DNA of 48,683 nucleotides, taken from positions 1 to 48,683 of the IMG/VR virus record IMGVR_UViG_3300047510_000374. One strand, written 5' to 3'. Of this stretch, positions 1 through 48,683 are shown piece by piece (the first letter of the stretch is position 1; each line of letters begins with the position of its first letter). The notes under the pieces were generated by a model. The model was not told the origin of the DNA. It worked only from the letters and a program-made list of their open reading frames with translations, and did no database searches. The DNA is from a virus. The position numbers and the translations under genes were made by a program.

Positions 1-635
1 GCTTTCTCTACGTTCACGAAGTACGAGCGTATCGCGACGGTTATAGCGACAATACACTTCTTGACATCCTTCGTGGGTGTAAGCGGTACAATGTTACTAA
101 ACTCCTTATCGAAACAAACTTCGGTGACGGTATCGTCGCAGAACTGTTCAAAAAACACCTTCAACAGACCAAGCAACCCATAGACGTAGAAGAAGTCAGA
201 GCCAATGTCCGTAAAGAAGATCGGATTATTGACGCTCTAGAACCCGTCATGAACCAACACCGTCTCATCGTTGATCGAGGGGTGGTGGAGTGGGACTACA
301 GCTCCAATAAAGACGCAGCACCAGAAGAACGACTGCTGTACATGCTCTTTTACCAGATGAGTCGCATGTGTCGGGAGAAGGGTGCTGTTAAACATGACGA
401 CAGATTGGACTCCCTAGCTCAGGGGGTGAAGTATTTCACGGATGCCATGTCAATCAGCGCCTACGAGGCCGTTAAAGCCCGTAGACAAGAAGACTGGCAA
501 GACCTCCTGGAAACGTTCCTGGACGACCCTCAGAGCGCCACAGATCACCTCGTCCTTGGCTTTGATCTGAGCCAAAGAAGGGCTGCTAGAGGGGGCGGTA
601 AACGCGGAGGCGTTCCCACCTGGGTCTCCAAATAA
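1..635 (+). pseudogene. Terminase large subunit, C-terminal part only (cut by window edge)
   Basis: Open from the first base (reading frame begins at base 3) to the stop at 633-635. It covers the last 210 codons of the T7 gp19-type packaging ATPase/nuclease: the nuclease half with LIETNFGDGI and the HDDRLDSLA motif. It is collinear without any indel with 46095-46729 of the full-length gene, and the ATPase half is absent because the window starts here. The two copies are nearly identical over the first 150 bases, then diverge. The C-termini differ, LGFDLSQRR here against MGLSLDQRR in the other copy. It is therefore an allele of the same gene and not a separate gene. An internal ATG at 249 is not a gene start. 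Whether it is truncated in nature or only by assembly cannot be told from sequence. Confidence 0.93.
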
Positions 636-984
636 GACACAAGCTGTTGCAAGCGGTCTGACCGATAACGGACTTAAAGGGGGAAGGGGGGAGTCGTGTC
701 TCACGAGACGTGATCCCCAACTCCCCCTCTATCAATGTCCCTGGGGATGGACATTCTGTGAGTACTGAACTCAAATGACACAACTGACACAATTTACTGA
801 TGTCCTCAGCGAACGAAGTGAGCGGGTGAATGGACATCTCTAAATAACTACTACTACTACTTTCTTTTAGAGGAGAAGGAATCGGAATCATCTGAATGGC
901 CTCTTGATTGGCCATCTGAATGATACAGGATTCATTTCTCTTATTAAAAATCCTAGTAACTACCACTTATTAACAAACCGACTA
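636..984 (+). other. Non-coding segment with three successive hairpins between terL and thyX
   Basis: No convincing gene lies in these roughly 350 bases. They hold a G/C-rich stem-loop (687-727), a perfect 7-bp hairpin AATGTCC...GGACATT (734-755) and a second hairpin GATGTCC...GGACATC (799-838). A purine-rich stretch AGGAGAAGGA near 870-880 resembles a ribosome binding site, but the nearest ATG gives only a three-codon frame. Two ATCTGAAT direct repeats surround a short GGCC inverted repeat near 890-925. The hairpins recur in the right copy at 46776-46941. Position just beyond the terminase gene, near the expected genome end of T7-like phages, fits termination, RNA processing or concatemer cutting. 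Function is inferred. Confidence 0.6.
687..727 (+). promoter_or_regulatory. Conserved G/C-rich stem-loop after terL
   Basis: GGGGGAGT (687-694) pairs with ACTCCCCC (720-727). An inner stem GTCT/AGAC (698-701 with 706-709) closes a CACG loop. The corresponding structure at 46776-46830 keeps the inner TCACGAGACG segment but uses a different outer stem, GGGAAG with CTTCCC. Both arms have changed together, which suggests selection on structure. No clear U-tract follows, so a simple terminator is not certain. Confidence 0.6.
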
Positions 985-1656
985 ATGCACACAGCTTCAC
1001 AACGTCCTACTACATTCCACTCCGTAGGACTCATCCACATCACACCAGAAGCAGAAAACCTTATTAGCTACATGGCTAGGGTTTCCAACCCATCCAATCA
1101 ATCAAACACTGAGACCAGTGCTAAGCTAATTAAATACCTCATTGATCATCAGCATTGGTCTCCCTTTGAGATGGTCAACATGTGCGTAGAGATCAACACC
1201 ACTAGAGCAATAGCAGCTCAGATCCTTAGGCATAGAAGCTTCTCCTTTCAGGAGTTTAGTCAACGTTATGCAGATGTAACCACCATTGGTACGCCAATCA
1301 TTCCATCACTACGTAGACAGGACTTCAAGAACCGTCAGAACAGCACAGATGATCTGGATACAACAAAGAAACAACAGTTCCTACGTCGTATTCAACAACA
1401 CTTTGCAGAAGCTGAGGATCTTTACCGTGAAATGGTGTCAGCAGGTGTAGCAAAAGAGTGTGCAAGAGATGTTCTTCCATTGAGTGCTCCTTCTAGGTTG
1501 TATATGAATGGAACGATTAGGTCTTGGTTGCATTATTGTGACTTGAGGACAGCTAATGGTACGCAACGAGAACATGCAATTATTGCGGGACAGGTACAAG
1601 ATCTTCTCTATGAACACGTTCCTAATGTTTGTGAGGCGATGTGGAACAAGGAGTAG
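985..1656 (+). CDS. thyX: Flavin-dependent thymidylate synthase (left-copy allele)
   Basis: ThyX converts dUMP to dTMP using methylene-tetrahydrofolate, FAD and NADPH, supplying thymidylate for phage replication. The family signature RHRxxS is present as RHRSFS, followed by FQEFSQRYAD, as in cyanophage ThyX. I chose the ATG at 985 (223 aa), which gives a length close to the right copy (222 aa). An upstream in-frame ATG at 904 would put hairpin sequence into the protein. The first residues (MHTASQRPTTF) do not resemble the right copy, where a small gene precedes thyX and overlaps its start by one base. This allele lacks the eight residues KGLSLRDY that the right copy carries between SNQSNT and ETSAK; the frame is preserved. 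No good ribosome binding site is visible. Function is confident, the start is not. Confidence 0.9.
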   Translation: MHTASQRPTTFHSVGLIHITPEAENLISYMARVSNPSNQSNTETSAKLIKYLIDHQHWSPFEMVNMCVEINTTRAIAAQILRHRSFSFQEFSQRYADVTTIGTPIIPSLRRQDFKNRQNSTDDLDTTKKQQFLRRIQQHFAEAEDLYREMVSAGVAKECARDVLPLSAPSRLYMNGTIRSWLHYCDLRTANGTQREHAIIAGQVQDLLYEHVPNVCEAMWNKE

Positions 1657-1694
1657 TTTTGTTTACCAGTAGTAGTCATTACCACTAATCACCC

Positions 1695-2045
1695 ATGACA
1701 CAACAACATCCCATCACCCCACCGCCGGAGCTGGTGAAGCAGTGGCTTGGTGAGTTCTTTGGCTGCACGGTTAGCGGTGAGCTGAGTGATTCAGAGCGTT
1801 TCCTTGCCACCCGCGCCGCCCAATGGGGCGCAGACCAAGAGCTGGAGGCGTGCTGTGAGTGGCTGGATCGAGAAGGTTGGTCTGGTGAATCTCGGCAACT
1901 CCGTGCCGCCCGCCGCCCCAAGCCGCCGAGCTTGAAGGAGCAGGCTTTGATGCACTTTGAGTCATTTGCAGCGACATTCGAAACATCTGGCGGGGATTCT
2001 GACCTAATCCGCCGCGCCCTTGAACAACTTCCCGACAACGAGTAG
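1695..2045 (+). CDS. Conserved cyanobacterial/cyanophage hypothetical protein (116 aa)
   Basis: The protein starts MTQQHPITPPPELV and contains RFLATRAAQWGADQELEACCEWL and a C-terminal KPPSLKEQAL...RRALEQLP segment. From memory this pattern is common in small proteins of unknown function in marine Synechococcus and their phages. No catalytic motif is visible. It is soluble and helical by eye, with an acidic C-terminus. Codon use is visibly richer in G and C than the flanking thyX and 2063-2350 genes, suggesting acquisition from a different source. The gene sits exactly where the right copy carries an unrelated 60-aa gene (47959-48141), with matching sequence on both sides. Confidence 0.8.
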   Translation: MTQQHPITPPPELVKQWLGEFFGCTVSGELSDSERFLATRAAQWGADQELEACCEWLDREGWSGESRQLRAARRPKPPSLKEQALMHFESFAATFETSGGDSDLIRRALEQLPDNE

Positions 2046-2062
2046 TCACCTTCACTTATGCC

Positions 2063-2350
2063 GTGGATCAACTTAAGTTAAATGAGTTCAAAGCTCTGTA
2101 CAAGGCATGGAAGACCAAGATCCCATGGGTAGATCATCTCCTGCTGGGTCTTCTGGTGTGGTTAGAAGAACAGCTCATCAACAACCGTGTGAAGGTTGAA
2201 TTGGATGAAGCGATTAAGGAGTATCAATCGCTTCAAGAGCCGTTGCCTGATTGTGTCACTCCGGTTTATACGGAGACTTCATCAGAGGCCTCTACAAGCC
2301 TCCCTGAGATGCGTCTAACTGCTCCTTGGTATACTGACACCAAAGAGTGA
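2063..2350 (+). CDS. Hypothetical protein, 95 aa, GTG start (left copy)
   Basis: I do not recognise a family. The protein has a hydrophobic central stretch (VDHLLLGLLVWLEE) and a conserved C-terminal half beginning PLPDCVTPVYTETSSEAS. Translation is assigned to GTG at 2063 because the only nearby upstream ATG (2058) reads seven codons and stops, and no in-frame ATG follows soon. The right copy (48159-48446) keeps the same GTG, length and C-terminus while the middle differs at many residues. Such constraint at both ends supports a real gene. It is followed directly by a terminator, so it closes the thyX transcription unit. Confidence 0.65.
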   Translation: MDQLKLNEFKALYKAWKTKIPWVDHLLLGLLVWLEEQLINNRVKVELDEAIKEYQSLQEPLPDCVTPVYTETSSEASTSLPEMRLTAPWYTDTKE

Positions 2351-2356
2351 GAATAA

Positions 2357-2392
2357 GGCCCTTCTAGGTCATTCTGGAAGGGTCTTAGATTT
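2357..2392 (+). terminator. Rho-independent terminator after the 95-aa gene
   Basis: GGCCCTTC (2357-2364) pairs with GAAGGGTC (2377-2384) with one G-T pair, extended inward by TAG/CTG, followed by the T-rich TTAGATTTA. The right copy retains the fold with altered bases (48453-48480) and a better T-tract. Confidence 0.75.
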
Positions 2393-2720
2393 ATAACAAA
2401 AATTTCTTAAGTCAATACGCTAGGGCAGGGGCGCAGTTCTACCCCCATGGCCCCTCTTTGGCCCGGAATCGAGCGCGTTAGTTCTACAAACTAGCTGCAA
2501 ATGACCAAATAGTGGTACGGACGAACTATTATTTCAGCCACAATCGCTGAGATCCATTGGTATGACTGGTGATACGAATACGTAGCGGTAAAGTGATCTG
2601 TTCGCCCATTAAGTCCTGTTACTGCACACTGCACAAGTGGAGCGCTGATCGTCTAGTGTCAGGACACGCAGCACAGATCGACTTCTGCTCGCTGCCCTCT
2701 GTCCACTACTGCAAGCACCA
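2393..2720. other. Intergenic region, candidate early promoter zone
   Basis: About 330 bases without a convincing gene. A small inverted repeat GGGG...CCCC lies near 2425-2445 and TAGTT...AACTA near 2478-2494. The motif GCACAAGTGGAG occurs at 2631-2642, the reverse complement of the repeated CTCCAC(T/A)AGTGCA element of this arm. No strong -35/-10 pair could be picked with confidence. A promoter for the 2721 gene cluster is expected here from the preceding terminator. Confidence 0.4.
2631..2642 (-). promoter_or_regulatory. CTCCACTAGTGCA-like motif (copy 1, inverted)
   Basis: Reads GCACAAGTGGAG on the + strand, the complement of CTCCACTTGTGC. It lies about 80 bases before the 2721 start codon. 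It is one of several similar motifs preceding genes of the left arm (3066, 3462, 5422, 7158). Confidence 0.35.
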
Positions 2721-2912
2721 ATGAACTACTACGTCTGCCGCATGGATGACGCTGGCCAATGGGTCGGCCTCCATAGCTTCGATACTGAGGATCACGCTGA
2801 GCGCTACTGCGATGCTCTGAGCGAGGAGCAGCCCTTCGCCTATATCGACGTGCTCACGTATGAAGAATTCCATGGTGGCCCTGACAAGTGGGCAGCTATG
2901 GCAATCGCTTGA
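2721..2912 (+). CDS. Small hypothetical protein (63 aa)
   Basis: I do not recognise it. The sequence begins MNYYVCRMDDAGQWVGLHSF and includes FDTEDHAERYCDALSEEQP, a pattern of short strand and helix that resembles small soluble phage proteins. It is acidic and has no membrane segment. It is the first gene after a terminator and a roughly 330-base intergenic region, as expected for the head of an early transcription unit. The following small gene starts 20 bases after its stop. The assignment as a gene rests on composition, an uninterrupted frame and position. Confidence 0.6.
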   Translation: MNYYVCRMDDAGQWVGLHSFDTEDHAERYCDALSEEQPFAYIDVLTYEEFHGGPDKWAAMAIA

Positions 2913-2932
2913 TCATCACACGGACGCACACA

Positions 2933-3094
2933 ATGACACGCAAACATCACCGCAGCCCTGGCCTGTATCTCTGGCTTGAAACTGGCGCCTTCTTCTTCTT
3001 CTCAGTGGGCCTCTCATCGCTCACGATCCTAGGCGGCTTAGGAGTCAATCCATTTGATTCAAATCCTCCACAAGTGCAAACAATCCAACGTTGA
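2933..3094 (+). CDS. Small single-pass membrane protein (53 aa)
   Basis: The protein has a basic N-terminus (MTRKHHRSPG), one hydrophobic helix (LETGAFFFFSVGLSSLTILGG) and a short polar tail, so it is likely an inner-membrane protein with the N-terminus in the cytoplasm by the positive-inside rule. The ATG at 2933 is preferred to an upstream ATG that overlaps the previous gene out of frame. Early T7-like genes of this kind often modify the host; no specific role can be given. The repeated motif at 3066-3079 lies inside its last codons. Confidence 0.5.
   Translation: MTRKHHRSPGLYLWLETGAFFFFSVGLSSLTILGGLGVNPFDSNPPQVQTIQR
3066..3079 (+). promoter_or_regulatory. CTCCACAAGTGCAA motif (copy 2)
   Basis: Matches the motif at 3462-3475 in all but one base. 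It lies about 80 bases before the ATG at 3155, at the end of the small membrane protein gene. Confidence 0.4.
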
Positions 3095-3154
3095 TCCTCT
3101 TTCTTCCTCTCCCTGCATTAACTGCTCTGATTGTTTCCCTCGCAATTCTCCACA

Positions 3155-3448
3155 ATGACAGCAAGAGATGAGATCCTGCAGACTTATGACCGTCTGCAAC
3201 TCCGTGACATCTCAGAGTATGGCTGTGCAACTGGTACGGCAACTGCTCACATCTACTACAAAGACACAATTGATTTCTTCAACAAATACGATGAAGAGAT
3301 CCAGGATGATTTGATGTCACGATACGGGGAAGACTTCCTAAGTCTGTTTGCTCGTGATGTTCAAGACGTGGCATCCATGCAAAACAACATGGTGTGGGAC
3401 TTTATTGAATCCGTTGCATGTTCTGCTCAGAACTACATCACCGCTTGA
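3155..3448 (+). CDS. Hypothetical phage protein, DUF7222-like (97 aa)
   Basis: The central segment ISEYGCATGTATAHIYYKDT followed by FFNKYDEEI resembles, from memory, a small family found in many phages (DUF7222) whose members often lie beside the DUF7227-type gene that follows here. The biochemical role is unknown. I chose the ATG at 3155 over one at 3131 because the protein then starts MTARDEILQTYDRL, and the earlier codons fall in a pyrimidine-rich leader. No catalytic motif is visible. Family membership is recollection and needs a profile search. Confidence 0.65.
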   Translation: MTARDEILQTYDRLQLRDISEYGCATGTATAHIYYKDTIDFFNKYDEEIQDDLMSRYGEDFLSLFARDVQDVASMQNNMVWDFIESVACSAQNYITA

Positions 3449-3461
3449 TTTACTCATCACA

Positions 3462-3475
3462 CTCCACTAGTGCAA
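3462..3475 (+). promoter_or_regulatory. CTCCACTAGTGCAA motif (copy 3)
   Basis: Lies in the short gap between the 97-aa gene and the ATG at 3484. It contains the 8-bp palindrome CACTAGTG. At only 9 bases from the start codon it would affect translation or act as an operator, so promoter function is uncertain. Confidence 0.4.
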
Positions 3476-3483
3476 CAAACATC

Positions 3484-4173
3484 ATGGCTCACTGGTATCA
3501 CCTGACTAAAAAGTCAAGCAACGCTAAGACTGGCCCGATTGCAGTATCTACAACATCAAAGGATAGCTGCCCTGCAACATGCCCACTTAAGGGTAGTGGT
3601 TGTCATGCGGAATCAGGCCCGTTACAATTGCACTGGGATAAAGTCTCTGATGGCCCCTGGGCTGAGAAGCCACGTGGGAACGACATAGAGACTTTTATTC
3701 GCGAGCTTAAGTCTCTCCCTGAGGGAACATGTTTCCGTCATAATCAGGCAGGCGACTTACCGCACTTCAATGGTTCAATCAATGCTCACGCTTTCGGCTT
3801 GATTGCTAATGCTTGTGCGGAACGTAAGCTAACAGCATGGACCTACACGCACCACGATACTGAACACTACGGCAACCGAGAACTTATCAAGAACGCCCCA
3901 TCAATGGGAATGACTGTTAATGCTTCAGCGCACAGTCAGTCTCACGCTGCAGAACTACATAAGCAAGGTATACCTAGCGTCTGCATTGTTACCAAGAACG
4001 AACATAGAAAGACGTGGGAACATGACGGCGTTAAGTTCTTAGTCTGCCCTGCACAGTGGAGCGATAAGAACTGTGCAGAATGTAAGTTATGCTCTGTCGC
4101 TGATCGTAAGTGTGTCGTTGCATTCAAAGCACACGGTTCTCAAGCAAAGAAAGTAGAAGCAACCATCGTCTGA
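3484..4173 (+). CDS. Cysteine-rich conserved phage protein, DUF7227-like (229 aa)
   Basis: The N-terminus MAHWYHLTKKSSNAKTGPI and the cysteine cluster CPATCPLKGSGCHAESGPL match, from memory, a widespread family of unknown function in phages (DUF7227). A second cluster CAECKLCSVADRKC lies near the C-terminus, followed by FKAHGS. Also visible are FRHNQAGDLPHFNG and WTYTHHD, typical of the family. Paired cysteine clusters suggest a bound metal or iron-sulfur cluster, and the internal pattern recalls radical-SAM-like folds without the canonical CxxxCxxC; this is inference. The ATG at 3484 gives the standard family start; an upstream frame from 3418 overlaps the previous gene. A strong terminator follows at 4242. 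Confidence 0.8.
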   Translation: MAHWYHLTKKSSNAKTGPIAVSTTSKDSCPATCPLKGSGCHAESGPLQLHWDKVSDGPWAEKPRGNDIETFIRELKSLPEGTCFRHNQAGDLPHFNGSINAHAFGLIANACAERKLTAWTYTHHDTEHYGNRELIKNAPSMGMTVNASAHSQSHAAELHKQGIPSVCIVTKNEHRKTWEHDGVKFLVCPAQWSDKNCAECKLCSVADRKCVVAFKAHGSQAKKVEATIV

Positions 4174-4241
4174 TGTGCTACACTCTGATGCATAACTGAA
4201 TACGGCAGCACTCCGGCCAGCGCGGATGCAGCCAGGCTAAT

Positions 4242-4273
4242 GGCCCTGGGGGATGACCCTCGGGGCCTTTTGT
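4242..4273 (+). terminator. Strong rho-independent terminator
   Basis: GGCCC at 4242 pairs with GGGCC ending at 4267, continued by an internal GGG/CCC pairing, and is followed by TTTTGTT. It closes the unit ending at 4173 and isolates the regulator gene downstream. Confidence 0.8.
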
Positions 4274-4290
4274 TGTGCCCATCCACCGAT

Positions 4291-4304
4291 AGTACATGTG
4301 TACT
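4291..4304 (+). promoter_or_regulatory. LexA-type inverted repeat ahead of the ribbon-helix-helix gene
   Basis: AGTACATGTGTACT consists of AGTAC and GTACT half-sites separated by four bases. It fits the cyanobacterial LexA box described for Anabaena (RGTAC-N3-D-GTWC-B) at every defined position. It lies 46 bases before the ATG at 4351 and just after a terminator, the place for a promoter/operator. The spacing GTA-N6-TAC excludes a canonical NtcA site (GTA-N8-TAC). Binding is inferred. Confidence 0.6.
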
Positions 4305-4350
4305 GTGGGGAGGGTTCGTTACGACATCACAGGGACGCACCCAAGTTCTC

Positions 4351-4524
4351 ATGGACGCACGCAAGTACAAGCGCACTACCACCCAACGGCTCACAGTGGT
4401 GTTGAGCGGGGTGGTTTTTCAGCGTGTTGAGGAGCAGTCACAGAAGGAGGGACGCAGCATGTCCAACCTCGTGGCTTACCTAGTGGAGCGCGCACTGTGT
4501 GACGACTGCCGAACTGGCCGGTAA
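4351..4524 (+). CDS. Ribbon-helix-helix (Arc/CopG-type) DNA-binding regulator (57 aa)
   Basis: The sequence shows a short beta strand (QRLTVVLSGV) followed by two helices joined by GRSMSN (VFQRVEEQSQKEGRSM, then SNLVAYLVERAL), the arrangement of the Arc/CopG fold, whose dimers insert a beta ribbon into the DNA major groove. The length is typical of a single-domain member. I chose the ATG at 4351; an upstream frame to 4240 would pass through the terminator and the operator. The gene is alone in its unit, between terminators at 4242 and 4664, with a LexA-type box upstream and TGATGCATCA-type inverted repeats on both sides. It may repress its own promoter or neighbouring early or integration genes. 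Target is inferred. Confidence 0.8.
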   Translation: MDARKYKRTTTQRLTVVLSGVVFQRVEEQSQKEGRSMSNLVAYLVERALCDDCRTGR

Positions 4525-4555
4525 GCGTTGCACCAGTGGAGAGACGCGGCATCAT

Positions 4556-4588
4556 TGATGCATCAGGGACGCGAGCTCCTGATGTATC
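4556..4588. promoter_or_regulatory. Inverted repeat GATGCATCAGG...CCTGATGTATC
   Basis: Eleven-base arms at 4557-4567 and 4578-4588 differ by one transition. The left arm also forms the perfect 10-bp palindrome TGATGCATCA (4556-4565). The related CTGATGCAT occurs at 4185-4193 on the other side of the regulator gene. Candidate operator for that regulator, or a hairpin in its 3' end. Confidence 0.45.
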
Positions 4589-4663
4589 GCAGGCACTGGG
4601 AACGGTCTCACCTGCCAAATACGTAGCACCGGTCCACCGCTCTTGAGAGTGGATCCTTGCCCA

Positions 4664-4706
4664 GCCGGAGGTGGCTCGTCAGTCAACACCGGCCTTTTTA
4701 TTTTTC
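4664..4706 (+). terminator. Rho-independent terminator after the regulator gene
   Basis: GCCGG-AG-GTG (4664-4673) pairs with CACCGGC (4687-4693) with a two-base bulge, followed by CTTTTTATTTTTC. Confidence 0.7.
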
Positions 4707-4790
4707 TTCCACGACAGTAAAAGCCTGTCGTTCACACAAGGACTCAACTCCTTGCCTGAACCGCTACAACAACGCCTTAGCCGTCAATTC

Positions 4791-4958
4791 TGCATGCTCA
4801 ATGCATGCCTGGTTGACTGCGAGGGTGATCTGGAATCGATCCAGGAATTAGAACGATGCTTTAAGCTCCCATCCTATGGCCAAGAAAGATCCATTTCCCA
4901 ACGAATGGGAGGAGGTGAACAACCTAAGCGACGACGACATCGAAACAGCAACGGTTGA
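4791..4958 (+). CDS. Possible small protein of uncertain start
   Basis: A frame open from GTG at 4671 to 4958 contains protein-like sequence (LNSLPEPLQQRLSRQFCMLNACLVDCEGDLESIQELERC) but its first codons would lie in the terminator and its tail overlaps the 4876 gene by 83 bases. I mark the first ATG after the terminator (4791). The tail after GQERS is arginine-rich and may be a shadow of the overlapping gene. The true product may start at a non-ATG codon near 4740. No family recognised; existence is doubtful. Confidence 0.3.
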   Translation, partial: CMLNACLVDCEGDLESIQELERCFKLPSYGQERSISQRMGGGEQPKRRRHRNSNG

Positions 4959-5172
4959 GGAAGTAATGGAAGAAGTCATGGCGTGGCATCTTCCTGAACC
5001 TTACTGTGCTGTAGTTCGTGTCTATGACCGCAAACAGAATAAGCTGAAAGAGTATGCATACAAGTTGGAGTCAAAAGCTCACAACCGCATACGAGATCAT
5101 GCTTTATCTGATGATGAGGTCACGATCCTTACTAACTCCATTATCGGAACGATTAACTACCTTCCTGAATGA
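4876..5172 (+). CDS. Hypothetical acidic protein (98 aa)
   Basis: The protein starts MAKKDPFPNEWEEV, has a strongly acidic N-terminal part (NNLSDDDIETATVEEVMEE) and a more ordered segment beginning YCAVVRVYDRKQNKLKEYAY that reads like beta strands. It ends in TILTNSIIGTINYLPE. I do not recognise the family. The stop overlaps the next ATG (TGATG at 5170-5174), so it is translationally coupled to the 53-aa gene. The acidic character is reminiscent of small host-interacting phage proteins, but no function can be assigned. Confidence 0.65.
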   Translation: MAKKDPFPNEWEEVNNLSDDDIETATVEEVMEEVMAWHLPEPYCAVVRVYDRKQNKLKEYAYKLESKAHNRIRDHALSDDEVTILTNSIIGTINYLPE

Positions 5173-5333
5173 TGCTGACCTTTGATCAACTCGATCCTGA
5201 AGACGATCTTGAGGATCTCACGCTGTACCCTTCGCTTTATGCATATAGTGCATTTTGTGAGAGGTACGACGAAACCCCTATTGACTCGCTAGTACGGCTG
5301 TTCTACCTTGATCCGGCGAACGAGGCAGCATGA
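5172..5333 (+). CDS. Small acidic hypothetical protein (53 aa)
   Basis: MLTFDQLDPEDDLEDLTLYP starts on an ATG that shares one base with the previous stop. The sequence continues SLYAYSAFCERYDETP and ends LVRLFYLDPANEAA. Strongly acidic at the N-terminus, no membrane segment and no recognised family. The coupling to 4876-5172 and the regular helical pattern make it a plausible gene despite its size. Confidence 0.5.
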   Translation: MLTFDQLDPEDDLEDLTLYPSLYAYSAFCERYDETPIDSLVRLFYLDPANEAA

Positions 5334-5506
5334 CCCTGGCCTATCTTCCTTTGATCGGATTTTATTGTGGTTGGCAGCGGCATTTTTCAGCAAGAAAGCT
5401 GCATTTTTCCTGCACAAGATCCTCCATTAGTGCAGCATACCGTCAGTTTGAGCTAATTTGGGAGTGGTCTGATCCCGACGAAAGTGGTCCTCAAACAGGT
5501 TGTTGA
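5330..5506 (+). CDS. Doubtful small protein (58 aa)
   Basis: An ATG at 5330 overlaps the previous stop (ATGA) and opens 58 codons beginning MTLAYLPLIGFYCGWQRHF. The frame overlaps the MarR-like gene start and passes through the CTCCATTAGTGCAG motif. A nine-base direct repeat GCATTTTTC lies inside it. Composition (W, C and R rich) is not persuasive, and the stretch may simply be the leader and promoter of the MarR-integrase unit. Confidence 0.25.
   Translation: MTLAYLPLIGFYCGWQRHFSARKLHFSCTRSSISAAYRQFELIWEWSDPDESGPQTGC
5422..5435 (+). promoter_or_regulatory. CTCCATTAGTGCAG motif (copy 4)
   Basis: Variant of the repeated element, about 50 bases before the MarR-like start. CTGCAC (5410-5415) and GTGCAG (5430-5435) also form an inverted repeat that encloses most of it. 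Confidence 0.4.
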
Positions 5507-5834
5507 TGAAGACTTGTTACCTCTTTTAGAGGTGATGGCTGAGTTTCGGGCTCTTAGAAAGAGCCTACCGGCTCAAGCCGTTGCAGCATTTCTCTACATC
5601 GCAATCCACGAACGTGTGCTGCAAACTGATCTTGAGAAAGATCTTAAGATGAGTTCAGCTAGTGCAAGTCGCAATACGGACATGCTTTCTGATTGGGATA
5701 GGTTCGGAAAACCCGGCCCTAACTTAATCAAAAAGGAGCCAGACCCATTGATGGGTAATCGAATAATCCTGTCAATGACACCGCGTGGTGAACGCTTCGC
5801 CCTCACAATCAAGAGGATTCTCTATGGCACCTAG
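5484..5834 (+). CDS. MarR-family winged-helix regulator (116 aa)
   Basis: The segment LPAQAVAAFLYIAIHERVLQTDLEKDL followed by SSASASRNTDMLSD is the helix-turn-helix with recognition helix of MarR proteins, and NRIILSMTPRGERFALTIKRIL is the wing and C-terminal helix. The family binds DNA as a dimer and usually represses nearby promoters. The annotated start is GTG at 5484; the helical N-terminus EDLLPLLEVMAEFRAL supports a start near here. The last 11 bases overlap the integrase ATG at 5824, so the two are co-translated. MarR-type regulators next to integrase are known from T7-like cyanophages. Control of integration or early transcription is inferred. Confidence 0.75.
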   Translation: MVLKQVVDEDLLPLLEVMAEFRALRKSLPAQAVAAFLYIAIHERVLQTDLEKDLKMSSASASRNTDMLSDWDRFGKPGPNLIKKEPDPLMGNRIILSMTPRGERFALTIKRILYGT

Positions 5835-6909
5835 TCGCACATTTGGTGAGTGTGCAGAGTACACGTTCAAGACTCGTGATTCATGGGTACGTGAACGCAA
5901 GGCTGTTGAGGAGTGGAAACGCATTCAACAGATGCCCAAAGAACAGCGACCCAAGGTTTCAAAGCCTTCGATGTTCCGCACCATTCAAGTTAATCATGTG
6001 CTTGAGATGCGTGGTGCAAGCTATCCAATCTCTAGGCTCGATCAAGCTGGCGTAACTCAGCTTATCTTTGAGCTTGAAGATGAGCGCAACTGGACATCAA
6101 AGGAGACTGCTAACAAGGTTATTGATACCATCCGAACTATCGTCAACCATTGCAAACGGCATCGTTTTATTGACGAAGCTCCGTTTGATGCGTTGGAGAT
6201 GTTCAGTGGTTCGGAGTCACGTCTGACGTGGTTCACGATGTCACAGATGGAGCAGATGTACGAGGCTTCATGCAATGTCTTTGGTTACCCGGCGTTGGGG
6301 GAAATCTTCCTGACGTTGGGGCTTACTGGCATGCGTCTAGGTGAGCTTCAGAAGCTGCGTGTGATGGACATCGACATACCTAACCTGCGGATCCACGTAG
6401 GTGGGCGTGACGGTTTCGTCACCAAAACCAAGAACTGGCGTGTCATCCCCATTCAAGATCGGATCCTTCCGTTCATGATTGAAAGAACACGTGATCAGCC
6501 ACCTAAAAAGCACATCTTTGCTGATGACTTCGGCTCTGCTGATTCGTTACGACGCTCATTCAACAAGATCCGCAAGTATGTGGGGATTGATGAAAAGCAT
6601 GTGATCCATTCACTGCGTCATAGCTACGCCACGTTCCTCAATGAGTCTGGTGTGCCGCCGATGACCATCAAAGACTTGATGGGACACAAGCGGATCGAGA
6701 CCACACTTCGGTACTGCAAGGTGTCGGATGTGGCCCGTAATCAGGCCCAGGAGGCGCTCAATGCCCAGCTCCAGCGAGCTACGCAGCAGCCCGCCCCGGA
6801 GCCCCTTCAACCCACTCAGCCGTCCTATGACCAGCTCTTGAATCAGGTTAATGCTTTGCAACAATTGCTGGCCCAGATGCCGCAACTAACTGCAATGGCT
6901 CGGATCTAA
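5824..6909 (+). CDS. int: Tyrosine recombinase (phage integrase, 361 aa)
   Basis: Catalyses site-specific strand exchange between attP and a host tRNA gene. The catalytic set is visible: Arg at about 171 in GLTGMRLGEL, HSLRHSYATFL with His and Arg at about 262 and 265, His at about 288 in MGHKRIETT, and the nucleophile Tyr at about 297 in LRYCKV. The N-terminal 90 residues carry the SAM-like core-binding part. The ATG at 5824 was chosen over a GTG at 5785 that lies deep in the MarR-like gene. The C-terminus is proline and glutamine rich. It is followed by inverted repeats and the attP core, the arrangement known from P-SSP7. Integration without stable lysogeny has been reported for T7-like cyanophages; whether this phage lysogenises is open. 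Confidence 0.93.
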   Translation: MAPSRTFGECAEYTFKTRDSWVRERKAVEEWKRIQQMPKEQRPKVSKPSMFRTIQVNHVLEMRGASYPISRLDQAGVTQLIFELEDERNWTSKETANKVIDTIRTIVNHCKRHRFIDEAPFDALEMFSGSESRLTWFTMSQMEQMYEASCNVFGYPALGEIFLTLGLTGMRLGELQKLRVMDIDIPNLRIHVGGRDGFVTKTKNWRVIPIQDRILPFMIERTRDQPPKKHIFADDFGSADSLRRSFNKIRKYVGIDEKHVIHSLRHSYATFLNESGVPPMTIKDLMGHKRIETTLRYCKVSDVARNQAQEALNAQLQRATQQPAPEPLQPTQPSYDQLLNQVNALQQLLAQMPQLTAMARI

Positions 6910-7001
6910 CCGGACCTACCGGTGCTGTGATACGCTCTTTTCATCGGGTTCGGAACGCCATCTCGGCGAGTCCCAAACCGAGAATCTCAGGGTCTGACGA
7001 C

Positions 7002-7032
7002 TCGATTTTTCCTTGAAATCGACTGCGGCAGT
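7002..7032. repeat. Two abutting inverted repeats beside attP
   Basis: TCGATTT (7002-7008) and AAATCGA (7016-7022) form a 7-bp inverted repeat; ACTGC-G-GCAGT (7022-7032) forms a second, sharing its first base. They end 16 bases before the tRNA-derived core and could be integrase arm sites or an int 3' hairpin. Confidence 0.5.
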
Positions 7033-7048
7033 TGACCTTGTGCCACTT

Positions 7049-7091
7049 GCGGATGTGGCGGAATTGGTAGACGCGCTAGTTTCAGGTTCGC
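7049..7091 (+). other. attP core: 5' half of a tRNA-Leu gene
   Basis: The bases starting GCGGATGTGGCGGAATTGGT read as the acceptor 5' strand, D-arm and anticodon stem-loop of a bacterial tRNA-Leu. The sequence after TTTCAGGTTC no longer fits a tRNA, so only the 5' half is present. P-SSP7 carries a 42-bp match to host tRNA-Leu at the same place after int. Integration here would rebuild the host tRNA gene from one side. The exact core boundary cannot be fixed without the host sequence. Confidence 0.88.
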
Positions 7092-7121
7092 GTTTCTCAG
7101 CACTGCATTAATGAGTCAAGG

Positions 7122-7147
7122 CGGGGCTAGTCCCCGTCTTTTCTTTT
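7122..7147 (+). terminator. Rho-independent terminator downstream of attP
   Basis: CGGGG (7122-7126), loop CTAGT, CCCCG (7132-7136), then TCTTTTCTTTT. It separates the integrase unit from the RNA polymerase unit. Confidence 0.85.
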
Positions 7148-7157
7148 GCCTAGGTCG

Positions 7158-7171
7158 CTCCACTAGTGGAT
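7158..7171. promoter_or_regulatory. CTCCACTAGTGGAT motif (copy 5), palindromic
   Basis: Contains the perfect 12-bp palindrome TCCACTAGTGGA (7159-7170) between the terminator and the RNA polymerase start at 7216, where a host-read promoter is required. Related to the motifs at 3066, 3462 and 5422. Confidence 0.5.
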
Positions 7172-7215
7172 AGCACTTTTTACCGGTACTAGCTGCACAC
7201 ATTTCTTGAGACAAC

Positions 7216-9555
7216 ATGGTTTCACCTGCTCTCACGGAGCAACAAATCGAACTGGAGAAGCGAGCCATTGCCTACGGGCGGGAGCGGCTTCTCGATCAGA
7301 CACGCAAGCTGGAGGAGCGCTCCTACGGGTCGGCAACGGTCTATGGGTCCGCAAGTATCCAGGCGGCCCTTGGAGAGGTTTCACGGGTCATACAGGACAC
7401 CCTCAAGCGCATCCATGAGGGCAAGAACGGCGTCGAATTCGCCACCATCCACCAGTACCTCGCTGAGATCGAACCGGAGGCAGCCGCAGCCATTGCGTTG
7501 AAGCTGACCTTCGACAAGGTGTTCAGCCCAAAGGACAGGGCCAATGAGATCGCCAATGTGATCACAGCCATTGGCCAGGCTCTGGAGCAGGAGTGTCAGC
7601 TCCGCTGGTACGAGTCACAGGATCCTGAGCTGTATGACCGCATCAAGCGGCAGTACTGGCACAGCGCCTGTGGCACCCAGCAGAAGGCCACGGTTGCTCG
7701 CACGATGATGAATCGTCACGAGCATCACTGGGACAACTGGACAACGACCATACGAGCGAAGCTTGGTGGGTGGCTTCTTGACTGTGTGATGAAGGCCACG
7801 GGATGGTTTGAGAGGGTGACGGTTAAGCGTCACAACGGGACACCAACGCTGATTGTTCCCAGCCTTCTCTTTGCCATGCAAAAGGAGGAGCTGATGCAAG
7901 ACGCGCTGATGTTTGCTCCAATGGCTTGGCCCATGTTGGTCCCACCACGGGATTGGAGTTCCATCAAGGCTGGTGGCTACCTCCTCAACGAGGTTATGCA
8001 CGGGCATGAGATGGTCCGCAGGGGCGATAACGGACTAATACAGGGGAACACGCCACTCCTGTTTTTGAACAAGCTCCAGAAGGTTGCCTACACGCTCAAC
8101 GAGTTCATCGTCGACGTGGCTGAGACCTTGATGGAGCGTCAGTACAAGGTCGGTAAGTTCTTGCCGATCATTGAGCTACCCCTCCCCAACAAACCGTTCG
8201 ACATCGCGGAGAACGAAGAGGCTAGGCACGAGTACAGACGGCAAGCAGCAGAGGTGTTGAACCACAACGCTGCGTCATTCAAACGGTCCTGCCGTACACG
8301 AATGACCATGGAGACCGTCAAGATCTTCAAGGGGAAAGACAAGTTCTATCTCCCGTGGTCCTTTGACTATCGAGGTCGAACGTATCCGATCCCAGCCTTT
8401 CTCACCCCACAAGACACTGACTTCGGTAAGTCTCTACTGAAGTTTGCTGAACCGTCGTTCATGACGGACGAAGCAGAAGCTTGGTTGGCATTCCAAGTAG
8501 CAACTTGCTACGGGAATGGGTTGGACAAAGCCACGATGCAAGAACGTCAGGATTGGGTTCGTCAGAATCAAAGCCTGATTTCTCGTGTGGCTAATGCTCC
8601 ACTTGTGGAGATAGCTGAATGGGAGGCAGCAGACGAGCCGTGGCAGTTCCTTGCTGCATGTGAGGAGTACAACGCTTGTGTCATTGAATGCACAAGAAGT
8701 TGGACAAATCTGCCGGTTGCTATTGACGCTACGTGCTCAGGACTGCAGATCCTAGCTGGTATGGCGAGAGATCAATCAACTGCAAAGTTGGTCAATGTCT
8801 TTCCGTCAGATACACCACAGGATGCATACAAAGTTGTGGCAGAAACGGCTAAGCCGAAATTGCCAGATCACCTAGCTGTTCTTCTTGATCGGAAGGTCAC
8901 AAAGAGAACAGTGATGACCATTCCATACAACGCTACTAAGCACTCTAATCGGGCTTACATCCGTGAAGCCTTGAAAGAAAAGGGTGCTGAGTTCACACCA
9001 GAAGAACTCACTTTGATTGTTAACGCAGTCAGAGAAGCGATGTATGAAGTTGTCCCCGGTCCAATGCGTGTCATGGATTGGATCAAACAAGAAGTTGGCG
9101 CAGCGTTCAAACGCGGCGTAGATCACCTTACTTGGGAGACGCCGTCAGGTTTTGTTGTTAAACAAAACAGACGCAAAAGAAAAGTATCAACTGTACTTTT
9201 GCAGATTCTTGGTCGTTGTGAAGTGAACCTAACTACAGGTCACGAAGGACCAGATGTTGCTGGTCATAAGTCCAGCACAGCTCCCAATCTTATTCACTCA
9301 TTAGATGCTTCGATCTTGCATCAAGCATTCCTGAAGTTCAACGCACCGTTCACGGTGATCCACGATTCGGTCCTTTGTCGAGCAACTGACATGGGCACAT
9401 TGAATCGCGTAGTCAGGGAAACCTACTGCGAAATCTTTTCATCCAGCAATCCTCTTTTGGATTTTGCTGAAGCCATCGGAGCAGAGACAGAGCCACCAAT
9501 CATTGGTGATCTTGATCTTGATTCCGTCCTTGAATCCACCTACTTTTTCTGTTAA
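7216..9555 (+). CDS. gp1: Single-subunit DNA-dependent RNA polymerase (779 aa)
   Basis: T7-type polymerase that transcribes the middle and late phage genes. The catalytic residues are all present: Asp at about 503 in AIDATCSGLQ (T7 D537), Lys at about 563 and Tyr at about 571 in VTKRTVMTIPYNA (T7 K631, Y639), and Asp at about 717 in VIHDSVL (T7 D812). APNLIHSLDASI matches the T7 fingers motif. It is about 100 residues shorter than T7 RNA polymerase, usual for cyanophage members. The preceding terminator and palindromic motif suggest its own host-read promoter. The stop overlaps the SSB start (TAATG). Its own promoter sequence in this genome could not be identified by eye. Confidence 0.97.
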   Translation: MVSPALTEQQIELEKRAIAYGRERLLDQTRKLEERSYGSATVYGSASIQAALGEVSRVIQDTLKRIHEGKNGVEFATIHQYLAEIEPEAAAAIALKLTFDKVFSPKDRANEIANVITAIGQALEQECQLRWYESQDPELYDRIKRQYWHSACGTQQKATVARTMMNRHEHHWDNWTTTIRAKLGGWLLDCVMKATGWFERVTVKRHNGTPTLIVPSLLFAMQKEELMQDALMFAPMAWPMLVPPRDWSSIKAGGYLLNEVMHGHEMVRRGDNGLIQGNTPLLFLNKLQKVAYTLNEFIVDVAETLMERQYKVGKFLPIIELPLPNKPFDIAENEEARHEYRRQAAEVLNHNAASFKRSCRTRMTMETVKIFKGKDKFYLPWSFDYRGRTYPIPAFLTPQDTDFGKSLLKFAEPSFMTDEAEAWLAFQVATCYGNGLDKATMQERQDWVRQNQSLISRVANAPLVEIAEWEAADEPWQFLAACEEYNACVIECTRSWTNLPVAIDATCSGLQILAGMARDQSTAKLVNVFPSDTPQDAYKVVAETAKPKLPDHLAVLLDRKVTKRTVMTIPYNATKHSNRAYIREALKEKGAEFTPEELTLIVNAVREAMYEVVPGPMRVMDWIKQEVGAAFKRGVDHLTWETPSGFVVKQNRRKRKVSTVLLQILGRCEVNLTTGHEGPDVAGHKSSTAPNLIHSLDASILHQAFLKFNAPFTVIHDSVLCRATDMGTLNRVVRETYCEIFSSSNPLLDFAEAIGAETEPPIIGDLDLDSVLESTYFFC

Positions 9556-10124
9556 TGGCCCCCAAAACTATCGTCACTGAAAAGCCTGTTGTCCTTGAAG
9601 GTTATCAGGCTGTGATGAAGCCCAGCAAGTTTGGTTACTCTCTTGCTACTGTCTTTACTGATGATCTGATTGAACAACTGGAAGCAGACCGCACTGAGGT
9701 TCTCAAGTGGTGTGAATCCAAGTTGAAGAACCCGAAGCGTGCAACGCTGAAGCCTGAACCATGGGAAGAAGTTTCCGATGGTAAGTACAAAGTCAAGTTC
9801 TCGTGGAATGAGGAGAACTGCCCCACAATTGTCGATAGTGAGGGCACGGTCATCAACAACTCAGCACTTCCCGTTTACAGCGGAAGTACTGTGAAGCTGG
9901 CATTCTTCCAGAAGCCCTACATTCTCAAGGATGGTGTCACCTATGGCACCAGTTTGAAGTTGAAAGGTATTCAGATCATCAGCCTTTCCAGCAGTGCTGG
10001 TGTTGATACTGGTGACATGGATGCTGAAGACGTTGCTGAACTCTTTGGTAAAACCAAAGGATTCAAAGCTGAGGATCCGAACGTGACCCCGGCACCTGCA
10101 ACTGAAACCGACGTGGATTTCTAA
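9555..10124 (+). CDS. gp2.5: Single-stranded DNA-binding protein, T7 gp2.5-like (189 aa)
   Basis: Coats single-stranded DNA and contacts polymerase and primase-helicase at the replication fork. Order in the genome (directly after RNA polymerase, before endonuclease I), the OB-fold-like beta pattern and the acidic tail ending DVDF with a terminal Phe are the hallmarks of gp2.5. Size is lower than T7 gp2.5 (232 aa), as usual for cyanophages. Residues FFQKPYILKDGVTYGTSLKL form part of the core. The ATG shares a base with the polymerase stop. Recognition is by position and C-terminal motif, as the family is divergent. Confidence 0.85.
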   Translation: MAPKTIVTEKPVVLEGYQAVMKPSKFGYSLATVFTDDLIEQLEADRTEVLKWCESKLKNPKRATLKPEPWEEVSDGKYKVKFSWNEENCPTIVDSEGTVINNSALPVYSGSTVKLAFFQKPYILKDGVTYGTSLKLKGIQIISLSSSAGVDTGDMDAEDVAELFGKTKGFKAEDPNVTPAPATETDVDF

Positions 10125-10130
10125 GTTCTA

Positions 10131-10484
10131 ATGGCTTTCCGTTCTGGGTTGGAGGAGAAGGTCGCTGATCTTCTCGCCAACCTGGGCGTGAAGTACGAGT
10201 ATGAGTCAACCAAGGTTGCTTATCAGATTCAACATAATTACTGCCCTGATTTTCTTTTGCCGAACGGAATCTATCTTGAGGTGAAAGGTCATCTGACTGA
10301 AGAAGATCGTCGAAAGATGAAGGCAGTAAAGAATCAAAACCCTGACCTTGACATTCGCTTTGTATTTCAATCGCCCTATAACAAGATCTACAAAGGATCA
10401 AAAACTACGTACGCCAAATGGGCCGAGAAACACGGTTTCCAATGGTGTGTGTTCCACAGTATCCCTATCGAATGGCTGATGTAG
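10131..10484 (+). CDS. gp3: Endonuclease I, Holliday junction resolvase (117 aa)
   Basis: Resolves branched DNA and helps degrade host DNA to nucleotides for reuse. The T7 endonuclease I active site is recognisable: Glu in SGLEEKV, Asp in CPDFLLPNG and the Glu/Lys pair in YLEVKG. It is somewhat shorter than T7 gp3 (149 aa). It starts six bases after the SSB stop and its end overlaps the next small gene. The N-terminal MAFRSGLEEKVADLL matches the common family start. Confidence 0.93.
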   Translation: MAFRSGLEEKVADLLANLGVKYEYESTKVAYQIQHNYCPDFLLPNGIYLEVKGHLTEEDRRKMKAVKNQNPDLDIRFVFQSPYNKIYKGSKTTYAKWAEKHGFQWCVFHSIPIEWLM

Positions 10485-10621
10485 AGCTGATCAAAGATCT
10501 AGCTACCAATCTAATCATGGCCCTTGACAAGCATTCCTCACCGAATGACATTGTTGAGGGTTTTGAAGATGCATTGGATAGTTACGAAGAATTGATCCAA
10601 CGTTTCCACACACAGAAATGA
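10472..10621 (+). CDS. Small acidic helical protein (49 aa), repeat family
   Basis: Starts at ATG 10472 inside the end of the endonuclease gene; the longer frame to 10418 would overlap that gene further without support. The segment DIVEGFEDALDSYEELI is echoed twice in the following gene (RIVEYFSDALCEAEEFI and EVVTCFADALNEWHSYF). The two genes therefore look like products of a short internal duplication. Function unknown; small, acidic and wholly helical by pattern. Its stop overlaps the next ATG. Confidence 0.65.
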   Translation: MADVELIKDLATNLIMALDKHSSPNDIVEGFEDALDSYEELIQRFHTQK

Positions 10622-10827
10622 TCACGCCCAGAGATCGAATCGTCGAATACTTCTCTGATGCTTTATGTGAAGCAGAGGAGTTCATCAAGGATGGTCAGAT
10701 GACGCCTGATGAAGTTGTCACTTGTTTCGCTGATGCATTGAACGAATGGCATTCGTATTTCCAGAACACCGCTGACATTTACGAAAAGCTGATCAATGCT
10801 GTTATCTCCCGATACAGAAACAAGTAA
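10618..10827 (+). CDS. Small acidic helical protein (69 aa), two repeat units
   Basis: MITPRDRIVEYFSDALCEAE begins on an ATGA overlap with the preceding gene. It contains two copies of the (I/V)V..F.DAL unit of its neighbour, separated by KDGQMTPDE. It ends KLINAVISRYRNK and overlaps the primase-helicase start at 10796. No recognised family. Its place between endonuclease I and primase-helicase is that of the small T7 genes around 3.5-4, but it lacks the amidase residues of T7 lysozyme, so it is not gp3.5. Confidence 0.65.
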   Translation: MITPRDRIVEYFSDALCEAEEFIKDGQMTPDEVVTCFADALNEWHSYFQNTADIYEKLINAVISRYRNK

Positions 10828-12385
10828 CTTCGTTGCACATGAACCTTGTCCTAGTTGTGGTAGTCGAGACAATCTTGCTCGTTACGACGACGGCCATAGC
10901 TGGTGCTTTGGGTGTGGCTATCGCGAGCCGGGTGAATTCAACATCGTCAAATCGTCAAAACCACGAATGACATTTCCCATTAAGGGAACACCTGAACCGC
11001 TACCTAAACGTGGCCTCAGTGAAGAGACTTGCCGTAAGTATCGAGTCCATCGAGAAGGCAATCAACTCTTTTTCCATTACTTTTCAAAGGATGGGACCTG
11101 CACTGGTGCCAAGGTAAAAACCCCTGACAAACAATTCCGCTGGGAAGGGTCGAATCCTGATGGACAACTTTTTGGGCAGCAGCTCTTCCCAAGTTCTGGG
11201 AAACGAGTTGTTATCACCGAAGGAGAACTTGACTGCCTTTCGTGTTATCAGGCTTACGCGGGGAATTGGCCGATGGTATCAATACCGGATGGTGCCAATT
11301 CGGCCAAGCGTGCGATTCAAAGGCAGCTTGAGTGGCTCCAGGGTTATGAGGAGATTGTCCTCTTCTTTGATAATGACGCTCCAGGCCGTCAAGCTGCGAA
11401 GGATGCGGCAGGGGTATTGCCACCAGGCAAGGTTAAGATCGCTCACTTGTCAGATTTCAAGGATGCTTCCGATGCACTCCAGGCTGGCAAGGCACAAGCG
11501 ATTAAAGAGGCAATCTGGAATGCTTCCGCATACCGCCCAGACGGCATTGTCGAAGCGAAGAGTCTCCTAGAGCAGATCCTTAAACCTAACGATGATGGAC
11601 TCCATGAGTACCCCTACCAAGGTCTCCAGCAGAAGTTACACGGGATCAGGTGTGGAGAGCTTGTCACAATTACTGCAGGCTCTGGTATTGGTAAATCCTC
11701 TTTCTGTCGTGAACTCGCAACTCACCTTCTCAACAAGGGAGAACGAGTTGGCTACTTGGCACTTGAAGAAAGTAACCGTCGAACCGCCTTGGGACTGATG
11801 TCCGTTGCTGAAGGCAAGCCTTACCACATTGGTGAACACTCACGTACTGAATTATCTGATGTCTACTCCAGAACCCTTGGACATTGGCCGCTTTATCTTT
11901 TTGATGGCTTCGGTAGTTTTGATCCCGATGTTATTTATAACCGTGTGGAGTATCTTGCCCAAGGTCTTGACGTAAAGATCGTCTTCCTTGATCACCTCAG
12001 CATCCTGTTGAGCGGTCTTGATGGAGATGAACGACGTGTCATTGACCAAACAATGACCAAGCTGCGCTCTCTTGTGGAGCGGACTGGCATCTCATTGTTC
12101 CTTGTCTCTCACTTGCGTCGACCTAGTGGTGATCAGAGTCACGAGGAAGGAGCACGTGTAAGCCTTGGTTCGTTACGAGGTTCACACAGCATTGCACAAC
12201 TAAGTGATGCCGTTATTGCCCTTGAACGGAATCAACAAACCAACTCCAAAACAACTGTACGAGTACTCAAAAATCGCTACAGCGGAGAAGTTGGCCCTTG
12301 TTGTGACCTTATTTATGACCTTAACACTTGCCGTTTTATCGAGCATGAACCCGAACAAGAGTTCGACCCAACAACAGACTTTTGA
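10796..12385 (+). CDS. gp4: Primase-helicase, T7 gp4-like (529 aa)
   Basis: Bifunctional replication protein. The N-terminal zinc ribbon has Cys18, Cys21, Cys37 and Cys40. A TOPRIM primase core follows, with Glu in VVITEGELDC (about 141) and the acidic FFDNDAPGR. The C-terminal RecA-like helicase has the Walker A TAGSGIGKSS (Lys about 300), the Walker B-like IVFLDHLSIL and the SHLRRP and GSLRGSHSI motifs of hexameric DnaB-type helicases. The acidic phenylalanine-ended tail (EQEFDPTTDF) is the docking segment known to contact polymerase in T7. ATG at 10796 overlaps the previous gene by 32 bases. Length is near T7 gp4 (566 aa). Confidence 0.97.
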   Translation: MLLSPDTETSNFVAHEPCPSCGSRDNLARYDDGHSWCFGCGYREPGEFNIVKSSKPRMTFPIKGTPEPLPKRGLSEETCRKYRVHREGNQLFFHYFSKDGTCTGAKVKTPDKQFRWEGSNPDGQLFGQQLFPSSGKRVVITEGELDCLSCYQAYAGNWPMVSIPDGANSAKRAIQRQLEWLQGYEEIVLFFDNDAPGRQAAKDAAGVLPPGKVKIAHLSDFKDASDALQAGKAQAIKEAIWNASAYRPDGIVEAKSLLEQILKPNDDGLHEYPYQGLQQKLHGIRCGELVTITAGSGIGKSSFCRELATHLLNKGERVGYLALEESNRRTALGLMSVAEGKPYHIGEHSRTELSDVYSRTLGHWPLYLFDGFGSFDPDVIYNRVEYLAQGLDVKIVFLDHLSILLSGLDGDERRVIDQTMTKLRSLVERTGISLFLVSHLRRPSGDQSHEEGARVSLGSLRGSHSIAQLSDAVIALERNQQTNSKTTVRVLKNRYSGEVGPCCDLIYDLNTCRFIEHEPEQEFDPTTDF

Positions 12386-12605
12386 TCCTTACAACCTACG
12401 TGGTCGTCTTCCTATGACGCCTGTATGGAAAGATCCCAATAAAGCCAAAGAGCGTTGGGACCGTGCATTTGATTACTTGGCAAAGCTAAAGCGCCCCAAT
12501 CCTCCTACCCCAGAAATGGTGGAACGAGCACAACCCTACCGGGCGGACACGCTTCAGGAACTAGAGGCTGTCATTAAGTACCCCGCAAAAGCCATCGATG
12601 TCTGA
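12345..12605 (+). CDS. Hypothetical protein (86 aa) overlapping the helicase end
   Basis: The chosen ATG at 12345 gives MNPNKSSTQQQTFDPYNLRG, proline-rich with KDPNKAKERWDRAFDYLAKL and PPTPEMVERAQPYRAD. The frame is open further upstream within the helicase gene, but that part reads as a shadow. No recognised family or membrane segment. Overlap with the helicase end by 41 bases and an 8-base overlap with the next gene indicate coupled translation in the replication operon. Confidence 0.6.
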   Translation: MNPNKSSTQQQTFDPYNLRGRLPMTPVWKDPNKAKERWDRAFDYLAKLKRPNPPTPEMVERAQPYRADTLQELEAVIKYPAKAIDV

Positions 12606-12762
12606 CACCATCATCATCTGCACTCCAGATGAAATGATCGCCATGCATGAGCGTGGTGAGATCAGCAGTTCAGGTCAGGTAATCACGCTACCAATCCTCT
12701 TTGAGTTTTTGTGTGATTACTACGGAGTCAATCCACACTGGAGCCCTAACGATGTCTACTGA
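12598..12762 (+). CDS. Small hypothetical protein (54 aa)
   Basis: MSDTIIICTPDEMIAMHERG overlaps the preceding stop by eight bases. It continues EISSSGQVITLPILFEFLCD and ends GVNPHWSPNDVY. The pattern of a beta strand, a helix and a second helix looks like a folded domain. No family recognised. Tight coupling to both neighbours supports expression. Confidence 0.55.
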   Translation: MSDTIIICTPDEMIAMHERGEISSSGQVITLPILFEFLCDYYGVNPHWSPNDVY

Positions 12763-12928
12763 AGAGTTCAAGATTCGGAACCTTCGTGGTGCTGTTTGTG
12801 AGTACCTCGATGAGGAGAATGTCGAACAGTTTCTCGATGATCTCCGAAAGATTCTTGATGAAGAGGAAGACGCCTTTATGAAGAAGGCTTTGGTCTACAA
12901 AGACCTTCGGAAGAAGTTGTTTAAATGA
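12752..12928 (+). CDS. Small charged helical protein (58 aa)
   Basis: Starts at ATG 12752 (MSTEEFKIRNLRGAVCEYLD) rather than at an upstream ATG lying in the preceding gene. Highly charged with alternating E/K/D helices (FLDDLRKILDEEEDAFMKKA). The stop overlaps the ATG of the exonuclease gene. A protein of this size just before the DNA polymerase occurs in other T7-like cyanophages as far as I recall; its role is unknown. Confidence 0.6.
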   Translation: MSTEEFKIRNLRGAVCEYLDEENVEQFLDDLRKILDEEEDAFMKKALVYKDLRKKLFK

Positions 12929-13440
12929 ACCTCCTCTTCGACATCGAAACTGACGGCCTATACGACAACCTTACCACCATCCACTGTGTTGCTATCAAAG
13001 ACCTTGGTAACAATGAGGTTTATGTCTTCAACGATGAAGGTACTCAAGAACCTATCGCTCGTGCCATCACGATGCTGGAAGGTGCTGAGACAATCATTGG
13101 TCAGAATGTAATCAACTACGACATTCCAGTCATCCAGAAGTTCTACCCGTGGTTCACACCACCAAGAACACTTGACACTCTTATTCTTAGCCGTCTGTAT
13201 CACCCTGATCTGCTTAAGATTGATCAGACTAGGAAGTGGAACCACATGCCACTTCAACTCTACGGACGACATTCCTTAGAGGCGTACGGTTACAGATTGG
13301 GTGAGTACAAGGGTGGCTTTGCTAAGCAAACTGACTGGAAGACTTGGTCACAAGACATGGAGGATTATTGCGTACAGGACTTACAAGTGACTCACAAACT
13401 ATGGAAGCACTTCCACAAATACCTGACTGGATCTTACTAG
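12925..13440 (+). CDS. DNA polymerase I-type 3'-5' exonuclease domain as a separate ORF (171 aa)
   Basis: The protein is the proofreading exonuclease half of a T7-type family A polymerase. Exo I motif DIETDG (Asp6, Glu8), Exo II IGQNVINYDIPV and Exo III YCVQDLQVT with its Tyr/Cys-Asp arrangement are visible, so the active site appears complete. In T7 this domain is fused to the polymerase; here the frame stops at 13440 (KYLTGSY) and the polymerase continues in the -1 frame, overlapping by 40 bases. Together the two parts (171 plus 423 aa) cover one complete enzyme. Natural split, programmed -1 shift, or a single-base assembly error are all possible. Confidence 0.9.
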   Translation: MNLLFDIETDGLYDNLTTIHCVAIKDLGNNEVYVFNDEGTQEPIARAITMLEGAETIIGQNVINYDIPVIQKFYPWFTPPRTLDTLILSRLYHPDLLKIDQTRKWNHMPLQLYGRHSLEAYGYRLGEYKGGFAKQTDWKTWSQDMEDYCVQDLQVTHKLWKHFHKYLTGSY

Positions 13441-14672
13441 AACATCAGGTAGCAGAAATCCTCACCAAACAACAGTTGCATGGATGGTACTTCGATGAAC
13501 GATCCGCTCATGAGTTGGAATCAGAACTACGATCTGCATTTGACTCGCTGCAAGGATCTCTTCGACAGCGGCACCCTTTCGTTGCGGGAGGCGAGTTTAC
13601 TCCTCGTCGTTCTAACAAGACCAAGGGATATATACCTGGATGCGCTTTTACGCGCCTCAAGGATCTTAGCCCAACCTCGCGAGATCACATCGCGTGGATC
13701 ATGCAGGAGTTCTATGGATGGGAGCCAACCCAGTTCACAGAATCTGGCAAAGCAACTATTGACGAAGTAGTTCTAAAGGACATAGGTACTCCAATTGCAC
13801 TTGAATTCTTTCAGTGTTTGGAACTGACCAAGCAGCTTGGCATGTTGTCAGACGGCAACAACGCCTGGCTAAAGCTGGTCAGAAAGGGCCGAATCCACCA
13901 CAACTGCTCAGTCTCAACTAACACCCATAGATGTGCCCACAGGAATCCAAATCTGGCCCAAGTCCCATCAGATGAACGATTCAGACGACTCTTCACTGCA
14001 ACTCCAGGACTATGCATGGTTGGGGCCGATCTTAGCGGCATCGAGTTGCGGATGTTCGCGCATTACCTTAGTAGGTATGACGGTGGTCGCTATGGTGAGA
14101 TCTTGCTTAATGGCGACATCCACCAAGTTAATGCCGACAAGATTGGCATTAGTCGTAAGCTCGTCAAAACCGTTACCTATGCTTTTCTTTATGGGGCAGG
14201 GAACGAGAAGATCGGACTTTCCTATGACCCTCAGCTTCCTACCGATAAGGCAAAGAAAAAGGGGGCAGAGATACGGCAAGCGTATCTTGATGCAATTGAA
14301 GGTCTTAGCGATCTTGTTGAGGCCGTCAAGAAAAAGGTTCAATCAGTTGGCCACATCAATTCAATTGATGGACGGCGTATCGCTGTTGATGGACCCCATA
14401 AAGCTTTGAACTATCTCCTGCAGTCAGGAGCTGGTGTCATTGCAAAGCGATGGATGGTCATCGCTAACGATCAAATTAAACAACTAAATACAGAAGCTGA
14501 TCAACTGGCATTTGTTCATGATGAGCTTCAGTTTGAATGTAACCCCGCTCATGCGGACACACTAATGTTTAACCTTGAATTGTCAGCAGCTCTCGCTGGC
14601 GAGTACTACAAGCTGCGAATACCTATTGCAGCCGAAGCTAGTAGAGGAAGTACTTGGGCCGACACGCACTAG
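13401..14672 (+). CDS. Family A DNA polymerase, polymerase domain (423 aa)
   Basis: Replicative polymerase. Motif A GADLSGIELRMFAHY (catalytic Asp about 210), motif B RKLVKTVTYAFLYGAG with the conserved Lys and the Tyr equivalent to T7 Y526, and motif C FVHDELQFE (about 373-375) are all intact. The first ATG in frame with good sense is 13401 (MEALPQIPDWILLEHQVAEI), inside the exonuclease gene and with no clear ribosome binding site. The natural fusion point would be around KHFHKY/IPDWILLEHQ. The C-terminus STWADTH is typical of the family. It overlaps the endonuclease VII-like gene by 98 bases. Confidence 0.93.
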   Translation: MEALPQIPDWILLEHQVAEILTKQQLHGWYFDERSAHELESELRSAFDSLQGSLRQRHPFVAGGEFTPRRSNKTKGYIPGCAFTRLKDLSPTSRDHIAWIMQEFYGWEPTQFTESGKATIDEVVLKDIGTPIALEFFQCLELTKQLGMLSDGNNAWLKLVRKGRIHHNCSVSTNTHRCAHRNPNLAQVPSDERFRRLFTATPGLCMVGADLSGIELRMFAHYLSRYDGGRYGEILLNGDIHQVNADKIGISRKLVKTVTYAFLYGAGNEKIGLSYDPQLPTDKAKKKGAEIRQAYLDAIEGLSDLVEAVKKKVQSVGHINSIDGRRIAVDGPHKALNYLLQSGAGVIAKRWMVIANDQIKQLNTEADQLAFVHDELQFECNPAHADTLMFNLELSAALAGEYYKLRIPIAAEASRGSTWADTH

Positions 14673-14985
14673 TCGTTGTTTTCACTGTAGAGAGGACTTA
14701 CCCATTGATTTGTTTGGGAGTGACAAGTCAAGAAAATGTGGAGTAAGTCGATACTGCAAGCCATGTTCTAGGGCAATCTCTAGAGCAAGGAAGAAGTACA
14801 TCCTGCCGGAAGGGCAGGTATGTGAGTGCTGCCAAGAACGCATAGCAACCGATTGGGACCATGACCCTAAATCAATGGCATTTAGAGGTTGGCTATGTCA
14901 CCAATGCAACATAGGTATTGGACAATTTAACGACGATCCTACTTTCTTAAGTAGAGCTATCGCTTATGTATCAAAACGCTGCTAA
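14575..14985 (+). CDS. Endonuclease VII-type HNH nuclease (up to 136 aa)
   Basis: CECCQERIATDWDHDPKSMA followed by FRGWLCHQCNIGIGQFNDDP matches the recombination endonuclease VII zinc/His-Me-finger domain, with metal-binding Cys pairs and the DHD catalytic centre. An extra zinc-finger-like CFHCREDL...CKPC region lies N-terminal. The frame opens with TTG at 14575 inside the polymerase gene; no in-frame ATG exists, so the start is uncertain and may lie near 14640. Such genes resolve branched DNA or act as homing nucleases. Location beside a divided polymerase gene is notable for a homing role. It overlaps the next ATG by one base. Confidence 0.8.
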   Translation: MNCQQLSLASTTSCEYLLQPKLVEEVLGPTRTSRCFHCREDLPIDLFGSDKSRKCGVSRYCKPCSRAISRARKKYILPEGQVCECCQERIATDWDHDPKSMAFRGWLCHQCNIGIGQFNDDPTFLSRAIAYVSKRC

Positions 14986-15125
14986 TGCCCACAACCAAAT
15001 CCAAAACAAACCTAGCCAAGAAACAATTTGAATCACGTGCCAAGTTCAAGCACACCCGTCAAGGTAATGGAACCCGCTCACTCCCAAAAGGCACAAAGAA
15101 GCTACGTCGAGGTCAAGGTAAATGA
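14985..15125 (+). CDS. Small very basic protein (46 aa)
   Basis: MPTTKSKTNLAKKQFESRAK followed by FKHTRQGNGTRSLPKGTKKL and RRGQGK. It has about one third Lys/Arg and no hydrophobic core, so it probably binds nucleic acid or is disordered. Very similar short basic proteins precede the gp6-type exonuclease in T7-like cyanophages as far as I recall. Both ends overlap neighbouring genes (TAATG and AATGA), which supports coupled translation. Confidence 0.65.
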   Translation: MPTTKSKTNLAKKQFESRAKFKHTRQGNGTRSLPKGTKKLRRGQGK

Positions 15126-15916
15126 CACTGCTCATTGATGCCGACTACCTCGCGTACAAAACCTGTGCTGCTTGTGAAGATGAGATCGACTACGGAGATG
15201 ACCTAATCGTTGTCACCAGCCGCTTCTCTGAAGTGCTGGACATGTTCCAGAAGGAGCTGATGTCCATTGCTGAATGCATGGGTCAGTTCGATGACTTCAT
15301 CCTTTTCTTCAGTAGCCCAAAGAATTTCAGGAAAAAAATTTTCCCGGATTACAAGGGTCATCGAAATAGGAAGAAGCCATGCGGGTACAAGCGCCTGCTC
15401 AATTGGTGTGGTGATAATTACGTCACCATGGTGGTTGACAACCTGGAAGCTGATGATGCTCTGGGTATCTACGCCACTGATCCAATTGAATCAGAGAACG
15501 AACTAATTATCTGCTCACCTGATAAGGACATGAGACAGATACCAGGGCTGCTGTTTGATCTCAAGAATCCTGTGATTGAAATCACCAAGGAGGAAGGAGA
15601 TCGATGGCATCTGATTCAAACCATGAGCGGTGACCAGACCGATGGTTACGCAGGTGCTCCTGGGATTGGTATCAAACGTGCTGATGCACTACTGGAGAAG
15701 CACGGATGCTGTTGGAAAACAGTAGTTCAAACTTTTGAAGAACGAGGGATGACTGAAGATGATGCTCTTCTTAATGCACGTCTCGCGCGGATACTCCAGT
15801 ACACCGACTACAACTTCGACACCGATGAGCCAATCCTTTGGACCCCCACCTCCAGTACTGGAGATGACAATGGAGCAACAGTTCAAGATGAGAAGGTTGC
15901 AGGATCTGCTGCCTGA
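15122..15916 (+). CDS. gp6: 5'-3' exonuclease, T7 gp6-like (264 aa)
   Basis: FEN/PIN-type nuclease that degrades host DNA and removes primers. N-terminal MTLLIDADYLAY carries the first metal-binding Asp pair; FPDYKGHRNRKKPCGYKRLL is the helical arch; NLEADDALG and CSPDKDMRQI hold further acidic ligands; MSGDQTDGYAGAPGIGIKRA is the H3TH DNA-binding motif with two Asp. Length is close to T7 gp6 (300 aa). The polar C-terminal 25 residues overlap the start of the NblA-like gene in another frame. The start overlaps the previous stop. Confidence 0.93.
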   Translation: MTLLIDADYLAYKTCAACEDEIDYGDDLIVVTSRFSEVLDMFQKELMSIAECMGQFDDFILFFSSPKNFRKKIFPDYKGHRNRKKPCGYKRLLNWCGDNYVTMVVDNLEADDALGIYATDPIESENELIICSPDKDMRQIPGLLFDLKNPVIEITKEEGDRWHLIQTMSGDQTDGYAGAPGIGIKRADALLEKHGCCWKTVVQTFEERGMTEDDALLNARLARILQYTDYNFDTDEPILWTPTSSTGDDNGATVQDEKVAGSAA

Positions 15917-16052
15917 AGCAAGAAAGGAGGACATCATTACTGTCTTCCTTGCCTTGCAACATCAGAACTTTGTTCTTAGTAATACCGTATCTAACTTAGT
16001 AAAACAATGGCCGTTACCAACGGACCTTCGTACTACAAGCGAGGGTCAATAG
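15864..16052 (+). CDS. NblA-like phycobilisome degradation adaptor candidate (62 aa)
   Basis: The protein is MTMEQQFKMRRLQDLLPEAR then KEDIITVFLALQHQNFVLSN and TVSNLVKQWPLP plus a short tail. Cyanobacterial NblA proteins are about 60 aa with a helix beginning (L)EQQFxxR, then a second helix ending near LxKxxW; the EQQF..R start, the Q(N/M) in the middle and the LVKQW end line up with this. NblA links phycobilisomes to the ClpC protease. Viral NblA proteins have been reported in freshwater and marine cyanophages, including T7-like ones, where they reduce host photosynthesis. GGAG at 15860-15863 favours ATG 15870 as the start; 15864 is also possible. It overlaps the exonuclease and the DUF3310-like gene. 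The match is by eye. Confidence 0.65.
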   Translation: MTMEQQFKMRRLQDLLPEARKEDIITVFLALQHQNFVLSNTVSNLVKQWPLPTDLRTTSEGQ

Positions 16053-16291
16053 AGGTTTGGGATTTTATTCGTGACCAACAACTCGACTACCACCTTGGCT
16101 GTGCAATCAAATACATCTGCCGAGCTGGACACAAAGACGATGCAATCGCAGACCTTACCAAAGCAATCCACTACCTTGAAAACGAACGTGAGTTTCTACG
16201 AAACAGCAGCGCACGAATTTCGGAGAGCGTACGAGCTGCCGCTCGGTCTGACGATTTCCTCTTTGAAGCTTCAGCAGAATTTGATCGATGA
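16007..16291 (+). CDS. DUF3310-like phage protein (94 aa)
   Basis: The core YYKRGSIEVWDFIRDQQLDY followed by HLGCAIKYICRAGHKDD and DLTKAIHYLENE is the DUF3310 pattern, common in phages and often found close to nucleotide metabolism genes. Some databases label it nucleotide kinase, but no P-loop is present, so I do not use that name. The C-terminal 35 residues, serine and arginine rich, overlap the MazG gene in another frame and may be unconstrained. It lies in a compact cluster with MazG and ribonucleotide reductase, which suggests a role in nucleotide supply. Confidence 0.8.
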   Translation: MAVTNGPSYYKRGSIEVWDFIRDQQLDYHLGCAIKYICRAGHKDDAIADLTKAIHYLENEREFLRNSSARISESVRAAARSDDFLFEASAEFDR

Positions 16292-16568
16292 GGAGCACCT
16301 TGAGGTTGCTCATGCTTACCTCGATCTGCTTGAAGACATCACGAACAAACGAGCACGTGAGCACCTCTTGAAGGAACTTGCTGATCTGGTGTATGTGTGT
16401 CATCAGATGGCTGCAGCGTTTGGTTGGGATCTGCAGACGGCATATAACCGTGTGCATGCCAGCAACATGAGCAAGCTCGGGGAAGACGGCAAGCCCATAC
16501 GTCGTGAGGACGGAAAGATCCTCAAAGGGCCTAACTACTTTGAACCTTCACTCATTGATCTTGTCTGA
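16188..16568 (+). CDS. MazG-like NTP pyrophosphohydrolase (126 aa)
   Basis: All-alpha NTP-PPase fold with metal-binding signature EExxE (DEEHLEVAHAYLDLL) and a downstream ExxD (KELADLVYV). Hydrolyses (d)NTPs or related nucleotides to monophosphates; in cyanophages it is thought to adjust nucleotide pools or alarmone signalling, though the substrate is debated. The GTG at 16188 is chosen (MSFYETAAHEFRRAYELPLG) because a longer frame to 16071 lies inside the preceding gene. The last residues KGPNYFEPSLIDLV resemble other cyanophage members. It overlaps the RNR gene start by eight bases when TTG 16561 is used. Confidence 0.85.
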   Translation: MSFYETAAHEFRRAYELPLGLTISSLKLQQNLIDEEHLEVAHAYLDLLEDITNKRAREHLLKELADLVYVCHQMAAAFGWDLQTAYNRVHASNMSKLGEDGKPIRREDGKILKGPNYFEPSLIDLV

Positions 16569-17961
16569 TACTACTGTGGAAAAAGAACTCATCGCACGTA
16601 CTGGCCGTGTACAAAGTTGGATTGATGATCCGACATCTCGTCTACCTGTGAGCTGCACCGTCTTCGTTGTTGAAGACACCATGGAGGGTGAGAATGGAAT
16701 CGAAGCAAGCTGGCGATTTGTTAGCCATGCTCTCCGCTATGGAGCAGGAGTTGCTGTCCACCTATCGAAACTCCGGCCTAAGGGAGCGGAAAATGGTAAA
16801 GGGTTGGTTGCTTCGGGTCCTGTTAGCTTTGCCAAGATTTACTCGACCCTGAATGAAATCCTGAGGCGTGGTGGCGTCTACAAAAATGGAGCTGTTGTAT
16901 GTCATCTTGATCTCAACCATCCTGATGTACTTGAGTTCATTAATGCTAGCCGTAGTGAGCTGCCTTGGGTTAAGCGTTGCGTCAACATCAACCACCACTG
17001 GTGGAACGTTGCCACGAACGAAGTCAAGGAAGCTCTGATTCTTGCCATCAAACGCGGCGACGTTTGGCTCAACAAAACAAAAGTCGATAAGCATGGACAA
17101 CGTATCTACGGAAATGTTTGCCTGGAGGTGTACCTGCCAACACGGGGCACCTGTCTACTGCAACATGTCAACCTTGGGGCATGCGAACTTGATGACATTC
17201 GATCTGCGTTTTCACGTGGAATGTCCGAACTGTGTCACCTCCACTCAAAAACAGGTGTTGGAGACAGCGGTGAATACCTCACTCCAGAGGTTGATCGCCA
17301 GGTCGGTCTCGGAATGCTTGGGCTTTCCAACCTGCTCCGTCAACAAGGGGTGAGCTACAAGGAGTTTGGTGAGGCGTTGTTGCACATCGTCAACAACGAA
17401 CCTCATGAACGGACTCCTGCTGCAGTGCTGGCTCATGAGATCCACGCTGGTATCCGTGAGGCTGCAGAGATCGCTAAGGCCAACAACATGGTGCGTGCCT
17501 TTGCCATTGCACCTACGGCCTCGTGCAGTTACCGATACAAAGATCTCGATGGGTACACCACTACCCCTGAGATCGCTCCTCCCATTGCCCGTCAAGTGGA
17601 CCGTGACAGCGGTACGTTTGGCGTCCAGAGCTTTGACTACGGTCCGGTTGAGATCGCGTCTGAAGTTGGCTGGGATGATTACTTCAAAGTAGCTAACGGT
17701 ATTGTCCGACTTCTTAGTCTGACAAATCTGCTACACGGATATAGTTTTAATTCGTGGAGCGACGTTGTTACTTATGATGAACGGTTTATTGAGGAATGGC
17801 TGAACAGCCCCCAAACCTCTTTGTATTACAGCTTGCAGGTGATGGGAGATGTTCAGGATAAGTCCGACGCATACGCTGCGTTGTCTCAATCTGACATCGA
17901 CGATTACCTGGACGAGTTGTTTAATGACGACCCTGCTCCTGATTGTAATTGCGGCGAATGA
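16561..17961 (+). CDS. nrdA: Class I ribonucleotide reductase, alpha subunit (466 aa)
   Basis: Reduces ribonucleotides to deoxyribonucleotides. GNVCLEVYLPT aligns with SNLCLEIALPT of E. coli NrdA, placing the thiyl-radical Cys (C439) and Glu (E441); GTCLLQHVNLGAC supplies the second active-site Cys (C462) and PVSC the first (C225). IAPTASCSYRY is the phosphate-binding loop. TSLYYS contains the tyrosine pair (Y730/Y731) that passes the radical from the beta subunit, and DCNCGE is the C-terminal redox cysteine pair. These class I features argue against the B12-dependent class II label often given to cyanopodovirus homologues. It is much shorter than E. coli NrdA (761 aa) and lacks an ATP cone. 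Start is uncertain; TTG 16561 overlaps the MazG stop. nrdB follows with an ATGA overlap. Confidence 0.9.
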   Translation: MSDTTVEKELIARTGRVQSWIDDPTSRLPVSCTVFVVEDTMEGENGIEASWRFVSHALRYGAGVAVHLSKLRPKGAENGKGLVASGPVSFAKIYSTLNEILRRGGVYKNGAVVCHLDLNHPDVLEFINASRSELPWVKRCVNINHHWWNVATNEVKEALILAIKRGDVWLNKTKVDKHGQRIYGNVCLEVYLPTRGTCLLQHVNLGACELDDIRSAFSRGMSELCHLHSKTGVGDSGEYLTPEVDRQVGLGMLGLSNLLRQQGVSYKEFGEALLHIVNNEPHERTPAAVLAHEIHAGIREAAEIAKANNMVRAFAIAPTASCSYRYKDLDGYTTTPEIAPPIARQVDRDSGTFGVQSFDYGPVEIASEVGWDDYFKVANGIVRLLSLTNLLHGYSFNSWSDVVTYDERFIEEWLNSPQTSLYYSLQVMGDVQDKSDAYAALSQSDIDDYLDELFNDDPAPDCNCGE

Positions 17962-18671
17962 ACCCTTATCAGAAACTCTTTAATCGTAAACGTAAGTGGA
18001 CCCCAGTGCAAACCACTGCTGGTCAGCTTGCTGAGGGCTCGGAGGAAACTATCTTCCGGGCTCTCGCCCTTCGCCACATGGAACTTCCTGTTGGCGACTT
18101 TATTAACGATGCATTGAAGAATGAAGTTCCAGAGTTATCGCGGGACTTACTGCGATCCAACATCACAGACGAAGAGAACCACGACTTGGCTCTCGGTTAC
18201 ATCGCCCAAGCTATCGGCACTGACCCAGTTGCTGAAGCCGAAGCCATGCGACTCCGCGATGCTTGGACGGCGCATCCAGATCACACGGTCCTCAAAGCAA
18301 TGGTGGCCGAGCGTGCAATTTTCTTCGTTCTACTGCCATTCTTCCGCTTTAATGGTGACGCTGGTCTCCGAACAGTAAGTGCTGACATCAGCAGGGATGA
18401 GCAAGTTCATGTGGCAACGAATAGCTTGGTATGTCGTGAGCTTGGTCTCACTGTATCTCCTTCTCTTGATCGCCTCAGGAAGGCAACCATTGCTTGGGTA
18501 ATGCAACCACTCAAGAAGTCAGAGAACAAGTACTTGGACAAACAGTTCTGGCTTGATCAAAGTGACAGCTTGATGTATGCAGGTAAAGCAGAAGGGTTGA
18601 TCGATACACAACGTGCTCGGATGCCTGCGTTCTTTGAACATGCAAACCCCAACCTACCTCAGTATGCTTGA
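17958..18671 (+). CDS. nrdB: Ribonucleotide reductase beta subunit, NrdB-like (237 aa)
   Basis: Ferritin-like four-helix metalloprotein that supplies the radical to NrdA. Metal ligands are visible as ITDEENHDLAL (ExxH), ERAIFF (Glu) and SRDEQVHVATN (second ExxH). The position four residues after the first His, Tyr122 in E. coli, is Leu here, so the usual stable tyrosyl radical cannot form; the radical must be stored differently, as in metal-only class I subgroups. At 237 aa it is far shorter than E. coli NrdB (376 aa). The ATG at 17958 overlaps the nrdA stop; an upstream TTG is less likely. Published reannotation of cyanophage RNR as class I agrees with this pair. Confidence 0.85.
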   Translation: MNPYQKLFNRKRKWTPVQTTAGQLAEGSEETIFRALALRHMELPVGDFINDALKNEVPELSRDLLRSNITDEENHDLALGYIAQAIGTDPVAEAEAMRLRDAWTAHPDHTVLKAMVAERAIFFVLLPFFRFNGDAGLRTVSADISRDEQVHVATNSLVCRELGLTVSPSLDRLRKATIAWVMQPLKKSENKYLDKQFWLDQSDSLMYAGKAEGLIDTQRARMPAFFEHANPNLPQYA

Positions 18672-18837
18672 GACCAGTGGTCTCCAGCTTCAACCAATCT
18701 TACAAGAACTGGAGGAGAACTTTCCTTCAGTTAATCCACATCCAGATGATCCGACAAACTTAATAATGTACCGCTCTGGCCAACGTTCAGTGGTCGAGTG
18801 GATCAACCATCGTCTCACTGAAGAAAACAATGGCTAA
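18664..18837 (+). CDS. Small conserved cyanophage protein (57 aa)
   Basis: Starts at ATG 18664 within the nrdB stop region (MLETSGLQLQPILQELEENF), followed by NPHPDDPTNLIMYRSGQRSV and VEWINHRLTEE. The pattern LQPILQ.LEE.FP...PHP.D....IMYR.GQRSVVEW is, as I recall, conserved among T7-like cyanophages at the border between nucleotide metabolism and head genes, but has no known function. An upstream in-frame ATG at 18613 lies in nrdB. It overlaps the following structural gene by eight bases. Confidence 0.7.
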   Translation: MLETSGLQLQPILQELEENFPSVNPHPDDPTNLIMYRSGQRSVVEWINHRLTEENNG

Positions 18838-19594
18838 GAAGGAATCAAAAAATCAAGGCGTCAAGCTTGCTATTCGGCAAGCGGGTGTAGGTGGCATCAC
18901 CAAGCAAGAACTAAATAACATCACCAAGTCAACTGGTGCATCGGCGCAGACTGTTGTCAAACGGCTTGACTCTGTTAACCAGAACCTGAAATCTAACGAG
19001 AGGACAGGTATTAATCTTAATTCTGGTGCCGCTAACATGCTCATTAAGGAGGCTGGGCCTGCTTATGGTGGTTTCTACGGGCTAACCCAGAAGCCTACCT
19101 TTGGCACTGGGAGGATTGGTCAAGCATTAGAAGGTATGCGTGGAACTCGCGCAAGTGGCGGCTACCAAAATCCTCAGAGTGGTTATGGCTCGGTGACTCC
19201 TGGTACGGATCGCAGGTTCATGATGGGTGGCACAGCTATCCGACCTGGTGGACGTGAAACCGTTCGCGGATTTGGTAAGCAGTATTCACTACCTGAACAA
19301 GACAAAAAGGTAATCAAGAACCCAATTGGTGGCGTAGGTTATGTGCCAAATCAGGTAAATAACGATCAAACCGTACAGGATCCTGTTACAGAAGATCCTG
19401 TGACGACAGATCCCGTCGCTTCAACATCTGACCCTGGTCCTGGCATGATGGCTGGTGGAGGACTTGGTGCTCTTGGTGCCAACAAACTCAATCGTGCTAA
19501 ATCACGTCTTCGTCAACTTGGTATCTACGGACGTGGTACTGGTCTGCTTGGTCGCGGACTGCAATACGGAAACTCACTTAATACTGGACGCTAA
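18830..19594 (+). CDS. Probable virion-associated protein upstream of portal (254 aa)
   Basis: The position immediately before the portal gene matches a structural protein seen in cyanopodovirus particles; sequence recognition is weak. A helical N-terminus (KQGVKLAIRQAGVGGITKQE-like segment) is followed by long glycine, arginine and proline rich low-complexity sequence with a PVTEDPVTTDPVAST repeat and a glycine-rich C-terminus. No enzymatic motif is visible. Extended disordered sequence is typical of head-associated minor proteins. Its stop overlaps the portal start codon (TAATG). Confidence 0.65.
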   Translation: MAKKESKNQGVKLAIRQAGVGGITKQELNNITKSTGASAQTVVKRLDSVNQNLKSNERTGINLNSGAANMLIKEAGPAYGGFYGLTQKPTFGTGRIGQALEGMRGTRASGGYQNPQSGYGSVTPGTDRRFMMGGTAIRPGGRETVRGFGKQYSLPEQDKKVIKNPIGGVGYVPNQVNNDQTVQDPVTEDPVTTDPVASTSDPGPGMMAGGGLGALGANKLNRAKSRLRQLGIYGRGTGLLGRGLQYGNSLNTGR

Positions 19595-21207
19595 TGTCAG
19601 CCAAATCACGGTATGACTATTTAGCAAGTGACCGTTCAAACTTTCTAAACGTAGCAAGACAAGCTGCTGATCTTACTCTTCCTTACCTCAATCGTGGTGA
19701 AGAGGAGTGGGTCAAAGGAGCACGTCATCTACCTACACCATGGCAAAGCGTTGGTGCAAAGGGGGTAGTCACTCTGGCATCGAAATTGATGCTGGCACTA
19801 CTGCCTCCTCAAACCAGCTTCTTTAAGCTACAGGTAAATGACAGTGCATTGGGTACTGAGCTTCCTCCCGAAGCTAAGTCAGAGTTGGATCTTTCCTTTG
19901 CAAAGATCGAACGCATCATCCTTGAATCTATTGCTGCTTCTAGTGATCGTGTCGTTGTACACCAAGCACTGAAGCATCTAGTGGTGACAGGTAATGCGTT
20001 GGTCTTCATGGGAGAGAAACAGCTCAAGCTGTACCCCTTGAATCGCTACGTTGTAGAAAGAGATGGCAACGGTAATGTGCTTGAAATAGTCACAAAAGAA
20101 CGCATCTCAAAGAAGCTTCTCATGAAGGTTCTACCCATGGCTGTGCCCAATGATGTGGCAGGCACTGAGGCAGAACGGAATGATGAGGCAGACATCTACA
20201 CTCACATCCGCCGAGACAACAACAGGTTTGTCTGGCATCAAGAATACGAAGACAAGATCATTCCGGGTTCAATGGGCAAAGCACCCATTGAAGCAAACCC
20301 GTGGCTTGTTCTTCGGTTCAACACTGTTGATGGTGAAGTCTATGGTCGTGGTCGAGTAGAGGAATTCATCGGAGATCTACGCTCCCTTGAAGCACTCTCT
20401 CAGGCTCTCGTAGAAGGCTCTGCAGCAGCCGCTAAGGTTGTCTTCGTAGTATCACCCTCAAGCACTACCAAACCGGCCACGCTGGCTCAGGCAGGCAACG
20501 GTGCCATCGTTCAAGGAAGACCGGATGACATTGGTGTCATTCAGGTTGGAAAGACTGCGGACTTCCGAACTGCATTTGAAATGATGCAGCAGTTGGAACG
20601 TCGGTTGTCTGAAGCATTCCTCATCCTTTCTGTAAGGCAGTCAGAACGTACAACTGCTGAGGAAGTACGGATGACTCAAATGGAACTGGAACAACAACTC
20701 GGTGGACTATTCAGTTTGCTGACGACTGAGTTCCTTGTTCCGTATCTAAACCGTAAGCTCAATGTCTTCCAAAAGACTGGTCAGATTCCACGTCTTCCAA
20801 AGGACATTGTTAAGCCTACTATTGTTGCTGGTGTTAATGCACTGGGTCGAGGACAAGATAGAGAAAGTCTTGGCTCGTTCCTGCAGACCATTGCACAAAC
20901 GATGGGGCCTGAAGCTCTTGCGAAGTACATCAACAGTGATGAAGTAATCAAACGTCTGGCTGCTGCTCAAGGCATCGACGTGTTGAACCTCGTCAAGAGT
21001 GTTGCTGAAATGAAGCAAGAACAGATGGAGAACATGAGTATGCAGAAGGACATGATGCTTACTCAACAGATTGGTCAGTTGGCTAAGACTCCACTGATGG
21101 ATCCAAGTAAAAACCCACAAGCAATGGAGATGATCAATGGACAAGGCAATCCCCTCGCGGCCTCAGCGCCAGAAGAACAAGCCGGTGCCCCAGCCCCTAT
21201 CGGCTGA
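19594..21207 (+). CDS. gp8: Portal (head-tail connector) protein, T7 gp8-like (537 aa)
   Basis: Forms the dodecameric channel through which DNA enters and leaves the capsid. The N-terminal RQAADLTLPYLNRGEEEW and LPTPWQSVGAKGVVTLASKL are typical of podovirus gp8 proteins, as are NPWLVLRFNTVDGEVYGRGR and the later SVRQSERTTAEEVRMTQMEL. Length matches T7 gp8 (536 aa). The C-terminus (about 460-537) is methionine and glutamine rich, probably the coiled barrel. A separate 75-aa gene begins within its last 71 bases in another frame. The start overlaps the previous stop. Confidence 0.96.
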   Translation: MSAKSRYDYLASDRSNFLNVARQAADLTLPYLNRGEEEWVKGARHLPTPWQSVGAKGVVTLASKLMLALLPPQTSFFKLQVNDSALGTELPPEAKSELDLSFAKIERIILESIAASSDRVVVHQALKHLVVTGNALVFMGEKQLKLYPLNRYVVERDGNGNVLEIVTKERISKKLLMKVLPMAVPNDVAGTEAERNDEADIYTHIRRDNNRFVWHQEYEDKIIPGSMGKAPIEANPWLVLRFNTVDGEVYGRGRVEEFIGDLRSLEALSQALVEGSAAAAKVVFVVSPSSTTKPATLAQAGNGAIVQGRPDDIGVIQVGKTADFRTAFEMMQQLERRLSEAFLILSVRQSERTTAEEVRMTQMELEQQLGGLFSLLTTEFLVPYLNRKLNVFQKTGQIPRLPKDIVKPTIVAGVNALGRGQDRESLGSFLQTIAQTMGPEALAKYINSDEVIKRLAAAQGIDVLNLVKSVAEMKQEQMENMSMQKDMMLTQQIGQLAKTPLMDPSKNPQAMEMINGQGNPLAASAPEEQAGAPAPIG

Positions 21208-21364
21208 GGATCGTGAACTCTTTGATGAGTCCGGCAACAAATACGCACCACGCACCAAGATCGGCAAACCGACCATCGGTGTTCCCAATCGTGTTGAACG
21301 AGTTGGTCTTGGTAATCTCAAAGTAATCACAACTAATGGCTACACTGACGTACGATCCGACTGA
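21137..21364 (+). CDS. Small basic protein overlapping portal and scaffold genes (75 aa)
   Basis: MDKAIPSRPQRQKNKPVPQP starts inside the portal C-terminus in a different frame and ends 29 bases inside the scaffold gene. The central part LFDESGNKYAPRTKIGKPTI and VGLGNLKVITTNGY is well structured in pattern. The non-overlapping stretch (21208-21335) contains no other gene, which supports it being translated. The function is unknown; a minor head protein or scaffold cofactor would fit its place. Confidence 0.6.
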   Translation: MDKAIPSRPQRQKNKPVPQPLSAEDRELFDESGNKYAPRTKIGKPTIGVPNRVERVGLGNLKVITTNGYTDVRSD

Positions 21365-22094
21365 AGCTCAAGACGGTGAGTTCTCTGCAGAAGAACTTGA
21401 CTCACTTCAAGTAGGTCAAGCTCTTGAGGAACAACAGCAACAACTGCTTGCTGGTAAGTTCAAAGATGCAGAGGATCTTGAACAAGCCTACATTGAGCTG
21501 CAACGAAAGCTAGGCAACCGCGAAGCTGACACTGCTGAAGAAGAACCTTCACAAGAAGAAGAAGTTCAAGATGAAGAAGTTGATGTCGACTTCCTTGAGC
21601 GTCTATGGCAAGAAGCACAGGATGAGTATTCACCAGAGACCCTTGAGGCTCTGCAGAACATGGATCCTACTGACCTTGCTCAGATGTACCTGGAGTATCG
21701 CTCACAGGTTGAGGAAGGTGGTGCTGTTGAAACCATCACTGCTGAGGATGTCAGCAACTTGCAAGGCATCGTCGGTGGTGAACAGCAGTATGGTCAAATG
21801 ATGGCCTGGGCACAGGAATCCCTGTCTGAGCAAGAGATCAACATGTACGACGCAGTAATGGAAAGGGGTGATCCTCTGGCCTGTTACTTCGCTGTGAATG
21901 CTCTTGCCTTCAGGTTCCAGGAAGCTCAAGGTTATGACGGCCAGATGCTGACTGGTAAAGCACCGTCTCAGGTTCAAGGGTTCCGTAGTCAAGCTGAACT
22001 TGTGCGTGCCATGAGTGATCCTCGCTACGACAATGATCCTGCGTACCGTGCAGATGTAGCAGCGAAGCTTGAGATGTCTGATCTCAACTTCTAA
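21336..22094 (+). CDS. gp9: Capsid assembly scaffolding protein, T7 gp9-like (252 aa)
   Basis: Temporary internal scaffold for procapsid assembly. It is very acidic and glutamine rich (EEEPSQEEEVQDEEVDVDFL), mostly helical, and has a more ordered C-terminal part (RSQAELVRAMSDPRYDNDP) including the YDNDPAYRADVAAKL motif frequent in scaffold C-termini that contact the capsid. It lies between portal and capsid genes as in T7. Slightly shorter than T7 gp9 (307 aa). Assignment rests on composition, place and the C-terminal motif. Confidence 0.9.
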   Translation: MATLTYDPTEAQDGEFSAEELDSLQVGQALEEQQQQLLAGKFKDAEDLEQAYIELQRKLGNREADTAEEEPSQEEEVQDEEVDVDFLERLWQEAQDEYSPETLEALQNMDPTDLAQMYLEYRSQVEEGGAVETITAEDVSNLQGIVGGEQQYGQMMAWAQESLSEQEINMYDAVMERGDPLACYFAVNALAFRFQEAQGYDGQMLTGKAPSQVQGFRSQAELVRAMSDPRYDNDPAYRADVAAKLEMSDLNF

Positions 22095-22141
22095 ATGATG
22101 TTGGAAGAGTAAGCAATATACAAGTCCTTTGCAATGAACTC

Positions 22142-22447
22142 ATGCTTACTCTGACACTCACTCTTGCTTCTCTTGCATCGTGGTATGGCTATCCTTATCA
22201 CGGTAATCGCACCGCTTCTGGTGAGATCTACAACATGCATTCCATGACTGCAGCACATCGTACGCTTCCTTTTGGAACCAAGGTGCGTGTCTGCAATACC
22301 TCAAACAAACGCTGCGTTAATGTCCGTATCAATGATCGTGGACCTTTTGTTCATGGTCGTGACATTGACCTTAGTCGTGCTGCTGCTGAGGTGATTGGTT
22401 TGAGAAGTGCGGGTGTTGGTCAAGTCACCATTCAACGAATTAACTGA
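22142..22447 (+). CDS. RlpA-like double-psi beta-barrel protein (101 aa)
   Basis: ASWYGYPYHGNRTASGEIYN followed by TAAHRTLPFGTKVRVCN and VRINDRGPFVHGRDIDLSRA is the conserved core of RlpA-type lytic transglycosylase/barwin-like domains, including the catalytic-type Asp in GRDIDLS and the His/Asp groove. The first 14 residues are hydrophobic (MLTLTLTLASLASW) and may act as a signal peptide or part of strand one. Cleaving peptidoglycan glycan strands is the family activity. It lies between scaffold and capsid, not in the lysis cassette, so a role in cell-wall penetration as a virion component is possible. The start region has no strong ribosome binding site. Confidence 0.85.
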   Translation: MLTLTLTLASLASWYGYPYHGNRTASGEIYNMHSMTAAHRTLPFGTKVRVCNTSNKRCVNVRINDRGPFVHGRDIDLSRAAAEVIGLRSAGVGQVTIQRIN

Positions 22448-22448
22448 C

Positions 22449-22625
22449 ATGGCTAAAGCAAATCCCTTTGATCCGAAGGTGTCTTCGGTGACTGTGCAGT
22501 ATGTAACTCCTACTGCAAACAGCCAGGCATTCATTAGTGCCTACGGCGAGACTGCTCAAACCCTGACTGAACTGAGCCCGAAAGGTACGAAGGTTCAAGC
22601 CGGTGGTGCTGCCTGGCCTGCCTGA
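22449..22625 (+). CDS. Small hypothetical protein (58 aa)
   Basis: Starts one base after the RlpA-like stop (MAKANPFDPKVSSVTVQYVT) and continues PTANSQAFISAYGETAQTLT, then a glycine/alanine-rich end. The alternating beta pattern resembles small virion decoration or head proteins, but no family is recognised. It is coupled to the genes on both sides by a one-base and a two-base gap. Confidence 0.55.
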   Translation: MAKANPFDPKVSSVTVQYVTPTANSQAFISAYGETAQTLTELSPKGTKVQAGGAAWPA

Positions 22626-22627
22626 TC

Positions 22628-22675
22628 ATGAAAGGTAAAGGTGGTAAGGGTGGCGGCGGCAAGAAAGGCTGCTGA
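22628..22675 (+). CDS. Possible 15-residue Gly/Lys-rich peptide
   Basis: ATG at 22628 opens MKGKGGKGGGGKKGC and stops by TGATG overlap with the next gene. The tight coupling on both sides and the gly-lys pattern, which I have seen at this place in other cyanopodoviruses, are the only support. It could also be a spacer. Confidence 0.3.
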   Translation: MKGKGGKGGGGKKGC

Positions 22676-22818
22676 TGAAACCCGGTCTCTACGCCAACAT
22701 CCACGCCAAGCGTCTTCGCATCAAGAATGGTTCTGGTGAGAAGATGAGAAAGGCTGGATCGAGTGGTGCGCCGACTGCGGCACAATTTAAGAAAGCAGCA
22801 AAGACTGCTAAGAAGTAA
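22675..22818 (+). CDS. Small basic conserved cyanophage protein (47 aa)
   Basis: MKPGLYANIHAKRLRIKNGS followed by GEKMRKAGSSGAPTAAQFKK and AAKTAKK. The segment GLYANIHAKR.RI..GSGEKMR is one I recognise as conserved in the head region of T7-like cyanophages and in contractile-tailed cyanophages. Strongly basic, no membrane helix. Probably binds nucleic acid or acidic scaffold; function is unknown. The ATG overlaps the preceding stop. Confidence 0.75.
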   Translation: MKPGLYANIHAKRLRIKNGSGEKMRKAGSSGAPTAAQFKKAAKTAKK

Positions 22819-22893
22819 GCAACGTACGTTCATCCCATTGGGACGCATACCGCCTGATCATGGAACGGGGGTCAGGTACTTCAATCCAGAACA

Positions 22894-22998
22894 ATGACTC
22901 AGGTCGAGACGGATGCCCGTGTACGGGAGCAGAAAGCTGCTGACAAGGAGCAGAAGCTGAAGTATCGTGGCGTTGCTTACACACCTAAAACTAAATAA
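22894..22998 (+). CDS. Small protein with DUF4278-like YRGVAY motif (34 aa)
   Basis: MTQVETDARVREQKAADKEQ then KLKYRGVAYTPKTK. The end LKYRGVAY resembles the core of DUF4278, a short domain common in cyanobacteria and cyanophages (typical LxYRGxxY). The first 20 residues are a charged helix. Being only 34 codons it is not certain, but the frame ends just before a terminator, at the expected end of the transcription unit. Confidence 0.5.
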   Translation: MTQVETDARVREQKAADKEQKLKYRGVAYTPKTK

Positions 22999-23005
22999 CT
23001 AAATG

Positions 23006-23041
23006 GAGCAGGGCACCTCAGAGTCGGACCCTGCTCTTATT
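23006..23041 (+). terminator. Rho-independent terminator before the capsid gene
   Basis: GAGCAGGG (23006-23013) pairs perfectly with CCCTGCTC (23029-23036), followed by TTATTG. The T-tract is short, so read-through to the capsid gene is likely. Confidence 0.75.
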
Positions 23042-23120
23042 GACTATTGGCCTTCTACGGAAGACAACCTTTAGTCATGACGGTCTGGAGAGACAGACAT
23101 CAAGAAACAACTTTAATGAA

Positions 23121-23158
23121 CACATGTTTACTCATGTGATTCTCTAAGCGCTTAGAGA
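23121..23158 (+). promoter_or_regulatory. Two tandem hairpins in the capsid leader
   Basis: CACATG (23121-23126) pairs with CATGTG (23133-23138); two bases later TCTCTAAGCGCTTAGAGA (23141-23158) is a perfect 18-bp palindrome. They end 30 bases before the capsid start. Such structures could be RNase III processing or mRNA-stabilising elements for the most abundant late transcript, or an operator. No good ribosome binding site follows. Confidence 0.6.
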
Positions 23159-23188
23159 GAACGAACACAAACTTCTCTCTTTACTATT

Positions 23189-24208
23189 GTGGCTAACACT
23201 ACCGTAACTTCTATTGGTCGCGTAAATAATACGTCGGCCACTCCTCTTGCTCTTGGTACTGCTTACGATACCAAGTATGCAACTTATCTGAAACTGTTCT
23301 CTGGCGAAATGTTCAAGGCGTATGAAAGCGCCACTATCGCCAAAGGCACCGTGCAAAGCCGTACCCTGAAGAACGGTAAGGCTATGCAGTTCATCTTCAC
23401 GGGCCGCATGGAGGCGGCGTATCACGAACCTGGCACCCCGATCCTCGGGTCTGGGGATCCTCCGGTGGCTGAGAAGACCATTGTCTGTGACGACCTTCTC
23501 GTAAGTTCTGCCTTTGTGTACGATCTCGATGAGACCCTGGCTCACTACAGCCTGCGTTCTGAGATCGCCGCTAAGATCGGCCACGCTCTGGCTGAGGCTT
23601 ACGACAAGAAGATCTTCCGTCAGATCGCTAAAGCTGCTCGTGAGGCTCACCCGATCACTGCTGCTCCTGGCCCTGAGCCCGGCGGTAGCATCATCCAACT
23701 GGGTGTGCAGAAAGAGTACGACGCTCAAGCTCTGGTGGATGCCTTCTTTGAAGCTGCTTCTATCATGGATGAGAAGAACCTGCCCAAGCAGGGTCGTATG
23801 GCTGTGCTGTCCCCTCGTCAGTACTACGCACTGGTGAGCCAGGTTGATAGCAACATCCTCAACCGTGACTTCGGCAACAACTCCGGTAGCCTGCAGTCCG
23901 GCGAAGGTCTCTATGAGATCGCTGGTATTCCCATCAAGCGCTCCAACAACCTGCCCTTCCTGGCCGGTACTGTTGCTGCTGTGAACGGTGAGAACAACGA
24001 CTACTCCGGTAACTTCAGCACCCACTGCGGTCTGATCTACCACAAAGATGCTGCTGGTGTGGTTGAGGCCATTGGTCCTCAAGTGCAGACCACTGGTTCT
24101 GACGTTCGCACCATGTATCAAGGTGACATCATTGTTGGTCGTCTTGCCATGGGTTGCGGCACCCTGAACCCTGCCTGCGCTATCGAGCTGCAGTCTGCTC
24201 GTTCCTGA
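23189..24208 (+). CDS. gp10: Major capsid protein, T7 gp10-like (339 aa)
   Basis: Head shell protein with HK97-like fold. The sequence FSGEMFKAYESATIAKGTVQ and MQFIFTGRMEAAYHEPGTPI matches gp10 N-terminal arm and E-loop patterns, and MAVLSPRQYYALVS and GLIYHKDAAGVVE come from the A- and P-domains. Length agrees with T7 gp10A (345 aa). The start is GTG at 23189 (MANTTVTSIGRVNN). Codons are strongly C-ending compared with neighbours, as expected for a highly expressed gene. No frameshift site for a longer gp10B form is evident. It is followed by an AAGGAG ribosome binding site for the next gene. Confidence 0.97.
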   Translation: MANTTVTSIGRVNNTSATPLALGTAYDTKYATYLKLFSGEMFKAYESATIAKGTVQSRTLKNGKAMQFIFTGRMEAAYHEPGTPILGSGDPPVAEKTIVCDDLLVSSAFVYDLDETLAHYSLRSEIAAKIGHALAEAYDKKIFRQIAKAAREAHPITAAPGPEPGGSIIQLGVQKEYDAQALVDAFFEAASIMDEKNLPKQGRMAVLSPRQYYALVSQVDSNILNRDFGNNSGSLQSGEGLYEIAGIPIKRSNNLPFLAGTVAAVNGENNDYSGNFSTHCGLIYHKDAAGVVEAIGPQVQTTGSDVRTMYQGDIIVGRLAMGCGTLNPACAIELQSARS

Positions 24209-24223
24209 TAAGGAGATAGACAC

Positions 24224-24421
24224 ATGTCTATTGTTCCTGGCACTTCGGTGATCCTTGTTGAAGGGAATGCCATTGGCTCTATTGCCAGCTCTGAAACTCA
24301 GAATCCGCTGACTCCTGTGGAGTTTGGTCGGACTGTGGCTTCGGGTCAGGGCATTCGCCTCGACAAGGTGAAGACTGATGACGTAGACGGCAAGCTGCCT
24401 TACGTCGCTCCTACTCCCTGA
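24224..24421 (+). CDS. Small protein after capsid (65 aa)
   Basis: Preceded by AAGGAG at 24209-24216, one of the few clear Shine-Dalgarno sequences here. MSIVPGTSVILVEGNAIGSI continues with an N/P/E-rich segment and RLDKVKTDDVDGKLPYVAPT. The beta-rich pattern and the expression signals shared with the capsid gene suggest a head decoration or capsid-stabilising protein. I do not recognise the family by sequence. Codon usage resembles the capsid gene. Confidence 0.65.
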   Translation: MSIVPGTSVILVEGNAIGSIASSETQNPLTPVEFGRTVASGQGIRLDKVKTDDVDGKLPYVAPTP

Positions 24422-24436
24422 TTGAGGTAAAACATC

Positions 24437-24616
24437 ATGGCTGCTTCTGTAGCTGCTGGCAACAACGGTGCTTGCACCACTGATGCCGTTCGTATTTCTG
24501 TAGCCAAGACTCGTTTTGGTTATGGCTCTGCTGTCGCTGATTCTGCTGTGGCTTCGACCACCAAGGGTCTGCGTACTGCTTATCCTGGCGTTGAGTGCAA
24601 CATCGCTAACGTCTGA
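24437..24616 (+). CDS. Small alanine-rich protein after capsid (59 aa)
   Basis: MAASVAAGNNGACTTDAVRI and SVAKTRFGYGSAVADSAVAS followed by TKGLRTAYPGVECNIANV. The first ATG after a weak GAGG box at 24424 is used. It is rich in Ala, Thr and Ser with C-ending codons like the two genes before it, so it probably belongs to the same highly expressed capsid unit and may decorate the head. It is followed at once by a very strong terminator. Function is unknown. Confidence 0.6.
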   Translation: MAASVAAGNNGACTTDAVRISVAKTRFGYGSAVADSAVASTTKGLRTAYPGVECNIANV

Positions 24617-24623
24617 TCTATTG

Positions 24624-24652
24624 GGGGAGGCTTCGGTCTCCCCTCTTTTTTA
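24624..24652 (+). terminator. Very stable terminator with C(TTCG)G tetraloop
   Basis: GGGGAG and CTCCCC enclose GC-TTCG-GT, a cUUCGg-type tetraloop, followed by TCTTTTTTAT. It lies immediately after the capsid unit, the same place as T7 terminator T-phi, which lowers expression of tail genes relative to capsid. Confidence 0.92.
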
Positions 24653-24676
24653 TCCATCGCATACAACATTTCTGTT

Positions 24677-25285
24677 ATGCCGTTCCCTACCACTAACGCT
24701 CAGACTGAGCTTCAAGCTGTTAATGAAATTCTGGCGTCAGTTGGTCAGGCGCCTGTAACCACCCTTGATCAAACCAACCCGGACGTTGCAATTGCGTACG
24801 ACACCCTTCAACAGGTGTCACGGGAGGTTCAGGCAGAAGGATGGACCTTTAACCGGGAGTATGAATACCCGTTTACTCCTGACAACAACAACCAGATTCT
24901 TATTCCCAACAACGTGCTTCAACTCGATCTAACTCCTAGCTACAGGGATCGGGATGTTGTACGTCGAAGTGGGAAGCTGTATGACCGCACTGCTCACTCG
25001 TACACCTTCACTGAGCAGGTGCTGTGTGACGTGGTGTGGTTGTTTGATTGGGTTGATCTTCCAACACCCATCAAAGACTACATCGTTGCACGAGCTGCCA
25101 GTATCACATCCTCACGGATTGTTGGTGATAGTACTCAATACCAGATGCTGCAACAGAAAGAAGCATACACCCGTGCAATGGCTCTTGAGTATGAATGCAA
25201 CCAAGGAGACTACACCTTCTTTGGTCATCCTCGTGGAGTCAACTACTACAACAGCTATGAACCCTATAAGGCATTGTATCGCTGA
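24677..25285 (+). CDS. gp11: Tail tubular protein A, T7 gp11-like (202 aa)
   Basis: Gatekeeper ring between portal and nozzle. The N-terminal LQAVNEILASVGQAPVTTL and DVAIAYDTLQQVSREVQAEG followed by GWTFNRE are characteristic of gp11 proteins, as is RSGKLYDRTAHSYTFTE and the conserved DWVDLPTPIKDYI. Length is close to T7 gp11 (196 aa). It is the first gene after the capsid terminator. The stop overlaps the gp12 start (TGATGG). Confidence 0.95.
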   Translation: MPFPTTNAQTELQAVNEILASVGQAPVTTLDQTNPDVAIAYDTLQQVSREVQAEGWTFNREYEYPFTPDNNNQILIPNNVLQLDLTPSYRDRDVVRRSGKLYDRTAHSYTFTEQVLCDVVWLFDWVDLPTPIKDYIVARAASITSSRIVGDSTQYQMLQQKEAYTRAMALEYECNQGDYTFFGHPRGVNYYNSYEPYKALYR

Positions 25286-27687
25286 TGGCAAGTGTAACTC
25301 AACTAATACCTAACTTTCTTGGTGGTGTATCCAAGCAACCAGACGACAAGAAGCTTCCAGGGCAGGTTGTAGAAGCAATCAATGCCTACGCAGATCCTAC
25401 CTATGGATTGTCAAAGCGGCCTGGCACCAAGTGGTTAGGCAACCTTTCGTCTACCACGAATGAATTCCAAAATGGTAAGTGGTTCTACATCAACCGAGAT
25501 GATACTGAGAAGTACATCGGTGTGATTTATGGGACCAGCATCAACATCTGGAATGTCAACAACCCAGCAGCGACTGTCACTGTAGCCAATACTGGAAGCA
25601 GCTATCTGACCTACGGTAGCTCAAATGCCAAGAATAGTCTTCAGGTACTAACTGTTCAAGATACAACAATTGTCGCTAATAACCAAGTCACTGTTACAAC
25701 CCAAGCAGCACCAAGCTTCACTGCAAAGTCAAAGGCAACCATCCGTCTTTACAGTGCGGAGTACGGCGCTGAGTATTACGTCAAGGTAGGTTCTGCTGCA
25801 GCTTATAGCTTCACCACAAAGAACACAGAAGACCCTGCTAACACCAATACAACGACGAACAAGGTCTTGAATGCAACTGACATTCTAGATCAGATCTTTA
25901 CGAACATCCCCCTTCCTGCTGGTGTTACGAAGACTAAATGCAAAGGCAGTATCGAACTCTCTGGATCGTCTGCTTTCACCATCGAAGCTCGTGGTGGTAT
26001 CAGCGGTGAAGAGCTGAGAGCATTTCAAGATGAAGCCAATAACTTCTCTGAACTGCCTGCTGAAAGCGTTCAGGGTCGAGTCATCAAGATCAACAATACT
26101 GTCGCTAAAGAGGACTCCTACTACGCAACCTTCATCGCAGAGAACGGTGTCTCTGGTAAAGGTAGTTGGCAGGAGACCGTTGCACCGAACGTATCCAAGG
26201 GTCTGACTGCATCCACCATGCCGCATGAGCTGGTGAACACCGCACTAAACACCTTTGAGTTCAGGCCCATCACTTGGGAAGAGCGTCTGGTTGGTGATGA
26301 TGAAACTAACGAGCATCCAAGCTTTGTTGGCAAAAAGATCCAACAGGTCTTCTTCCACAACAACCGCCTTGGCTTCTTGACTGGTGACAATGTGTCGATG
26401 AGTCAAAGTGGTGAGTTCTACAACTTCTACCACGTCTCTGCTCTTACCCAAGCTGACAACGATCCTATTGACATCAGTTGCTCTAGCTTGAGACCTGCTG
26501 TTCTTCACTCAGTGCTACCTGCTGCTCAGGGTCTGGTGATGTTCAGCAAAACTCAGCAGTTCTTGATGTATTCAGATGACGGTATCCTTACCCCTAAGAC
26601 TTCAGTAATCAGGACCATCTCCAACTACGAAAATGAAGAGCTGATCCCACCAGTAGACGTTGGTACAAACATGGTATTCCTGAGCAAGTCTCCAGGTTAT
26701 ACCCGTATCTACGCAATGGCTACTCGTGGTCAGCAAGAAAACCCTGATGTGTTGGACATTGGCCGAGTGGTTTCTGAATGGGTTCCTGATTCTGTCGCTG
26801 ATCTCATTGCATCACCTCAGAACTCATTCTTTGCGATGTATGGCCCGTCTTCCCAATACGTGTACTTCTTCAGGACTTACACAGTTGGTGAAGAGACAGC
26901 AATGCAGACATGGTTCAACTGGAAGATGCAAGGCAATGTCCAGTTCTTTACTGTCGATAGTGATGACACGTACATTGTCACCTACCAATCAGGGCAGTAC
27001 ACCCTCTGCAAAGCGAACCTCACTCAGACCCCCGATGATGCCATTCTGAGAGCCGATAGCGGTCAGGTGGTGCAACTATGCCTGGATCAGTATGCAACGC
27101 CTTCTAGCGTCACTTACAACGCTACTACGAAGGTTAATCGTTGCTACCTCCGGTACAAAGACATTACTGGGCTGAGCCCTGCTGTGATCATTGCTGACCC
27201 AACCAACACTGGTGAGTCTGGCTTCACTGTGACTCCTACTCGTGGTAGTGATTTAACTGGTCCTTACTTTGAGTTTGTTGGTGATGATTACTCAGCACAA
27301 GCAAGTAAGGTCTACCTTGGATTCAAGTATGACTTCGACATTCAACTCCCAACGATCTACTACCAGATTGGGGAGAACAGATCTGATTACACAGCAAACC
27401 TAACAGTGGCTCGGGTGAAGTTCTCGGTTGGTCTTTCCAGCAATGTTGGCTTCAAGCTGAAAGCAAAAGGTCAATCCGAATGGTATGACGTTCAGTCGAT
27501 CCAAGATGCTGACTATTACTTGGCTGATGACGTTCCTCTGAATGAACAGACCGTGTACACATTACCTATTCATCAACGTAATTCAAACTTTGACCTAAAG
27601 GTCTTTAGTGATTCACCATTCCCGATCTCTCTTACTTCGATGATGTGGGAAGGATCTTATTCACCACGATTCTATAGGAGGGCGTAA
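25285..27687 (+). CDS. gp12: Tail tubular protein B / nozzle, T7 gp12-like (800 aa)
   Basis: Forms the tail nozzle. N-terminal TQLIPNFLGGVSKQPDDKKL followed by AYADPTYGLSKRPGTKWLGN is the signature of gp12 proteins, and internal TFEFRPITWEERLVGDDETN and NRLGFLTGDNVSMSQSGEFY agree. Length matches T7 gp12 (794 aa). The beta-rich C-terminal 350 residues form propeller-like repeats in the known structures. It is tightly linked to gp11 in front and overlaps the next gene by one base. Confidence 0.95.
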   Translation: MASVTQLIPNFLGGVSKQPDDKKLPGQVVEAINAYADPTYGLSKRPGTKWLGNLSSTTNEFQNGKWFYINRDDTEKYIGVIYGTSINIWNVNNPAATVTVANTGSSYLTYGSSNAKNSLQVLTVQDTTIVANNQVTVTTQAAPSFTAKSKATIRLYSAEYGAEYYVKVGSAAAYSFTTKNTEDPANTNTTTNKVLNATDILDQIFTNIPLPAGVTKTKCKGSIELSGSSAFTIEARGGISGEELRAFQDEANNFSELPAESVQGRVIKINNTVAKEDSYYATFIAENGVSGKGSWQETVAPNVSKGLTASTMPHELVNTALNTFEFRPITWEERLVGDDETNEHPSFVGKKIQQVFFHNNRLGFLTGDNVSMSQSGEFYNFYHVSALTQADNDPIDISCSSLRPAVLHSVLPAAQGLVMFSKTQQFLMYSDDGILTPKTSVIRTISNYENEELIPPVDVGTNMVFLSKSPGYTRIYAMATRGQQENPDVLDIGRVVSEWVPDSVADLIASPQNSFFAMYGPSSQYVYFFRTYTVGEETAMQTWFNWKMQGNVQFFTVDSDDTYIVTYQSGQYTLCKANLTQTPDDAILRADSGQVVQLCLDQYATPSSVTYNATTKVNRCYLRYKDITGLSPAVIIADPTNTGESGFTVTPTRGSDLTGPYFEFVGDDYSAQASKVYLGFKYDFDIQLPTIYYQIGENRSDYTANLTVARVKFSVGLSSNVGFKLKAKGQSEWYDVQSIQDADYYLADDVPLNEQTVYTLPIHQRNSNFDLKVFSDSPFPISLTSMMWEGSYSPRFYRRA

Positions 27688-28556
27688 TGGCATGGGAACT
27701 TGTTGCTGCTGGCATCTCTGCGATTGGTGGCCTGTTTGGTGCTTCGGCACAGCAGAGCCAGCAAGATCAAGCTAGAGAGCTGCAGCAGAAAGCAATCAAT
27801 CGTCAGTTTAGATACGATAAACAAAACTATCGGTTTAACTGGCAAGATACAAAGGCTAACTATAATTACCTTAAGGATGGCATCCAGATCCAGCGAGACA
27901 ACGAAGAGCGTCTGGCTAACTATCGTGATGCTACTAACTTCCAAGACTACAACTATCGTCTTCAGATCCAGAACTTTGAGTACAACCAGCAGATGCGGAT
28001 GTACAACAAGTCTGAGCAGTTGTACCGTCAACAAAGAAACTTCAATTCACAAGCTGCTGCTCTTGCTTACCAAGCAGAGAATCGCAGATTACAGGAAACA
28101 TTTCAAGAAGCAGCTTTCAATAACCAAGACCTTCTTGTACAACTTCTTCAAGAGGAAGGTAAGGCTGCTGCACGTGGTCAAGCAGGTCGTTCAGCAGGAA
28201 AGGGCCTGCAAAGCGTGATTGCATCCTACGGGAGGAATCAGGCTGTCATCGCTGAGAGTCTTGTTAGTGCAGAACGTCAAAGCACAGCCAATCTTCGTGA
28301 CATTGATCTTGCGAAGTATGGCGCTGACCTTAGTGCTGAAGCTAATCGAATGCTGCGTCCTGAAAGGCTTCCCACGCTGCCAGCTCCTATTGCAACGCCT
28401 CGTGCAATCTTCCAAGATCCTCGCAAACCGAAGAAGCCGCCTAAGCCCATTAAGATGGTTAACACTGTTAAGGGTGGAAGTTCTTTACCTGTTTGGAATG
28501 CTGCGATCAGTGGAATTGCAGGGGTTACGGGCTCTTTAAGTTCACTCTATAAATAA
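27687..28556 (+). CDS. Internal virion protein, gp14-like (289 aa)
   Basis: The place after gp12 and the architecture match ejected core protein gp14 (T7 196 aa). A hydrophobic N-terminus MAWELVAAGISAIGGLFGAS is followed by a long glutamine, asparagine and arginine rich coiled-coil-like section and a small-residue C-terminus ending VWNAAISGIAGVTGSLSSLY, which could insert into a membrane. gp14 forms a pore in the outer membrane during DNA ejection. Homology is inferred from order and pattern. Confidence 0.8.
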   Translation: MAWELVAAGISAIGGLFGASAQQSQQDQARELQQKAINRQFRYDKQNYRFNWQDTKANYNYLKDGIQIQRDNEERLANYRDATNFQDYNYRLQIQNFEYNQQMRMYNKSEQLYRQQRNFNSQAAALAYQAENRRLQETFQEAAFNNQDLLVQLLQEEGKAAARGQAGRSAGKGLQSVIASYGRNQAVIAESLVSAERQSTANLRDIDLAKYGADLSAEANRMLRPERLPTLPAPIATPRAIFQDPRKPKKPPKPIKMVNTVKGGSSLPVWNAAISGIAGVTGSLSSLYK

Positions 28557-28567
28557 CGGAGAAATAA

Positions 28568-31500
28568 ATGGATCAGGTTAAATTCAAAGGGTACGCCCAA
28601 GAAAGAGGATTTCAACCAATCCAAGCTCCGATGGGAGTATTGTCCAGGATGCAAGAGCAAGCTGATCGCACCCTACGGGGTATGCGTGATAATGCTAATG
28701 CACTGACCTCTCAACGGAACGATTACGAGCAAGCCCTACGTGGCACTCTTGCACGGGAACAACAGAACCGTGATGACAATTACCAATTTGAACGTCAATC
28801 TAGAAGGAACTACCAGCAGGCAAGACTTAATAACCTAAAGCTAAAAGCCGAGAATGTTGGTGAACCTGACATTCAGAACCTTTCTGCTCTGGCTGATTTG
28901 TCAAAGACTGTTGGAAACATTGTTTCTGACTATGCTAAGCAGAAGAAAGAGTCTGATCAGCTTTATGGTCAGAACCTTGTCTTCCAATACGGTGTAACAC
29001 CAAACATTCTCGCTGAGTACGAAACCCAAAAGGAACAACTTACTAAGGGTGCTGCTGCTGCGAATGCTGCTGCAAATCAGATGGAGTTCCGTGGTGTCCC
29101 CATTGAGGTTCTTGATAAGGTTCGTGGTCTTGGTGGTTGGAAACTGTATGGTGCGACTCGCGCCTATGCCATTCAAGGTAGCCAAGACTACGCCATCTTT
29201 CGTGGTACATCTGCTGACACTCCGATCCCGTTTGGTGACCGAGAGATCACCCTCTCCAGTGCCACTTCTACTGAAGAGTGGGAAGCTGCTAACGCTTATG
29301 TCAGAACTGAGTTTCTGAAAAGCTACAACGGAATCAATCCTGCACTCCTTAATGAGCATCTTTACCCTAAGATGCGTAGCCTTGAAATGCAGGAGCGTGT
29401 CTCGTATCAAGAGGCGCGTAATAAAGTCCTTGCAGAGAACCGGAAAGAAGAAGATGCTAAAGACCTCCTTGATTCTGTACGTGGTGTAGATGCTGGTGCT
29501 GGTCTTATTGATTGGATTGCCAGAGGGTCTGGTGGCGATCCTGCTATGCGCTCAGCTAAGAAACGTGAGGCCGGAGAGATCCTTGAGAAGTACGCTTCCT
29601 TGGGTCTCCTTGATCGAGAAACTCTCGACAACATCCGTGCTGGTTCATACGTCCGTGCAGATGGTCAAACACGCAACATTGGTGAGGACTTTGCTGTTCA
29701 GCTTGCTAAGGCTTATGACGCCGTTTACCAGCGTGAAAAGCGTACTGTTGATGAGCAGGAATTCCAAGAAGGTGAGAAGGAGAAGGCTTTTAAAACAAAG
29801 GTATATGACAACCTTGAAGCTGGTGTACCTCTAACTCAAGATGCCGTTGACTCACTCATCACTCAATACGAAGGTGAGTTTAATCGCGAGGCCCCTTCCT
29901 GGTTAAAAGATCTTAAGACACGCACTACTGAGTACGTCGAGGCACAAGCTCTAGACGCATACCTCCAGGATCTGGATAATCGAAATCTCCTCACCACTAG
30001 GGAGCTGAATCGTTATCTAGCAACCAACCCCGATCTGGTAGCGAAGTATAAGACCAAGGCCAGTCAGAACGACAACCTTGCTACGCTTCCTAAGGATAGT
30101 GTCGAAAATGCGAAGCGTGAAATTAATGCACGCATCAAAGAGACCCTTAAGCAAACAGGATCTGATCGCGTAGATAGCTCGGCATTCATCGCTGCCAGTG
30201 ACTATGCAGAGCGGCTCTTCAACGAGAAGGTTCGCTATGAGATGAGCGTTGGCAACCTGTCTCCACAAGCTGCTGTTGATTCTGCAAAGCAGTACATCAA
30301 GAACCTTATCGAAGACGGTAAGCAAGGCAAAGGCGGTCCGTTTGCAATGAAGGGTCAGCTTGATGCAAATGGTAAGTTCCGTCCAAACCTCAACCAAGAA
30401 GCTCCTTTTGAGTTTCAAGGCCGTATTCCTGACAATACACGAGCTAGAAAGCGTGCTCAGGACATACGTAGTCGGATCAATAACAGGACGCTCAACATCG
30501 AAACCGATGTTTTCCTTGACCCCGCTGAGTTGAAGAATCTTGAGCGCATTGCTCGTGGCCAAGGTGGTACCTTTGCTCCAATTCTTGCATCCGCTGCTTC
30601 TGGCCGTCTTGATCAGAACGGTAATCCCCGTACGATTATCGACATCGCCAACGCACAGCTTCGTGCTTCAGGCTCCACACTTCAAATTGGTCTTTCAGGC
30701 GCCGATCAGATCTTTAAAGGACTCGATCCTCGCTGGCAGATACGTCTTAGTAGCTACCCCAGCACAGCTAATACATACCAGGCTTTCTCTACATCAGCTA
30801 ACTACAAGCCTCTGCTTGATCTGATCGCTTCTCGTGAAAGCATGGGTTACGGCCAGTATGACGCAATGAATCGAGGTGGCAGTGCTGGTGGAACTGTTGC
30901 CATTGGCAGTGCCAACTCTAACGATGTCTTTGGTCGTGGTCTTTCTACTATGACTGTTGCTGAGGTCATGAACCTCCATAGTCAAAGTAAGGTTCATGCT
31001 GCAGGTCGTTATCAAATCATTGGTTCTACACTTCGTGGTCTGATGAATGGTTCGTATGGTGCAACGGGTGTTGAACCTACAGATCGCTTTGATGCTGCCA
31101 CGCAGGACAAACTCGCTATTGCTCTTTTGAAGGGTCGTGCTGGCCGTTTCTTGACTGGCTCTGGTTCCTTGAGTGCAGCAGTTGCTGGCATGGGACAAGA
31201 GTGGATTGGACTTCAAAATGAAAAGTCTAAAGAGCTTCTACGTACACGCCTTCAGCAATTAAGGACAACGCTTCAGGCTCCATCTCCGATGCGTCAACCT
31301 GAGATGATGCGAACCAATGTTGTCTACCGTGTCGGTAACATTGGTCCTACAAGCACCGCAGCACATCTCCATGTAGGGGCAACCGATGGTGGATTCTTCC
31401 ACCGGCATTTCCTTGATAAATACATTCGCGTCGGTAAAGCAAAAGGTCCGCTTAGCCAAGGTGTCACCGTGGATGGTGGCCGCTTTGGAGCAGGCCGAGA

Positions 31501-31669
31501 CTATGGATCCCATAAAGCATGGGACTTTGCTTTCGACGATGGCACTCCTGTCTATCTCTCAAACGGTGCTCAGGTTGTCAGCAACCGCAAAACCCAGCAC
31601 GGTGACGAGCTTGTTATCAAACTTCCAAATGGAAGGCAATTCTATTTCCTACACGGTACAGCTAGCTAA
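28568..31669 (+). CDS. Internal core protein, gp15-like, with lysozyme-like and M23-like C-terminal domains (1033 aa)
   Basis: The first 700 residues are charged, glutamine rich and helical, as in the T7 ejectosome protein gp15 (747 aa). Near 757-830 lies ESMGYGQYDAMNRGGS and AAGRYQIIGSTLRGLM, a lysozyme-like muramidase pattern (catalytic-type Glu, then AAG(R/K)YQ). The last 70 residues read like an M23 peptidase barrel (GSHKAWDFAFDDGTPVYLSN, His about 982 and Asp about 986, ending YFLHGTAS), but the second metal motif is degenerate or reduced to a single His. It likely digests peptidoglycan during DNA ejection. In T7 the muramidase sits on gp16, so the domain has moved or the gene boundary differs. 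Starts after GGAG at 28558. Confidence 0.82.
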   Translation: MDQVKFKGYAQERGFQPIQAPMGVLSRMQEQADRTLRGMRDNANALTSQRNDYEQALRGTLAREQQNRDDNYQFERQSRRNYQQARLNNLKLKAENVGEPDIQNLSALADLSKTVGNIVSDYAKQKKESDQLYGQNLVFQYGVTPNILAEYETQKEQLTKGAAAANAAANQMEFRGVPIEVLDKVRGLGGWKLYGATRAYAIQGSQDYAIFRGTSADTPIPFGDREITLSSATSTEEWEAANAYVRTEFLKSYNGINPALLNEHLYPKMRSLEMQERVSYQEARNKVLAENRKEEDAKDLLDSVRGVDAGAGLIDWIARGSGGDPAMRSAKKREAGEILEKYASLGLLDRETLDNIRAGSYVRADGQTRNIGEDFAVQLAKAYDAVYQREKRTVDEQEFQEGEKEKAFKTKVYDNLEAGVPLTQDAVDSLITQYEGEFNREAPSWLKDLKTRTTEYVEAQALDAYLQDLDNRNLLTTRELNRYLATNPDLVAKYKTKASQNDNLATLPKDSVENAKREINARIKETLKQTGSDRVDSSAFIAASDYAERLFNEKVRYEMSVGNLSPQAAVDSAKQYIKNLIEDGKQGKGGPFAMKGQLDANGKFRPNLNQEAPFEFQGRIPDNTRARKRAQDIRSRINNRTLNIETDVFLDPAELKNLERIARGQGGTFAPILASAASGRLDQNGNPRTIIDIANAQLRASGSTLQIGLSGADQIFKGLDPRWQIRLSSYPSTANTYQAFSTSANYKPLLDLIASRESMGYGQYDAMNRGGSAGGTVAIGSANSNDVFGRGLSTMTVAEVMNLHSQSKVHAAGRYQIIGSTLRGLMNGSYGATGVEPTDRFDAATQDKLAIALLKGRAGRFLTGSGSLSAAVAGMGQEWIGLQNEKSKELLRTRLQQLRTTLQAPSPMRQPEMMRTNVVYRVGNIGPTSTAAHLHVGATDGGFFHRHFLDKYIRVGKAKGPLSQGVTVDGGRFGAGRDYGSHKAWDFAFDDGTPVYLSNGAQVVSNRKTQHGDELVIKLPNGRQFYFLHGTAS

Positions 31670-31671
31670 CT

Positions 31672-34600
31672 ATGGTTTACTCTGCTCCTATGTCCGGTGA
31701 TCAATACGATCCCGAATCCTACAAGCAGGATCAGCAATACCTTGATACTGCAATTGAAGAAGAGGAGCGCCGTCGTCAGGAACAAGCTCTTCTAGAAAAA
31801 CAACGTCAACAAGAAGAAGAATTAATCAAGGCTACCACTGATCCGAAGACTGGTGCTCCTTTGCCTAGTCAGCAGACAATGGATCCTAAAGAGTTTGGTC
31901 TAAAGGAGAATGCTGTAGAGCTTGGCAACGCTGCCGTTGGTGGTCTGCAGGATGTGGCTAATTCAGTTGCAGGTTTACCTCAGAAGGTCTTTGATCCCCG
32001 CTTCTACCAAACTGACAACGGTGAGTACAAGCCTGCTTGGCTCCCTTTCAGTGAACCTCCTATCACTCGTACTGTATGGGGTGGGTTTATTCGGCGTGCT
32101 GTTGAGTTTGGTGGTCTGGCCCTTCTTACTCGTAAAGCCGCTGGACGCCTACCTGGAGCACCTGCAAAATACGTAGCTCAAGGACCAAAGATTACTCCTG
32201 CAACAACCACTGCAGGTAAAGCAGCAAATCTCGGTCAGAACCTCCTTCACAGCGCTGCTGTAGGTGCTATTGCTGATGCTGCAAGTAACAGCTCCACACA
32301 GACCACGATGATCGAAGATCTTCGCAAGGTCAAGCCTGAATGGTCTGATGCTCTTGAAGCATTCTCTCCCCCAGAAAACGCATCTCCTGTGCAGCGAACC
32401 ATCTATAACATGGCAGAGGGTCTAGGTATTGGCCCTGTTGCTGACTTGTTGTTTGAGGGTGCTCAGGGGGCTATTAAGAAGGTCATCAATAAGCCACGTT
32501 CGCTCCCGGTCAATACCTCTGAATCCACCGCACGCATTGTCCGCGAAGATGTAAATCTTGGTATGGAGGCGGCTCGTCAATCTGCTCTCAAGAAACAGGA
32601 TCTTGAAATCACACGTGCTGCTAGTCAGCAAGCTGAACGTGATTACGCTAAAAATCCTCTTGATAACAAACGTTATGCAGACATGACCGACGAGGAGAAA
32701 TTCAACCTCAAGGTCAAAGTTGCAACCCGTCAGAAGCGTACTTCATGGTTGGATCAATACACTGTATATGACCCTGAACGACGTGCTCGTGTTCAAGCTG
32801 ACAACGAAACTGAAGTTGCAATGAAGCGTCTTCAGGATGAGTTTGATGATCCAAACAAGCCTCAGGAGTTTGACGGTTATATCAACGAAGGCGGTGATCC
32901 TAGTCAAGGCAGAGCCTTCAGTAACACCAATTCAGCAATGAATACCGTTGCTGATGTCCAACGTATCAAAACTGACTGGGAGCAATCCAAAGGTTCTCCC
33001 CGCTCTCCTCTGACTGAAGTCGAATACGAACGTATCACCAGTGTTCCTGGTGGAGTCAAGAGTATCCCACAAGAAGCGCTTGATCGTTTGAATAACGACC
33101 CGGCATACAAGGAACTTATCACTGAACTTTCTAAGAAAGGGCAACGTCCTAGTGACTTCTTTACTGAGATCTACGACGAAACCACGCAACTCCTTGCTGG
33201 TCGTAAGGTCTATGAACTTAGTGATGCTGAGCTTGAGGAGATCTACGGTGGCAATGTCCTTGTTGGTGCCAATCCCGACACCACACAAAACATCGCTTAC
33301 TATCGAATTGATGATCACCTGAAGACCAACGTCCTACTCAGCCTACTTGATCGCGAGATGCGTGATCTTGCTCTTGCATCTAAGAGTGTTATTGATGAGG
33401 TTGATGTTCTTGCTAAAGATGGGCTGTATGACCGCCTAGAGAAGCGTTGGCTTACATTCCACATGGGCCTAAAACAGAGTCGTTATCTACGTTCTCTCGG
33501 TCTTAGTGAACTTAAGGTAAAGCCTACTGATGTAGAAGCACGTCTGAATGAGATCAAAGCTTCTGTTCAGGAGGGTGCGTCTATGGTTCGTGAGGCACTC
33601 GATAGTGATAAGACAGATGATCTCCTTCGCGTCATCACCGATGCATACTCAATGACCGACTCTATCCAGGGTTGGGATGATCTTGATAACTTCATGCGTA
33701 ACCGTCTACGTGGTTACAAGGATGGGGATGTTCAGGTTCAAGGTATGCGTGCCAAAGAACTAGGCGCCACTATGGTACACAGCGTCCTCTCTGGTCCCAA
33801 AACACCTACCAGAACAGTCGTTGGAAGCAGCTTGATCACGGCACTTAGACCTGTCCAGACTGCACTAGGGGCTACTGATAGCTATCTGAAGGGCGATGAT
33901 CGTGTGATGAGGACTGCCTTTGCTCAGGTACACGCGATTCAAGAGGCTTTAGGTGAAAGTTGGAAGCTATTCCGCCTTAATCTGCAGTCTAACTTCAAAG
34001 GAAATGAACTGCCTGACCTGCAAACCATTGCTACGTCCTACACCACAAGTGTAGATGACGCTGAATTTGAAATGGTTAAGGCTTGGGTTGATTCTAATCG
34101 TGGCGAATCTGAACGTGCATTGTTCAATCAAGTAGCGATGCTGCGTGGGATGAACAAGAATCCACTATTGACGTGGAGTTCAAAGGTAATGGCTGCAACT
34201 GATGTTGCTTTCCAGCACATCACCGGGCGTATGCGTCTCAAGGAAGTTGCAATCAACAAGGCATTTGACTACGCACAAGCCAAGAACCTAACTCTTGATG
34301 ATACTGCAATGCGGGATCTTGTTCAGGAGTACGAGAAACAACTCTACGGTCAGATCTTCGCTCCTGATGGAACCTTGTCTGATGCATTGGCTCAGCGTAA
34401 CTTCCGTGAGACAGCAATGACTCAAGACATGCCAAGGATGCTTGAGAACATTGACAATGCACTCGCTATGTCGCCGTGGCTAAAGCCGTTCATGCTCTTC
34501 ACACGGACTAGCTGGAACGCACTCACTCTTACAGGTAAGCATACTCCAATCCTCAATAGGTACATTAAGGAGGTAAGAGACATCAGCACACTTCCGTCTG

Positions 34601-35742
34601 GTCACCCTGATCTTGTGAAATACGGAATCAACAATGATGCTGAACATGCTGCTGCTAAGGCTTTGATTAAAGGTCGTGAAGCTATGGCAACAAGTGTTGT
34701 AACTATGGCTGGCCTTTTCTATGCCTCAGGCAATCTTACTGGTAATGGACCTTCAGACAAGCAGCTTCGTGAGACTTGGCAGCAAATGGGTTGGCAGCCC
34801 CGTTCCATGCGTATTGCTGGACAGTGGGTCAGCTACGACTCTCTTGAGCCATTCAACATGTTCCTTTCGTTCGTCGCCGATGTTGGCGATGTATCAAAGG
34901 AGATGGGGCCTGATTGGCAATCTAAGATGCTTGACAGAGCTAAGTATCTGCTTGTAGCCAACATCGTCAATAAATCATTTATGCAGGGTCTCAGCCAACT
35001 TACTGAGGCACTTACTGCTCAAAGTGCTGGCGAAGTTTCTCGTGTAGCTGCCAGTATGATCAATAACCAAGTTCCTCTTTCGTCGCTTCGCAATGAAATT
35101 GGTAAGTTGTTCAACCCTGGCATGCGTGAACTCTCTGCTGAGTTCTCGGATAGTATCGCCAACCGCAACCTATGGGCAGGTGAGTTAGCTGATCTTCCTT
35201 ATAAGCGCGACCTTTTGAATGGCTCTCCTCTCAAGATGTTCGACTTTCCAACCAGGATGTGGAACACCGTGATGCCATTCCAAATTAACTTAGATACCAC
35301 CCCTACACGAGAGCTGCTATTCCGTTCTCTTTACGACGTTAAAACTACGGTTAATACACTTCCTGGTCAAGGTGGCGGTCAACTACCACCAAAGCTTAAA
35401 TCTAAGTTCCAGGCTTTTATTGGGCAGCAGAACATCGAATCTCAATTGAATCAGCTTTTCGCTCGTCCTCAAATTATTGAATCCATTCTCAAGATGGAAT
35501 CTGATCGCAACTCAGGCGAACGAGACATCGATCCAATGTCGTACATGCATAACCAGGAGATCAATGAAATCTTCCAAAATGCCAAGCAGAACGCTTGGGT
35601 TGCTATGCAGAACGACTCTGAAGTTGCTCCGATGATCAGAGCGCAAATGAACCGTGTTGCAGTTGACAACATGAGGAAGCAAGGTCAGTTCACGCAAGCT
35701 GACGCTTATCGAGAAATTCTAGAACCTTCTTTTGGTAAGTAG
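31672..35742 (+). CDS. gp16: Internal core protein, gp16-like (1356 aa)
   Basis: Second-largest gene of the window and close to T7 gp16 (1318 aa); forms the trans-envelope conduit for DNA. The N-terminal 100 residues are E/Q-rich; the rest is mostly long amphipathic helices, including FDYAQAKNLTLDDTAMRDLV and WSSKVMAATDVAFQHITGRM, with a more hydrophobic section near 1000-1040 (MAGLFYASGNLTG). The N-terminal transglycosylase of T7 gp16 is not evident; a lysozyme-like domain occurs on the preceding gene instead. It begins two bases after that gene's stop. Assigned by order and size. Confidence 0.85.
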   Translation: MVYSAPMSGDQYDPESYKQDQQYLDTAIEEEERRRQEQALLEKQRQQEEELIKATTDPKTGAPLPSQQTMDPKEFGLKENAVELGNAAVGGLQDVANSVAGLPQKVFDPRFYQTDNGEYKPAWLPFSEPPITRTVWGGFIRRAVEFGGLALLTRKAAGRLPGAPAKYVAQGPKITPATTTAGKAANLGQNLLHSAAVGAIADAASNSSTQTTMIEDLRKVKPEWSDALEAFSPPENASPVQRTIYNMAEGLGIGPVADLLFEGAQGAIKKVINKPRSLPVNTSESTARIVREDVNLGMEAARQSALKKQDLEITRAASQQAERDYAKNPLDNKRYADMTDEEKFNLKVKVATRQKRTSWLDQYTVYDPERRARVQADNETEVAMKRLQDEFDDPNKPQEFDGYINEGGDPSQGRAFSNTNSAMNTVADVQRIKTDWEQSKGSPRSPLTEVEYERITSVPGGVKSIPQEALDRLNNDPAYKELITELSKKGQRPSDFFTEIYDETTQLLAGRKVYELSDAELEEIYGGNVLVGANPDTTQNIAYYRIDDHLKTNVLLSLLDREMRDLALASKSVIDEVDVLAKDGLYDRLEKRWLTFHMGLKQSRYLRSLGLSELKVKPTDVEARLNEIKASVQEGASMVREALDSDKTDDLLRVITDAYSMTDSIQGWDDLDNFMRNRLRGYKDGDVQVQGMRAKELGATMVHSVLSGPKTPTRTVVGSSLITALRPVQTALGATDSYLKGDDRVMRTAFAQVHAIQEALGESWKLFRLNLQSNFKGNELPDLQTIATSYTTSVDDAEFEMVKAWVDSNRGESERALFNQVAMLRGMNKNPLLTWSSKVMAATDVAFQHITGRMRLKEVAINKAFDYAQAKNLTLDDTAMRDLVQEYEKQLYGQIFAPDGTLSDALAQRNFRETAMTQDMPRMLENIDNALAMSPWLKPFMLFTRTSWNALTLTGKHTPILNRYIKEVRDISTLPSGHPDLVKYGINNDAEHAAAKALIKGREAMATSVVTMAGLFYASGNLTGNGPSDKQLRETWQQMGWQPRSMRIAGQWVSYDSLEPFNMFLSFVADVGDVSKEMGPDWQSKMLDRAKYLLVANIVNKSFMQGLSQLTEALTAQSAGEVSRVAASMINNQVPLSSLRNEIGKLFNPGMRELSAEFSDSIANRNLWAGELADLPYKRDLLNGSPLKMFDFPTRMWNTVMPFQINLDTTPTRELLFRSLYDVKTTVNTLPGQGGGQLPPKLKSKFQAFIGQQNIESQLNQLFARPQIIESILKMESDRNSGERDIDPMSYMHNQEINEIFQNAKQNAWVAMQNDSEVAPMIRAQMNRVAVDNMRKQGQFTQADAYREILEPSFGK

Positions 35743-35744
35743 TA

Positions 35745-37481
35745 ATGGCTGTCACTCAGAATACCTACACAGGGGACGGAACCACCGTCCTCTTTTCTTT
35801 TACCTTCCCATACCTAGAGACTACCGACATCAAGGTTTCCTTGAACGGTACGATTACAACTGCATACACCTTAGCCAACGCTACCACGATCCAATTCAAC
35901 ACAGCACCTGCTAATGGTGTTGCTATTCGGATTTATCGTGTCACTGATGACGCAGCTCTTGCTGCTCAGTTCTATCCGGGTTCTGCTATTCGTTCTCAGG
36001 ATTTGAATGATAACTTCACTCAGAACCTGTATGTGACGCAGGAGTCGAATAGGGATGCTACGTCTGCTATCTCTACGGCAAACAGTGCTACGACAACGGC
36101 TAACACCGCTCTAAGCACCGCCAATGCAGCCAGTGCAACAGCTACCACTGCGTCTACTAACGCCTCTGCTGCTGTAACCACAGCTAACACCGCTAGCACC
36201 AACGCTAGTGCTGCTGTGTCTACTGCCAATACGGCTAGCACGAACGCTTCAACAGCACTCAGCACAGCCAATAGTGCTGCTAGTGATGCTGCTACTGCTC
36301 TTAGCACCGCTAACACCGCTCTGAGCACTGCCAATACAGCTAGCACTAATGCGACTGCTGCTGTCTCCACAGCCAATACAGCTTCAACCAATGCAAGCTC
36401 TGCTGTTTCTACGGCAAATACTGCATCGTCCAACGCTTCAACTGCTGTCACTACTGCTAACACCGCAGCTAGCAACGCCTCCACCGCACTCTCCACAGCT
36501 AACACAGCCATCAGCACGGCTAACGCTGCAGCCTCTGCTGTGGCTAATGCCATTCTCTATGACACCGTAGCCAACGTTGCTGCGATTCCAGCGAGTCCTG
36601 CTAATAACGACGCTGTTGAGGTTGTCAACTCTACTGGTATTGAAAGCTTCAGCCCTCTGAGTGGTAAGCCTGCAGGATTTGTTGGTGATTCTGGTCTCAG
36701 TGTTCGTATTGTCTACACCACTGCAGGTTCTACCTGGAACTGGATTCAGTATTTCCCGAATGATCCAGAGACACGGTATGGCGATGCGATCACGACACTA
36801 CAGGGTGATGTAACCACTCTGCAGACAGACCTGAACCAAGCTGAGGCAGACATTCTTGCTCTTGATAGCAGCAAGCTGAATGCCACGACTGCTGCGTCTA
36901 CTTACCTGACTCAGGCTAACGCCGCATCGACGTATCAAACACAGTCTGGTATGTCGTCGTATTTGACGACTTTTGACGCTGCTTCTACCTACCAAACCCA
37001 GTCGGGGATGACCAGCTACCTGACAACGGCTAACGCTGCTAGCACTTACCAGACCCAAGCTGGTATGAGCAGCTATGTACCAACATCTGCCATCGGCACG
37101 ACGGTACAGAGCTATGACGCAGACACGGCCAAAACCGACGTTGCACAGACCTTCACCGCTGCTCAACGCGGCGCCTACGTCACCCTTACCGATGCCGCAA
37201 CGATTGCCACCGACCTGAGCCTCGGCAACCAGTTCCAGGTCACCCTCGGTGGCAACCGCACCCTTGGTGCCCCGACGAATGTTGTTGCTGGTCAGAGCGG
37301 TGTGATCCGTGTCGTCCAAGACGGCACCGGCTCCAGGACACTTGCCTACAACAGTGTCTTCAAGTTCCCAGGGGGCACGGCACCGACGCTCACCACAACG
37401 GCCAATGCTGTGGATCTACTGGCCTACCACTGCGAGACAACGACTCGCATTGCGGTCCGCTTCATTGGTGACGTGAAATGA
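35745..37481 (+). CDS. gp17: Tail fibre, T7 gp17-like N-terminal anchor (578 aa)
   Basis: The first 150 residues match the T7 tail fibre anchor domain: TQNTYTGDGTTVLFSFTFPY, then GVAIRIYRVTDDAALAAQFY and GSAIRSQDLNDNF. Residues about 105-265 are an Ala/Ser/Thr/Asn repeat (TANTASTNA units) likely to form a trimeric shaft. A spacer (NDAVEVVNSTGIESF) is followed by three SGMSSYLTT/STYQTQ repeats and a beta-rich C-terminus (GNQFQVTLGGNRTLGAPTNV). Binds the host receptor and carries the adsorption specificity together with the following gene. The stop overlaps the next ATG by four bases. Confidence 0.92.
   Translation: MAVTQNTYTGDGTTVLFSFTFPYLETTDIKVSLNGTITTAYTLANATTIQFNTAPANGVAIRIYRVTDDAALAAQFYPGSAIRSQDLNDNFTQNLYVTQESNRDATSAISTANSATTTANTALSTANAASATATTASTNASAAVTTANTASTNASAAVSTANTASTNASTALSTANSAASDAATALSTANTALSTANTASTNATAAVSTANTASTNASSAVSTANTASSNASTAVTTANTAASNASTALSTANTAISTANAAASAVANAILYDTVANVAAIPASPANNDAVEVVNSTGIESFSPLSGKPAGFVGDSGLSVRIVYTTAGSTWNWIQYFPNDPETRYGDAITTLQGDVTTLQTDLNQAEADILALDSSKLNATTAASTYLTQANAASTYQTQSGMSSYLTTFDAASTYQTQSGMTSYLTTANAASTYQTQAGMSSYVPTSAIGTTVQSYDADTAKTDVAQTFTAAQRGAYVTLTDAATIATDLSLGNQFQVTLGGNRTLGAPTNVVAGQSGVIRVVQDGTGSRTLAYNSVFKFPGGTAPTLTTTANAVDLLAYHCETTTRIAVRFIGDVK
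36060..36545 (+). repeat. Degenerate tandem repeat encoding the fibre shaft
   Basis: About 23 units of roughly 21 bases encode ST-A-N-T-A variants (seven-residue period). Codon choices vary from unit to unit, which shows purifying selection on the peptide repeat and keeps the DNA repeat from being exact. Confidence 0.85.
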
Positions 37482-40400
37482 GCGCCTTGAACAACAGCCT
37501 CTTGTTGGGGCAGGAAGGTGGTGGTGGATACAGCATCTCCAGGTCCGTTCGCCTGAATGCACCGGATTCAGCCTTTTTTAGTCGCACCCCCGCATCAGCC
37601 GGCAACCGCAAGACGTGGACCTGGGCCGGGTGGGTGAAGCTAGGAAATACTGGTACTGGCTATCAAGTTATATTTAACGCACAAAACGGAACATCTACAG
37701 GGCTGTCAAACAATTTCTGGCTTTTATACGGCTTAAACAGGCTCCAAATTGGGGATGGAGTAACCGATTTCTTTTATACCAGCAATCTTCTGCGTGATCC
37801 TTCAGCGTGGTATCACTTAGTCCTATCCGTAGATACAACACAGGCAACTGCATCAAACCGAGCCAAATTATACGTCAACGGAACTGAAGCCTCCTATTCC
37901 ACGGACTCAAGATCATCAATCACGCAGAACGCTGATACCACTGTCAATTCAACCTTTGCCCATAAGATTGGCGATGCTGGCACCTCGCTAGGTTACTTCT
38001 CCGGCTACCTCGCCGACATCCACTTCATCGACGGCCAAGCGTTAGACCCCACCAGCTTCGGTGAGTTCGACGACAACGGTATCTGGCAGCCGATTGAGTA
38101 CACCGGCAGCTACGGCACCAACGGTTTCCACCTTGATTTCGCTGATAACAGCAGCGCCGCCGCATTAGGGACGGACAGTAGTGGGAATGGAAATACGTGG
38201 ACGGTTAATAACATCGTTGCCGGTCCGACAACTACAAGCAATAGTTGGAGTGGATTCTTTAACGGGTCCAGTTCCACTCCTATGTATGTTGCTGACAATG
38301 ATGCGTTTACGTTTAATGCTGACTTTACCGTGGAGTGTTGGGTCAAGCCAAGCAGTACAAGTGCTTTTCAAACAATTACAAGTAAATGGGATGTAGGTGG
38401 TCAGGAATGGCTACTGGCAATTGACAGTGGTGGTGTAGCAGAATTTCATTGGGCTCCGTATAGCGTAGGCGGACCTGCAATCGAAAGTTCTTCAGGCGTA
38501 ATAGCGGCAGGAGTTTGGAGTCATGTTGCTGCTGTTCGTAGCAGCGGCATAATCACGCTTTATGTTAACGGAGTTTCCGTTGGTACAAGGTCTGAAAATA
38601 GCGCAGGCACAAATTATTCAACTCTCCTAACGGTTGGATACCTTCAGTATCTTGGCGGAGACAAGCTGACTGGGTACATCAGTAACTTGAGAATCCTAAA
38701 AGGAACGGCTGTTTATACCGGCAACTTTACCGTGCCTACAGAGGCTCTTGTTGCCATCACCAATACTTCTTTGTTGACTCTACAAAGTTCTACTTTTGTT
38801 GATAACAGTGCAAATAATCTTAGTATTACAACAAACGGCGTAACTGTTTCCCTTAGCAGTCCTTTCGAGGAATCTTCCGATACTGACAGCTTCGTAGACG
38901 TTCCCACTAATGGCAGCGAGGTTGATACGGGAAGTGGTGGGCAAGTGAGGGGGAATTACTGCACGTTGAATCCATTAGGCAATGGATCAAGCGCTGCACC
39001 CACATCTGGTTTATCAAACGGCAATCTGCAACATTCGGGATCGACCACTGGCGGATTTCCTGGCACCTTTGCAATCCCTGTTGGCAAATGGTACTGGGAA
39101 GTAACGCTTGAAGCAATTACTACTCCGTTCGTAGGAGTATGCAATGACTTAAGGAGCTTAACCGCAGATCCCGGAATTACGCTCACTAATGAGTATGGTT
39201 TCTATTTCAACCCTACAATTAACTACATGGATGGAAGCTCCAATCCCTGGAGTACGGGTTCAGTTTCAAATGGGGATGTAATTGGTGTTGCGGTAGATGC
39301 CACTGATTATACAAACATCAAACTGTGGCTTTCCAAGAACAATACTTGGTATAGCAGCGGTGGTGGAACCAGTGGGAATCCTGGAGCGGGCACAAATGCT
39401 ATTCAAACAATAACAGCAAACAAAACGCTCTACCCCTTTTGCGCCATCCGTGGAACTCCGGGTAGTTCTACTATGCAAGCAAACTTCGGCCAAAGAAGTT
39501 GGGCGTATCAAGCCCCCAGCGGCTTCAAGGCGCTCTGCACGGCAAACCTGCCCGCCCCAGTAGTCACGAAGCCTTCCACGGTGATGGATGTGTTGTTGTG
39601 GACTGGAAATAACAGCAGTGGCCGCAGCATCACAGGACTTGGTTTCAATCCCGACCTAGTGTGGATTAAAAGCCGCAGTAATAGTGGTAGCCACGCATGG
39701 TTTGACGCCTTACGCAGCACGAACATGCTGGCGTCCAACGACACGGGCGCCGAAAGCTCCTTTGGCACTCCTCCTGTTGGTGGTTATGTCAGTGCGTTCA
39801 ACACCGATGGCTTTACTCTTACCAATGGCTCCGTCAATAACACTTACGTCAACGAAAGTAGTTATACATACGCTGGTTGGTGCTGGGACGCCGGCAGCTC
39901 CACCGTCACGAATACCGCTGGCTCCATCTCTAGTCAGGTGAGGGCTAATGCAAGTGCGGGGTTCTCGATTGTTACTTATACGGGGGCTGTAGCAAGTCCT
40001 GCCACGGTGGGACATGGATTAAACGCGACTCCTTCCTTTGTTATTGTCAAGCCGAGATCCACTTCGGACTTCTGGGTTTGCTACCACTCGACATTTAACA
40101 ATTTAAGTAAGTACATTGTCCTTAACTCTACTGCCGCTGTAGCTACCGCAGGTGCTACTTACTGGGGAACGTCCTCAGATTGGAACAGCAGCACGTTTGG
40201 CGTTAATGCACTCGCCAATGGTAGTAATAACCTTTCAGGTGCAACTCATGTCGCCTACTGCTTCGCCCCAGTAGCCGGGTACTCTAGCGCGTTTTCCTTT
40301 ACTGGCAATGGATCAACTGACGGGCCTATGTGTTATCTAGGCTTCCGCCCCAGGCTAATACTTCTGAAGCGCACTGACTCAACCAGCTACTGGCACATGT

Positions 40401-40612
40401 ATGACACCGCCAGAAACACTTACAACGTTGCCGATGCAAACCTCTGGGCCAACGGTAGCGACGCCGAAATAAGCAACAGCGCATACAACTTTGATTTGCT
40501 TAGCAACGGCTTCAAGGTGAGAACAAGTGATGCCGCTCGCAACGCTTCCGGCGGAACCTACGTCGGTTTTGCTTGGGCAGAATCGCCCTTCCAATACGCC
40601 CGCGCCCGCTAA
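37478..40612 (+). CDS. Large LamG-type adhesin / fibre protein (1044 aa)
   Basis: Multi-domain virion surface protein typical of cyanophages. A first concanavalin-like (LamG) domain spans about 20-215 (RKTWTWAGWVKLGNTGTGYQ, WYHLVLSVDTTQ, FIDGQALDPTSFGEF), a second about 245-420 (FTVECWVKPSSTSAFQTI, GVWSHVAAVRSSGIITLYVN). A SPRY-like segment follows about 505-690 (GNLQHSGSTTGGFPGTF, GKWYWEVTLEAI). The final 320 residues (VLLWTGNNSSGRSITGLGFN, PDLVWIKSRSN) resemble DUF7483 repeats found in marine phage fibres. Each unit is a sugar-binding type fold, consistent with receptor recognition. Base composition changes between domains suggest modular exchange. Confidence 0.85.
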   Translation: MSALNNSLLLGQEGGGGYSISRSVRLNAPDSAFFSRTPASAGNRKTWTWAGWVKLGNTGTGYQVIFNAQNGTSTGLSNNFWLLYGLNRLQIGDGVTDFFYTSNLLRDPSAWYHLVLSVDTTQATASNRAKLYVNGTEASYSTDSRSSITQNADTTVNSTFAHKIGDAGTSLGYFSGYLADIHFIDGQALDPTSFGEFDDNGIWQPIEYTGSYGTNGFHLDFADNSSAAALGTDSSGNGNTWTVNNIVAGPTTTSNSWSGFFNGSSSTPMYVADNDAFTFNADFTVECWVKPSSTSAFQTITSKWDVGGQEWLLAIDSGGVAEFHWAPYSVGGPAIESSSGVIAAGVWSHVAAVRSSGIITLYVNGVSVGTRSENSAGTNYSTLLTVGYLQYLGGDKLTGYISNLRILKGTAVYTGNFTVPTEALVAITNTSLLTLQSSTFVDNSANNLSITTNGVTVSLSSPFEESSDTDSFVDVPTNGSEVDTGSGGQVRGNYCTLNPLGNGSSAAPTSGLSNGNLQHSGSTTGGFPGTFAIPVGKWYWEVTLEAITTPFVGVCNDLRSLTADPGITLTNEYGFYFNPTINYMDGSSNPWSTGSVSNGDVIGVAVDATDYTNIKLWLSKNNTWYSSGGGTSGNPGAGTNAIQTITANKTLYPFCAIRGTPGSSTMQANFGQRSWAYQAPSGFKALCTANLPAPVVTKPSTVMDVLLWTGNNSSGRSITGLGFNPDLVWIKSRSNSGSHAWFDALRSTNMLASNDTGAESSFGTPPVGGYVSAFNTDGFTLTNGSVNNTYVNESSYTYAGWCWDAGSSTVTNTAGSISSQVRANASAGFSIVTYTGAVASPATVGHGLNATPSFVIVKPRSTSDFWVCYHSTFNNLSKYIVLNSTAAVATAGATYWGTSSDWNSSTFGVNALANGSNNLSGATHVAYCFAPVAGYSSAFSFTGNGSTDGPMCYLGFRPRLILLKRTDSTSYWHMYDTARNTYNVADANLWANGSDAEISNSAYNFDLLSNGFKVRTSDAARNASGGTYVGFAWAESPFQYARAR

Positions 40613-40698
40613 TGGAAATACTTCTATGGATTCCAGTCGTATTGCTCATCATCGTGGTGATTGCCTGCCAGATCGGTTACAGCAACTCGCCCCACTAG
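40612..40698 (+). CDS. Tiny single-pass membrane protein (28 aa)
   Basis: MEILLWIPVVLLIIVVIACQ followed by IGYSNSPH. It is almost entirely one transmembrane helix and starts on the last base of the adhesin stop (TAATG), so it is translationally coupled. A role as a small lysis or anchor peptide is possible. The sequence CCCCACTAGTGAAC overlapping its stop resembles the left-arm motif. Confidence 0.5.
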   Translation: MEILLWIPVVLLIIVVIACQIGYSNSPH

Positions 40699-40713
40699 TG
40701 AACAAGACTAATC

Positions 40714-41259
40714 ATGTTTATCCTTAACAACCAGCCCCTTTCACCAGATCGGGCATTTACAACTGAAGATGGAACTCAGTACCCAGCAAACTGGCTGAGA
40801 TTATCCAGTCCTGAGGAGCGGGCAGCACTTGGTATTACCGAGACCGAAGATGAGCCTTGGTACGACCAACGGTTCTATTGGGGTGTAGGTAATCCAAAGG
40901 ACCACGCTCAACTTGTTGAACAGTGGACTGCTCAGGTCAAAGCAACTGCTGGCTCCTTTCTTTCCCAGACGGACTGGTATATCACTCGTGCTTCTGAGAC
41001 TGGCCTAGCTGCCCCTCAGAGCGTGATTGACAAGCGTTCCTTGATACGTGCCATGAGCAACGATAAAGAAGCGTTCCTGAGCCTTACAGAGACCACTGAG
41101 CAGCTTGCTGCGTATGTCACCAGTGCTGGCTTCAATAACTGGGAAAGTGGTGCTTCGATTGACGGCGCTATTCCTGTTATTGATAACGTCACCAGTGGCA
41201 CTGTAATTACTGGAGACACGATCTTCGGTGGTTCTGGTAACGATACACTTACCTTCTAA
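40714..41259 (+). CDS. Fibre-associated protein with C-terminal RTX-like nonapeptide (181 aa)
   Basis: The N-terminal MFILNNQPLSPDRAFTTEDG, QYPANWLRLSSPEERAALGI, YDQRFYWGVGNPK and the DWYITRASE motif are, from memory, shared with a family lying next to fibre genes in marine phages (tail fibre assembly-like). The last residues GDTIFGGSGNDTLTF contain one GGxGxDxLx unit, the calcium-binding RTX repeat, here as a single copy followed directly by the stop. Fibre folding or attachment is likely; the RTX tail could bind calcium at a beta roll. Starts 15 bases after the tiny membrane gene. Confidence 0.75.
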   Translation: MFILNNQPLSPDRAFTTEDGTQYPANWLRLSSPEERAALGITETEDEPWYDQRFYWGVGNPKDHAQLVEQWTAQVKATAGSFLSQTDWYITRASETGLAAPQSVIDKRSLIRAMSNDKEAFLSLTETTEQLAAYVTSAGFNNWESGASIDGAIPVIDNVTSGTVITGDTIFGGSGNDTLTF

Positions 41260-41264
41260 GAACA

Positions 41265-41462
41265 ATGATCACTATTCTTGGTATCAAAGTGTCCTATGAG
41301 GCACTTGCTTTCTTTACGCTGTTTATTGGCTCCGAGATCATCGGTGCTTCTAAGCTCAAAGAGAACAGCATTGTCCAGATCCTTCTGCGTGGTGTAGAGG
41401 CAATCAAGCCTCACCGCACTGAGGATGACAAGATCCAACGTGTTAAAGATACGTTCAAGTAA
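41265..41462 (+). CDS. Small membrane protein, holin candidate (65 aa)
   Basis: MITILGIKVSYEALAFFTLF and IGSEIIGASKLKENSIVQIL form one hydrophobic segment (about residues 10-28) then a charged cytoplasmic tail (RGVEAIKPHRTEDDKIQRVK). Similar proteins occur directly before the endolysin in other cyanophages. Location is the only strong argument for a holin role. The stop lies five bases before the endolysin start. Confidence 0.6.
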   Translation: MITILGIKVSYEALAFFTLFIGSEIIGASKLKENSIVQILLRGVEAIKPHRTEDDKIQRVKDTFK

Positions 41463-41467
41463 ACATC

Positions 41468-42445
41468 ATGGTACTGCTCGACGTTAAGCAGTACTATCCC
41501 CAAACAGACAGTGCAACAGGTCACGGAGATCGGATGTGTTTCTCATCGACATGTGCGATGGCCATCAAGTATCTCCGTCCTGATGCTCTGAAGGGTAGTA
41601 ATGCAGATGATGATTACTTGAGAACAGTTCTCAAATACGGTGATACAACACAATCCACCAGTCAAATCAAAGCCTGTCAGCAGCACGGTGTTTTCGCGTC
41701 CTTCTACCAGAAAGGAACCAGACAGACACTCCTCAACGAACTAAAAGCTGGCTATCCCGTAGCTGTTGGCATCCTCCACAAAGGTCACGTCTCCAACCCT
41801 GTTGGTGGCGGCCATTGGATGCTCCTGATTGGTGATGACGGAGAACACGGTATCTTCCACGATCCATACGGTGAGATGGATAACGTCAACGGTGGTTACG
41901 TCAGAGTGGGCTCCGGTGGTAAGAGTGTCAAATACACCTGGCGTAACTGGCTAAAGCGTTGGGAAGTTGAAGGTCCAGGTACTGGTTGGTTTATGACCTT
42001 CAGGCCAGTGCAGCAGACACGTCCACTCGTTACCTACGACAACACCTGGGCTGGTGTCAAAGCTGCTGCAACTACTGCAGGCAGCAAGCATCCCTCCGTA
42101 GTGGCTGCTCAATGGGCATTAGAGAGCGGATTTGGGAAGCATTTTTCTGGTAAATGGAACGCATTCGGCATCAAAGGAACCGAAGGCCAAGGCACACTCA
42201 AACGTACCACTGAATTTGTCGGTGGTATGGAGATCAAAACAGATGCTTGGTTCAAAGACTACCCATCACTCTTTGAATGCGTCCAAGATCTTGTCAACAA
42301 GTGGTACAGAGACTACAAGAATTACAAAGGTGTCAACCGTGCATCCTCTGCTGAGGAGTGTGCCCGCCTTCTTGTCGTTGAAAAATACGCCACTGATCCC
42401 GCTTACGCGGACAAACTAATACGTATTTTGCGGGAACATGATTGA
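41468..42445 (+). CDS. Two-domain endolysin: C39-like peptidase plus glucosaminidase (325 aa)
   Basis: Degrades peptidoglycan for host lysis. The N-terminal half resembles a papain-like C39 peptidase: Cys24 in RMCFSSTCAMA as nucleophile, His in GGGHWMLLIGDD and Asp in FHDPYG, as the likely catalytic triad. The C-terminal half (about 195-325) resembles FlgJ/LYZ2 glucosaminidase (VVAAQWALESGFGKHFSGKW, NAFGIKGTEGQG, with catalytic-type Glu in LESGFG, and TDAWFKDYPSLFEC). Two cutting activities in one lysin may compensate for the thick cyanobacterial wall. It overlaps the next gene by eight bases. Confidence 0.88.
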   Translation: MVLLDVKQYYPQTDSATGHGDRMCFSSTCAMAIKYLRPDALKGSNADDDYLRTVLKYGDTTQSTSQIKACQQHGVFASFYQKGTRQTLLNELKAGYPVAVGILHKGHVSNPVGGGHWMLLIGDDGEHGIFHDPYGEMDNVNGGYVRVGSGGKSVKYTWRNWLKRWEVEGPGTGWFMTFRPVQQTRPLVTYDNTWAGVKAAATTAGSKHPSVVAAQWALESGFGKHFSGKWNAFGIKGTEGQGTLKRTTEFVGGMEIKTDAWFKDYPSLFECVQDLVNKWYRDYKNYKGVNRASSAEECARLLVVEKYATDPAYADKLIRILREHD

Positions 42446-42671
42446 AGCCGCCGTATCTGGCACTATTGCCGTCTTCACCGCAGTCGTAGCACTGCACTCA
42501 CGTATGCATAGCCGTATTTCTGATGTAGACAAACGTATCGACCAAGTTGAACTACGTATAGCAGAGAAATACGTGCAACGTGAAGAATTATCCTCAGCAC
42601 TTCAAAAGATGGAGGATCACATGATCCGCATCGAGAATAAGCTGGACCAAATTGTTTTGAGAAATGGCTAA
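42438..42671 (+). CDS. Membrane-anchored coiled-coil protein, lysis accessory candidate (77 aa)
   Basis: One N-terminal hydrophobic helix (AVSGTIAVFTAVVALHS) followed by a long coiled coil (SRISDVDKRIDQVELRIAEK, then SSALQKMEDHMIRIENKLDQ). This one-helix-plus-coil pattern is that of i-spanins and some holin-associated proteins. It lies right after the endolysin and overlaps both neighbours, as for T7 gp18.5-type lysis genes. No lipoprotein o-spanin partner was found. Confidence 0.6.
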   Translation: MIEAAVSGTIAVFTAVVALHSRMHSRISDVDKRIDQVELRIAEKYVQREELSSALQKMEDHMIRIENKLDQIVLRNG

Positions 42672-42927
42672 GAAAGTAAAGGCCACTGAAGATACTTTCA
42701 ACGAACTCCATAACCTTGTCACTGCAGAACTCATCAGCCGTATTAAGTCCGGCGAGGCATCCACTGCAGACCTTAAAGCAGCCTGTGACTGGTTAGCAAA
42801 GAATGACATTACTGGAGTTGCAATGGAAGGTTCCCCTCTTGATCAACTTGTCAACATCCTCCCCAAGGTTGATCCTGAATTAGTTCGGAGTCGAATGAAT
42901 GGCACGCGATTGGAAAAAAGAGTATAG
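42664..42927 (+). CDS. gp18: Terminase small subunit, T7 gp18-like (87 aa)
   Basis: The protein pattern NELHNLVTAELISRIKSGEA followed by STADLKAACDWLAKNDI is that of podovirus small terminases (T7 gp18, 89 aa), which recognise concatemer DNA and deliver it to the large subunit. The ending PKVDPELVRSRMNG fits too. The ATG overlaps the previous gene by eight bases and its last 29 bases overlap the HNH gene. Confidence 0.9.
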   Translation: MAKKVKATEDTFNELHNLVTAELISRIKSGEASTADLKAACDWLAKNDITGVAMEGSPLDQLVNILPKVDPELVRSRMNGTRLEKRV

Positions 42928-43144
42928 AGACCGTGCTGAATACTTGAAGTCATACCGTCGTGCTCATAAAAAACAAGATGCAGCACGGGCAAGAGCACGT
43001 CGATCAATGGGTGACATTCCTAGTGGTTACGAAGTCGACCACAAGGATAACAACCCAATGAATAACTCCCGTGAGAACCTAAAGATCGTTCCACGTAAAG
43101 CTAACCGTGCAAAGGGAGCACGTAAGACGAACGCTAAACGGTAA
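42899..43144 (+). CDS. Small HNH endonuclease (81 aa)
   Basis: Very basic protein (MARDWKKEYRDRAEYLKSYR) with an HNH core YEVDHKDNNPMNNSRENLKI, the AP2/NUMOD-less free-standing HNH type. Such genes occur as homing nucleases and near packaging genes of phages. DNA cutting at a specific site is likely. It overlaps the small terminase gene and its stop (TAATG) overlaps the next frame. Confidence 0.85.
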   Translation: MARDWKKEYRDRAEYLKSYRRAHKKQDAARARARRSMGDIPSGYEVDHKDNNPMNNSRENLKIVPRKANRAKGARKTNAKR

Positions 43145-43194
43145 TGACTCCCCTTCTTCCCTCGCCTGATCACTATCTCCAAAACCTAATAACC

Positions 43195-43473
43195 ATGACA
43201 AGCCCTGAAGCAAAGCGGCTCTGGCGTAAAGCCATCAAAGAGCACTTCAATTGTCAATGTGTTTACTGCGGAGAAACTTATGACGCTAATGAACTCACTC
43301 TTGATCATGTTCGACCTAAAGCATTTGGAGGTTCTGACCTTACATCCAATCTTGTGCCCAGTTGTAGATCGTGTAATCAGGCAAAGGGAAGTCAAAACTG
43401 GCTCCAATGGATGAGAGCCACCTTCGGTGAAAACCCCAACAAAGAACAGCTTATTCTCTCTTGGATTAATTAA
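43195..43473 (+). CDS. HNH endonuclease, McrA-like (92 aa)
   Basis: MTSPEAKRLWRKAIKEHFNC is followed by CVYCGETYDANELTLDHVRP, KAFGGSDLTSNLVPSCRSCN and QAKGSQNW, a complete HNH site with two Cys pairs (CVYC and CRSC) for structural zinc. An upstream in-frame ATG at 43144 overlaps the previous stop and would add 17 residues; I prefer 43195 because the extra residues look unstructured, but either is possible. It is the second HNH gene in a row between the terminase subunits. It stops two bases before the following gene. Confidence 0.9.
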   Translation: MTSPEAKRLWRKAIKEHFNCQCVYCGETYDANELTLDHVRPKAFGGSDLTSNLVPSCRSCNQAKGSQNWLQWMRATFGENPNKEQLILSWIN

Positions 43474-43475
43474 TT

Positions 43476-44681
43476 ATGGCAACTCGTAAGAACAACTGGC
43501 TGAATGCCAAACCTGTAACTAAAGCTGGTGGTAAGTCTGGTGGTGCTCGGAACCCCGCTAAGCCGTATAACAAACCTGCCTCGACCTCTGGTACTCCTAA
43601 AGTCAAGACTAAGACTCAGAAGCTCCAACAAGCAGCTAAGACGAAGCCGTCTTCTCCTGCACCTAAGCAGGTTATTAAGAAGCCAGTGACTCGTACTGGT
43701 CCTGTGAAGGGTCCGGTGCCTCCGAAAGGTTACTCCGCAGGTGCTGCAGGGATGCCTAATTCAGCTAAAGCTAAAGCAAACCTTCCAAAGACCGGTGCTC
43801 GTGCAGAACGTACTGCAACTCGTGCCACTCAACTGATCAAAGATGCACGAGCGAAGGCCGCATCGCCGGCCAAGCCTGCTCCTGCTTCTGGTGCTGCCAG
43901 TGCTGCTACTAAAGCCGCCGGCATGGGTGGCCGCATGCTTGGTGCTTTTGGTACAGCACTAGCTATTCCCGCTGCCATCAAGAACATTGCTGATGTAGCT
44001 GAGCGCAACCGTCAATGGAACGCTTACAAGGAGCGTATGGGTATGAATAAGCCCACACCCACCACCAAGCCGCCCTCCACCACTGCTGGGCGTCGTACTG
44101 GCACTAACAACCGCACTGCCACCCTTTCAGTACCTACTAGCCCTGCGGGCACTCGTGCTGGTGCTGCTGCTGGTACACGTACTCGTTCTCGTACCACGAC
44201 GCAACCAACTGCTGGAAAGGATTGGCGTTCTCGCGTTAGCAATTCTGATGTGAATGCTCTGCGTCAAGGTCAGAATGATGCCATTCGCAGTTACGGTAAT
44301 AAGCCTGCTTCTGCTCCTAAGCCCACTAAGCCCGCTCCTACCCAATCCGGGGGTGCTTCCACTCAATCTCGGAGTAGCGGTGGTGGTGGATCGTCTCGTC
44401 CTGCAGCACCACGCCCTCAGTCTGGTCCTGCCTCCAGTGCAGGTATGAAGAACCAGGACAAGAACTTTAAGGGCAACGTCTTTGAAAAGACCTTTGGTTA
44501 CAAACCCGGTCAAGCCCCTGACCAACAGAAGGCTCGCTTTAAGAGCGTAGACAATAAGTTCGGTCAAGACTCCGGCTACGAAACCAAGACCAAGGTTGAC
44601 GGCAGCAAGTATGCCGACAAAAAACCTGACATGAAGAAGGTCAAAGATTACGACCGTCTTCGTCGTAAGTACTACGACTGA
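43476..44681 (+). CDS. Basic low-complexity structural protein (401 aa)
   Basis: Rich in Lys, Ala, Pro, Thr and Ser (MATRKNNWLNAKPVTKAGGK), with long disordered stretches, one hydrophobic alanine/glycine helix near 145-165 (AAGMGGRMLGAFGTALAIPA) and an ordered C-terminus (NVFEKTFGYKPGQAPDQQKA ... VKDYDRLRRKYYD). Very basic composition suggests contact with DNA or the envelope. I do not recognise the family. Placement between HNH genes and terminase differs from T7, so it is an accessory virion or packaging protein candidate. A structured intergenic region follows. Confidence 0.65.
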   Translation: MATRKNNWLNAKPVTKAGGKSGGARNPAKPYNKPASTSGTPKVKTKTQKLQQAAKTKPSSPAPKQVIKKPVTRTGPVKGPVPPKGYSAGAAGMPNSAKAKANLPKTGARAERTATRATQLIKDARAKAASPAKPAPASGAASAATKAAGMGGRMLGAFGTALAIPAAIKNIADVAERNRQWNAYKERMGMNKPTPTTKPPSTTAGRRTGTNNRTATLSVPTSPAGTRAGAAAGTRTRSRTTTQPTAGKDWRSRVSNSDVNALRQGQNDAIRSYGNKPASAPKPTKPAPTQSGGASTQSRSSGGGGSSRPAAPRPQSGPASSAGMKNQDKNFKGNVFEKTFGYKPGQAPDQQKARFKSVDNKFGQDSGYETKTKVDGSKYADKKPDMKKVKDYDRLRRKYYD

Positions 44682-44696
44682 TTCATAACACTCTCT

Positions 44697-44757
44697 GAGA
44701 GGCCCCTAGTGCTCGCTAGAGCGACCTAGAAGCCCCTAGAAGTCCTCTCTTTTCCTA
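44697..44757 (+). terminator. Terminator-like multibranched stem
   Basis: GAGAGG (44697-44702) pairs with CCTCTC (44744-44749) and is followed by TTTTCC. Inside are CGCT-AG-AGCG (44714-44723) and two direct copies of CCTAGAAG (44725-44732, 44735-44742). The region ends in TATTTAGGTATATACACC, which may hold a promoter for the next two genes. Confidence 0.5.
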
Positions 44758-44780
44758 TTTAGGTATATACACCCCAAATA

Positions 44781-44987
44781 ATGAACAATCTCCGTACAGC
44801 GCCTTCTAGCGCCAGTAACTCCATGAAGATTGCTGGCTATCTAACTGACTCTGATCGTCAGATCCTCAAGGATCACGCTGAAACACTACGTCGTCAAGGC
44901 ACTAAAGCGGCAGCTAAAGAGCTTGAACGAATGAACAAGATGTATTCCCAATACGGAATGTCTTTTGGTAAACTTAAAGGTGTGTAA
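44781..44987 (+). CDS. Small protein before terminase large subunit (68 aa)
   Basis: MNNLRTAPSSASNSMKIAGY then LTDSDRQILKDHAETLRRQG and TKAAAKELERMNKMYSQYGM. It has an ordered helical centre with charged residues and no membrane segment. It is coupled to terL (TAATG). T7 has small genes 18.5 and 18.7 at this place, but these are spanins and this protein lacks a signal or TM segment, so it is not one. Function unknown. Confidence 0.65.
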   Translation: MNNLRTAPSSASNSMKIAGYLTDSDRQILKDHAETLRRQGTKAAAKELERMNKMYSQYGMSFGKLKGV

Positions 44988-46729
44988 TGAATGTTCTTGA
45001 CGCGCTCAAGGATGACTTCAAGCTGTTCCTGCAAGCACTGTGGCAGCAGCTTGATTTACCTTCCCCTACACGAGCACAATACGCTATTGCAGATTATCTG
45101 CAATTAGGCCCCAAACGACTACAGATCCAAGCCTTTCGAGGAGTTGGTAAGAGCTGGATTACTGGAGCCTTTGTGTTGTGGACCTTGTTCAACAACCCAG
45201 AAAAGAAGATCATGATCATCTCCGCTTCAAAAGAGCGTGCAGATAACATGTCCATCTTCCTTCAGAAGCTGATCATTGAAACCCCGTGGCTAAGTCATCT
45301 AAGACCGAAGTCGGATGATGCTCGGTGGTCTCGGATCTCCTTTGACGTTAATTGTTCTCCTCACCAAGCACCGTCCGTTAAATCCGTTGGTATTACGGGT
45401 CAGCTCACAGGTTCTCGTGCAGACCTGATGATTCTCGATGACATCGAAGTTCCTGGTAACTCGATGACCGAGATGATGCGAGAGAAACTCCTTCAGCTCT
45501 GTACAGAAGCGGAGTCCATCCTCACACCGAAGAAGGACAGCCGCATTATGTACCTAGGGACACCCCAAACAACCTTCACCATCTACCGCAAGCTAGCGGA
45601 ACGTAACTACCGACCCTTTGTCTGGCCAGCCCGGTATCCCCGCAAAGACAAGCTCAGTCAATACGAGAACCTGCTAGCCCCACAGATCGTAGAAGACATC
45701 GAGATGGGTGCAGAAGAGTGGACACCCACTGACCCTGACCGCTTCCAATCCGATGACCTGTTGGAACGGGAAGCAGCCATGGGTCGTAGCAACTTCATGT
45801 TGCAGTTCATGCTGGATACCACTCTTAGTGACGCTGAGAAGTTCCCACTTAAGTTCAGTGACTTGATTGTCACCTCCGTCAACCCAAAACAAGCACCCGA
45901 TGCTGTGGTGTGGTGTTCTGATCCCCGCAACGTCCTCAAGGATCTCCCCACCGTAGGACTGCCTGGAGATTATTTCTATTCACCCATGCAACTTCAGGGT
46001 GACTGGAGCGACTACACCGAGACCATCTGCTCCGTAGACCCCAGTGGTCGTGGTAGTGACGAAACCGCTGCAACCTATATCTCTCAAAAGAATGGCTTTC
46101 TCTACGTTCACGAAGTACGAGCGTATCGCGACGGTTATAGCGACAATACACTTCTTGACATCCTTCGTGGGTGTAAGCGGTACAATGTTACTAAACTCCT
46201 TATCGAAACCAACTTCGGTGACGGTATCGTCGCAGAACTGTTCAAAAAACACCTTCAACAAACCAAGCAACCCATAGACGTAGAAGAAGTCAGAGCAAAT
46301 GTCCGTAAGGAAGACCGAATCATTGATGCTCTAGAACCCGTCATGAACCAACACCGCCTCATCGTTGATCGAGGGGTGGTGGAGTGGGACTATAGCTCCA
46401 ATAAAGACGCAGCACCAGAAGAACGACTGCTGTACATGCTCTTCTACCAGATGAGCCGCATGTGTCGGGAGAAGGGTGCAGTCAAACACGATGACCGACT
46501 GGACTCCCTAGCCCAGGGGGTGAAGTACTTCACAGATGCCATGTCCATCAGCGCCTACGAGGCCGTTAAAGCCCGTAGACAGGAAGATTGGCAAGACTTG
46601 CTTGAGACATTCTTGGATGACCCTCAGAGCGCCACAGATCACCTCGTGATGGGGCTGTCACTAGACCAACGAAGGGCAGCAAGAGGTGGCGGTAAACGGG
46701 GGAGCATTCCCACCTGGGTCTCAACATAA
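44987..46729 (+). CDS. gp19: Terminase large subunit, T7 gp19-like (580 aa)
   Basis: Motor ATPase and nuclease that packages DNA. Walker A is FRGVGKSW (Lys55), Walker B LMILDDIE (about 147-154) and the coupling motif follows in YLGTPQT. The nuclease half carries CSVDPSGRGSDETA (acidic metal ligand), LIETNFGDG and HDDRLDSLAQGVKY. Length matches T7 gp19 (586 aa). The start codon shares its A with the previous stop. The last 635 bases have a diverged second copy at the start of the window. It is the last conserved morphogenesis gene, as in T7. Confidence 0.97.
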   Translation: MNVLDALKDDFKLFLQALWQQLDLPSPTRAQYAIADYLQLGPKRLQIQAFRGVGKSWITGAFVLWTLFNNPEKKIMIISASKERADNMSIFLQKLIIETPWLSHLRPKSDDARWSRISFDVNCSPHQAPSVKSVGITGQLTGSRADLMILDDIEVPGNSMTEMMREKLLQLCTEAESILTPKKDSRIMYLGTPQTTFTIYRKLAERNYRPFVWPARYPRKDKLSQYENLLAPQIVEDIEMGAEEWTPTDPDRFQSDDLLEREAAMGRSNFMLQFMLDTTLSDAEKFPLKFSDLIVTSVNPKQAPDAVVWCSDPRNVLKDLPTVGLPGDYFYSPMQLQGDWSDYTETICSVDPSGRGSDETAATYISQKNGFLYVHEVRAYRDGYSDNTLLDILRGCKRYNVTKLLIETNFGDGIVAELFKKHLQQTKQPIDVEEVRANVRKEDRIIDALEPVMNQHRLIVDRGVVEWDYSSNKDAAPEERLLYMLFYQMSRMCREKGAVKHDDRLDSLAQGVKYFTDAMSISAYEAVKARRQEDWQDLLETFLDDPQSATDHLVMGLSLDQRRAARGGGKRGSIPTWVST

Positions 46730-47067
46730 GACACAAGTGGTATCAACGGATCTGCTTTGATCACACACTTATACAGGGGATGGGAAAGGGGAAGCGTCTC
46801 TCACGAGACGTGAGATCCACTTCCCACCCCTCTATCAATGTCCCTGGGGATGGACATTCTGTGAGTACTGAACTCAAATGACACAAAAGACACAATTTAT
46901 TGATGTCCTCAGCGAACGAAGTGAGCGGGTGAATGGACATCTCTAAATCACTACTACTACTTTCTTTTAGAGGAGAAGGAATCGGGATCATCTGAATGGC
47001 CTCTTGAATGGCCATCTGAATGATACAGGATTCATTTCTCTTATTTAAAAATTCAGTAGTTACTTCT
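46730..47067 (+). other. Non-coding segment with three hairpins (right copy)
   Basis: Counterpart of 636-984. It holds a long stem-loop (46776-46830), AATGTCC...GGACATT (46837-46858) and GATGTCC...GGACATC (46902-46941). The stretch from about 46830 to 47040 is almost unchanged between copies, far more conserved than the coding sequence on either side, which argues for function at the nucleic-acid level. No gene of convincing quality is present. Confidence 0.65.
46776..46830 (+). promoter_or_regulatory. Conserved stem-loop after terL (right copy)
   Basis: CGTCTC (46795-46800) and GAGACG (46805-46810) close a TCAC loop; GGGAAG (46789-46794) pairs with CTTCCC (46820-46825), and an outer GGGG/CCCC (46776-46779 with 46827-46830) can follow. 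Compared with 687-727 both arms of the stem have changed while staying complementary. Confidence 0.6.
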
Positions 47068-47259
47068 ATGTCTAGAACACATCGTAATCAGCCACAACAT
47101 CTATTCCGTCATCCTAAAACAACCAATGAACGTAAGCAGCTACGAGTATCCAATGACTATTACGATTCTGAATATCGGGTAAGTACTCGTAAACGTTATA
47201 TCCCAACAGCTTGGGATGACATCAAAGCTTCTTCGTACTACCAAAACGATCACCACTAA
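47068..47259 (+). CDS. Small basic cyanophage protein (63 aa), right copy only
   Basis: MSRTHRNQPQHLFRHPKTTN then ERKQLRVSNDYYDSEYRVST and RKRYIPTAWDDIKASSYYQN. Rich in Arg, His and Tyr; no membrane segment. From memory, short basic proteins of this type are common in marine cyanophages. The ATG at 47068 is preferred to an ATG at 47020 that lies in conserved non-coding sequence. The stop overlaps the thyX start by one base. In the left copy this gene is absent and the thyX N-terminus is altered. Confidence 0.65.
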   Translation: MSRTHRNQPQHLFRHPKTTNERKQLRVSNDYYDSEYRVSTRKRYIPTAWDDIKASSYYQNDHH

Positions 47260-47927
47260 TGCATTCTGTCAACCTTGTTCACATCACACCAGAAGCAGAG
47301 ACACTCATCAGCTACATGGCTAGGGTCTCTAACCCATCTAATCAATCAAACACGAAGGGCTTGTCACTTCGTGACTACACTGAGACCAGTGCTAAACTAA
47401 TTAAATACCTCATTGATCATCAACATTGGTCTCCCTTTGAGATGGTCAACATGTGTGTAGAGATCAACACCACTAGAGCTATAGCAGCTCAGATCCTTAG
47501 GCATAGAAGTTTCTCCTTTCAGGAGTTTAGTCAACGGTATGCAGATGTAACCACTATTGGTACTCCAATCATCCCATCACTACGTAGACAGGACTTCAAG
47601 AACCGTCAGAACAGCATTGATGACCTGGATACAACAAAGAAACAACAGTTCCTTCGTCGTATCCAACAACACTTTGCAGAAGCTGAGGATCTCTATAGGG
47701 AGATGGTGTCAGCAGGTGTAGCAAAGGAATGTGCAAGAGATGTTCTTCCATTGAGTGCCCCCTCTAGGTTGTACATGAATGGAACCATTAGGTCTTGGTT
47801 GCATTATTGTGATCTGAGGACAGCTAATGGTACTCAAAGAGAACATGCAATCATTGCTGGGCAAGTGCAAGATCTTCTCTATGAACACGTTCCTAATGTT
47901 TGTGAGGCGATGTGGAGCAAGGATTAG
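47259..47927 (+). CDS. thyX: Flavin-dependent thymidylate synthase (right-copy allele)
   Basis: Full ThyX of 222 aa with the RHRSFS signature at residues 81-86 and the following FQEFSQRYAD. The start is fixed by overlap with the preceding stop (TAATG). It has eight extra residues KGLSLRDY at 33-40, encoded by 24 bases that contain a perfect inverted repeat. These residues lie in a surface loop ahead of the conserved HWSPFEM segment, so activity is probably not affected. The C-terminus ends AMWSKD. The rest of the protein is more than 95 percent identical by eye to the left copy. Confidence 0.95.
   Translation: MHSVNLVHITPEAETLISYMARVSNPSNQSNTKGLSLRDYTETSAKLIKYLIDHQHWSPFEMVNMCVEINTTRAIAAQILRHRSFSFQEFSQRYADVTTIGTPIIPSLRRQDFKNRQNSIDDLDTTKKQQFLRRIQQHFAEAEDLYREMVSAGVAKECARDVLPLSAPSRLYMNGTIRSWLHYCDLRTANGTQREHAIIAGQVQDLLYEHVPNVCEAMWSKD
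47351..47373 (+). repeat. Perfect inverted repeat inside the thyX indel
   Basis: CACGAAG (47351-47357) and CTTCGTG (47367-47373) form a 7-bp stem. ACAC occurs at both borders of the 24 bases missing from the left copy, so slippage across a hairpin would explain the length change. Confidence 0.8.
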
Positions 47928-47958
47928 TTCTGTTTACCCGTAGTAGTCATTACCACTA

Positions 47959-48141
47959 ATGAAACGAGAACACAAAACCGAAATCCGAGAGTTCCTTTAT
48001 GAACGCCTCTTCAATGACAATCTTCGATGGGATCTCGCGAAAATGTGTGATCTCGCTGGTATTGAGCAACTGGAAGGCATAGAGGTCTACGAACAGGAGG
48101 CGGCTCGGATCCGCAAACTGTTCTGCCTCGACGCCCAGTAG
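47959..48141 (+). CDS. Small hypothetical protein (60 aa), right copy only
   Basis: MKREHKTEIREFLYERLFND then NLRWDLAKMCDLAGIEQLEG and IEVYEQEAARIRKLFCLDAQ. Helical, charged, no recognised motif. It replaces the 116-aa gene of the left copy: the upstream sequence (GTAGTAGTCATTACCACTAA) and the downstream sequence (TAGTCACCTTCACTTATGCC) are the same in both copies, and the change occurs exactly at gene borders. The stop codon TAG is the first shared triplet. Confidence 0.65.
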   Translation: MKREHKTEIREFLYERLFNDNLRWDLAKMCDLAGIEQLEGIEVYEQEAARIRKLFCLDAQ

Positions 48142-48158
48142 TCACCTTCACTTATGCC

Positions 48159-48446
48159 GTGGATCAACTTAAGTTAAATGAGTTCAAAGCTCTTTATAAG
48201 GCGTGGAGGACCAGTATTCCCTGGGTAGATCATCTTCTGCTTGGTCTTTTGGTTTGGTTAGAGGAGATGCTTATTTCCACACGTGTGGATAATGTGATTG
48301 ATCAAGCGATTGAGGAGTATGAGAAGGTGGAGGAACCTTTGCCTGATTGTGTCACTCCGGTCTATACGGAGACTTCATCAGAGGCCTCTACAAGGCTCCC
48401 TGAGATGCGTTTAACTGCTCCTTGGTATATTGACACCAAAGAGTAA
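48159..48446 (+). CDS. Hypothetical protein, 95 aa, GTG start (right copy)
   Basis: Allele of 2063-2350 with the same GTG start, length and terminal sequence (PLPDCVTPVYTETSSEAS at the C-terminal third). The middle (LEEMLISTRVDNVIDQAIEE) has changed in most positions while remaining helical and acidic. Constraint at the ends with a variable centre supports a real protein with a surface under diversifying pressure. Unknown function. Confidence 0.65.
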   Translation: MDQLKLNEFKALYKAWRTSIPWVDHLLLGLLVWLEEMLISTRVDNVIDQAIEEYEKVEEPLPDCVTPVYTETSSEASTRLPEMRLTAPWYIDTKE

Positions 48447-48452
48447 GAATAA

Positions 48453-48490
48453 GGCCCTTCTAGGTCATCCTGGAGGGGTCTTTAGTTTAT
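48453..48490 (+). terminator. Rho-independent terminator (right copy)
   Basis: GGCCCTTC (48453-48460) pairs with GAGGGGTC (48473-48480) with wobble pairs, followed by TTTAGTTTAT. Substitutions relative to 2357-2384 keep the stem pairable. Confidence 0.8.
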
Positions 48491-48680
48491 GGCAGAAATT
48501 TATCAAGCCTTATATAGCGGCGCACAAGGCCGCAGACCCCCCAGTACGGGTGTACTTCTGGAACGATTTGGGTCGTTGTTAGATCACCAGTCTACCCTCA
48601 AATGGTTCACTGTGATACAGAACCAGCACCTCTTACCCTTATTGAGAACAGTGAGAACCATTGCAGCGCAAGGGATCTGA
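48489..48680 (+). other. Open frame of 63 codons, probably not a gene; contains LexA-type box
   Basis: The frame starts MAEIYQALYSGAQGRRPPST and ends RTIAAQGI close to the window edge. The sequence does not look like a folded protein and it spans a TATATAGC element (48511-48518) and the palindrome at 48543-48556, so I read the region as promoter/operator and leader of an early unit that is cut by the window end. It has no counterpart after 2384. Confidence 0.35.
48543..48556 (+). promoter_or_regulatory. Second LexA-type inverted repeat
   Basis: AGTACGGGTGTACT has the same AGTAC-N4-GTACT architecture as the box at 4291 and also satisfies RGTAC-N3-D-GTWC-B. It lies about 25 bases after a TATATAGC stretch, downstream of a terminator. 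A host LexA operator at the start of an early transcription unit is inferred. Confidence 0.5.
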
Positions 48681-48683
48681 GGG

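Follow-up and report, generated by a model that had tools for sequence, protein, structure and literature searches.

LexA-type boxes at the MarR-integrase promoter and upstream of a ribbon-helix-helix gene as candidate host-controlled operators in T7-like cyanophages

T7-like cyanophages integrate at tRNA-Leu, S-TIP37 gave no stable lysogens, and no repressor has been recognised in these phages (PMC8776855). The locus described here raises the question of whether host LexA could take this role. A first-pass annotation of the window, i.e. the whole 48,683-nt stretch of IMG/VR record IMGVR_UViG_3300047510_000374, had noted a LexA-type box ahead of a small regulator gene and proposed an SOS-responsive switch. 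Our analysis located a further box of this type in the promoter of the MarR-integrase operon, and we consider it probable that the two sites are host LexA operators gating the integrase operon and the ribbon-helix-helix (RHH) gene by DNA damage.

A scan of the window with the cyanobacterial LexA consensus RGTACNNNDGTWCB returned four strand-matches (position 4291 on both strands, 5291 and 48543) compared with 0.56 expected. Box 1, AGTACATGTGTACT (4291-4304; no strand is assigned to any of the boxes), matches on either strand and, as originally described, lies between a strong terminator and a 57-aa RHH gene, about 20 bp past the former and 46 bp before the start of the latter. In a scoring matrix built from 24 distinct lexA, recA and umuD boxes of likely hosts (Cyanobium/Synechococcus), box 1 reached 21.18, above all 24 host boxes, the best of which scored 21.1. 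Of 300 Markov sequences as long as the window, not one attained 21.18, and random sequence yields 0.46 sites per Mb at scores of at least 18 and 1.3 per Mb at scores of at least 16. Within the window, the 14-bp palindrome RGTAC-N4-GTACY or RGTACNNNDGTWCB is present in box 1 (21.2) and in box 2 (16.9), which is described below.

The same motif marks lexA, recA and umuD of the likely hosts, for which 18 Cyanobium/Synechococcus genomes were collected by a PsaC search. Boxes of the phage form were found upstream of recA in 15 of 16 genomes and near several umuD-like genes, and lexA is preceded by a box at 9 of 15 loci (GGTACATCTGTATC and similar). Like the phage alleles, the recA boxes mostly read RGTAC-N4-GTACY with a variable centre; one phage allele, AGTACAGGTGTACC, coincides letter for letter with a host's recA box, and another, AGTACACATGTACC, with the umuD box of a second host. 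On its opposite strand, box 1 reads exactly as the recA box predicted in the literature for P. marinus MED4 (PMC3091678). In length, half-sites and free centre the phage boxes agree with the LexA boxes at cyanobacterial recA, lexA and umuD promoters (RGTACNNNDGTWCB; AGTACWNWTGTACT, PMC3091678), but they are located in phage DNA, and no sigma-70 promoter could be recognised across box 1. In those genomes where it was read in the right frame, host LexA is of the cleavable type, with an Ala-Gly cleavage site and the protease Ser and Lys. The matrix score and the identity of phage alleles with host recA and umuD boxes support the LexA-type character initially suggested for box 1, which is best read as a site that host LexA would bind.

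Box 2, AGTACGGCTGTTCT (5291-5304, score 16.9), lies outside the region that had attracted attention in the first-pass annotation and makes the stronger case of the two. It fills the spacer between TTGACT (5281-5286) and TACCTT (5304-5309), 17 bp apart, of a plus-strand promoter (TTGACT-N17-TACCTT, 5281-5309), a geometry that, judged by sequence, would suit simple repression by a bound protein. A -10-like TAYNNT is present in 13 of 13 relatives, while the -35 TTGAC is kept only in the closer ones. The first gene past this promoter, a 58-aa ORF taken from the ORF list (5330-5506), begins 20 bp beyond it and is followed by a MarR-like regulator of the gp0.7 family (5484-5834; PHROG 9665, E 1.5e-29; aligned to the S-CBP1, S-CBP3 and S-SRP01 proteins), a tyrosine integrase (5824-6909, with an ATG at 5824 in a frame open from 5785; Pfam PF00589, E 4e-24), an attP that corresponds to the first half of host tRNA-Leu, with a near-exact match of 39-40 bp (7048-7087; 39-46 bp aligned at 96-100% identity in 17 of 18 host genomes) and a T7-like RNA polymerase (7216-9555; Pfam RNA_pol, E 1.2e-66; 83.6% identical to that of S-SRP01), all on the plus strand. 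The earlier assignment of integrase, attP and MarR-like gene to a T7-like phage is borne out by these matches. In the T7-like phage LUZ100, MarR and integrase form one operon transcribed from a host promoter, and the main text of that report does not mention LexA or SOS (PMC10134795); the present module resembles it in that the MarR-like gene adjoins the integrase upstream of the RNA polymerase, presumably in one operon, whereas the LexA-like box in the MarR-integrase promoter is new here.

The nearest isolate, S-SRP01 (74% DNA identity in this region), is a T7-like phage that came from a freshwater reservoir and infects a freshwater Synechococcus, so that a freshwater Cyanobium/Synechococcus is a likelier host than a marine strain, and the marine Synechococcus host assumed at the outset is doubtful. 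A search of 400 host-family genomes with the RNA polymerase revealed no close prophage of this phage type, the closest match being 57% identical and lying on a 43-kb contig from which this module is absent. Full-length T7-like RNA polymerases of about 28% identity were also encountered in host-family genomes (G121, G185, G292, G147, G088 and others), some on megabase contigs, and may belong to unrelated prophages or mobile elements.

To assess how widely box 2 is kept, an alignment search with MarR was used, giving 56 loci with 47 distinct upstream regions in 31 sequence clusters. At a cut-off score of 13 or more, a LexA-like site was detected in 26 of the 47 upstream regions, corresponding to 16 of the 31 clusters of T7-like phages, nearly always 148-193 bp upstream of MarR. 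With 300 permuted matrices, by comparison, the mean was 0.11 clusters and no matrix exceeded 5; this control does not account for shared coding sequence and treats related loci that are not independent. The coding DNA downstream at these loci, 57 kb in all, contained no LexA-like site. Among cultured phages, S-SRP01 carries GGTACAGGTGTTCT followed by TACAAT at the matching place, and S-CBP1 and S-CBP3, both with annotated MarR and integrase, carry GATAC-N4-GTACT about 150-185 bp upstream of MarR, GATAC corresponding to the lexA half-site GTATC on the opposite strand; these boxes score only 14-15. P-SSP7, S-TIP37 and S-CBP2 possess MarR without a LexA-like site in the scanned upstream DNA, and the early regions of S-TIP37 and P-SSP7 are likewise free of such boxes; a match in S-TIP37 fell inside a capsid gene and was discarded. 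A LexA-like site is accordingly more widely kept at the MarR-integrase promoter (5281-5309) than at the RHH gene. The divergent relative L365 (G417) displays three LexA-like boxes within 3 kb, at 2238 in the left early region, at 4232 in the first RHH codons and at 5143 in the MarR-integrase promoter. Upstream of the box 2 promoter, an inverted repeat, TATGCA-N5-TGCATT (5238-5254, no strand assigned), has largely fixed third-codon positions in 13 relatives and is a candidate second operator, of the MarR-like or the RHH protein, which is not significant on its own within the window. An RHH operator of the form TATGCA-N5-TGCATA is only a lead, for which the literature search gave no comparison paper.

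Turning to box 1, the 57-aa ORF downstream of it (4351-4524, plus strand) was recognised as an RHH protein by Pfam RHH_5 (E 2.7e-10; 40.3 bits compared with a cut-off of 26) and PHROG ('Arc-like repressor'), in support of its earlier description as an Arc/CopG-type regulator. The upstream terminator (4242-4267) is strong, with an 11-bp stem of 9 GC pairs and a T-run. The gene had been regarded as its own transcription unit; it is indeed flanked by terminators, but no sigma-70-like promoter overlaps box 1 or lies between terminator and gene, and inspection by eye found no TANNNT that adjoins a box 1 half-site and is kept across alleles. An extended -10 (TGC-TACACT, 4176-4184, plus strand; consensus in relatives TGN-TANNNT, read from alignments) precedes a structured RNA, either a leader or a small RNA, which ends in the terminator (4190-4270, plus strand), is supported by an RNAalifold hairpin with compensatory changes (UA/AU/GC) and matched no Rfam family. 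Between box 1 and the RHH start, the leader motif CGTTACGACA...CAGGGACGCA (4317-4339, plus strand), reading CGTTACGACA...GGACGCA in relatives, is found in box-bearing and box-less relatives alike; as it occurs once per genome, CGTTACGACA was rejected as a T7-type phage promoter. Extended -10, structured RNA, terminator and the CGTTACGACA motif are kept in most RHH upstream versions. The small unit at 4176-4270, with its RNA of about 80 nt, is common to S-SRP01 and the IMG/VR relatives and stays attached to the RHH gene despite genes inserted upstream. RHH-like genes also exist unannotated in S-SRP01 (L001, after 5952) and, as weaker matches, in S-CBP1 and S-CBP3.

The RHH protein is encoded in 16 IMG/VR loci and the DUF7227 protein upstream of it in 53. 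Box 1 was present in 7 of 19 distinct RHH upstream versions and missing from the other 12, including that of S-SRP01, and is therefore not a general trait of orthologous RHH genes. Absence of the palindrome upstream of orthologous regulators was one of two outcomes that the first-pass annotation had held to count against its proposal, and this part applies to many of the orthologues. Where box 1 is present, its half-sites are fixed in five alleles, while the centres vary (ATGT, ACAT, AGGG, GGCC, AGGT) and the flanks have diverged. About four gains or losses are needed on the DUF7227 tree, a pattern indicating gain, loss or recombinational transfer of the box. Two divergent contigs, L035 and L037, have a box within the first RHH codons instead.

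Could the boxes be something other than LexA sites? Binding to a short palindrome ahead of the protein's own gene is common among RHH proteins, and the position of box 1 just ahead of the RHH gene would fit an autoregulatory operator, as would its two GTAC sub-sites 8 bp apart, which would suit two RHH dimers at a centre-to-centre spacing resembling that of MetJ/CopG-type operators. We nevertheless regard this reading as unlikely, given that the same sequence is found at host recA, lexA and umuD and recurs at MarR-integrase promoters, and that the RHH protein of L015, 93% identical and with the same N-terminal strand, has no box upstream of its gene. Comparably unlikely is a combination of coding constraint and chance, under which conservation of the peptides LVRxYY and DDTxVL would account for box 2, and box 1 would be an accidental palindrome inherited from a common ancestor. 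Since box 2 sits inside a short ORF, part of its conservation is indeed coding; the TerL peptide likewise produces a spurious 14-point matrix match in many loci, and box 1 alleles were partly spread by recombination. However, in 13 relatives the third-codon bases are fixed in the box 2 half-sites and the -10 but free in the box centre. The half-site Val codon is GTA in 11 of the 13, although GTA makes up 18% of Val codons, and the third base opening the second half-site is G in all 13, across five different amino acids. Boxes of this type also outlast changes of the peptide (L375, L387, L400), and box 1, which is non-coding, keeps both half-sites through five centres at an expected rate of 0.46 per Mb. 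Least probable of all is that box 1 acts as RNA, through a hairpin AGUAC-N4-GUACU in the RHH leader affecting translation or termination: any palindrome can fold and the region lies 3' of a structured RNA, yet in three of the five alleles an outer A-C pair breaks the stem while suiting the RGTAC half-site on both strands, and we rejected the hairpin on this ground.

With LexA operators as the preferred reading, the following course can be proposed. In the undamaged cell, LexA at box 2, between -35 and -10, would hold the operon of 58-aa ORF, MarR-like gene and integrase low, while LexA at box 1 would block transcription into the RHH gene. As no sigma-70 promoter was found at box 1, we infer that the latter block most likely acts as a roadblock, stopping polymerases that read through from the upstream RNA promoter (4176-4184). 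Upon DNA damage, RecA would trigger self-cleavage of LexA, and its loss would release integrase, MarR and RHH together, so that the damage sensor of the host would gate integration or excision along with the phage regulators. Binding, repression, SOS induction and any later action of the RHH protein are thus predicted, and damage to the host's DNA may set the timing of viral integration or excision. The initial idea that an RHH regulator under LexA decides between lysis and lysogeny is not supported in that form. Alternatively, and somewhat doubtfully, LexA might bind the boxes without any life-cycle decision and, during an infection that is lytic throughout, only hold back integrase and regulators until the host DNA suffers damage or degradation. 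This is a variant of the LexA-operator reading and not exclusive of it. The integration of T7-like cyanophages without stable lysogens of S-TIP37 (PMC8776855) would agree with mere delay; P-SSP7 and S-TIP37, for which integration but no lysogeny is known, may however be unrepresentative because their early regions have no LexA-like boxes.

In coliphage 186, the phage regulator Tum is under LexA control. The RHH gene would be comparable as a small phage regulator under putative control of host LexA, but an antirepressor role is only putative here and the integrase operon would be affected as well. A precedent for a phage using host LexA is GIL01, which is repressed by it (PMC4551915); in both cases a promoter of the phage carries operators for the host's LexA, here predicted from sequence, whereas GIL01 is a Bacillus phage with the helper protein gp7 and the present candidate boxes belong to the MarR-integrase operon and RHH gene of T7-like cyanophages. 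Integron integrases under SOS control (PMC3108266) likewise place integrase expression under LexA, as is putative here, but concern integrons and not phages, with other hosts and LexA motifs. Among the listed papers containing both LexA and cyanophage, no title or abstract opening mentioned LexA boxes in cyanophage genes. Tentatively, and at rather less than even confidence, host LexA may be the repressor that T7-like cyanophages seemed to lack, borrowed by freshwater and estuarine lineages for the MarR-integrase operon and by some also for RHH, as a damage-triggered life-cycle switch without counterpart in the marine lineages tested so far. A candidate operator that many lineages carry in their MarR-integrase promoter, and that is missing from the two marine phages tested, would offer a concrete reason for the lack of stable lysogens and, if true, would connect DNA damage, for instance by UV, with phage integration in surface waters. 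T7-like cyanophages thereby gain a testable candidate repressor, with LexA-like boxes upstream of MarR in the cultured S-SRP01, S-CBP1 and S-CBP3.

The remaining consensus match, box 3 (AGTACGGGTGTACT, 48543-48556, score 21.15), is located in a second, non-identical copy of the left region of the genome. The window ends 1-2400 and 46095-48500 repeat each other at a spacing of about 46.1 kb with 84-97% identity and contain the TerL end, thymidylate synthase and a 95-aa ORF. The record thus exceeds one genome, being either a tandem pair or a chimera formed from two variants; with the right end from 46095 being such a copy of the left end, box 3 is probably part of a variant that was co-assembled. 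Relatives have no box at the corresponding site, and box 3 was rejected as a conserved operator. At 2514, a degenerate site (GGTACGGACGAACT) corresponds to a perfect box in G417 but, with a score of 10.9, is too weak to be claimed, and the recurrent match AGTACGAGCGTATC, present at 20 and again at 46114, falls in sequence that codes for TerL. Elsewhere in the window, a Glutamine-II riboswitch was identified at 22824-22877 (Rfam RF01704, 52 bits).
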